A DNA stretch of 40,030 nt from Pseudomonadota bacterium (GTDB taxonomy: Bacteria; Pseudomonadota; Alphaproteobacteria; Micropepsales; Micropepsaceae). This document shows positions 1-40,030 of this stretch, piece by piece. Made by a program: the position numbers and the translations under genes. The DNA is taken from assembly GCA_029778105.1 (NCBI GenBank), contig JAKOQZ010000084.1:1-40030 (forward strand), in the 5' to 3' direction. Position 1 is the first letter of the stretch; every line of letters starts with the position of its first letter. Under the pieces are notes generated by a model. The model had not been told where the DNA came from. It searched no databases and saw nothing but the letters and a program-made list of their open reading frames with translations.

Positions 1-2586
1 AAGCGCCACCAGCGCGGCGCTGCCCATGCCGGAGAACGACTTGGCGCTCGCCTCCGACTGGCCGCCGGCCTTCAGCTCATAACCCGGCGGCAGCTGGATG
101 CCCGCCGCCCGCGTCATGATCTCGGTCGTCAGGTTCGAGGTGAGGAAGCCCGACTGCGGGTAGGCCGTCACCGTCGCCGAACGCAGGCGGTCGAAGCGGT
201 CAATCCGCGCCGGGCTGGCGTCGAAGCGCAGCGACGCCACCTGCGCCAGCGGCGCCGCCGCGCCGGTCGCGGTCGGGATGTAGATCTCGTCCAGAATGTC
301 CGGCGCATGGTGATCGGCCAGCGGCAGGCGCAGCGTGATGGGATAGGATTCGCCGTCGCGGTCCAGGAAATCGCCGACCGACTCGCCCGCCACCGCCAGC
401 CGCACGACACGGTCCACCGTGCCCGGCGCGATGCCCAGCAACGCCGCCTTGCCCTCGTCCACGTCCACCTTCAGATCGGTGCGCGTGGCGCGCGAAGGAT
501 TGTTCACGTCGCGCGTGCCGGGCACCTGGCGGATCAGATCCTCCAGCTGCGCCGCGATGCGCCGCACGCCTTCCACTTCCGGCCCGCGCACGCGGATGGC
601 GATCGGCGCCTCCAGCGGCGGGCCGTTCTCCATCGACTTCACCAGGATCTTCGTGCCCGGATAGGCATCGAACGCCGCGCGCCATTCATCCAGCATCTGC
701 GGCGTGCGCTGCGGGTCGTATGCCTTCAGCATCACGAACGCGTCCGCGATATTGGTCGCCAGCTCACGCTGGTTCACGTTGTAGTAGACGCGCGGGTTGC
801 CCCGGCCGAGGCTCGACATCACGCTCTCGACCTCGGGATATGCCTTCAGCTTCGCCTCGACGAACTCAAGCGCGGCGTTCGTCTTGGCCGTCGACGCGCC
901 CTCGGGCAGCTCGATCTGCACCATGACGATGCGCGAATCCGCCAGCGGGAACAGGCTGAATCCGATGCGCGGCACCAGCGTCAGCGTGCCGGCGAACAGC
1001 GCCAGCGCGATCAGGCAGGTGACCAGGGGCCGGGCCAGCGCCCGGTGCAGCAGCGGGCGGTAGATCCGGTGGATGCCGCCCATGATGGTCCGCAGCAGCC
1101 AGTTGCCGTCCTCATGCTTCTCTTCCTTCAGGATGCGGCTCGCGACGAAGGGAATGATCGTCAGCGACACGAACAGCGACGCCGTCACCGTCAGCAGCAC
1201 CGCGACCGGCAGCGAGCGGGTGAACGCGCCCGCGCCTTCGGGCAGGAACAGCAGCGGCAGGAAGGCCAGCATCAGCGTCGCCGTGCAGCCCAGCACCGCC
1301 AGCGAAATCTGCTTCGTGCCCTCGATCGCCGCATCCACCGGCTTCTTGCCCATGCGCAGATGCCGCGCGATGTTCTCGACCACGACGATGGAATCGTCCA
1401 CCAGCAAGCCCAGCGACAGCACGAAGCCCGCGATGGAAAGCTGGTTCAGCGTGAAGCCGGCGTTGTCGAGCATGAAGACGCCCAGCGCCAGCGACATCGG
1501 GATCGAGAACATCACCACCAGCGACGCGCGCACGCCCAGCGGCAGCAGCGTCAGCAGCACCAGCCCGACCGCGATCAGGAAGTCGGTCGCCAGATGGCCG
1601 AGCCGCGCGTCCACCGCCTCGCTCTGGTCGAAGGCGGTCACCAGCGTCACGTCGCCCGGCAGGCCGGTGCGGAAGGCGTCGGCCTTCGCCATGATGCCGT
1701 CGCGCACATTGAAGACGTTCTGCCCGTCGCGCTGGTTGGCGGTGATGAACACCGCCTTCGCGCCGTTGATGCGCGTCGTGTAGACGTTTTCTTCCTCGGC
1801 CCAGGCGACCTCGCCGATGTCGCGCACATGCACCACATTGGCGCCTTCCGCCGAGACGATCGTGTCGGCCACCTCGTCCAGACTGTCATACGAGCCGGTG
1901 GTCTTGAGATTATAGCGCATGCCGCCGGCCTGCACCGCGCCGCCCGGGATTTCGGCGTTCTCGCCCTGGATCGCCTGCGCGACCTGATTGATCGTCACGC
2001 CCAGACGGCTCATCCGCGCAAGATCCAGCGCCACGCGCACTTCCGGATCGGGCGCGCCCCACACCTCCACCTGACGCACGCCCGCGACGCCCTCGATCAG
2101 GTCTTTCAGATCGCGCGCCCGGTCGGTCAGCTCGCGATACGACACGTCGCCCACCAGCGCGAACTGCACGATATTGGTGAGGCCCGGCTGGCCCTTGCGC
2201 ACCGTCACGTTGCGCACGGCGTCCGGCAGATCGGGCCTGAGACGGTTCATCTCGCGGATGATCTCGTCATATTTGCGGTCCATGTTGGGCAAGCCCCACT
2301 CGAACTGCACATTGACGACCGCGACGCCGTTCGTGGTGGTCGACTTGATCTCGTGGACGTCGTCCAGTTCGTTGAACGCATCCTCGATCTTGTCGGTGAT
2401 CAGCTTCTCCACCTCGGCGGCTTCCATGCCGGGCGCGATGGTGATGACGGTGAAGAACGGCGCATCGAATGTCGGGTCTTCGGTGCGCGGCACCGAATTG
2501 AATGCGTTGAAGCCGAGCGCCGCGAACATCAGCGTCACGACCAGCGTGAACTGCCAGTTGCGGACGGCGAAGCCGGCGATGTTCAT
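1..2586 (-). CDS. RND efflux transporter permease subunit (AcrB-like), 3' end missing
   Basis: Inner-membrane proton-driven pump subunit of a tripartite RND system that moves drugs or other toxic compounds out of the cell. I translated the minus strand from the ATG at 2586. The frame stays open to the window edge for 862 codons, whereas RND permeases usually have about 1020-1050, so the C-terminal part lies outside. The start reads MNIAGFAVRNWQFTLVV, with the first membrane segment and the VPRTEDPTFDAP region typical of the family. The TM4 proton-relay motif VDDSIVVVEN is present, with Asp397 and Asp398 matching the AcrB Asp pair at 407/408. The gene begins 5 bp after the adaptor gene at 2592-3662, so both belong to one operon. 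Substrate cannot be read from the sequence. The hydrophobic-amphiphilic drug type is more likely than the heavy-metal type, but this is an inference. Confidence 0.93.
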   Translation of the reverse strand, partial: MNIAGFAVRNWQFTLVVTLMFAALGFNAFNSVPRTEDPTFDAPFFTVITIAPGMEAAEVEKLITDKIEDAFNELDDVHEIKSTTTNGVAVVNVQFEWGLPNMDRKYDEIIREMNRLRPDLPDAVRNVTVRKGQPGLTNIVQFALVGDVSYRELTDRARDLKDLIEGVAGVRQVEVWGAPDPEVRVALDLARMSRLGVTINQVAQAIQGENAEIPGGAVQAGGMRYNLKTTGSYDSLDEVADTIVSAEGANVVHVRDIGEVAWAEEENVYTTRINGAKAVFITANQRDGQNVFNVRDGIMAKADAFRTGLPGDVTLVTAFDQSEAVDARLGHLATDFLIAVGLVLLTLLPLGVRASLVVMFSIPMSLALGVFMLDNAGFTLNQLSIAGFVLSLGLLVDDSIVVVENIARHLRMGKKPVDAAIEGTKQISLAVLGCTATLMLAFLPLLFLPEGAGAFTRSLPVAVLLTVTASLFVSLTIIPFVASRILKEEKHEDGNWLLRTIMGGIHRIYRPLLHRALARPLVTCLIALALFAGTLTLVPRIGFSLFPLADSRIVMVQIELPEGASTAKTNAALEFVEAKLKAYPEVESVMSSLGRGNPRVYYNVNQRELATNIADAFVMLKAYDPQRTPQMLDEWRAAFDAYPGTKILVKSMENGPPLEAPIAIRVRGPEVEGVRRIAAQLEDLIRQVPGTRDVNNPSRATRTDLKVDVDEGKAALLGIAPGTVDRVVRLAVAGESVGDFLDRDGESYPITLRLPLADHHAPDILDEIYIPTATGAAAPLAQVASLRFDASPARIDRFDRLRSATVTAYPQSGFLTSNLTTEIMTRAAGIQLPPGYELKAGGQSEASAKSFSGMGSAALVAL

Positions 2587-2591
2587 GTCGC

Positions 2592-3662
2592 TTACTCCGC
2601 GCTGGCGGTGGCGATGGAGACTTTCTCGCCGTCGGTGAGATAGCCCGCGCCGTCGACGACCACCTGATCGCCCGCCTTCAGGCCCGCCGTCACCGCGACC
2701 AGCCCACCGGAGATGCGTCCCGTGGCGATGCGCGTGCGCTTGGCCGCGCCGGTCGCCGGATCGACGACGAACACCATCGCCTCGCTGCCATGCCCTTCAA
2801 GGATCGCGTCCACCGGGATCGCCAGCGTCGCGGCGCTCTGGGCCGAGGGAGTGATCGCCGCCCGGCCGACCAGACCGCTCTTCAGCGGCGCATCGTTCGC
2901 GGCGATCCGCATTTTTATCTGGAACGTGCCGGTGCGGGCGTCGGCATCCGCGCCGATTTCGGTCACGCTTGCGGTGAACGCCTGCCCGGGAAAGGCGTCG
3001 AAGCTCACCGTGGCGGCGTCGCCCAGCGCCACGCGCAGCGCATCGCGGTCGGCCAGACCCGCCGCCAGCACGAAGGATTCGCTCATGTCCGACAGCGTCA
3101 GCACCGGCGCGCCCGCAGCGACCACGCCGTTCGCCTCGATATTGCGCTTCAGCACGATCCCGTCCGCCGGGGCCACGATGCTGGCATAGCCCCGGTTCGA
3201 ACGGGCCGCCTGCGCCGTCGCCCTGGTCGATTTGGCCTGCGCCTCGGCATCCTGCAGCGCGGCGTCGGAGGCGAAGCCGCTGGCGTGCAGCTTCTTCACC
3301 CGGGCCAGTTCGCGCGCCGCCTTGTCCGCCGCCTCCTGCGCCTGACGCAGCTGGGCGTCGACATCGCGCGGATCGAGTTCGGCCAGCACCTGGCCCTTCT
3401 TCACCGCGTCGCCTTCCTCGACATTCAGCACCGAAACGACACCGGGTGTCTTGAAGGCGAGCACATACGAGCGGTCGGGCTCCACCCGGCCGATGGTGCG
3501 GATTTCGCTGAGGAATGGGGCCGGCCCTGCCGCCGCCACCCGCACCGGCACGGCCTGCGCTTCGGCGCTGGCGGAGGGCGTGGCCGCCGATCCGCCGCAC
3601 CCGGCCAGCGTGAACGTCAGAAAAGTCGCGGAAATACCAGCCAGAAGACCCGAACGGCGCAT
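2592..3662 (-). CDS. RND efflux periplasmic adaptor (membrane fusion protein), lipoprotein
   Basis: Adaptor that links the inner-membrane RND pump to an outer-membrane channel. The protein has 356 residues. It begins MRRSGLLAGISATFLTFTLA followed by GCGG, a lipoprotein signal peptide with lipobox L-A-G-C, so it is probably anchored by a lipid in the periplasm. The rest has the usual order: barrel-sandwich lipoyl half (PDRSYVLAFKTPGVV, VEEGDAVKKGQVLAELD), an alpha-helical hairpin rich in Ala, Arg and Lys, the second lipoyl half (ASIVAPADGIVLKRN), a beta-barrel and a membrane-proximal domain. A TTG codon lies four codons upstream, but the ATG at 3662 has a G-rich ribosome site (TGGGGTG) and gives the cleaner signal peptide. 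It is co-transcribed with the permease, and its upstream region carries operator-like repeats. Confidence 0.93.
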   Translation of the reverse strand: MRRSGLLAGISATFLTFTLAGCGGSAATPSASAEAQAVPVRVAAAGPAPFLSEIRTIGRVEPDRSYVLAFKTPGVVSVLNVEEGDAVKKGQVLAELDPRDVDAQLRQAQEAADKAARELARVKKLHASGFASDAALQDAEAQAKSTRATAQAARSNRGYASIVAPADGIVLKRNIEANGVVAAGAPVLTLSDMSESFVLAAGLADRDALRVALGDAATVSFDAFPGQAFTASVTEIGADADARTGTFQIKMRIAANDAPLKSGLVGRAAITPSAQSAATLAIPVDAILEGHGSEAMVFVVDPATGAAKRTRIATGRISGGLVAVTAGLKAGDQVVVDGAGYLTDGEKVSIATASAE

Positions 3663-3676
3663 CGCGCACCCCAAAA

Positions 3677-3747
3677 CTAGACGCTGTCTAGATCATCCTG
3701 CCAGCCTATCTTGTCGCTGTCTAGATGAATCTTTGCAGTGTCTAGAT
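3677..3747. promoter_or_regulatory. Operator-like array upstream of the RND operon
   Basis: The 90-bp gap before the adaptor gene holds a perfect inverted repeat, CTAGAC-GCT-GTCTAG (3677-3691). It also holds three direct copies of TGTCTAGAT at 3685-3693, 3718-3726 and 3739-3747. Two of these extend to the 12-mer CGCTGTCTAGAT (3682-3693 and 3715-3726). CTAG is normally rare in such genomes, so four CTAG tetramers in 71 bp is notable. On the minus strand each copy reads ATCTAGACA, whose TAGACA could also serve as a -35-like element. Palindromes of this size are typical of TetR-family operators that control RND pumps, but no regulator gene is adjacent, so the cognate protein is unknown. Confidence 0.6.
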
Positions 3748-3752
3748 TTGAG

Positions 3753-4943
3753 TCAAAATCGCTCCAGATCGAAATCGACGAAGATCGCCGCATGGTCCGA
3801 GGCAGCCGCCGCGCGCGGCACCGCCTTCGGCCCCCACAGCGCCTGCCCCGAGCGGTCGATGCCACAGCTCACCGCCGCCGCCTTCAGATCGGGCGAGACC
3901 AGGATGTAGTCGATCTGGCCCTTGCTCACCCGCCCGCCCCGCTCGTCGACATGGGTGAACGATTTATCCGGCCCCAGCGTGTCGCGGACGATGTTGATGA
4001 GCCCGCTCCCCGTCAGCAGCGCATCGATCGAACTCTGCCGTCCGCCCAGCGCCGCGCCGTTCGCGCCGGCCCGGTCCGGCACTTCGTTCAGATCGCCGAC
4101 CACCGCCACGCGGTGGGGCCTGCCCTCCGCCGCATAGCGCGCCGCGACGATCCGGGCGATCTCCTCGGCCTGCCGGATGCGCTTGGCGTCGGTCTCGCTT
4201 TCCAGCGTCGCCGACCCGCGCTTCGACTTCAGATGCGTCACCAGAACCGCCATGCGTCCCTTGCCGCCGGGCAGTTCGATGATCGCCTCCAGACAGTCGC
4301 GGTTGAAGAGGCGCGGCGTCGTGCCATCGCGGCGCACGGGCTCAGCCGGATCGACCGTGGAGGCGTTGGACCGCAGGCAGACGATGGGGTGCTTGGACAG
4401 GATGCCGACGTCGATCCCACGCTCGTCATTGCCTTCGATCAGCATGCAATAGGGATATTTGCGCCCCAGAACCTGCACGTTGAAGGCCTCCAGCGTGCGC
4501 CGGTCCTCCACTTCGCACAGCCCGATCACATCGGCGTCGACGCGCCGGATCACCTTGCCGATCGCCTGCACCTGAACGCCCGACAGCGTTTCGCCGGTCA
4601 GCTCGATGCCGCCGATCCAGTCGCCCCGCCCGCGGATCGCCGCGTTGACCGACGCCACCGGCGAACGCGCGTCCCCGTCGCGCTCGTGAAAGAAAAAGCG
4701 CTGCGACCTGGCGTCCGGCGCGCTCACCCGGTCGCAGCGCACGGTCACATAGTCGGCGAGCTTGCCCTCGTTCCACACCCGGACGATCTCGGCGGTGTTG
4801 TAGACCTTGGCGTCCAGCAGACGCTGCAGCACGGCGACGCCTTTCAGCGCATTCGCCGCGCCCGCATCGTCGCCCGCCGCAAACAGACGCGGCCGCGAAA
4901 ACAGGTTCTCCACATTGAAGGTCGCAAGCCGGAACTTGATCAT
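3753..4943 (-). CDS. Endonuclease/exonuclease/phosphatase family protein
   Basis: Predicted metal-dependent phosphodiesterase of the EEP (DNase I/exonuclease III) fold, 396 residues. The expected catalytic signatures are visible in order: FNVEN near the start (metal-ligand Asn), IGLCEVED in the first third (metal-ligand Glu), VAVVGDLNEVPD about two thirds in (catalytic Asp-x-Asn), and ASDHAAIFVDFDL at the C-terminus (catalytic Asp-His). There is no signal peptide, so a cytoplasmic location is likely, although some relatives are secreted. The substrate (DNA, phospholipid or small phosphoester) cannot be deduced. The ATG at 4943 starts directly with the first beta strand. The gene lies between the RND operon and a TetR gene on the same strand. 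It is not obviously co-regulated with either. Confidence 0.85.
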   Translation of the reverse strand: MIKFRLATFNVENLFSRPRLFAAGDDAGAANALKGVAVLQRLLDAKVYNTAEIVRVWNEGKLADYVTVRCDRVSAPDARSQRFFFHERDGDARSPVASVNAAIRGRGDWIGGIELTGETLSGVQVQAIGKVIRRVDADVIGLCEVEDRRTLEAFNVQVLGRKYPYCMLIEGNDERGIDVGILSKHPIVCLRSNASTVDPAEPVRRDGTTPRLFNRDCLEAIIELPGGKGRMAVLVTHLKSKRGSATLESETDAKRIRQAEEIARIVAARYAAEGRPHRVAVVGDLNEVPDRAGANGAALGGRQSSIDALLTGSGLINIVRDTLGPDKSFTHVDERGGRVSKGQIDYILVSPDLKAAAVSCGIDRSGQALWGPKAVPRAAAASDHAAIFVDFDLERF

Positions 4944-4984
4944 CGCCCGATCATCCCCGCCGCACCTGACGGGTCAATGCGGCG

Positions 4985-5587
4985 TTACGCGCGCGCCCCG
5001 TCCACCATCAGCATCACGATCCGCCGCACCCGCCCGCCCAGCACGTCAGGCGCGGCAAGGGCGCCGTGTTTCGCGCCGTTGGACGCGGCGGTCAGCAAGT
5101 CCGCCAGATCGGCCGGCGTGACGCCGCGCTTCAGCGTCAGCCGCCCGGCGCTGCGTTCGGCCGCGATCGCCTTGGCCAGCGCCGCCTGCGCCGCCGCCGC
5201 CCGCGCCGCGATGATCGCCCCGCCGATCCGGTTGGAGACCTCCATCAGCTCGGCCGCATGCGCCGAACCCAGCATGCGCGTCGCATACGCCTCTATCTTC
5301 GCCGCGACCATCGCGCCCAGCGCTTCGCCCGAGCTTTTCCCGGCCGCCCGCGCCTCGGCCAGCGCCCGCTCGGCCGCCGCGTCGACGAAATCGTGCATCG
5401 TCTCGATCACGGCGGCGAACAGCGCCTCTTTCGACGCATAATGCCGATAGAGGCCCTGACGCGACAGGTTCGCCTCCGCCGCCACCGCCTCCATGCTCGC
5501 CCGGCGATAGCCGTAGCGGCTGAAGACGGTCAGCGCCGCATCGAAGATGCGGGCGCGGGAACTGTTCTCGGCAGGCAGGGCAGACAT
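4985..5587 (-). CDS. TetR/AcrR family transcriptional regulator
   Basis: One-component repressor of 200 residues. The N-terminal helix-turn-helix is clear: RARIFDAALTVFSRYGYRR, then SMEAVAAEANLSRQGLYRHY and ASKEALFAAVI, spanning about residues 9-56. The C-terminal ligand-binding half is Ala-rich and not specific enough to name an inducer. The frame is open far upstream, but the ATG at 5587 gives the normal TetR length, and the upstream extension would run through the divergent hydroxylase gene. It is transcribed away from the molybdenum hydroxylase genes at 5672-8391 and shares an 84-bp intergenic region with them. That region has a perfect 8-bp-arm inverted repeat (5599-5620). The obvious inference is that it represses the hydroxylase operon and itself. 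Confidence 0.9.
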   Translation of the reverse strand: MSALPAENSSRARIFDAALTVFSRYGYRRASMEAVAAEANLSRQGLYRHYASKEALFAAVIETMHDFVDAAAERALAEARAAGKSSGEALGAMVAAKIEAYATRMLGSAHAAELMEVSNRIGGAIIAARAAAAQAALAKAIAAERSAGRLTLKRGVTPADLADLLTAASNGAKHGALAAPDVLGGRVRRIVMLMVDGARA

Positions 5588-5598
5588 GCGACAAACTG

Positions 5599-5620
5599 GA
5601 CAATCATGACATTGATTGTC
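5599..5620. promoter_or_regulatory. Palindromic operator between TetR gene and hydroxylase operon
   Basis: Perfect inverted repeat GACAATCA-TGACAT-TGATTGTC, 22 bp in total, lying 11 bp upstream of the TetR start codon and 51 bp upstream of the iron-sulfur subunit start. On the minus strand it overlaps TTGACA (5622-5617), a consensus -35 hexamer for the TetR gene, although no good -10 follows at 17 bp. Position, symmetry and size fit an autoregulatory TetR operator. Confidence 0.65.
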
Positions 5621-5671
5621 AACAACGTTCGAGCCTAGCCTCCCATCAAACGCGCGCCGGGGAGAGCCGCC

Positions 5672-6124
5672 ATGACCGATCTGATCGTCAACGGAAAAGT
5701 TCACGCCGTCGATGTCGAGGATGACATGCCGCTGCTCTGGGCGCTGCGCGACGTGCTCAATCTCACGGGCACGAAATATGGCTGCGGTGTCGCGGCCTGC
5801 GGCGCCTGCACGGTGCATATCGACGGCGTGCCGACCCGCTCCTGCTCGATTCCCGCCTCCGCCGTCGCCGGACAGCAGATCGTGACCATCGAGGGCCTCA
5901 AGACCGGCGACACGCTGCACAAGGTGCAGAAGGCCTGGATCGAAGCGCAGGCCCCGCAATGCGGCTACTGCCAGTCCGGGCAGATCATGGCCGCCGTGGC
6001 CCTGCTCAACGAAACACCCAACCCCACCGACGACGAGATCGACGCGGCGATGACCAATATCTGCCGCTGCGGCTCCTATGCCGAAATCCGCGCCGCGATC
6101 CACATCGCCGCGACGTCGGTCTGA
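5672..6124 (+). CDS. iorA: Molybdenum hydroxylase [2Fe-2S] subunit (isoquinoline 1-oxidoreductase alpha-like)
   Basis: Small electron-transfer subunit of a xanthine oxidase-family enzyme, 150 residues. It carries both [2Fe-2S] clusters. The plant ferredoxin-type cluster uses Cys38, Cys43, Cys46 and Cys58 ([18 protein letters not shown]). The C-terminal helical cluster uses Cys97, Cys100, Cys131 and Cys133 ([13 protein letters not shown]). Electrons pass from the molybdopterin subunit encoded next to these clusters. No FAD subunit is encoded nearby, as in IorAB-type two-subunit enzymes that donate to a cytochrome or other membrane carrier. A GGGGAGAG ribosome site precedes the ATG. The stop is 14 bp before the large-subunit start, so the two are one operon. 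The symbol is by family resemblance. Aldehyde or N-heterocycle oxidation are both possible. Confidence 0.88.
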
Positions 6125-6138
6125 GGGGAGCGCGCATC

Positions 6139-8391
6139 ATGGCCTTCAAACCCACCCGCCGCTTCTTCATCTGGTCGGGCCTCGCCGCCGGCGCGCTCGT
6201 CGTGGGCTATGCGCTCACCCCCTTCTCCACGCTCGACCGTGCCCGCCGGATCGCCGGCAAGGGCGAGGCGATGCTCACCGCCTGGGTCCGCATCGCGCCC
6301 GACAACACCGTCACGGTCATCGTGCCCCACGCCGAAATGGGCCAGGGCGTCCACACCTCGCTGCCCATGATGCTGGCCGAAGAGCTCGACGCCGACTGGT
6401 CGCTCGTCCGCATGGAACAGGCGCCCGCCGACATCGCCTTCGCCAACGGCGCCCTCGCGCGCGGCTTCCTCACCGGCGATATGTCGATCCCGTCCTTCCT
6501 CAGCGGCTCGACCGACTTCCTGATGCGCAAGGCGTCGGAGTTCATGAACCTCCAGATTACCGGCGGCTCGATGTCCATCCGCACCACCGGCATCTTCGGC
6601 ATGCGCCGCACCGGCGCGGCCGCCAAGGCGATGCTCATCAAAGCCGCGGCCGACACCTGGAACGTGCCCGAGGCCGAAATCGTCGCCGCCAAAAGCGTGC
6701 TCAGCCACCCCGCCTCCGGCAAGCGCGCCACCTATGGCGAGATGGCCCCTCTCGCCGCCGACTATGACGCGCCGGTCGATGCACCGCTCAAGGCGAAGAA
6801 GGACTACACCATCGTCGGCACGCCGGCCGCCCGTTTCGACATCCCCGCCAAGGTCGACGGCAGCGCCGTCTACGGCATCGATGTCCGCCTGCCGGGCATG
6901 CTCTTCGCCGCCGTCGCGCAGTCGCCCGTGTTCGGCGGCAAGCTGAAAAGCGTCGACGATGCGCCCGCGCTCGCCATGCGCGGCGTGAAAAAGGTGCTGA
7001 AGCTGGAAGACGCCGTCGTCGTCATCGCCGACAACACCTGGCGCGCCCGCGCCGCGCTCGCCATGCTCGAACCCGTCTGGGACGAAGGCCCCGGCGCCGC
7101 GCATTCCTCCGCCTCCATCCTCGCCGGCATGGACGCCGCGCTCGGCAAGGCCGAAGCGGGCAACGACTGGAGCAGCGATTATGACGAGGGCGACGCCCCC
7201 AAAGCCGTCGCCGCCGCGCCGCGCACCATCGAGGCGACCTACCGCCTGCCTTATCTCGCCCACGCGACGATGGAGCCGATGAACGCGACGGCCTGGCTCA
7301 AGGACGGCAAGCTCGAACTCTGGGGCGGCTTTCAGGACGGTCTCGGCGTCCGCGCCGTCGCCGCCGAAGTCGCCGGCATGAGCGCCGACGACATCACCAT
7401 CCACCACACCTTCATGGGCGGCGGCTTCGGCCGCCGGGCCTATTCGCCCATGCTGCCCGGCAACAAGCCGAACGACGTCCGCTTCGCCATCGCCGCCAGC
7501 CGCGCCATGAACGCGCCGGTCCAGTGCGCCTTCAGCCGCGAAGAGGACATGACGCAGGACTTCTACCGCGACGCCAGCGTCGCCCGGCTGAAAGCCGGCC
7601 TCGACGCCAACGGACGCATCACCGGCTTCATCCACGCCTTCGCCGAACGCCACGACCCGCCCGAGGCGACCCACATCGCCTATGACGTGCCCGACCGCGT
7701 CGCGCGCTTCGTCACCGGCACCAACCCCATTCCCTGGGGTCCCTGGCGCAGCGTCGACCACACCCAGCACGGCTTCTTCATCGAAAGCTTCATCGACGAA
7801 CTGGCCTTTGCCGCCAGGCAGGACCCGCTCGCCTTCCGCCTCGCCCATCTCGGCAATGCCCCGCGCCACCGCGCCGTTCTGGAAAAAGTCGGGCAGATGG
7901 CGGGCTGGACGACGCCCGCCCCGGCGGGCCGCGCCCGCGGCGTCGCGATGCGCGAGGCCTTCGGCACCATCCTCGCGCAGGTGGCGGAAGTCTCCATCGG
8001 CGATGACGGCCGCGCCCGCGTCCACAGGATGTGGAGCGCCGTCGACCCCGGCGAGGTCATCAACCCCGCCACCTTCAAGGCCCAGATCGTCGGCGGCGCC
8101 ATTTACGGCCTCACCGCCGCGCTCTATGGCGGCATCACCATCGAGAAGGGCCGGGTCGTGGAGCAGAATTTCCCGGACTACGAGATGGTCCGCATGACCG
8201 AGGCCCCGCATCACGAGGTCGCCTTCATCGAGTCCGGCGCCAAGACGGGCGGCGGCGGCGAACCCGGCACCGCCCCGGTCGCGGCCGCGGTGGGTAACGC
8301 GATCTACGCCCTCACGGGCCAGCGCATCCGCGAACTCCCCTTCCGCAAATTCGACCTGAAAACCGGCGGCCAGATCGCCCGGGCGGGATAA
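6139..8391 (+). CDS. iorB: Molybdenum hydroxylase molybdopterin-binding subunit (isoquinoline 1-oxidoreductase beta-like)
   Basis: Catalytic subunit of 750 residues that hydroxylates an N-heterocycle or oxidises an aldehyde at a molybdenum cytosine dinucleotide cofactor. The start MAFKPTRRFFIWSG and a hydrophobic run to about residue 28 form a twin-arginine-like signal or anchor, so the complex probably works at the periplasmic face. Family motifs include IVPHAEMGQGVHTSLPMMLAEELD (ligand to the pterin), the HHTFMGGGFGRRAY loop, and GGGGEPGTAPVAAAVGNAI near the C-terminus, which holds the Glu that acts as general base in this superfamily. The frame is open from 5959, but the ATG at 6139 follows GGGGAG and matches the family N-terminus. 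No dedicated XdhC-like maturation gene lies in the window. Natural substrate unknown. Confidence 0.9.
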   Translation: MAFKPTRRFFIWSGLAAGALVVGYALTPFSTLDRARRIAGKGEAMLTAWVRIAPDNTVTVIVPHAEMGQGVHTSLPMMLAEELDADWSLVRMEQAPADIAFANGALARGFLTGDMSIPSFLSGSTDFLMRKASEFMNLQITGGSMSIRTTGIFGMRRTGAAAKAMLIKAAADTWNVPEAEIVAAKSVLSHPASGKRATYGEMAPLAADYDAPVDAPLKAKKDYTIVGTPAARFDIPAKVDGSAVYGIDVRLPGMLFAAVAQSPVFGGKLKSVDDAPALAMRGVKKVLKLEDAVVVIADNTWRARAALAMLEPVWDEGPGAAHSSASILAGMDAALGKAEAGNDWSSDYDEGDAPKAVAAAPRTIEATYRLPYLAHATMEPMNATAWLKDGKLELWGGFQDGLGVRAVAAEVAGMSADDITIHHTFMGGGFGRRAYSPMLPGNKPNDVRFAIAASRAMNAPVQCAFSREEDMTQDFYRDASVARLKAGLDANGRITGFIHAFAERHDPPEATHIAYDVPDRVARFVTGTNPIPWGPWRSVDHTQHGFFIESFIDELAFAARQDPLAFRLAHLGNAPRHRAVLEKVGQMAGWTTPAPAGRARGVAMREAFGTILAQVAEVSIGDDGRARVHRMWSAVDPGEVINPATFKAQIVGGAIYGLTAALYGGITIEKGRVVEQNFPDYEMVRMTEAPHHEVAFIESGAKTGGGGEPGTAPVAAAVGNAIYALTGQRIRELPFRKFDLKTGGQIARAG

Positions 8392-8412
8392 CCACCCACC
8401 TGAAGCTTGCAC

Positions 8413-8467
8413 TGACGCGCACGTCAACCGGCGGCGCGTTTCCCGCGCCGCCATCGTCGGCTATAAC
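8413..8467. promoter_or_regulatory. Inverted repeats between hydroxylase and aldehyde dehydrogenase genes
   Basis: The 111-bp gap holds a small palindrome TGACG-CGCA-CGTCA (8413-8426) and a strong GC hairpin GGCGGCGCG-TTTCC-CGCGCCGCC (8430-8452). A TATAAC hexamer follows (8462-8467). There is no T-tract after the hairpin, so it is a weak candidate terminator or a protective mRNA structure. TATAAC may be the -10 of a separate promoter for the aldehyde dehydrogenase, but no convincing -35 lies 16-18 bp upstream. Confidence 0.35.
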
Positions 8468-8502
8468 GCCTCGCCCGCTATCATCAGGAGGAAACAACGA
8501 TC

Positions 8503-9933
8503 ATGACACACAATCACGAGTTCTATATCGGCGGCCAGTGGGTGAAGCCCGCCACCGCCCGCAGCTGGGATCTCATCAACCCCGCCACGGAAGAGAAATT
8601 CGCCGACATCGCGCTCGGCTCCTCCACCGATGTGGATCGCGCCGTCGCCGCCGCGCAGGCCGCCTTCCCGGCCTTCTCGCGCACCACGCCGGCCCAGCGC
8701 CTCGAGCTGCTCGGCAAGATCATGGCCGTCTTCGCCCGCCGCAAGGACGAGATCGCCGAAGTCATCTCCACCGAAATGGGCGCGCCGATCTGGCTGGCCA
8801 AGGCCGCGCAGGCCGCGATGGGCCTCGCCCATCTCAACGAGACGATGGAAGTCCTGAAGTCCTTCGAGTTCGAGAAGACGCAGGGCCGCACCCGCATCGT
8901 CTACGAACCCGTCGGCGTCGTCGGCATGATCACGCCCTGGAACTGGCCGATCAACCAGATCATGTGCAAGGTCGCCCCGGCCCTCGCCGCCGGCTGCACC
9001 ATGGTGCTGAAGCCGTCGGAATACACGCCGCTCAACGCCCTCCTCGTCGCCGAGATCCTGCATGAGGCGGGCGTTCCCGCCGGCGTCTTCAACCTCGTCA
9101 ACGGCGACGGCCCCGGCGTCGGCGCCCCGCTGTCCTCGCACCCCGGCATCGACATGATGTCGTTCACCGGCTCCACCCGCGCCGGCATCCTGGTCGCCAA
9201 GGCCGCTGCGGAAACCGTCAAGCGCGTCAGCCAGGAGCTCGGCGGCAAGTCGGCCAACATTGTCCTCGACGACGCCGATCTGGTGAAAGCCGTCGGCGGC
9301 AGCGTCGGCGCGCTGATGATCAACTCGGGCCAGTCCTGCAACGCCGGCACGCGCATGTTCGTGCCCGCCGCCAAGCATGACGAAGCGCTCGCCATCGCCG
9401 CCGCCGCCGCCAACAAGACGAAGGCGGGCGACCCCTTCGCCGAAGGCACCAATATCGGCCCGGTCGTCAACAAGACCCAGTACGAGAAGATCCAGGGCCT
9501 GATCCAGAAGGGCATCGACGAGGGCGCCACCCTCGCCGCCGGCGGCCTCGGCCGCCCGGATGGCCTCAACAAGGGCTTCTTCGTGCGCCCCACCATCTTC
9601 GGCAATGTCACCAACGACATGACGATCGCGCGCGAGGAAATCTTCGGACCCGTCCTCTCGATCCTCCCCTACAAGACCGAAGCGGAAGCCATCGAGCAGG
9701 CCAACGACACCGTCTACGGCCTCTCGGGCTATGTGCAGTCGGGCTCGATCGAGCGCGCCCGCGACGTCGCGAAGCAGCTCCGCACCGGCAACGTTCACTT
9801 GAACCTCGCCGGCCCCGACCTCAAGGCGCCGTTCGGCGGCTACAAGCAGTCGGGCAACGGCCGCGAATGGGGCGCCTTCGGCTTCCACGACTTCCTCGAA
9901 GTCAAAGCCGTGCTGGGCTACGAAGCCGCTTAA
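8503..9933 (+). CDS. NAD(P)-dependent aldehyde dehydrogenase
   Basis: Soluble aldehyde dehydrogenase of 476 residues, oxidising an aldehyde to the acid with NAD+ or NADP+. The fold markers are in order: VGMITPWNWPINQ (about 139-152), cofactor-binding VLKPSEYTP (168-176), FTGSTRAG (221-228), catalytic-base motif QELGGKSAN with Glu245, and the nucleophile in NSGQSCNAGTR, Cys279. EEIFGPVLSI is also present. The length is normal for the family. The ATG at 8503 is fixed by AGGAGGA at 8486-8492. It follows the molybdenum hydroxylase genes on the same strand with a 111-bp gap, so it may be under its own promoter. Substrate is not evident; the setting suggests aldehydes from aromatic or heterocyclic degradation. 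Confidence 0.93.
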   Translation: MTHNHEFYIGGQWVKPATARSWDLINPATEEKFADIALGSSTDVDRAVAAAQAAFPAFSRTTPAQRLELLGKIMAVFARRKDEIAEVISTEMGAPIWLAKAAQAAMGLAHLNETMEVLKSFEFEKTQGRTRIVYEPVGVVGMITPWNWPINQIMCKVAPALAAGCTMVLKPSEYTPLNALLVAEILHEAGVPAGVFNLVNGDGPGVGAPLSSHPGIDMMSFTGSTRAGILVAKAAAETVKRVSQELGGKSANIVLDDADLVKAVGGSVGALMINSGQSCNAGTRMFVPAAKHDEALAIAAAAANKTKAGDPFAEGTNIGPVVNKTQYEKIQGLIQKGIDEGATLAAGGLGRPDGLNKGFFVRPTIFGNVTNDMTIAREEIFGPVLSILPYKTEAEAIEQANDTVYGLSGYVQSGSIERARDVAKQLRTGNVHLNLAGPDLKAPFGGYKQSGNGREWGAFGFHDFLEVKAVLGYEAA

Positions 9934-9936
9934 TAA

Positions 9937-9972
9937 CTGTCACCCCGGCCCGCGTCAGCGCGAGCCGGGAGT
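9937..9972. repeat. Dispersed palindromic intergenic repeat, copy 1
   Basis: Nested palindrome just after the aldehyde dehydrogenase stop: outer arms CCCGGC (9944-9949) and GCCGGG (9964-9969) around an inner hairpin CGCG-TCAG-CGCG (9951-9962), preceded by TGTCA. It shares this architecture and the TGTCAnCCCGG edge with copies near 23804, 26774 and 28433. Confidence 0.6.
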
Positions 9973-9986
9973 GATCGCTGAAACTG

Positions 9987-10016
9987 CAAACGGCGCGGGT
10001 CACCCCGCGCCGTTTG
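9987..10016 (+). terminator. Hairpin terminator after the aldehyde dehydrogenase gene
   Basis: Perfect 13-bp stem CAAACGGCGCGGG / CCCGCGCCGTTTG (9987-9999 and 10004-10016) with loop TCAC. It is followed by TCGTCTT rather than a full U-tract. It ends the aldehyde dehydrogenase transcript and insulates the next TetR gene. The hairpin at 12651-12676 has the same loop and a very similar stem. Confidence 0.7.
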
Positions 10017-10158
10017 TCGTCTTGGGGCGCGGCATACGCATCCTTGACGCCATTGGCGTCCGCCACTTCGGGACAGGCTACGGGGGCAAAACCCCCTGTT
10101 TGCATTTTGAACAACTGTGTGCAATATTGGTCATCGTTGATCTATTTCGCGTGTGACC

Positions 10159-10818
10159 ATGGCCGGTGCTCTCTCCCGTATTCACGACAGCGCCCTGCGT
10201 CTCTTCGCCGAGCGCGGCGTCTCCGATGTGAACGTCAGCGAACTCGCCCAGATGGCGGGCGTCGCGCGCGGCACGATCTACAATCACGTTGAGGAGCCCA
10301 GTCAGCTATTCACTCAGGTCGTGACCGACCTCGCGCGCGAAATGTACGCGCGAGTCGTCGCCAGCATGGAAGGCATTGACGACCCGGCAGCACGCCTCGC
10401 CACCGGCCTGAGGCTGTTCATGAGGAGAGCGCACGAAGAGCCCCACTGGGGCCGCTTCATCGTCCGCTTCGCGCTGAACAACGCCCTGCTGCAGACGATG
10501 ATGGGCGAGGCGCCCAGCGCCGATATTGCGCGCGGTATCGAGATCGGCCGCTACAAGGTCGAAGCCTCCCAACTGCCGGCTATCGTTGCCGTTGTCGGCG
10601 GCACGGGCCTGTCAGGCATGCTCCTGGTGCTCGACGGTCACATGACGTGGCGCGACGCAGGATCGCAGACAGCCGAACTCATCCTACGATCACTTGGAAT
10701 TTCAGCGCGCGAAGCCCGCGCGCTCGCGACCAGCCAACTTCCCGATCTCGTCGACGCGCCCAGCGGTGAAGCGCCTGTGGTCCGCACCAAACAAAAACAA
10801 GGCAGAGGGGCGAAATGA
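10159..10818 (+). CDS. TetR/AcrR family regulator coupled to an FAD monooxygenase
   Basis: One-component regulator of 219 residues. The N-terminal DNA-binding domain is readable (ALSRIHDSALRLFAERG, SDVNVSELAQMAGVARG, TIYNHVEEPSQLFTQVV, about residues 4-55). The C-terminal half is a generic TetR ligand domain. The ATG at 10159 is preferred. A GTG two codons earlier is possible, and neither has a convincing ribosome site. The stop overlaps the next start as ATGA (10815-10818), so the regulator and the monooxygenase at 10815-12593 are translationally coupled. The leader (10100-10158) is clearly more AT-rich than its surroundings, and a small hairpin GGGGG-CAAAA-CCCCC sits at 10082-10096. Autoregulation by an aromatic substrate of the monooxygenase is the natural inference. 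Confidence 0.88.
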   Translation: MAGALSRIHDSALRLFAERGVSDVNVSELAQMAGVARGTIYNHVEEPSQLFTQVVTDLAREMYARVVASMEGIDDPAARLATGLRLFMRRAHEEPHWGRFIVRFALNNALLQTMMGEAPSADIARGIEIGRYKVEASQLPAIVAVVGGTGLSGMLLVLDGHMTWRDAGSQTAELILRSLGISAREARALATSQLPDLVDAPSGEAPVVRTKQKQGRGAK

Positions 10819-12593
10819 CCCACATCGACATTCCGGTGCTCATCGTCGGCGGCGGTGGCGCAGGCCTCACGGCGTCCATGCTTCTTTCGACGCTTGGTGT
10901 GAAGTCGCTGCTCGTCAGCGCGCAGGCCTCGACCTCGATCCTCCCCAAGGCCCATGTGCTCAACCAGCGCTCCATGGAGATCCTCGGCGATGTCGGCGTC
11001 GCCGGGCGCATCTACGCCGTCGGAACGCCGCCCGAAAATATGCGGTCGTCCGCCTGGTATGCCGGCTTCGCCGGTGCGCAACCCAATGCCGGACGGCGTC
11101 TTGCGCGCCTGGAGGCGTGGGGCGCAGGCGGCGACAATCCGCATTGGAAGGCGGCGAGCGCCTGTCTGTCGACAAACCTGCCCCAGATCCGTCTTGAGCC
11201 GCTTCTCAAGCAGCGCGCCGAGGAACTGGCCGGCAACGCCATCAGGTTCAGCAATGAGCTGATCGACTTCGAGCAGTTCGATGACCACGTCGTCGCGCAG
11301 ATCCGCGATCATGTGACGGGCCAGGACTATACGGTCCGCGCCGCCTACATGCTGGCCTGCGACGGCGGAAAGACCATTGGCGCCAGGCTTGGCGTGCAGC
11401 TTCAGGGGCTGCGCGACGTGGCCCGCGAAGTGTCGGTCTACATGTCGGCGGATCTTTCGCGCTGGGCGAGAGACCCGGACGTCCTCATCCGCTGGATCTG
11501 GGTGCCGGAAGCGGCGGCGCTGTCGGTGCTCGTGCCGATGGGCCCCACGCGCTGGGGTCCGGACTCGGAAGAATGGGTGTTCCACCTGAACTACCCGAAC
11601 GAGGATCCGCGCGCCCTTGATGACGATCGCGTCGAGGCCGATATGCGCGCTGCGCTCGGGATCGGCGACCATCCCGTCACCATCCACAAGATTTCGCGCT
11701 GGACGCTTGAAGGCGTACTCGCCGACACATTTCGCGTCGGACGCACCTTCCTGGTCGGCGACGCCGCCCACCGCCACCCGCCCACCGGCGGCCTCGGCCT
11801 CAACAGCGCAATCCATGACGCGCACAATCTCTGCTGGAAGATCGCGGCGGTTCTCAAGGGCGAGGCCGGCGAAACACTGCTCGACAGCTACGAGCCCGAA
11901 CGCCGCGCCGCGACCGGGCGCAACGTGCAGCGCTCGGTCGAGAACGCGATGAACCAGTTCGGCGCGGGCCCGAGCCTCGGCTTCGAACAGGGCGGCGATC
12001 CTGCGGCAAACTGGGCTTGCATCGATCGGTACTGGGGCGAAGACGCCGGAGACATCGCCTATCGGCGTAATGTCCTCAAGCTGCTCGCAACGCAATCGAT
12101 GGAATTTGACGAACTGAACGTCGAGGCAGGCTTTCGCTACACGTCAGGCGCGGTCATCGGCGACGGCACGCCGCCCGCCGAAACGCCTGACGACATTCGC
12201 ATCTATGAGCCGGACACGCGGCCCGGATCACCCTTGCCTCATGCATGGCTCGAAGATCCCGACGGGAACCGGCTGCCGCTCATGAGCCTCGTGAAGCCCG
12301 GCCGCTTCCTCCTCATCGCAGGTGAGGACGGCAGCGCCTGGTGCGACGCGGCGGCCAGCCTCAGCACAGTGTTGGGGGTGCAGATCGATGCCGTCCGCAT
12401 CGGTCATGCCGACGGAGACTATCGCGATCCGCGCAGCAACTGGGCCCGCTATCGCCAGATCTCCCGCGCCGGCGCCATTCTGGTTCGGCCGGATCGCTAC
12501 GTGGCCTGGCGCAATCCAGGCGGATCGGACACGCCCCGCACTGAACTGGCGGACGCATTGAGCGCGGTGCTCGGGCGGGCCCTGGCGGCATAG
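10815..12593 (+). CDS. FAD-dependent aromatic monooxygenase (TfdB/PheA phenol hydroxylase-like)
   Basis: Single-component NAD(P)H-dependent flavoprotein hydroxylase, 592 residues, of the p-hydroxybenzoate hydroxylase superfamily, phenol/dichlorophenol branch. All three FAD/NADPH fingerprints are present: the Rossmann motif VLIVGGGGAGLTASML (residues 8-23), the central motif MLACDGGKTIGARLGV (around Asp182), and the ribityl-binding motif VGDAAHRHPPTGGLGLNSAI starting near residue 314. A thioredoxin-like C-terminal domain follows. The GDAAHRHPP stretch and overall length resemble 2,4-dichlorophenol 6-monooxygenases. Substrates could equally be other phenols or polyketide-like aromatics. The start is fixed by the ATGA overlap with the TetR gene. 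No ring-cleavage genes follow; a terminator does. Confidence 0.88.
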   Translation: MTHIDIPVLIVGGGGAGLTASMLLSTLGVKSLLVSAQASTSILPKAHVLNQRSMEILGDVGVAGRIYAVGTPPENMRSSAWYAGFAGAQPNAGRRLARLEAWGAGGDNPHWKAASACLSTNLPQIRLEPLLKQRAEELAGNAIRFSNELIDFEQFDDHVVAQIRDHVTGQDYTVRAAYMLACDGGKTIGARLGVQLQGLRDVAREVSVYMSADLSRWARDPDVLIRWIWVPEAAALSVLVPMGPTRWGPDSEEWVFHLNYPNEDPRALDDDRVEADMRAALGIGDHPVTIHKISRWTLEGVLADTFRVGRTFLVGDAAHRHPPTGGLGLNSAIHDAHNLCWKIAAVLKGEAGETLLDSYEPERRAATGRNVQRSVENAMNQFGAGPSLGFEQGGDPAANWACIDRYWGEDAGDIAYRRNVLKLLATQSMEFDELNVEAGFRYTSGAVIGDGTPPAETPDDIRIYEPDTRPGSPLPHAWLEDPDGNRLPLMSLVKPGRFLLIAGEDGSAWCDAAASLSTVLGVQIDAVRIGHADGDYRDPRSNWARYRQISRAGAILVRPDRYVAWRNPGGSDTPRTELADALSAVLGRALAA

Positions 12594-12650
12594 ACGTCCA
12601 GAAGACCGACAGGGCGAGCAGACGCGCCCCTCCCTTGGTCACAAACGAAA

Positions 12651-12680
12651 ACGGGCGCGGCTCACGCCGCGCCCGTCTTT
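12651..12680. terminator. Bidirectional terminator between monooxygenase and katG
   Basis: Perfect 11-bp stem ACGGGCGCGGC / GCCGCGCCCGT (12651-12661 and 12666-12676), loop TCAC. On the plus strand CTTT follows and an A-rich stretch (ACAAACGAAA) precedes, so both converging genes end here. It has the same loop and nearly the same stem as the hairpin at 9987-10016. Confidence 0.8.
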
Positions 12681-12697
12681 AATTCAATCGCTGACGA

Positions 12698-15179
<2,482 letters not shown>

Positions 15180-16706
15180 ATGCACAAGGGCCACTTAAGC
15201 GCCATCGACGCCGGGTTTCTCTATCTCGAGACGCCCGAGATGCCGATGCATGTCGGCGCGCTCTATCTGCTGAAACCGCCCGCCCACGGCACCGACAATT
15301 ACGTCGCCGAATACAAGGCGATGATCGAATCCCGCATGCATCTCGCGCCGTTGTTCACCCACAAGCTGGCGAACATGCCGTTCGATCTGGCCAATCCGGT
15401 GTGGATCGAGGACGACGACATCGACATCGACTATCACATCCGCCAGGTCACCCTCACCAAGCCCGGCACGATGGAGCAGCTGGAAAAGCTGATCGGCCGC
15501 CTCCATTCCTCGCTGCTCGACCGCTCGCGCCCCTTGTGGGAGTTCTTCATCATCGACGGGCTGCAGAACGGCGATCTCGCCTTCTATTCCAAGGTCCACC
15601 ACGCCGCGCTCGACGGCCAGGCCGGGATGAAGCTGACGCTGGCCCTGCTCGATACCACCGAAACGCCGCGCGATGTCGGCGCGCCGCCGCCGCGCGCGCG
15701 GGGCGGGCGTTATCAGCTCGGCATCGGCGAGATGCTGTGGTCGGCCACCACCAACGCGCTCTCGCAATACGCCAAGCTGGCCGGCGTCGCGCCCAGGGCG
15801 CTGAAATCGGCGGTCGACACCTATCGCGCGAAAGACGCCGACGGGAACTGGGGCCTGAAGAAATTCAAGGGCGCGTTCGGCCTTGCGCCGAAAACCCACA
15901 TCAACGTCACCATCACCAACCAGCGCGCCTTCGCCGCACAGTCGCTGCCGATCGCCGAAGTGAAGGCCGTCGGCAAGACGGTAGGCGCCACCGTCAACGA
16001 CATGGTGCTCGCGCTCGCGTCCGGCGCCCTGCTGCGCTACTTCGCCGATTACGGCACGAAGCTCGGCAAGTCGCTGATCGCCGCCGTCCCCATGTCGATG
16101 CGGGCCGAAGGCGACACCTCGCAGAACAACCAGGTCTCGATGCTGCCCGTGTCGCTCCACAGCGACATCCGCGACCCGCTTCAGCGCCTCGCCGCCATCA
16201 GAAAATCGTCGAGCCGCATGAAGGATCTCGGCTCAAAGATGAAGGGGCTCGGCGCGCTCGATTTCCCCTCCATCGGCACGCCCTGGCTGATGACCGGCCT
16301 CGTCTCGCTGTTCGGCCGCTCCAATCTGGCGGACTCGCTTCCGCCCATCGCCAATGTGGCGATCTCCAACGTGCCCGGGCCGAACTACCCGCTCTACATG
16401 ACCGGCGCGATGCTGCGCGCGATGTATCCGGTCTCGATCCCCACCCACGGCATCGGCTGCAACATCACCGTGCAGTCCTATAACGGCCACCTCGATTTCG
16501 GCATCACCGCCTGCCGCCGCGCGATGCCCGATGCGAAAAAGCTCGCGAACTACCTGAAGGACGCGCTTGAGGAACTGAAAGAGGCCGCCGCCAAGGCGCC
16601 TCCGCCGGAAGCCGCCAAGCCGGCCGAAAAGCCCGCCAAAGCCTCGAAATCCGCCGCCAGACCGCGCGCCGCAAAGGCAGCAGCGGGCGAGCGCCTCCAT
16701 TCCTGA
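15180..16706 (+). CDS. Wax ester synthase/diacylglycerol acyltransferase (WS/DGAT)
   Basis: Acyl-CoA-dependent O-acyltransferase of 508 residues that makes wax esters and/or triacylglycerol for lipid storage. The N-terminus (LSAIDAGFLYLETPEMPMHV) and the catalytic motif HHAALDG (His140, His141, Asp145, Gly146), matching HHxxxDG, are diagnostic. The PLW motif (SRPLWEFFIIDGL) and the C-terminal ISNVPGPNYPLYMTGA are also present. From about residue 465 there is a 40-residue Lys/Ala/Pro tail (AAKAPPPEAAKPAEKPAKAS and on), unusual for the family and likely disordered. The frame is open to 15003, but the ATG at 15180 matches the family start. The stop is 24 bp before an acyl-CoA synthetase gene, which would supply its substrate. 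Confidence 0.92.
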   Translation: MHKGHLSAIDAGFLYLETPEMPMHVGALYLLKPPAHGTDNYVAEYKAMIESRMHLAPLFTHKLANMPFDLANPVWIEDDDIDIDYHIRQVTLTKPGTMEQLEKLIGRLHSSLLDRSRPLWEFFIIDGLQNGDLAFYSKVHHAALDGQAGMKLTLALLDTTETPRDVGAPPPRARGGRYQLGIGEMLWSATTNALSQYAKLAGVAPRALKSAVDTYRAKDADGNWGLKKFKGAFGLAPKTHINVTITNQRAFAAQSLPIAEVKAVGKTVGATVNDMVLALASGALLRYFADYGTKLGKSLIAAVPMSMRAEGDTSQNNQVSMLPVSLHSDIRDPLQRLAAIRKSSSRMKDLGSKMKGLGALDFPSIGTPWLMTGLVSLFGRSNLADSLPPIANVAISNVPGPNYPLYMTGAMLRAMYPVSIPTHGIGCNITVQSYNGHLDFGITACRRAMPDAKKLANYLKDALEELKEAAAKAPPPEAAKPAEKPAKASKSAARPRAAKAAAGERLHS

Positions 16707-16730
16707 AAAAGCAATCGCAATGAGAGACAC

Positions 16731-18340
<1,610 letters not shown>

Positions 18341-18356
<16 letters not shown>

Positions 18357-19357
18357 GCGTCCAGCGCCGCCAGGTGCACGGCCTGCTCGTCGGGGTTAAG
18401 GAAGCTCCCCGTGAACGAATTGCGCGCGAGGCGAGAGATCTCCTCGCGCGTCAGCCCCACGCCCGCCGCCACGGCGCGGAAATTATCGTTCACATACCCG
18501 CCGAAATAGGCCGGGTCGTCCGAATTGACCGTCGCGTTGAGGCCGAGCGCCAGCATCCGCTTCAGCGGATGATCCTTCATGTCGTGCACGACGCAGAGCT
18601 TCAGGTTCGACAAGGGGCACACCGTCAGCGTCATCCCCGTCGCCGCCAGCCGCTTCACCAGGCTCTCGTCCTCAAGACTGCGATTGCCGTGATCCAGCCG
18701 GTCGACGCCCAGCAGATCCAGCGCCTCGTAGACATAATCCGGCGGGCCTTCCTCGCCGGCATGCGCCACCAGCTTCAGCCCCATCTCGCGCGCCCGCTTG
18801 AACACGCGCGCGAATTTCGACGGCGGATGCCCCACCTCGCTCGAATCGAGCCCCACCCCCGCGATGCGGTCGAGATAGGGCTCGGCCATCTTCAGCGTCG
18901 CGAACGCCGCGTCCTCATCAAGATGGCGCAGGAAACAGAGGATCAGCTTGGACGATACGTTCAGCGTCCGCTGCGCCGCATCCATCGCCGAGAACAGGCC
19001 CTTCGCTACCGTCGCGAACGGCACGCCCCGGTCGGTATGCGTCTGCGGGTCGAAGAAGATCTCCGCATGGCGCACGCCGTCGGCCGCCGCCCGCCGAAAG
19101 TAAGCGAGCCCCAGATCGTGGAAATCCTCCGCAGTCAGCAGCACCGAGGCGCCGGCATAGTAGATGTCCAGAAAATCCTGCAGCCGCGAGAACGAATAGG
19201 CCGCGCGGATCTCCTCCACGCTCTTGTACGGCAGCGTCAGAGCGTTGCGCTTGGCCAGCGCGAACATCAGCTCGGGCTCAAGGCTTCCTTCGATATGCAG
19301 ATGCAGTTCGGCTTTGGGCAGACCGGAAATGAAAGAATCGAGTGACGTCTCTGTCAT
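18341..19357 (-). CDS. Adenine deaminase (adenosine deaminase-like amidohydrolase)
   Basis: Zinc hydrolase of 338 residues, most like the bacterial adenine deaminases that convert adenine to hypoxanthine in purine salvage, rather than adenosine deaminase. Metal ligands His19 and His21 lie in AELHLHIEGSLEPELMFALA. The segments FFDPQTHTDRGVPF, VGLDSSEVGHPPSKFARVF, LVAHAGEEGPPDYV, VCPLSNLKLCVV and TVNSDDPAYFGGYV follow in the family order, with the last supplying the metal-binding Asp. The ATG at 19357 gives the usual short N-terminus. The gene converges with the acyl-CoA synthetase and the stop codons overlap by 16 bp, so no terminator fits between them. It diverges from the antiporter gene at 19474. 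Confidence 0.9.
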
Positions 19358-19473
19358 CGCGGAACATTAGGTGTTGTGTCGGCGCACGGCCATAGGTCAA
19401 ACTGGCCTGCAAGCGCTTGATACCGGCGTTTTCCCCACAATTTTGAGAAGGCCAGACGCCGGAGACGACGCCA

Positions 19474-21294
19474 ATGCCCCACGATACGCCCCTGATCGCG
19501 ACGATCGTTTCGGGTCTTGTCCTCGCTTTTCTGTTCGGCGCCCTGGCGCAGAAACTCCGCATTTCGCCGCTTGCCGGCTATCTGCTGGCCGGCGTTCTGG
19601 TCGGCCCGCACACGCCGGGCTTCGTCGCCGACATCCATCTGGCGGGCGAACTCGCCGAAATCGGCGTCATCCTGCTGATGTTCGGCGTCGGCCTGCATTT
19701 CTCGCTGAAAGACCTGATGAGCGTGCGCGCCATCGCCATTCCCGGCGCGGTGGTGCAGATCGGCGTCGCGACGCTCCTTGGCTGGCTGCTCTCCGTCGTT
19801 CTGGGGTGGACCCTCGCCCAGGGCCTCATTTTCGGCCTCGCGCTTTCCGTCGCCTCCACCGTCGTGCTGCTGCGCGCGCTTCAGGAAAAGCGCATCGTGC
19901 AGACCGAGCGCGGCCGCATCGCCGTCGGCTGGCTGATCGTGGAGGACCTCGCGATGGTCCTCGCGCTCGTGCTCATCCCCGCCCTCGCCGCCAATGCCGG
20001 CACGGGCGTCGCGATGCCGACCTCGGAAATCCTCATCGCCATCGGCATCACGCTCGCCAAGGTCGCGCTTTTCGTCGCCCTCATGCTCATCGGCGGGCGC
20101 TGGCTGGTGCCGCGCCTGCTGCACGCCATCGTCCATATGGGCTCGCGCGAGCTTTTCCGTCTCGCGGTTCTGGCCATCGCGCTCGGCATCGCCTTCGGTG
20201 CGGCCAAGCTCTTCGACGTGTCGTTCGCGCTCGGGGCCTTCTTCGCCGGCATGGTTCTGGCGGAAAGCGAGCTCTCCCAGCGCGCCACCGAAGAAACCCT
20301 TCCCTTGCGCGACGCCTTTGCGGTGCTGTTCTTCGTCTCGGTCGGCATGCTGTTCGATCCGAACATCCTGGTGGAACAGCCGCTGGCCGTCGCCGCGTCG
20401 ATCCTTATCGTCGTCTTCGGAAAATCCGCCGCCGCCTTCTTCATCGTGCGCGCCTTCGGGCATCCCACCGGCACCGCGCTCACCATTTCCGCCAGCCTCG
20501 CCCAGATCGGCGAATTCTCCTTCATCCTCGCCAATCTCGCGGTCGCCCTGGGCATCCTGCACGATGACGGGCGCAGCCTTATTCTCGCGGCGGCGATGAT
20601 CTCGATCCTGGTGAACCCCGCCGCCTTCGCCTTCGCCGAACGCGTGCGCAACCGCGTCGAAGGCCCGGCCCGCAAGGCCGCCGCCTCCGCTCCCGCCGCG
20701 CCGGCCGAGGCCGCAGCGGCCCCCGCCCCCGCAGCCGTCCCGGCCCAGCCCGAACCGGCTGTCGCCGAGCCGGACGAGGATCTCGTCCCCACCAAGCTCA
20801 CCGGCCACGCCGTCGTCGTCGGCTATGGCCGCGTCGGCTCGGCCATCGTCGATGCGCTGCGCACGCGCCGCGTGCCCGTGCTCGCCATCGAGGAACGGGC
20901 CAAGCCCGTCGAGGCGGCGCGCAAGGCCGGCCTTGAAACCATCAGCGGCAACGCGGTCGCGAAGGACGTCCTCACCGCCGCCAATATCGCCGGGGCCAAG
21001 GCGCTCTTCGTCGCGGTGCCCGACGGCTTCGAGGCCGGCAGCGTGGTGGAGACCGCCCGCACCATCAACAAGACCATCCGCATCATCGCCCGCGCCCATA
21101 CCGACGCCGAGGAGGATCACCTCAAGCGGCTCAGCGCCGATTTCGTCATCATGGGCGAGCGCGAAATCGGCATGGCGATGGCCGATCTCACCCCCGCCAA
21201 CCTGCCGCCGCAGGTGATGGACGCATCGCCCCCGCCCGAAGGCGGCTCAGCCGAGGGCGAGGACGAGGGCCCGAACCCGGGAACGCCGCGCTGA
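19474..21294 (+). CDS. ybaL: YbaL/Kef-type monovalent cation:proton antiporter
   Basis: Inner-membrane CPA2-family antiporter of 606 residues, probably exchanging K+ for H+. About twelve hydrophobic segments fill residues 5-390, beginning LIATIVSGLVLAFLFGALAQ and including the conserved LAGYLLAGVLVGPHTPGF and GALFFVSVGM-like (AVLFFVSVGMLFD) stretches. A 50-residue Ala/Pro linker (about 390-440) leads to an RCK_N nucleotide-binding domain with the Rossmann motif VVVGYGRVGSAIVDAL around residue 447. A short acidic Pro/Gly tail ends the protein. Domain order and length match YbaL more than KefB/KefC, but no regulator subunit (KefF/KefG) gene is nearby. GGAGA precedes the ATG. Symbol by family resemblance. 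Confidence 0.87.
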   Translation: MPHDTPLIATIVSGLVLAFLFGALAQKLRISPLAGYLLAGVLVGPHTPGFVADIHLAGELAEIGVILLMFGVGLHFSLKDLMSVRAIAIPGAVVQIGVATLLGWLLSVVLGWTLAQGLIFGLALSVASTVVLLRALQEKRIVQTERGRIAVGWLIVEDLAMVLALVLIPALAANAGTGVAMPTSEILIAIGITLAKVALFVALMLIGGRWLVPRLLHAIVHMGSRELFRLAVLAIALGIAFGAAKLFDVSFALGAFFAGMVLAESELSQRATEETLPLRDAFAVLFFVSVGMLFDPNILVEQPLAVAASILIVVFGKSAAAFFIVRAFGHPTGTALTISASLAQIGEFSFILANLAVALGILHDDGRSLILAAAMISILVNPAAFAFAERVRNRVEGPARKAAASAPAAPAEAAAAPAPAAVPAQPEPAVAEPDEDLVPTKLTGHAVVVGYGRVGSAIVDALRTRRVPVLAIEERAKPVEAARKAGLETISGNAVAKDVLTAANIAGAKALFVAVPDGFEAGSVVETARTINKTIRIIARAHTDAEEDHLKRLSADFVIMGEREIGMAMADLTPANLPPQVMDASPPPEGGSAEGEDEGPNPGTPR

Positions 21295-21331
21295 TCTCTC
21301 GCGTTCTGGTCGGGTGAAGCAGGAGCTTGCG

Positions 21332-21517
21332 ATGCCGCCCGAACCCAGGAAGACGCACGAGAAGGAAGACTACGGCGCCACCGGCCAGACCAGGGAAAAG
21401 CCCGAGGTCACGCCAGGCACCCCCATGCCCGACGGCAAACAAAAGTCCGCCCACCACGACGTCGAAGGCGACCCCGACACCCGCAAACGCCGCGAGTCGG
21501 TGGAACAAGGCGTCTGA
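21332..21517 (+). CDS. Small hydrophilic protein of unknown function
   Basis: A 61-residue reading frame starting MPPEPRKTHEKEDYGATGQT and ending RKRRESVEQGV. The ATG at 21332 is placed 6 bp after AGGAG (21321-21325), and a GTG six codons earlier lies upstream of that site, so the ATG is preferred. It lies 37 bp after the antiporter stop on the same strand. The composition (Glu, Lys, Arg, Pro, Asp, no hydrophobic stretch) predicts a disordered cytoplasmic peptide. I do not recognise the family. The good ribosome site is the main reason to call it real. Confidence 0.6.
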   Translation: MPPEPRKTHEKEDYGATGQTREKPEVTPGTPMPDGKQKSAHHDVEGDPDTRKRRESVEQGV

Positions 21518-21533
21518 TATTTTATCGAATGCC

Positions 21534-21565
21534 ATCCTCGGGGCCGCGAAGCGGAACCCGAGGAT
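21534..21565. repeat. Palindromic intergenic repeat, variant copy
   Basis: Inverted repeat with 9-bp arms, ATCCTCGGG (21534-21542) and CCCGAGGAT (21557-21565), around a core containing CCGCGAAGCGGAA. It resembles the other dispersed repeats in the window but with TCCTCGGG instead of TCCCGGG. It lies between the small ORF and the convergent thiolase gene and may also terminate both. Confidence 0.5.
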
Positions 21566-21597
21566 CCATACCTGAGGCCTGTCAGGCCTGAGTGCGG

Positions 21598-22803
21598 CTA
21601 CGCCCGCTCGAACACAGCGGCGACGCCCTGCCCGCCCCCGACGCACATCGTCTCAAGGCCGTAACGCGCGCCACGCCGCTGCATCTCGTTCAGCATCGTC
21701 GCCATGATGCGCACGCCCGTCGCGGCGATCGGATGGCCCAGCGAAATGCCCGAGCCATTGACGTTCAGCTTGGAACGGTCGTCCCAGCCCCAGTCCTTCA
21801 GCACGCCCAGCACCTGACACGCAAAGGCCTCGTTCAGCTCCACCAGATCGATGTCGTTCCACGAAAGGCCCGTCTTGGCGAACAGCCGCTTCACCGCCGG
21901 CACCGGCCCCAGCCCCATTGTGGCGGGATGACACCCCGCCGCCGCCCAGCCGACCAGAAAGCCCGCCGGCGTCAGCCCCAGCTCGCTGAGTTTGTCTTCA
22001 GCAACAACAAGGCACGCCGCCGCCGCATCGTTCTGCTGGCTGGAATTGCCCGCCGTCACCACGCCGTCCTTCATCAGCGGCTTCAACGTGCCCATAGAGG
22101 CCGCCGTCGCATCGGCGCGGATGCCCTCATCGGTCTTCACGACCACCGGCTCGCCCTTGCGCTGCGGCACGCTCACCGTCACCAGCTCGGCGTCGAACTT
22201 GCCGGCCGCCCACGCCGCCGCCGCGCGGCGGTGGCTCTCGGCGGCGTATTCGTCGCTCGCCTCGCGCGTGATGCCGCACTGTTTGGCGACATTCTCCGCC
22301 GTCTCGATCATCCCCGAGATCTTGCCAAAGCGTTCCACCGGCTGCGAGCGCTCGCGCCCGCGCTGCAGGCGGTCATGCATCGTCACGCTGCCCGAACGCG
22401 CCCCGCCGCGCATGTCGGTCGTGTAGTATTCGACGTTCGACATGCTCTCCACGCCGCCCGCCAGCACCACGTCCGCCGCGCCCGACTGGATCATCATCGC
22501 CGCCGTCGTGATGGCGGTCAGGCCGCCGCCGCAACGCCGGTCCAGCTGCATCCCCGGCACCTCGATCGGCAGCCCGGCCGAAAGCGCCGCCCAGCGCCCG
22601 ACGCACGGCGTCTCGCCGCTGGCATAGGACTGCGCAAAGACGACATCCTCGATCAGCGCCGGGTCCAGCCCGGTCCGCTTCATCACCTCCTGCACCACCG
22701 TCCCCGCCAGCGTCTCCACCGGCACGGCGGCCAGGCTCCCCTGAAACTTGCCCACGGGCGTGCGCACAGGCGCAACGATGGCAGCACGGCGAATGGCGGT
22801 CAT
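21598..22803 (-). CDS. Thiolase (acetyl-CoA C-acyltransferase)
   Basis: Thiolase of 401 residues, cleaving 3-ketoacyl-CoA to acetyl-CoA plus a shortened acyl-CoA, or the reverse condensation. The nucleophile is Cys91 in LDRRCGGGLTAI. The second catalytic pair is His357 in GISLGHPIAATG and Cys387 in MCVGGGQGVA. The length is typical. MTAIRRAAIVAPVRTPVGKF is the usual N-terminus. It is on the same strand as hslO, argF and argD, 98 bp downstream of hslO, and may be read through from them, although its job (fatty acid or aromatic side-chain beta-oxidation) is unrelated. Degradative versus biosynthetic type cannot be settled by eye. An acyl-CoA synthetase and a crotonase are encoded elsewhere in the window. 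Confidence 0.93.
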   Translation of the reverse strand: MTAIRRAAIVAPVRTPVGKFQGSLAAVPVETLAGTVVQEVMKRTGLDPALIEDVVFAQSYASGETPCVGRWAALSAGLPIEVPGMQLDRRCGGGLTAITTAAMMIQSGAADVVLAGGVESMSNVEYYTTDMRGGARSGSVTMHDRLQRGRERSQPVERFGKISGMIETAENVAKQCGITREASDEYAAESHRRAAAAWAAGKFDAELVTVSVPQRKGEPVVVKTDEGIRADATAASMGTLKPLMKDGVVTAGNSSQQNDAAAACLVVAEDKLSELGLTPAGFLVGWAAAGCHPATMGLGPVPAVKRLFAKTGLSWNDIDLVELNEAFACQVLGVLKDWGWDDRSKLNVNGSGISLGHPIAATGVRIMATMLNEMQRRGARYGLETMCVGGGQGVAAVFERA

Positions 22804-22901
22804 GGCTCTCTCCTCCAGATATCGTTGGAGAAGGTTCTAACGGGGCGTCCCCCACCTGTCATGGTCCGCGACGGCGGACCACGCACGCTGCATCGCGCCC
22901 G

Positions 22902-23774
22902 TTACGCCCCGCGCTCATACGGATAAACCGTACCGCAGAACTCGCACTTCGCCTCGATCCGCCCGTCGGGCAGCTTCAGGTCTTCCAGCTCTTCCACCGA
23001 ATAGGCGTCCAGCACGTTCGCCACGCGCTCGGCCGAACAACGGCACTGGAAGCGGATGGGCTGGGGCTCGAACACCCTGACGCCGTCCTCGTTGAACAGG
23101 CGATAGAGCAGGTCTTCCCCCGCCAGCGTCGGGTCCAGCAATTCGTCCGCGCCCACCGTGTCCAGCAATGCTCCGAACCGCACCCAGTCGTCGTCGTTCG
23201 CCTCCGCCGGCTGCAGGCCGCCCTCGCCCGCCACGCGCTGCAGCAGGATGCCGCCCGCCCGCCAGCTCGGCGCGCCGTCGCTCTGCACCTGCCCGACCGC
23301 GATCTTGAGCTTCGTCGGGATCTGCTCCGACTGCTGGAAATAAAGCAGCGCCGCCTCGCTCAGCGAGCCGTGCAGCTCCACGATGCCCTGATAGCGGTTC
23401 TGTCCTTCGGCCGGATCGATGGTCAGCGCGAACGAGCCGTCGCCCAGCAGCGGCGCATCCGGCTCGGCATTCTCCTCCACCGACACGAAGCTGCGCACCT
23501 GCCCCGGCGTCGCGAAATCGGCCACCACCATACGCGCCCGGCCCTCGCCGCGCGTCTGTAAGGTCAGCGTGCCCTCGAATTTCAGGGCGCTGCCCAGAAG
23601 GCTCACGATGGTCAGCGCCTCGCCGGCCAGCCGCGCCGCATCGCCGCGATAGCCGTGGCCGTCGATCACGCGCTGCGCCGTGGCCCCCAGGCGCACGATG
23701 CGGCCGCGCGCCTGCTTGCCTTCGATGGCGAAGGGCAGCGCGAGGTCGTCGGGGGCAAGGGTCAGTTCGGTCAC
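22902..23774 (-). CDS. hslO: Redox-regulated chaperone Hsp33
   Basis: Cytoplasmic holdase chaperone switched on by oxidation, about 290 residues. The N-terminal substrate-binding fold includes ARGRIVRLGATAQRVI and LLGSALKFEGTLTLQT. The C-terminal redox switch holds the zinc-binding cysteines in CRCS and CEFC (CxC and CxxC, the zinc centre that releases on oxidation). No ATG is available. The frame opens with two TTG codons at 23795/23792, but the GTG at 23774 has GAGAG 7 bp upstream and gives an N-terminus of normal length, so I prefer it with modest confidence. The order argD-argF-hslO on one strand is a common alphaproteobacterial arrangement. A palindromic repeat separates it from argF. 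Confidence 0.92.
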   Translation of the reverse strand: MTELTLAPDDLALPFAIEGKQARGRIVRLGATAQRVIDGHGYRGDAARLAGEALTIVSLLGSALKFEGTLTLQTRGEGRARMVVADFATPGQVRSFVSVEENAEPDAPLLGDGSFALTIDPAEGQNRYQGIVELHGSLSEAALLYFQQSEQIPTKLKIAVGQVQSDGAPSWRAGGILLQRVAGEGGLQPAEANDDDWVRFGALLDTVGADELLDPTLAGEDLLYRLFNEDGVRVFEPQPIRFQCRCSAERVANVLDAYSVEELEDLKLPDGRIEAKCEFCGTVYPYERGA

Positions 23775-23799
23775 GATAGGGCTCTCATACAACAAACGC

Positions 23800-23830
23800 T
23801 GTCATCCCGGCCTTGAGCCGGGATCCAGAG
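23800..23830. repeat. Dispersed palindromic intergenic repeat, copy 2
   Basis: CTGTCATCCCGGC edge with perfect 8-bp arms ATCCCGGC (23804-23811) and GCCGGGAT (23817-23824), loop CTTGA, followed by CCAGAG. It lies between argF and hslO. This is the simple hairpin form of the repeat; the larger copies carry an extra inner hairpin. Confidence 0.65.
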
Positions 23831-23858
23831 CAACCGCGCCGGACTGACAGGAACGCTC

Positions 23859-24788
23859 CTATTTAGGCGCGTTCAGCGCCCAGACAAGGACCGCCTTCTG
23901 GGCGTGCAGACGGTTCTCCGCCTCATCCCACACCGCCGATTGCGGCCCGTCGATCACCTCCGGCGCCACTTCCTCGCCGCGCTTGGCGGGCAGGCAGTGC
24001 ATGAAGATCGCGTCTTTCTTGGCGCGCGCCATCAGCTTCTGGTCCACCTGATAGGGGCGCAGCAGGTTGTGGCGGTATTCCTTGTCGCCGTCGCCCATGG
24101 AAACCCACGAGTCGGTGATCACGCAGTCCGCGCCGTCCACCGCCTCGTCCGGATCGTGGGTCAGGCGCAGATCCACCTTGTTGGCGGCCGCCCAGTCGAC
24201 CAGCGCCTTGGGCGGGCTCAGCTGCTCCGGCGTCGCCACCTTCAGCGTCACATCCAGCTTGGCTGCCATATGCACCCACGAGGCGAGCACATTGTTGCTG
24301 TCGCCCGACCAGGCGATGGTGCGCCCGCGCACGCTGCCCTTGCGCTCCTCGAAGGTCAGCACGTCGGCCATCACCTGACAGGGATGCGACTTCTTGGTGA
24401 GGCCGTTGATCACCGGCACCTCGGCATAGTGCGCCAGCTCCAGCAGCTCGTGATGGCTCAGCATGCGGATCATGATCGCATCGACATAGCGCGACATCAC
24501 CCGCGCGGTGTCCGCGATGCTCTCGCGATGGCCCAGCTCGATCTCGTCGCCCGAGACCATCAGCACATGCGCGCCCAGCTCGTTGATGCCCACGTCGAAC
24601 GACATGCGCGTGCGCAGGGACGGCTGCTGGAAGACGACCGCGATCTTCTTGCCCAGAAGCGGCAGATAGTCGCCCAGCTGGCCCTTCACGCGCCGCGCCT
24701 TCAGCGCCTTGCCATGCGCCAGCATCGCCTCGATCTCGGCGGTGGAATGATCGGCGATATCCAGAAAATGCTTCGGCTTGTCGCTCAT
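23859..24788 (-). CDS. argF: Ornithine carbamoyltransferase
   Basis: Cytoplasmic arginine-biosynthesis enzyme of 309 residues that joins carbamoyl phosphate and ornithine to citrulline. The carbamoyl-phosphate motif reads SLRTR (residues 57-61) instead of the textbook [17 protein letters not shown] and the ornithine-site motif [13 protein letters not shown] (Cys265) are canonical. DSWVSMGD supplies the SMG loop. The length is normal. The start codon overlaps the argD stop as ATGA (24788-24785), so the two are translationally coupled. N-acetylornithine transcarbamylase also varies at the second motif position, but the intact HCLP motif and argD partner favour the ordinary enzyme. Confidence 0.95.
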
Positions 24789-25975
24789 GCGGCGGCGTCT
24801 TTCTTGGCTTCGAACGACGCGGCGGCCGCGCCGATGGCGGCGATCCCCTCGCTCAGTTCCGCATCGCTCACCGTCAGCGGCGGCAGGATGCGCACGACAT
24901 TATCGCCCGCGCCCACGGCGAGCAGATGACGCTCGCGCAGCGCGGCGGCGAATTCGGTGTTGGGCACGCGCAGCTTGAGGCCCAGCAGCAGGCCTTCGCC
25001 GCGCACCTCCTCGATCACGCCGGGATGCTCGTCCTTCAGCATGGCCAGCTGCTGCTTGAAGCGCAGCGACGCCTCGCGCACCCGCTCCAGGAAACCCGGC
25101 GCCAGCACGACGTCCAGCACCGCATTGCCCACCGCCATCGCCAGCGGATTGCCGCCGAAGGTCGAGCCGTGCGTTCCGGCGACCATCCCGGCCGCCGCGC
25201 GCTCGGTCGCCAGACAGGCGCCCATCGGAAAGCCGCCGCCGATGCCCTTGGCGATCGCCATGATATCCGGCGTCACGCCGGCCCATTCATGCGCGAACAG
25301 CTTGCCGGTGCGCCCGACGCCGGTCTGCACCTCATCGAGGATCAGCAGAAGGCCGTGCTCGTCGCAGAGCGCGCGCAGGGCCCGCAGGAACTCGCCCGGC
25401 ACGGGGCGCACCCCGCCCTCGCCCTGGATCGGCTCGATCAGGATGCCGGCGGTCTCGGGCGAGATCGCCGCCTTCAGCGCCGCGAGATCGCCGAACGCCA
25501 CCTGGTCGAAACCGTCGACCTTGGGCCCGAAGCCTTCCAGATATTTGGCCTGGCCGCCGGCCGCGATAGTCGCCAGCGTGCGGCCGTGGAACGCGCCTTC
25601 GAAGGTGATGATGCGGAACTTCTCCGGGTGCCCGTTATGGCTCTGGAACTTCCGCGTCATCTTGATCGCGCATTCCAGCGCCTCGGCGCCCGAATTGGTG
25701 AAGAACACCGTGTCGGCGAAGGTCGCCGCCACCAGCCGCTCGGCGAGCCGCTGCTGCCCCGGAATGCGGTAGAGGTTCGAGGTGTGCCACAGCTTCTGCG
25801 CCTGTTCGGTCACCGCGGCCACCAGATGGGGGTGGGCGTGACCCAGCGCGTTCACCGCGATGCCCGAGCCGAAATCCAGATATCGCTGCCCGTTCTCCGC
25901 GATCAGGTATGACCCTTCGCCCCGCTCGAAAGCGAGGTCGGCGCGGCTATAGGTGGGCAGAACGGGCGTGATCAC
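24785..25975 (-). CDS. argD: Acetylornithine aminotransferase
   Basis: PLP-dependent aminotransferase of 396 residues, converting N-acetylglutamate semialdehyde to N-acetylornithine in arginine synthesis. Class-III signatures are clear: [37 protein letters not shown], the Asp of [14 protein letters not shown], and Lys243 in [12 protein letters not shown], which forms the Schiff base. The start is GTG at 25975. No ATG is available in frame before the first conserved block, and the neighbouring ATG at 25980 is out of frame. It is the first gene of the argD-argF-hslO run and diverges from gcrA across a 312-bp intergenic region. Confidence 0.95.
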
Positions 25976-26287
25976 GGCATGGGGTCCACATTGTCCCGCC
26001 GCGAGCCGGCGGGGACAGGTGGAATAAGGGATTTGCGCCCGCCGCGCGAGACCTGATCTTCACCCGGCCGGCCCGGCCGCCGCACGATCATCCGCCTACG
26101 GACAAGGGCGTTTGGACTCATTTTGGACTCATGATTCGCGCAATGTTCCTGTTGGCAGAGCTTAACGAACCCTTGTGCCGGGCCTGCGAACCGTGACCAT
26201 ATTTGGTGTGCGGCTTGGGGTTGAGCCAAAGGCCAACCACTAGCCCTAGGGGGCTTTCAGTTTACACTTTTATCAAGAGGGGCAGAC
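25976..26287. promoter_or_regulatory. argD-gcrA intergenic region with GANTC cluster
   Basis: This 312-bp gap between divergent genes holds a perfect tandem 11-bp repeat TTTGGACTCAT (26111-26121 and 26122-26132). Three CcrM methylation sites GANTC fall in 23 bp (GACTC 26115-26119, GACTC 26126-26130, GATTC 26133-26137). A partial CtrA-like box TTAA-N7-TTgt lies at 26162-26176. Nearer gcrA is an AGCCC...GGGCT hairpin around the palindrome CCCTAGGG (26244-26251), then AGAGGGG as the ribosome site. An 85-codon minus-strand frame (25972-26229) crosses the gap but looks non-coding. Confidence 0.6.
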
Positions 26288-26758
26288 ATGTCCTGGACTG
26301 ACGAACGTATCGAACGTCTGAAGCAGATGTGGACCGAGGGGCTCAGCGCCAGCCAGATCGCGCGGGCGCTGGGCGAGGTCACCCGCAACGCGGTGATCGG
26401 CAAGGTGCACCGTCTGGGCCTCGCCGGCCGCGCCACGGCGCCCCGGGTCGAGCGCCCGCGGCCCGCGCCGCAGCCGCGGCTGCACACGCCGCGCGTCTCG
26501 GTCATGCGGGCCGAGCCGGTGGTGGAGGAGCCGCTGGAGCCGATGCCCGAGAACGCGGTCACGGTGGTCGATCTCTCGGCGACCGTCTGCCGCTGGCCGC
26601 TGGGCGACCCGGCGACGCCGGAGTTCCGCTTCTGCGGCCGCAAGGCCAAGGCCGGCGCGCCGTATTGCGAGGCCCATGTCCGCATGGCCTACCAGCCGGC
26701 CCAGTCGCGCCGCGACCGCGACCGCGATCTGGTCCGCAAGCGCCTCAATTTCGGCTGA
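26288..26758 (+). CDS. gcrA: Cell-cycle regulator GcrA
   Basis: Alphaproteobacterial transcription regulator of 156 residues that binds sigma-70 RNA polymerase and promoters with methylated GANTC sites, promoting S-phase and division genes. The N-terminal DNA-binding domain is unmistakable: MSWTDERIERLKQMWTEG, then LSASQIARALGEVTRNAVIG and KVHRLGLAGR (residues 1-48). A Pro/Arg linker follows, and the polymerase-interacting C-terminus carries CRWPLGDP, FRFCGRKA and APYCEAHVRMAY with its conserved cysteines. AGAGGGG lies just before the ATG. GANTC sites in its own upstream region suggest control by the methylation cycle. A strong terminator follows at 26813-26841. Confidence 0.97.
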   Translation: MSWTDERIERLKQMWTEGLSASQIARALGEVTRNAVIGKVHRLGLAGRATAPRVERPRPAPQPRLHTPRVSVMRAEPVVEEPLEPMPENAVTVVDLSATVCRWPLGDPATPEFRFCGRKAKAGAPYCEAHVRMAYQPAQSRRDRDRDLVRKRLNFG

Positions 26759-26768
26759 CCTCTAAAAC

Positions 26769-26810
26769 TGTCATCCCGGGCAGGACGCGCCAGCGTCCGC
26801 GACCCGGGAA
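26769..26810. repeat. Dispersed palindromic intergenic repeat, copy 3 (nested form)
   Basis: CTGTCATCCCGGG edge. Outer arms TCCCGGG (26774-26780) and CCCGGGA (26803-26809) enclose an inner hairpin GGACGC-GCCA-GCGTCC (26783-26798). It lies directly after gcrA and before its terminator. A degenerate relative, with ATCCCGTC and GACCGGGAC, follows at about 26857-26895. Confidence 0.65.
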
Positions 26811-26812
26811 CG

Positions 26813-26841
26813 AAAAGGCCGGGGCACGCCCCGGCCTTTTT
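26813..26841. terminator. Rho-independent terminator shared by gcrA and phoB
   Basis: Perfect 12-bp stem AAAAGGCCGGGG / CCCCGGCCTTTT (26813-26824 and 26829-26840), loop CACG, with T-run on one strand and A-run on the other. It can therefore stop transcription from gcrA and from the convergent phoB. Confidence 0.9.
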
Positions 26842-26900
26842 CATTGAGCTATCTCGTTATCCCGTCCGCAGCGAAGCGAAGACCGGGACGACCCGCAGCC

Positions 26901-27614
26901 TCACCCCGCCGCCGTAACCTTCATCTGCTCGTCCAGCGAATAGCCCGCCGAGCGCACCGTGCGGATCGGGTCGCGCTCGCCATTGGCGATCAGCGCCTTG
27001 CGCAGGCGCCCGATATGCACATCCACCGTCCGCGCCTCTACATAGACGTCCGAGCCCCACACCGCGTCCAGCAACTGCTCGCGGCTGAACACGCGGCCGG
27101 GATGCTGGATCAGGTGATCCAGCAGGCGATATTCCGTCGGCCCCAGATGCACTTCGCGGTCGTTGCGGCGCACGCGGCGCGACACGCGGTCGATGGCGAT
27201 GTCGCCGAACTCGGCCACATCCTCCGACAGCGCCGGGCGGATGCGCCGCAGCACCGCGCGGATGCGCGCCAGCATTTCGGTCATCGAGAACGGCTTCACG
27301 ACATAATCGTCCGCGCCGGTGTCGAGCCCGCGGATGCGGTCGCTCTCCTCGCCGCGCGCCGTCAGCATGATGATCGGCGTGTTGCGGCTTTCCGCCTTCA
27401 TGCGCAGCCGGCGGCACACCTCGATGCCCGACAGATTGGGCAGCGCCCAGTCCAGCAGGATGAGATCGGGGTTTTCTTCCGCCGCGACGATCAGCGCTTC
27501 CTCGCCGTCGCGCGCTTCCACCACACGGTAGCCGTCGCGCTCCAGATTATAGCGCAGCAAGGTGACGAGCGCGGCCTCGTCCTCGATCACCAGTATCGTC
27601 GGCTTGGCCTGCAT
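26901..27614 (-). CDS. phoB: Phosphate regulon response regulator PhoB
   Basis: OmpR/PhoB-type response regulator of 237 residues that activates phosphate-starvation genes. The receiver domain (1-120) has the acidic pocket at EDE, phosphoacceptor Asp55 in LILLDWALPN, and Lys106 in DDYVVKPFSM. The C-terminal winged helix includes LGPTEYRLLDHLIQHPGRVF, SREQLLDAVWGSDVYVEART and VDVHIGRLRKAL, the PhoB recognition region. The gene starts 7 bp after phoU. Order on the minus strand is phoR, phoU, phoB, so sensor kinase, signalling brake and regulator are together. The gene ends at the terminator shared with gcrA. Confidence 0.95.
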   Translation of the reverse strand: MQAKPTILVIEDEAALVTLLRYNLERDGYRVVEARDGEEALIVAAEENPDLILLDWALPNLSGIEVCRRLRMKAESRNTPIIMLTARGEESDRIRGLDTGADDYVVKPFSMTEMLARIRAVLRRIRPALSEDVAEFGDIAIDRVSRRVRRNDREVHLGPTEYRLLDHLIQHPGRVFSREQLLDAVWGSDVYVEARTVDVHIGRLRKALIANGERDPIRTVRSAGYSLDEQMKVTAAG

Positions 27615-27621
27615 CTATCGT

Positions 27622-28338
27622 TCAGCTCGCCTGCTCGTAGGGAACGCTGGCCGACGCCGTGGCGTCGCCCTTGGGGCGGTCCTCGCCGATATAGGCGCCC
27701 TTGGCGAGGTAATAGACCTGCTCGGCGATGTTGGTCGCGTGGTCGCCGGCGCGCTCCAGATTCTTCGCCACGAACAAAAGATGCGTCGCCAGCGAGATCG
27801 TGCGCGGGTCTTCCATCATATAGGTCAGCAGCTCGCGGAAGATCGAATTGTAGAGCTCGTCGATCTCCTCGTCGCGCCGCCACACCGCCATCGCCGACTC
27901 GGCGTCGCGCGCGGCATAGGCGTCCAGCACGGCCTTGATCTGGCTCAGGCACTCGCGGCCCATGCGCACCAGGCCCTGCGTCAGGCGCACGGGATTTTCG
28001 CGGTTCAGCACCAGCGCGCGCTTGGCGATATTCTTGGCCAGATCGCCGATGCGCTCGATTTCGTTCGAGATTCGCAGCGCCGTCACCGTCAGGCGCAGGT
28101 CCACGCCCACCGGCTGGCGCAGCGCCAGGATCTTCACCGCCTGGCCTTCGATCACGCGCTCCAGCTCGTCGATCCGGCGGTCGCTTTCGATCATCCGGTC
28201 GGCCAGCGCGCTGTCGCGGCGCTGCAGCGCGTCGATCGCACCTTGCAGCAGGGCCTCGGCGACGCCGCCCATCTGGGCGACCGACGTGGAGATCGCCTCC
28301 AGCTCGCCCTCATAGGATTTGACGGTATGTTCGCTCAT
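27622..28338 (-). CDS. phoU: Phosphate signalling protein PhoU
   Basis: Cytoplasmic peripheral protein of 238 residues that couples the Pst transporter to PhoR and keeps the regulon off when phosphate is plentiful. It has the two-fold repeated three-helix bundle: first half EGELEAISTSVAQMGGVAEA to EIERIGDLAKNIAKRA, second half MGRECLSQIKAVLDAYAARD to NLERAGDHATNIAEQV. Both contain the acidic metal-binding ExxxD motifs (EIERIGD, NLERAGD). It normally works with PstB, yet no pst genes lie between phoR and phoU here. A candidate PHO box lies 65-88 bp upstream. The gene is followed by phoB after 7 bp. Confidence 0.95.
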   Translation of the reverse strand: MSEHTVKSYEGELEAISTSVAQMGGVAEALLQGAIDALQRRDSALADRMIESDRRIDELERVIEGQAVKILALRQPVGVDLRLTVTALRISNEIERIGDLAKNIAKRALVLNRENPVRLTQGLVRMGRECLSQIKAVLDAYAARDAESAMAVWRRDEEIDELYNSIFRELLTYMMEDPRTISLATHLLFVAKNLERAGDHATNIAEQVYYLAKGAYIGEDRPKGDATASASVPYEQAS

Positions 28339-28402
28339 GGGCGGCCCCTTGCCTCTGCCGCACGGGTCTAGTTTCCGCGCGCTGCGCCTTTGTTACGCTT
28401 AT

Positions 28403-28426
28403 GTGACAGTTTAATGAAGCTGACAG
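28403..28426 (-). promoter_or_regulatory. Candidate PHO box upstream of phoU-phoB
   Basis: On the minus strand the sequence reads CTGTCAG (28426-28420), then GCTTCAT-TAAA-CTGTCAC (28420-28403). The PhoB-site consensus is two CTGTCAT-like heptamers separated by 4 bp, usually A/T-rich. The second heptamer matches 6 of 7, the first 4 of 7, and the spacer is all A/T. An extra CTGTCA lies just upstream. It stands 65 bp before the phoU start, which fits a PhoB-activated promoter for phoU-phoB separate from phoR. Confidence 0.5.
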
Positions 28427-28432
28427 CGAAGG

Positions 28433-28525
28433 TGTCATCCCGGGCGCAGCGCAGCGAAGACCCGGGACCCAGAGCGACATGCACCGGCGCGAGCCGCTGG
28501 GTCCCGGCTCAAGGCCGGGATGACA
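28433..28525. repeat. Composite inverted pair of the dispersed palindromic repeat
   Basis: A 93-bp element in the phoR-phoU gap. It has perfect 11-bp terminal inverted repeats, TGTCATCCCGG (28433-28443) and CCGGGATGACA (28515-28525). Inside lies a second perfect 9-bp pair, GGGACCCAG (28464-28472) and CTGGGTCCC (28497-28505). The left half alone has CCCGGG at 28439-28444 and 28461-28466. It looks like two copies of the repeat found near 23804 and 26774, placed head to head. It could form a large stem in the phoR-phoU transcript. Confidence 0.75.
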
Positions 28526-28533
28526 ATGGGGGA

Positions 28534-29691
28534 TTACGCTGCCCCCGGCTGCCACACCGGAATGAACACGGTGAATTTCGAGCCCCTGCCCGGCTCGCTC
28601 TCGATCTCCAGCCGCCCGCGATGGCGGTTGAGGATATGCTTCACGATGGCGAGACCAAGCCCCGTGCCGCCGCGCTCGCGGCTCATGGCGTCGTCGACCC
28701 GGTAGAACCGCTCGGTCAGACGCGGGATATGCTCGCGCGCGATCCCCGGCCCCTTGTCGCTCACCGACAGCGCCGTCGCCGCGCCGTCGGCCGAGGGGAA
28801 GATGTTCACCTCGATATCGCCGCCCTCGCCGCCATATTTGACCGCGTTGTCGATCAGGTTCTGCGCGATCTGCAGCAGTTCGTCGCGCGCCCCCGTCACC
28901 GGCCGCGCGCCCTCCGCCACGTCGATCACCGCCTTGATCCCGGCCCGGTTGAGCGCCGGCTGCGCCGCGTCCACCACGTCGCGCGCGATGCCGGCCAGAT
29001 CCGCCTTGGCCGCCGGGCGCACATGCTCGTTCAGCTCGATGCGGCTCAGCGACAGCAGATCGTCGATCAACCGGCGCATGCGCTGCGCCTGCGCCTGCAT
29101 GATCTCCAGAAACCGCCCCGTCGCATCCGGGTCGTCGCGGGCCGGCCCCAGAATGGTTTCGATGAAGCCCGACAGCGAGGTCAGCGGCGTCCTCAGCTCG
29201 TGGCTGGCATTGGCCACGAAGTCGGCGCGCATCCGCTCCACCCGCACCATCGCCGTGATGTCGTGCAGGAAGGCCAGCTGATAGCGCCGGCCGCCCACCT
29301 CCACCGGCGCGACGCGGGCTTCGATCGAACGCTCCACCGGCACCGGCAGCGTGAACGCCGCTTCGGCCGATTCCGCCCCGTCGCGCACATGCTCGATCGC
29401 GGCCAGCAGGTCGGGCACGCGAAAGCTCGCCGCGAACGGCTTGCCCACCGCCGCGCCGGTCAGCTCGGCGGCGGCGGCGTTCTTCGCCGCGACGCGCCCG
29501 GTCTCGTCCAGCAGCACCGTCGCATGGGGCAGGGCCTGCAGCACGGCGGTGATCTCGGCCAGCCCCGCCTGCGGCGCCTGCGCCGCGGCGGCGGCAGGCG
29601 GCGAGGCGCGGCGGCGCGACAGCGCATAACCGGCCGCCCCTGCGGCCAGGGCGACGAGCGCGATCAGGACAAGGGCCAGCCAGAGCGTCAT
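28534..29691 (-). CDS. phoR: Phosphate regulon sensor histidine kinase PhoR
   Basis: Membrane-bound sensor kinase of 385 residues. One N-terminal membrane segment (about residues 3-24, ALVLIALVALAAGAAGYAL) is followed by an Ala/Pro linker, a PAS domain (about 45-145), and the dimerisation box FVANASHELRTPLTSLSGF with phosphoacceptor His164. The ATP-binding domain has the N box QNLIDNAVKYG, G1 box SDKGPGIA, F region RFYRVD and G2 box GGTGLGLAIVK. No large periplasmic sensor is present, as is usual for PhoR, which senses through PhoU and Pst. It starts 3 bp after the dienelactone hydrolase stop, so it may be transcribed from that gene's promoter. A 195-bp gap with a repeat and a PHO box separates it from phoU. 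Confidence 0.93.
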   Translation of the reverse strand: MTLWLALVLIALVALAAGAAGYALSRRRASPPAAAAAQAPQAGLAEITAVLQALPHATVLLDETGRVAAKNAAAAELTGAAVGKPFAASFRVPDLLAAIEHVRDGAESAEAAFTLPVPVERSIEARVAPVEVGGRRYQLAFLHDITAMVRVERMRADFVANASHELRTPLTSLSGFIETILGPARDDPDATGRFLEIMQAQAQRMRRLIDDLLSLSRIELNEHVRPAAKADLAGIARDVVDAAQPALNRAGIKAVIDVAEGARPVTGARDELLQIAQNLIDNAVKYGGEGGDIEVNIFPSADGAATALSVSDKGPGIAREHIPRLTERFYRVDDAMSRERGGTGLGLAIVKHILNRHRGRLEIESEPGRGSKFTVFIPVWQPGAA

Positions 29692-29694
29692 CTG

Positions 29695-30531
29695 TCAGGC
29701 GGCGCCCACGCCGTTGGCGGCGAAGAACGCCAGCATCTTCGCCCATCCGTCTTTCGCGTCGGCTTCGACATAGCTGTCGCGATAGTCGGCGTTGAAGCCG
29801 TGCGGCGCGTCCGGATAGACGTGGATCGACGATGGCGACTCCGGCCCCAGCGCGGCCCGCATCGCCGCCACGCTCTCCGGCGGAATGCCGCCATCCTTGC
29901 CGCCGTAAAGCCCCAGCACCGGGCATTTCAGGTCTTTCGCCACATCGACCGGATGCCGGGGATGCAGCGGATCGGCCTCGCCCGTCAGCTTGCCGTACCA
30001 GGCGACGCCGGCCTTCAGGTTGGGCTGATGCGCCGCATACAGCCACACGATGCGCCCGCCCCAGCAGAAGCCGGTGATGCCCAGCTTCGCGTCGTCGGCC
30101 CCGTCCTGGCCTGCGAACGCGGCGGTGAAATCCAGATCCGACATCACCTGATCGTCCGGCACCTTGGCGACGATGGTCGAGACCAGCGTCTTGATGTCCT
30201 CCACCGTCGTCGGATCGCCCTGCCGCACATAGAGGTCCGGCGCGATGGCGTAATAGCCGGCCTTGGCCAGGCGGCGGCAGAGATCGCGGATATGCGCGTG
30301 CACGCCGAAGATCTCCTGCGTCACGATCACCACCGCCTCGCCCTTGCCGCCCTTGGGCCGCGCGCGATAGCCGGGGATCTTGCGGTCGGCCGTCTGGATT
30401 TCGACATCGGCCACATCCAGCCCGTCCTCCGGCGTGACGATGGTCCCGGCCGCCACCGGCTGCACGGCCAGCGCGAACCCCGCGCCCAGCGCCACCCCGG
30501 CCAGCTCGCGCCGCGTGATTTCAACCTTCAT
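29695..30531 (-). CDS. Dienelactone hydrolase family protein, probably exported
   Basis: Alpha/beta-hydrolase of 278 residues. The dienelactone hydrolase triad is visible: Cys156 in GFCWGGRIVW, Asp213 in YGGKDGGIP and His244 in YPDAPHGFNAD. Glu73 in VTQEIFGVHAHIRDL is the residue that positions the Cys in this family. The N-terminus MKVEITRRELAGVALGAGFA followed by LAVQPVAA looks like a twin-arginine signal peptide, so it may act in the periplasm. The ATG at 30531 follows AAGGAGG. The frame is open 10 codons further, but without support. It lies immediately before phoR (3 bp), an uncommon pairing. The true substrate is unknown, since many family members are general carboxylesterases. Confidence 0.9.
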   Translation of the reverse strand: MKVEITRRELAGVALGAGFALAVQPVAAGTIVTPEDGLDVADVEIQTADRKIPGYRARPKGGKGEAVVIVTQEIFGVHAHIRDLCRRLAKAGYYAIAPDLYVRQGDPTTVEDIKTLVSTIVAKVPDDQVMSDLDFTAAFAGQDGADDAKLGITGFCWGGRIVWLYAAHQPNLKAGVAWYGKLTGEADPLHPRHPVDVAKDLKCPVLGLYGGKDGGIPPESVAAMRAALGPESPSSIHVYPDAPHGFNADYRDSYVEADAKDGWAKMLAFFAANGVGAA

Positions 30532-30685
30532 GGCGTCCTCCTTGTTTGGGCCGGCCAGCATAGACCGGCCAGCCTCGCAGCGGTCAATTACAGCGGCATG
30601 ACAACGCCCGGCTCCGCGCCCACCTCAGCCGGATTAGGAATATAGTCATTTCGAGCGCGCGCTGCAAGACCCCGCGCCGCCTTTT

Positions 30686-30967
30686 TCAGCAGCACCCTTC
30701 CGCCGCGAGTTCCGCCGCCGCCTCGCCGAGTTCCGCGATATCCGCCGCGTCCACCGCCGCCATCGGCTTGGCGATGCGGAAACTCAGGGATGCCGCCGGG
30801 TGGATCATGACGATCGTCGTCTGGCGCGGCGGACGCCCCGGTTCCAGGCACGAGGCCTCGGTCACGATCCAGGCTTCCTCGCCCGCTCCGAAACGCCGCT
30901 CCAGCCAGGCCTTGATCCGGCCTGCGGCAAAGGCGTCACCGCGCCCATTGGCGAGTTTCAGCGTCAC
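30686..30967 (-). CDS. Conserved-looking small protein of unknown function
   Basis: A 93-residue frame starting with GTG at 30967 (VTLKLANGRGDAFAAGRIKA) and ending with two cysteines (EGCC). The middle reads WIVTEASCLEPGRPPRQTTI then VMIHPAASLSFRIAKPMAAV, an alternating beta-strand pattern. The E-x-x-C-x-E-P-G-x-P segment looks like a conserved motif rather than random sequence, but I cannot name the family with confidence. No strong ribosome site is seen. It is transcribed away from the large VWA-protein gene, sharing a 44-bp gap. The 154 bp between it and the hydrolase gene on the same strand show nothing clear. Confidence 0.55.
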   Translation of the reverse strand: MTLKLANGRGDAFAAGRIKAWLERRFGAGEEAWIVTEASCLEPGRPPRQTTIVMIHPAASLSFRIAKPMAAVDAADIAELGEAAAELAAEGCC

Positions 30968-31011
30968 GCCCCCGTGCTAACACGGTCGGGTCGGTCTTGG
31001 GGACGGTTTTC

Positions 31012-34000
31012 ATGTTTATGCGTCGCGCGGCAATCTTCCTGACGGCGGCCTGTCTGGCGGTCACGGCCCCCCGCAGCCAGGACGCCCCGCCGGTCAACGA
31101 TGCCCCCGAACGCGCCGAGACCGTCGCGATAACGGCAGACACCGAGATCACGGCGGTTCCCGACGCCAACGGCAATCCCCGCCCCTATTTTTACGCCTTC
31201 GACATCCCCGAATCCGACGCCGCCGCCCGGCTCGACATCGCGCTGAAAAACGTCACCGGGGCCAGCATCCAGTTCGCGCTGGTGAACGAGCGCGGCGACG
31301 TCATCGAACAGGTCTATACGCGCGATCCCGAGCAGGGATTCCAGGCCTATGTCCTCGGCGCCGGACGCCACCTCCTCAAGATCTATCCGAACTTCGAGAA
31401 CGGCGTCGCGTCGGTGCCGCTCACCCTCGCCTTCACCCGCAAGGCCGACTGGAAGCCGGGCGAAGAGCGCGAGCCCAATAACAGCCAGGACAAGGAGACC
31501 GTCGGCCCGGTCGCGCTCGGCATGTCGGGCGACAAGGCCTCCGACGACGACGCCGAGCATTTCGCCTTCGAGGTCACCGGCCCGCTCCAGCTCTGGAAGA
31601 TCACCGCCAAGGGCGAGGGCTTCGAGGCGCTCAACCTGCGCAGCGCCTCGGGCGAAGAGGTTTCCCGCGCCTATCGCGACAAGGACACCGGCATCGCCGA
31701 GATGTGGAACGTGCTGCTGCCGCCCGGCCGCACCAGCTTCCGCATCTCCGGCCCCGCCGGCGCGTGGAGCGTCACCGCCGTCCCCACCGGCCCCGCCCCG
31801 CTCGACGTGCTGGGCGGCGCCGCCGCGCCGCGCAAGCCGGGCGAGGTCGACGAGGTGGAGCCCAATAACGGCATCGAGCGCGCCCTCCTTCTGCCGCTCG
31901 GCGGCAGCCGCGCCGGCCAGATCGAGCAGAGCGAGGACGTCGACACCTACCGCTTCACCCTGGCGGGCGACACCCGCGTCCGCCTGACGCTCAGCGGCCC
32001 GGACGGCATCGACCTCAGGGCCACGGTCAGCCGCGGCAACGCCTGGGATGCCGGGCGGCTCAACGCCGACAAGGGCCCGGCCAGCGCCAACTGGCTGCTC
32101 GGGCCGGGCGACTGGTTCGTCGCGGTCCGCGGCAACAAGCGCGACGAACGCCCCTACGAGCTCAAGCTCGAGCGCCTGCCCGCCTTCGGGCCCGAGGCCG
32201 ATCTGGAGCCCAACGACACGCCCTGGACGGCGAACCCGCTCCCCGCCGATTTCCACCTCGCCGGCACGCTGGCGAAAGGCGACGAGGACGACATCTACCG
32301 CCTGCCCGACCTCACCGCGCCCGCCACCCTCACCCTCACCGTCGCCGCCCTGCCCAAGGGCACGACGCTGCGGGTGATGCAGGAAACCGAGATCCGCAGC
32401 GCCGCCGGCCCGATCACCCGCGACCTCGACAATCTTGGCGAGCTGGTCAGCGCCGACGAAGGCAAGACCTTCACCCAGACGCTCGAACCCGGCACGGGCC
32501 GCTATCTGCGCCTCTCCAGCTACGAGCCGGGGGCTTACGACATCAAACTCGCCTTCTCCTCCGGCCCCGCGCCGGTCGAGAGCGCGCCCGCGACGCTCGC
32601 CATCGAAACCCCCGTCGCCACGCTCAAGGCTTTCGATCCGCGCAGCCAGCGCCTCAAGGCGCATCTCGCCCTCACCGGCGCGACCGGGGAACTGCCCCTC
32701 GCCCTGCAGCTCTCCGACGACCGCTGGCGCATCGAGAACGCCCCCGGCACGCTCTCCGGCGCCGCCGACATCACCCTCATCGCCCCGCCCGATCTCGTTC
32801 CCGGCGGCGACGTGATCCTCAGCGCCCGGGCCGGCGGCGGCACGGCCGAAGCCAAATTCGCCGTCACCGCCGAAGCCCCGGCCGCCGACCCCGTCTTCGA
32901 GCCCAAACTCCCTGCCGCCCTGCTCGGCCATCTCGACGTCGCCTGGTCCGCGCTCGGCGCCACGATCGGCGAGGGCTATGACGAACTGATCGACGGCTAC
33001 GCCACCGGCGGCACCTCCGAAGACATCAGCTTCAGCGACGATCCGGCCTATGTCGTCACCATCGACCTGCCGGGCGACACGCCCATCAGGCTCGCCGGCT
33101 TCGTCGTCAACTCCACCATCGGCACCGACATCGCCGGCCAGGTCCGCCGCTTCACCGTCGAAACCAGCACCGACGGCACGAACTTCACCGAGGTCTATGC
33201 CGGCGAAACCGGCGCACGTCAGGGCGAATACGCCTTCGTGCTGCCCCAGCCGGTCGAGGCGACGCATGTGCGCTACCGCCCGATGACGACGCTGCGCCCC
33301 GCCAACGGCGCACCCCGAACCGGCGAGTTCAAGGCCATCGCGGTCCCCGAGGCGACGGCGGCGCTGACCGGTCAGGGCTTCAACATCGCCGACCCCCGGC
33401 TCGGCGGCTATGTCGACTGGTGGCACGGCGACAATCTCGACCTGCGGCACGTGCTGGACGCTGAGGACAACGCCTATTCCATGGGCTTCAGCCGCGATGT
33501 CCCGCGCGTGATGGACTGGGTCATCTCGTTCCGCAATCAGCGCGCCGCCCGCCTCGCCCGCATCGAGTGGGAAGACGTCGCCGATCTCGATCCCGCGCAG
33601 GCCGTCGACGCCATCGAGATCGAAACCGCGCTCGAGCCCAACGGCCCCTGGACCAAGGCCGGCACCTGGACCCTCGACCGCACCAACGGCGCCCCGGCCC
33701 CCTTCCAGTTCGCGCCCGGCACCTGGGCCCGCTTCGTCCGCTTCAATGTCGTGCTGCCGCCTTATGACGAAAACGGCCCGACGCTCTATCGCCGCGAGCC
33801 CAAACAGATCCGCATCATCGAACAGCCCGCCGACGCCGACGGCGGCACGATCCTGGGCGAATGGGGCGACCTCGGGCGGCAAGGTCCCTACGAGGCGCTC
33901 CATCCGCCCGCGCCGCCGCCCGAACCCGGCAAGGCCGCCGGCCCCTCGTCCAAATCCGATCCCCGCAGCCTCGCGCTCGACACGCCCTCACCCGGCCGCG

Positions 34001-35610
34001 CCAGCGCCGGCGCGCCCGAAGTCTGGGCGATCGACGTGCCCGCCGAAGGACAGAGCCTCACCCTCACGCTCGACGGCCGCCCCAATCTGGGCGTCAGCGT
34101 CCGCCTGGAAGACGCCGCCGGCGCGCCGGTCGCGCTGAACACCAGCACCGAAAGCGGCCAGACGCGCATCGCCACCGCCAAGGTGTCGCCCGGCCGCTAC
34201 TACGCCTTCGTCGAAGAGCCGCCGCGCTCCATCGCCGTGGTGTGGGATACCTCCGGCAGCGTCGGCCCCTACGTGCCCACGATCATCCAGTCGATCCGGT
34301 CCTTCGTGCGCTACCTCACGCCAGGCCGCGACGAGGTCCAGCTCATGGCCTTCGACGATCCCACCGCCCGGCCCATCCTCAAGGCCTGGACGGGCGATCC
34401 GCTCACCGCCTTCGGCGCCCTCAACGGCTATGGCTGGGGCGATTCCTCATCCAACGCCGAAGGCGGCGCGCTTGGCGGCGCGCAGGAGCTCAAGAACCGT
34501 CCCGGCACCCGCGCCATCATCCTCATCACCGACTATCAGACGGGCGGCAGCTACAACCAGCGCAACGAAACGCTGGACGCCCTGCGCCAGACCGGCGCGC
34601 GCGTCTTCGCCTTCGCCATTCCCTCCGACAGCGGCGCGGATCAGGCCGGCGTCGAGCGCAATCTGATGGAGCTGCTCGCCGCCGTCTCGGGCGGCACGGC
34701 GCGCTATGCCGGCACCACCACGGACCTTGAGCTCGCCTTCGCGCGCACGGCGGCTGCGCTGCGTGCGCCCAAGGACTATGCGATCACCGCCGCAGTCGGC
34801 TTCAAGCCGCCCGAGCCCGGCCTCGTCAGCGTCGTCGCGCCGCAAGACGCGCCGCCCCAGGCGACCGCGCCCAAGGATCGCGGCGTGCTGGTCATTCTCG
34901 ACGCCTCGGGCTCGATGCTGAAAAAGCTCGGGAAAAAGCGCCGCATCGAGATCGCCAAAGACACGCTCACCCAGCTCACCCAGGTCATGCTGCCCGAAGG
35001 CACGCCCTTCGCCATGCGCGTCTTCGGCGACACCAAACCCGACAGCTGCGAAACCAATCTGCGCGTGCCCCTCGCGCCGCTGGATCGGGCGAAGGCCAAG
35101 ACCGCCGTCGACGCCATCACGTCGGTCAACAAGGCCAAGACCGCCATCGCCGCGTCGCTGGCCGAGGCCGCGTCGGATCTCGGCACGGGCGGGCAGAAAC
35201 TCATCATCCTGATCACCGACGGCGAGGAAACCTGCGACGGCGATCCGCTGGCCGAGATCAACAGGCTCAAGGAGCAGGGCCTCGACGTCCGCGTCTCCAT
35301 CGTCGGCTTCGCGGTCGACGATCAGGCGCTGAAGGACACCTTCGCCGAATGGGCCGGCGCCGGCGGCGGCGGTTATTTCGACGCGACGAAACCCGAAGAG
35401 CTGGCCCCCGCCGTTGCGCGCGCGCTGCTGCCCTCGTTCGAGGTCGTCTCGGCCGACGGCGCCGTGGTGGCGACCGGCGTTGCGGGGGGCGCGGCCATCG
35501 AGGTTCCGCCGGGCACCTACACAATCCGGGTTCTCAGCGATCCGGTGAAGGAGTATCCCGGCGTCGTCGTGGAAAGCGGCGGAACGGTCAGCGTCACGCT
35601 TGGCCAGTAA
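31012..35610 (+). CDS. Very large exported protein with two von Willebrand factor A domains
   Basis: A 1532-residue protein of unknown role. MFMRRAAIFLTAACLAVTA is a signal peptide, so it acts outside the cytoplasm. The N-terminal third has repeated beta-sandwich modules of the pre-peptidase C-terminal type, three of them opened by EPNN or EPND (Glu154, Glu283, Glu399). Residues of about 670-780 (VVTIDLPGDTPIRLAGFVVN, RRFTVETSTDGTNFTEV) look like a discoidin-type carbohydrate-binding fold, and a second similar module follows at about 800-930. VWA domain 1 has a MIDAS start VVWDTSGS (Asp1079) and ILITDYQTGG (Asp1174). VWA domain 2 has VILDASGSM (Asp1297) and ILITDGEE (Asp1403). A small Gly-rich beta module ends the protein. 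The ATG at 31012 follows GGGGACGG. It leads an apparent operon with a VanZ-like gene. Confidence 0.9.
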   Translation: MFMRRAAIFLTAACLAVTAPRSQDAPPVNDAPERAETVAITADTEITAVPDANGNPRPYFYAFDIPESDAAARLDIALKNVTGASIQFALVNERGDVIEQVYTRDPEQGFQAYVLGAGRHLLKIYPNFENGVASVPLTLAFTRKADWKPGEEREPNNSQDKETVGPVALGMSGDKASDDDAEHFAFEVTGPLQLWKITAKGEGFEALNLRSASGEEVSRAYRDKDTGIAEMWNVLLPPGRTSFRISGPAGAWSVTAVPTGPAPLDVLGGAAAPRKPGEVDEVEPNNGIERALLLPLGGSRAGQIEQSEDVDTYRFTLAGDTRVRLTLSGPDGIDLRATVSRGNAWDAGRLNADKGPASANWLLGPGDWFVAVRGNKRDERPYELKLERLPAFGPEADLEPNDTPWTANPLPADFHLAGTLAKGDEDDIYRLPDLTAPATLTLTVAALPKGTTLRVMQETEIRSAAGPITRDLDNLGELVSADEGKTFTQTLEPGTGRYLRLSSYEPGAYDIKLAFSSGPAPVESAPATLAIETPVATLKAFDPRSQRLKAHLALTGATGELPLALQLSDDRWRIENAPGTLSGAADITLIAPPDLVPGGDVILSARAGGGTAEAKFAVTAEAPAADPVFEPKLPAALLGHLDVAWSALGATIGEGYDELIDGYATGGTSEDISFSDDPAYVVTIDLPGDTPIRLAGFVVNSTIGTDIAGQVRRFTVETSTDGTNFTEVYAGETGARQGEYAFVLPQPVEATHVRYRPMTTLRPANGAPRTGEFKAIAVPEATAALTGQGFNIADPRLGGYVDWWHGDNLDLRHVLDAEDNAYSMGFSRDVPRVMDWVISFRNQRAARLARIEWEDVADLDPAQAVDAIEIETALEPNGPWTKAGTWTLDRTNGAPAPFQFAPGTWARFVRFNVVLPPYDENGPTLYRREPKQIRIIEQPADADGGTILGEWGDLGRQGPYEALHPPAPPPEPGKAAGPSSKSDPRSLALDTPSPGRASAGAPEVWAIDVPAEGQSLTLTLDGRPNLGVSVRLEDAAGAPVALNTSTESGQTRIATAKVSPGRYYAFVEEPPRSIAVVWDTSGSVGPYVPTIIQSIRSFVRYLTPGRDEVQLMAFDDPTARPILKAWTGDPLTAFGALNGYGWGDSSSNAEGGALGGAQELKNRPGTRAIILITDYQTGGSYNQRNETLDALRQTGARVFAFAIPSDSGADQAGVERNLMELLAAVSGGTARYAGTTTDLELAFARTAAALRAPKDYAITAAVGFKPPEPGLVSVVAPQDAPPQATAPKDRGVLVILDASGSMLKKLGKKRRIEIAKDTLTQLTQVMLPEGTPFAMRVFGDTKPDSCETNLRVPLAPLDRAKAKTAVDAITSVNKAKTAIAASLAEAASDLGTGGQKLIILITDGEETCDGDPLAEINRLKEQGLDVRVSIVGFAVDDQALKDTFAEWAGAGGGGYFDATKPEELAPAVARALLPSFEVVSADGAVVATGVAGGAAIEVPPGTYTIRVLSDPVKEYPGVVVESGGTVSVTLGQ

Positions 35611-35622
35611 GGAAACCGGCCA

Positions 35623-35964
35623 GTGCGCTATGTCCTGTGGGGTCTGTTCGCCGTCGCGGCGGGCGTCGTGCTCTACTATTCGCTGATCCCGGGCCCGGGC
35701 GGCGGCCCGTTCACCTGGTGGGACAAGCTCCAGCACTTCTGCGCCTATCTCGGCCTCAGCACGATCGCCGGTCTCGCCGCGCGCTCGTGGCGCGAGGCGC
35801 TGCTCTTCGCCGTTCTCCTCGCGGGCGCGGGCTATCTCATCGAGATCGCGCAGCTCTATGTCGGGCGCAGCTACGATCTGCGCGACGAGGCCGCCAACGC
35901 GCTCGGCTGCCTCGCCGGCTTCATCGCCAGCCGCCTCATCGTCGCGATCCGCAGCCGCATGTGA
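35623..35964 (+). CDS. VanZ-like family membrane protein
   Basis: Inner-membrane protein of 113 residues with about four hydrophobic helices (VLWGLFAVAAGVVLYYSLIP, HFCAYLGLSTIAGLAA, EALLFAVLLAGAGYLIEIAQ, ANALGCLAGFIASRLI). The polar signature of VanZ-like proteins is complete: WWDKLQHFCAYLGL, then IEIAQLYVGRSYDLRDEAAN, with Asp, His, Glu, Gln and Asp-x-x-Ala-Asn in family spacing. The family is named after a teicoplanin-resistance protein, but most members have no known role. The start is GTG at 35623, 12 bp after the VWA gene, with AAGGAAA upstream. Its stop overlaps the next start (TGATG), so the three genes form one transcription unit. Confidence 0.85.
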   Translation: MRYVLWGLFAVAAGVVLYYSLIPGPGGGPFTWWDKLQHFCAYLGLSTIAGLAARSWREALLFAVLLAGAGYLIEIAQLYVGRSYDLRDEAANALGCLAGFIASRLIVAIRSRM

Positions 35965-36347
35965 TGTCGCCGCTCGCGCGCTACGAGGCGATGGTGCGCG
36001 AGGGCCAGCTGGGCGCCTGGGCGCTCACGCTCGCCGTCGAAGGCATCGTCGCCGCCCTCATCGCGCGCGCGTTCGGCGTCGAACCTTCGCGCGCCGCCCG
36101 CGCTGCGGTGGCGGGCAGCCTTCTTACCCACCCTTTCGTGTGGTGGGCACATTTCCAGCTGATCTTCGATCACGGCTACTGGACGACGCTGGCGCTCGTG
36201 GAATGCATCGCCGTCTTCGGCGAAGCGCCCTTCTATCGGCTCGCGGGCGCGACATGGCCGCGCGCGCTGGCGATGTCGCTGCTCGTCAATGCATCGTCGG
36301 TGCTGGCAGGGCTGTCGCCCTATCTGTCGCGGCTGCTCGCGGCATGA
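35964..36347 (+). CDS. Small membrane protein of unknown function
   Basis: A 127-residue protein beginning MSPLARYEAMVREGQLGAWA. It has three to four hydrophobic helices (ALTLAVEGIVAALIA, AAVAGSLLTHPFVWWAHFQL, TTLALVECIAVFGEAPFYRL, ALAMSLLVNASSVLAGLSPY). Distinctive polar residues sit in the helices: His in LLTHPFVWWAH, and the pairs VECIAVFGEAPFY. The start overlaps the VanZ-like stop by one base (TGATG), so it is translationally coupled. I do not recognise the family. Its last 62 bp are read on the opposite strand as the end of the gene at 36286-37338, an unusually long convergent coding overlap. Confidence 0.75.
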   Translation: MSPLARYEAMVREGQLGAWALTLAVEGIVAALIARAFGVEPSRAARAAVAGSLLTHPFVWWAHFQLIFDHGYWTTLALVECIAVFGEAPFYRLAGATWPRALAMSLLVNASSVLAGLSPYLSRLLAA

Positions 36348-37338
36348 CCGGCAGGCGAAAGCCCTGCCCCAGAGCGATCAGGAAGATCGGCAGCTCGATC
36401 CAGGAATGCAGCGTCGCCGCCAGCGCATAGGCCGCGCGCGCCTCGCCGAAATCGATCCAGTAGAACGCCGTCGAGATCGCCGCCGCCGCCGCCAGCAGGC
36501 CATAGAACACCGGCCAGCGCGGCCAGGGTGCCAGCCGCCCCTCCGACGCCGCGCCGCGCCCCAGAAGGCGCGGCATCAGCACGATCACGCACAGATAATG
36601 CATCACCTGCGACAGCACCGCCGCCTGGAACAGGGGAATGACGTCGTCGGGCCGGGTCGTGGGCGGCAGAAAGGCGCCGAGCGGCTTGTAGCCCGCCCCG
36701 AACGCCGATCCGCCATCCGCACCGGCATGCGCGAACAGGGTCTGCGAGATCAGGTCCAGGCCGCCCAGCGCCACCAGCGCGGGCAAAACGAAGAAGGGAA
36801 CGCTCAGCCACAGCATCGCGCGTCGCCGCTCCCGCCCCTCCAGCGCCTCGGCGATGAAGGCCAGCGGCGTCAGATTGTGCAGCCACGCCCAGATCAGGAA
36901 GGTCGCGTAGGGATAATAGAGCGCGCCGAAGGTCACGGCCGCCGCCGCCGCCAGACCGACGATGCGATAGCGGCGCATGAAGAGCGCGGCGGCCAGCGCC
37001 AGCGCCGCACCGAACAGAAGCTCCAGCTTGCCGCCGATGCCGCCCCCGATGACGCCATAGGTGTGCAGCACCCGCGTCGCGCACAGCGCAAACAGCAGCA
37101 CGCCGACGATGGCGAGCGCGGCCCGCGAGGAGCGGCCGGAAAACCGCTCGTCGCAGTAGCGCAGCTCCGAAACCACATGCGGAATGCCGAAGACCGCGAT
37201 CAGCAGCACATAGGCCGCGAGCGGCGCGGCGGCGATCAGCGCCCCGCCCGCCAGCGTCGCGAGCACAAAGGCCCATACCCACAGCGCCCCTTCGCGGGGG
37301 CCCAGCGTCACGGTCGGGACGGCGGCGGCCTCGGTCAT
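36286..37338 (-). CDS. Uncharacterised multi-pass membrane protein with helix-embedded histidines
   Basis: A 350-residue integral membrane protein with about nine hydrophobic segments. Histidines lie in or beside helices at recurring motifs: FGIPHVVSELRYCDERF, ATRVLHTYGVIGG, FLIWAWLHNLTPLAF, LSQVMHYLCVIVLMPRLL and LAATLHSWIELPIFL. The Gly-Ile-Pro-His start and the pattern of membrane histidines recall, loosely, Brp/Blh-type carotenoid-cleaving membrane oxygenases, which use four histidines to bind iron. That is an analogy, not an assignment. The frame extends upstream to 38274, but the ATG at 37338 fits the first helix, and the upstream part is antisense to ialB. It diverges from ialB across 132 bp. 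Confidence 0.75.
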   Translation of the reverse strand: MTEAAAVPTVTLGPREGALWVWAFVLATLAGGALIAAAPLAAYVLLIAVFGIPHVVSELRYCDERFSGRSSRAALAIVGVLLFALCATRVLHTYGVIGGGIGGKLELLFGAALALAAALFMRRYRIVGLAAAAAVTFGALYYPYATFLIWAWLHNLTPLAFIAEALEGRERRRAMLWLSVPFFVLPALVALGGLDLISQTLFAHAGADGGSAFGAGYKPLGAFLPPTTRPDDVIPLFQAAVLSQVMHYLCVIVLMPRLLGRGAASEGRLAPWPRWPVFYGLLAAAAAISTAFYWIDFGEARAAYALAATLHSWIELPIFLIALGQGFRLPVMPRAAATDRATALPAPTMH

Positions 37339-37470
37339 GGCGCCTGAGTGCCGCGCCGGGCGCGTCAGGTCCATACGGCAAATCGCCCTCGCCCTTGCCC
37401 CGGGCTGGGAAATTGTCCAAACAGCGCCGGAGCGGCCTTCCCGCACGTCACCTGAAGAAACGGTCCCGCC

Positions 37471-38142
37471 TTGTCCAATTCCAACACGCTGCCCTGGCTC
37501 GTCGCGGTGTTCGCCACCGCCATCGGCGCCGGCGCCATCGGCTTTTTCGCCCGCCCCTATATCGACGGCGCGCCGTCGACGGTTCCGGAGGCCCGCCAGG
37601 GCGACGCCGCACCCACCCCGCCGCCGGGCGTGACCGCCGAGACCCATGGCGACTGGCAGCTGCTTTGCCAGGAGGTTCCCAACGGCGCGCCGATCTGCTT
37701 CGCGACGCAGGACGTCAAGACGCCCGAAGGCCAGCTCGTGATGAACGTGCTCGCCGGCTACGAAGCCAAGGGCAATCGCGCCTTCATGGTGCGCACGCCG
37801 CTGGGCGTCGATATCGCCAAGGGCGTCTCGTTCCGCATGCCCACGGGCAAGCCGATCGCCTTCTCCTTCACCGCCTGCTCGCAGGTCTCGTGCGATGCGC
37901 AGCTCGAGGTGCCGGATGACGGCTACGCCAAGCTGGAAGAAGCCGGCTCGTTCGAGCTGTCCTACGAAATCCCCGGGGCCGAACCGATCAAGGCGATGAT
38001 CTCGATGAAGGGTCTGAGCGACGCCTACAAGAAGATCGCCAAGCCCCAGCCGCCCGCCGCGCCCGCCGCCACGCCGGCCCCGGCCACGCCTGAAACCGGC
38101 GACGACGTGCCGGCGCCGACGCCCAAGCCCTCGGTCCCGTAA
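37471..38142 (+). CDS. Invasion-associated locus B (IalB) family protein
   Basis: Envelope protein of 223 residues. An N-terminal membrane anchor or uncleaved signal (LPWLVAVFATAIGAGAIGFF) is followed by a Pro-rich stretch and the IalB fold: THGDWQLLCQEVPNGAPICF, NRAFMVRTPLGVDIAKGVSF, and FTACSQVSCDAQLEV with the paired cysteines likely to form disulfides. The C-terminal 40 residues are Pro/Ala-rich. The family is named for a Bartonella erythrocyte-invasion factor but is widespread in free-living alphaproteobacteria, so no virulence role is implied. The start is TTG at 37471 with only GAAGAAA upstream. No ATG serves better. It is 16 bp from the amidase gene that follows, probably one operon. 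Confidence 0.85.
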   Translation: MSNSNTLPWLVAVFATAIGAGAIGFFARPYIDGAPSTVPEARQGDAAPTPPPGVTAETHGDWQLLCQEVPNGAPICFATQDVKTPEGQLVMNVLAGYEAKGNRAFMVRTPLGVDIAKGVSFRMPTGKPIAFSFTACSQVSCDAQLEVPDDGYAKLEEAGSFELSYEIPGAEPIKAMISMKGLSDAYKKIAKPQPPAAPAATPAPATPETGDDVPAPTPKPSVP

Positions 38143-38158
38143 GCGAAAGGCGTTCCCC

Positions 38159-39046
38159 ATGACCAAGCTGACCGTCGCGGCGACGCAGATGGCCTGCTCA
38201 TGGGACGCCGATGAGAACATCGCGCGCGGCGAACGGCTCGTGCGCGATGCGGCGGCCAGGGGCGCAAAGCTCATCCTGCTGCAGGAACTCTTCGAGACGC
38301 CCTATTTCTGCAAGGACGTCGACTATCGCTACATGGACCTCGCTGTGCCGATCGCCGAGAACAAGGCGGTCAACCACTTCAAGGCGGTCGCGAAGGAACT
38401 GGGCGTCGTCCTGCCGATCTCGGTCTACGAACGCGCCAACAGCGCGCTCTACAATTCGCTGGCGATGATCGATGCCGACGGCGAGACGCTCGGCGTCTAT
38501 CGCAAGTCGCACATCCCCGATGGCCCCGGCTATCACGAGAAATTCTACTTCAACCCCGGCGATACCGGCTTCCCGGTGTGGGAGACGGCCTATGCCAAAG
38601 TCGGCACGCTCATCTGCTGGGACCAGTGGTTCCCCGAACCCGCCCGCATCCTTGCGCTGAAGGGCGCCGAGATCATCTGCTACCCGACCGCCATCGGCTC
38701 CGAACCGCAGGACCCGACGCTGCAGTCCAAGGATCACTGGCAGCGCACGATGCAGGGCCATTCGGCCGCCAACCTGACGCCCGTCATCGCCTCCAACCGC
38801 ATCGGCCGCGAGCAGGGCAAGAACGCCGAGATCACCTTCTACGGCGCCTCCTTCATCACCGGCTCCGACGGCGCAAAGCTCGTCGAAGCCGAAGTGCCGG
38901 ACGAGATGGTCCTTACCGCCGAGATCGATCTAGAGGCCGCCCGCCGCCAGCGCCTCAACTGGGGCGTCTTCCGCGACCGCCGCCCCGACCTCTACGCTGA
39001 GCTCCTGACGCTCGACGGCCAGCACACCCACGCCTCGCGGCGCTGA
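38159..39046 (+). CDS. aguB: N-carbamoylputrescine amidase
   Basis: Nitrilase-superfamily amidase of 295 residues, hydrolysing N-carbamoylputrescine to putrescine, CO2 and ammonia in the agmatine route. The Glu-Lys-Cys triad is complete: Glu43 in ILLQELFETPYF, Lys116 in YRKSHIPDGPGY and Cys153 in LICWDQWFPEPAR. ELFETPYFCK, NPGDTGFPVW and IASNRIGRE agree well with the AguB branch. GCGAAAGG lies before the ATG. The usual partner agmatine deiminase (aguA) is not in the window. The frame closes 93 bp before the crotonase gene on the other strand, with a palindromic repeat between. Confidence 0.92.
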   Translation: MTKLTVAATQMACSWDADENIARGERLVRDAAARGAKLILLQELFETPYFCKDVDYRYMDLAVPIAENKAVNHFKAVAKELGVVLPISVYERANSALYNSLAMIDADGETLGVYRKSHIPDGPGYHEKFYFNPGDTGFPVWETAYAKVGTLICWDQWFPEPARILALKGAEIICYPTAIGSEPQDPTLQSKDHWQRTMQGHSAANLTPVIASNRIGREQGKNAEITFYGASFITGSDGAKLVEAEVPDEMVLTAEIDLEAARRQRLNWGVFRDRRPDLYAELLTLDGQHTHASRR

Positions 39047-39070
39047 GCGCCACAAGGCGTATCAGGATCA

Positions 39071-39118
39071 AGGCCTTCCCCCATCGGGGGAAGGTGGGCG
39101 AAGCCCGGAAGGGGGCCT
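39071..39118. repeat. GC-rich palindromic repeat between aguB and the crotonase gene
   Basis: Perfect 9-bp arms CCTTCCCCC (39074-39082) and GGGGGAAGG (39086-39094) with a 3-bp loop. A second partial arm (AAGGGGGCCT, 39109-39118) can pair with AGGCCTTCCC at the left end. It differs in sequence from the TCCCGGG repeats elsewhere. It may terminate the two convergent transcripts. Confidence 0.55.
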
Positions 39119-39139
39119 CGCAGGTTAAATCGCCGGCCC

Positions 39140-39955
39140 TCAGTCCACGTAGTTCGCGGCCCGCTTCTCCATGTTCGACATAATCGCTTCCACCTGATTG
39201 GGCGAACCGATCAGCGCGACCTGCTCGTCCGTCTCGGCCTTCAGCACGTCCTTCGACGAGCCATGCGCCGCCAGATTGAACAGCCGCTTCGCCGCCCGCG
39301 TCGCGGTCGGGCTCTTGCCCGCAATCTCACGCGCCGTGGCCAGCGCATCCTCATAGGGCGTCGCCGTCACCCGGGTCGCAAACCCGATGCGGCCCGCTTC
39401 ATCCCCTGAGAACACCCGGCCCGTATAGGTCAGCTCGCGCACGATATCCTCGCGCACCAGCCGCCGCATCAGCTCCACCCCGCCCATGTCGGGCACCAAG
39501 CCCCATTTGATCTCCATGATCGACAGCTTGGTGTCCGGCGCGATGTAGCGGATGTCGGCGCCCAGCATCACCTGGAAGCCGCCGCCGAACGCGACGCCAT
39601 GCACCGCCGCGATCACCGGCGCCGGCACCTCGCGCCACACCGTCGCGACATATTGCGCCCGGTTGCTTTCGCCATAGGGCCGGTCGTTCAGATTACCGCC
39701 CGCGCTGCTTTCCCCCTGCTTGCGCTCACCGCTCGCCATCTTGCCGAAATTGCCCATGTCGAGCCCGGCGCAGAACGCCCGGCCCTCGCCGGAAATGACG
39801 ACGGCGCGCACGCCCTTCTCGGTCTTCAGGCGCTGCCCCGCCGCCACCAGCGCCTCGAACATCTTGTCGTCGAGCGCGTTCATCTTGTCGGTGCGCACCA
39901 GGCGCACATCGGCGACGCCGCCTTCGATGGTGATCCTGACCCGTTCGTCGCTCAT
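39140..39955 (-). CDS. Crotonase-family protein (enoyl-CoA hydratase/isomerase)
   Basis: Acyl-CoA-acting enzyme of 271 residues. The oxyanion-hole segments are present: NALDDKMFEAL and AFCAGLDMGNFG, then HGVAFGGGFQVMLGADIRYI. The second catalytic Glu of enoyl-CoA hydratase is matched in LSIMEIKWGLVPDMGG. The first one, the Glu in GGGCEL of the textbook enzyme, is replaced by Gln in GGGFQV, so plain hydratase activity is doubtful and an isomerase or another crotonase reaction is possible. MSDERVRITI starts at 39955 after GGGGGAAA. The start overlaps the stop of the upstream dehydrogenase (TGATG), so the two are coupled. Confidence 0.9.
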   Translation of the reverse strand: MSDERVRITIEGGVADVRLVRTDKMNALDDKMFEALVAAGQRLKTEKGVRAVVISGEGRAFCAGLDMGNFGKMASGERKQGESSAGGNLNDRPYGESNRAQYVATVWREVPAPVIAAVHGVAFGGGFQVMLGADIRYIAPDTKLSIMEIKWGLVPDMGGVELMRRLVREDIVRELTYTGRVFSGDEAGRIGFATRVTATPYEDALATAREIAGKSPTATRAAKRLFNLAAHGSSKDVLKAETDEQVALIGSPNQVEAIMSNMEKRAANYVD

Positions 39956-40030
39956 CAGATATTTCCCCCGTCGATATTGATCTTCTGTCCGTTGGCATAC
40001 GGGTTCGCGTCGCTGACCAGCCACACGCAC
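39955..40030 (-). CDS. Short-chain dehydrogenase/reductase, 3' fragment
   Basis: Only the last 24 codons lie in the window, reading CVWLVSDANPYANGQKINID then GGNI and stop. The pattern L-x-S-D-x-N-P-Y-A-N-G-Q-x-I-x-I-D-G-G is the C-terminal end of SDR-family NAD(P)-dependent oxidoreductases. Its TGA overlaps the crotonase ATG (39957-39953), so it is the upstream gene of that operon. Substrate unknown. Confidence 0.75.
   Translation of the reverse strand, partial: CVWLVSDANPYANGQKINIDGGNI

Follow-up and report, generated by a model that had tools for sequence, protein, structure and literature searches.

A cluster of CcrM methylation sites upstream of gcrA in an alphaproteobacterial genome and its probable link to methylation-sensitive expression

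Here we describe the intergenic region upstream of gcrA in a window of 40,030 nucleotides (the whole stretch of DNA that was analysed), which comes from a 291-contig draft genome. The gene encodes 156 amino acids (26288–26758, forward strand) and was correctly named in the original prediction: its product matches PF07750 with an E-value of 4.6e-48. This family model also scores above its cut-off in Sulfolobus acidocaldarius, an archaeon among the control genomes. gcrA shares its intergenic region with a divergent argD-like gene (24785–25975, reverse strand), named only on the strength of its sequence and of argF lying next to it. Between the two genes, on the forward strand, a perfect 11-bp tandem repeat (26111–26132) is formed by two copies of TTTGGACTCAT that lie head to tail, at 26111–26121 and 26122–26132. 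Three GANTC sites, the recognition sequence of CcrM, start at 26115 (GACTC), 26126 (GACTC) and 26133 (GATTC) and together span 23 bases. The two perfect adjacent copies and the three sites within 27 bp are thus exact in the sequence, as originally predicted. The third site (26133–26137) had been placed 1 bp after the second; it does follow immediately after the second repeat copy, but lies two bases (AT) past the second GANTC. Its context, TGATTCG (26132–26138), fits the extended GcrA consensus YGAKTCG, as given in PMC7987155, and the site is found in the same place in all five members of the genus that were compared. A palindrome, TCCGnnTACGGA (26091–26102), is located between the cluster and the argD-like gene and is kept in four of the five genus members, and nearly so in the fifth.

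GANTC is strongly avoided in the window, which holds 33 sites where dinucleotide shuffles average 185. If 33 sites are scattered at random, 0.4% of 40-kb windows contain an equally tight triplet. No other perfect 11-bp tandem is present in the window, and none occurred in 100 Markov-sampled sequences with the same dinucleotide frequencies. Since the window avoids GANTC to this degree, the cluster is far from chance: it is a real feature and probably a functional one.

Conservation was assessed in an alignment of the window genome with four others of the genus (G001–G004). Conservation in close relatives, which the original prediction had named as a check, holds for one part of the cluster and not for the other. 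The exact tandem is lineage-specific, being present in two of the five members, the window genome and its nearest relative (G002, gcrA locus L032), and absent from G001, G003 and G004. Third-site GANTC, by contrast, is kept as YGATTCG together with its flank in all five. The third site is therefore the old core, and the tandem a lineage-specific extension. G001 has five GANTC sites in other places, and G003 and G004 have one or two within 250 bp and no triplet at gcrA. Where the tandem does occur, it looks maintained: between the window and G002 it is identical at 21 of 22 positions, the third GANTC at 5 of 5 and the stretch 26138–26180 at 39 of 43, giving 91–100% across the block 26111–26180, whereas the flanks have diverged to 64% on the argD side (70/109) and 70% in the leader (53/76). 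The conserved flank of the third site contains AATGTTCCTGT (26142–26152, forward strand), which is invariant in the five genomes and stands at a fixed distance from the third GANTC. This element may be a degenerate site of the DnaA type; alternatively, it may supply the −10 and start of a second promoter that is linked to methylation. We also considered it as a regulon motif and rejected that idea because it occurs about once per genome (one copy in each member of the genus, plus one extra in G004). In other genera of the family (L011, L013, L023, L025 and L028), the gcrA promoters carry a DnaA box, TTGTGGACAA, 33 bp upstream of CTTGTG or CTTGTA, and the genus of the window has AATGTTCCTGT nearby in its place.

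Further downstream, all or nearly all of the five genomes have in common a TTAAC element (four of five) that runs into CTTG; close to where the −10 is expected, they also share the palindromic sequence CCAnATnTnGT. On this basis we predict a −35 element TTGTGC (26173–26178, forward strand), whose CTTG is found in all five genomes and whose CTTGTG is common in the family, and a −10 element ACCATA (26196–26201, forward strand) after a 17-bp spacer, which would place the gcrA start near 26208. A strict sigma-70 scan of the region found no promoter, and these core elements are thus proposed from conservation only. The predicted −35 is overlapped by TTAA-N7-TTGT (26162–26176, forward strand; TTAAC kept in four of five), which we take to be a CtrA-like site from the established CtrA consensus. 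Measured from the predicted start, the methylation-site cluster is about 70–95 bp upstream and so outside the interval from −35 to −10. Either the cluster may work from upstream, or there may be a second promoter, with a −10 of AATGTT, directly 3′ of the third site, which alone would bring a GANTC into that interval.

The genome encodes CcrM, a protein with PF01555 and RAMA domains and rnhB as neighbour, which scores 625 bits (E 3.6e-188) with the NCBIfam CcrM model, below its curated cut-off of 830. In pattern counts across the draft genome, a search for three GANTC sites with gaps of up to 15 bp gave 23 matches at 14 distinct loci, against none for the reversed pattern used as control; sister genomes gave 12–23 matches against 3–5 for the control. 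Six of the 14 loci are gcrA, ccrM, cckA, divL, a DivJ/PdhS-like kinase gene and the rpsT–rhodanese region. This is a plain count and not a formal enrichment, and the cell-cycle names were given after the loci had been seen. Upstream of ccrM there are 13 GANTC sites in 290 bp (L135:2928-3217, G000:C217), some of them beside a TTGAC −35, and each of the five genus genomes retains the cluster. The arrangement GANTC-N6-GANTC-TTGACnnn-GANTC-N6-GANTC is likewise found upstream of ccrM in the five. The cckA cluster has five sites in 69 bp (CckA model E 2e-152). At divL, a PAS-rich kinase gene lies behind an ahcY-like gene, and Tyr replaces the phosphoacceptor His of its product (SYQL); these three traits point to its being divL. 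The DivJ/PdhS-like histidine kinase gene has seven GANTC sites and both PdhS and DivJ among its best models. The rpsT–rhodanese cluster is kept in four of five genus genomes and, in the complete sister genome G003, stands directly before dnaA with DnaA-box sequences. In the complete sister genome, the distance from the contig end that carries dnaA is 0.57 Mb for gcrA and 1.1 Mb for ccrM; with an origin close to dnaA, replication would therefore reach gcrA first and make it hemimethylated before ccrM. Other GANTC clusters were seen in different settings. At L141:1967-2172 (G000:C6), nine sites occur in about 205 bp between convergent trxB-like and HAD-like hydrolase genes, and are therefore not an ordinary promoter cluster; this one is also present in G002. 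Another lies within an mnmE-like coding sequence (L146:2012-2035, L206:1125-1144) and is kept in G003, and a triplet is located directly upstream of an nrdJ-like (ribonucleotide reductase) open frame in the same complete sister genome (G003:C1:2736327-2736365).

Across 65 alphaproteobacterial gcrA loci, the 250 bp upstream of the gene contain 9.3 GANTC per kb, compared with 3.8 in shuffled sequences (maximum 5.0 of 200) and 1.0 inside the gcrA open reading frame. Triplets within about 41 bp are found at 11 of the 65 loci, and seven palindromes used as controls form none. In a similar genome set, the DNA that precedes ribonucleotide reductase (nrd) genes has 4.0 sites per kb. In a nearer set of 37 gcrA loci the excess is modest (5.9 versus 3.4 per kb), and 19 of the 37 have fewer than two sites in 250 bp; both figures count against a methylation-based reading, as do the missing gcrA triplets of G003 and G004 and the control matches in the sister genomes. 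That the sites upstream of gcrA turn over while their richness returns fits a methylation cluster better than a single fixed operator. Particular arrangements recur in some lineages: an inverted pair GACTC-N8-GAGTC (13-bp spacing, TTGCGC inside), possibly around a −35, is kept across several Hyphomicrobiales, with Bradyrhizobium-type loci L081, L106 and L133 as examples, and in other families (upstream of gcrA at L003, L067 and L077) two abutting GANTC sites are followed by ATGTGGATAA, a DnaA box, and then by a third GANTC.

The importance that the original prediction gave to the one-turn spacing of the first two sites survives for the CcrM system and not for gcrA as such. Among 29 non-redundant ccrM promoters, which hold 12.9 GANTC per kb against 4.2 when shuffled, 15 contain a pair of sites 11 bp apart, compared with 3.1 expected from random placement within the occupied span; none of 2,000 permutations reached this number. 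The frequency of such pairs at ccrM promoters makes the one-turn spacing a feature of the CcrM system, and one of them, GACTCAAATGGGACTCAT (L228), closely resembles GACTCATTTTGGACTCAT at the gcrA gene of the window. As a general feature of gcrA, the spacing was rejected: it is present at four loci only (L001, L032, L108 and L131), and gcrA promoters favour a 13-bp spacing, largely owing to the Bradyrhizobium-type loci.

Taken with the Agrobacterium tumefaciens case, the GANTC-rich gcrA promoters and the triplets of the genome itself make methylation-sensitive gcrA expression the best explanation. The proposal that gcrA expression is tied to the methylation of its own promoter is thus upheld by the enrichment of GANTC, the CcrM encoded in the genome and reporter assays in A. 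tumefaciens. We consider it probable, with some reserve, that the cluster is an upstream group of CcrM sites whose methylation state alters promoter activity, as in Agrobacterium; its position upstream of the predicted core promoter counts against this, as does the chance that it acts on the divergent argD-like gene. The sites would be fully methylated before replication, and passage of the fork would leave them hemimethylated until late S phase, when CcrM is produced. This switch in state would alter the activity of the gcrA promoter, so that the gene would sense that it had recently been copied. By analogy with Agrobacterium, full methylation would probably lower this activity, with a burst following replication. 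The conserved core would be the third site, TGATTCG, with its flank AATGTTCCTGT, and the 11-bp tandem would add to the number of sites and bring in the spacing common in ccrM promoters. We infer the methylation of the sites in vivo, the sign of its effect and the protein that reads the state, for which the candidates are GcrA, at the third site, and RNA polymerase.

Direct autoregulation, in which GcrA would bind the methylated cluster cooperatively, with the tandem on one face of the helix, and so control its own promoter, had also been proposed. GcrA of several Alphaproteobacteria binds methylated GANTC (PMC3667746), the third site matches YGAKTCG and does not vary within the genus, and a spacing of 11 bp comes near to one turn of the helix. 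The tandem copies, however, do not fit the consensus (on the reverse strand they read TGAGTCC, with the last base off), are absent from three of the five genus members and, like the whole cluster, fall outside the −35/−10 region of the predicted promoter; furthermore, a word search of the main texts of two GcrA ChIP–seq studies (PMC7987155 and PMC3667746) turned up neither the gcrA promoter nor autoregulation. The idea of direct autoregulation with a cooperative tandem is thus not supported in its proposed form: direct binding of GcrA at the third site is possible, if unlikely, cooperative binding at the tandem finds no support, and autoregulation as a whole is unlikely too. Another alternative places the cluster within a second, upstream gcrA promoter, with TGATTCG preceding the −10 AATGTT, AATGTTCCTGT serving as −10/start and TTGTGC/ACCATA forming a separate promoter. 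A block of the GATTCGnGnAATGTTCCTGT type is fully conserved with fixed spacing in all five genus members, and in Caulobacter GANTC is found at −24 to −29 in ctrA P1 and podJ P2 (PMC4287350); on the other side, a conserved −35 is lacking at the appropriate distance, AATGTT agrees with a −10 at only three of six bases, and the strict scan of the region was empty. Such a promoter seems doubtful to us, and would in any case be one way for the methylation explanation to work. Neutral origin, through relaxed avoidance of GANTC outside genes (the site is rarer in coding DNA) and a chance 11-bp duplication, would suit a tandem present in two of five species; it is improbable, given a density well above that of nrd promoters and shuffles and a tandem block conserved between two species with diverged flanks. 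That the cluster mainly serves the argD-like gene, whose start is about 140–160 bp away, is very improbable, as the shared intergenic region and the palindrome TCCGnnTACGGA on the argD side are outweighed by the enrichment of GANTC upstream of gcrA across many orders and by conserved blocks that lead into the gcrA core promoter.

The core promoter itself overlaps two elements that resemble the NrdR box. NrdR is the repressor of ribonucleotide reductase genes; its 16-bp box reads ACACWATATnTWGTGT, and promoters of its regulon carry two such boxes spaced by roughly three helical turns. Element 1, TAACGAACCCTTGTGC (26163–26178, forward strand), matches at nine or fewer of 16 positions, in the right half only; element 2, TGACCATATTTGGTGT (26194–26209, forward strand), begins 31 bp after element 1, matches at 11 of 16 and has a palindromic core, ACCATATTTGGT. 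The pair in the window is thus weak, its first element being a half box, and it overlaps the constraints on −35 and −10. Over 83 gcrA promoters, the mean best pair score is 18.75 at a spacing of 31 bp and about 16.6 at other spacings, against 15.2 in shuffles (s.d. 0.15) and 14.3 in a control region. The NrdR half-site beats 300 of 300 column permutations, both for single boxes and for the peak at 31 bp; per-position counts of the box derive from rows selected by score. Single boxes scoring 11 or more of 16 are present in 59% of gcrA promoters, and two good boxes at some loci (L067, L072 and L077). The nrdJ promoters of G003, G004 and G061 also have box pairs 31 bp apart. At ccrM promoters, elements scoring 12 or more of 16 are found in 20%, compared with 0.9% in shuffles (GCACAACATCTTGTGT in L229 and CCACCATATATGGTGG in L255 are two such box-like elements), and no 31-bp pair was found in the partial promoter set that was searched. 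Part of the signal is explained by the fact that TTGTG-N16-TACGAT also reads as −35/−10, and correlating NrdR presence with boxes at gcrA is uninformative because NrdR is nearly universal (32 of 33 genomes, that of the window included). We tentatively suggest, as a reading that these box patterns allow but do not make probable, that the gcrA promoter joins two replication signals across Alphaproteobacteria: hemimethylation of CcrM sites, reporting that the fork has passed, and NrdR, reporting dATP/ATP supply, bound to 31-bp pairs over the gcrA core promoter and to a single box at many ccrM promoters. If so, NrdR-like boxes would tie dNTP supply to the cell-cycle oscillator and to the same gcrA switch. 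A literature search confined largely to open-access papers found nothing linking NrdR with gcrA or describing alphaproteobacterial NrdR boxes. Deletion of nrdR in Caulobacter is reported to give hyper-spreading, as expected of a longer swarmer phase (PMC12186491, 2025).

If methylation control of gcrA is correct, it would be a recurring design and not a peculiarity of Agrobacterium, in this lineage clusters of CcrM sites would mark further core cell-cycle genes as well, and hemimethylation would feed back on its own reader protein. The comparative data single out the third site as the GANTC of first interest, and the comparison with ccrM makes the 11-bp spacing worth attention. The ccrM promoters of Alphaproteobacteria resemble the gcrA region of the window in their dense GANTC and 11-bp pairs, and differ in having more sites. 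Caulobacter ctrA P1 and other CcrM/GcrA promoters likewise combine GANTC, in the promoter of a master cell-cycle gene, with a neighbouring CtrA-like site (PMC3667746 and PMC4287350). However, the GANTC of ctrA P1 lies at −29 and that of podJ P2 at −24, and Caulobacter sites located between −35 and −10 are a distinct class with timing of their own (PMC4287350), whereas the predicted start puts the cluster described here at about −70 to −95. A 2010 survey of alphaproteobacterial cell-cycle circuits (PMC2877005) also tallied the GANTC sites in 500-bp windows ahead of cell-cycle genes, gcrA among them, and concluded that methylation control could not be derived. The closest parallel is the gcrA promoter of A. 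tumefaciens, which similarly has many GANTC sites just upstream (six in 250 bp) and is controlled by methylation state: according to PMC11514494 (2024), CcrM represses it in reporter assays, methylation lowers its activity both in Agrobacterium itself and in E. coli cells that express CcrM, and the authors propose that the hemimethylated state after fork passage activates gcrA. Agrobacterium belongs to another lineage, repression was shown there by reporters and is proposed here from sequence alone, and the available text of that study describes no perfect 11-bp tandem at its gcrA. The cluster thus belongs to a kind already shown in Agrobacterium, and the correction made here is in which of its sites forms the core.
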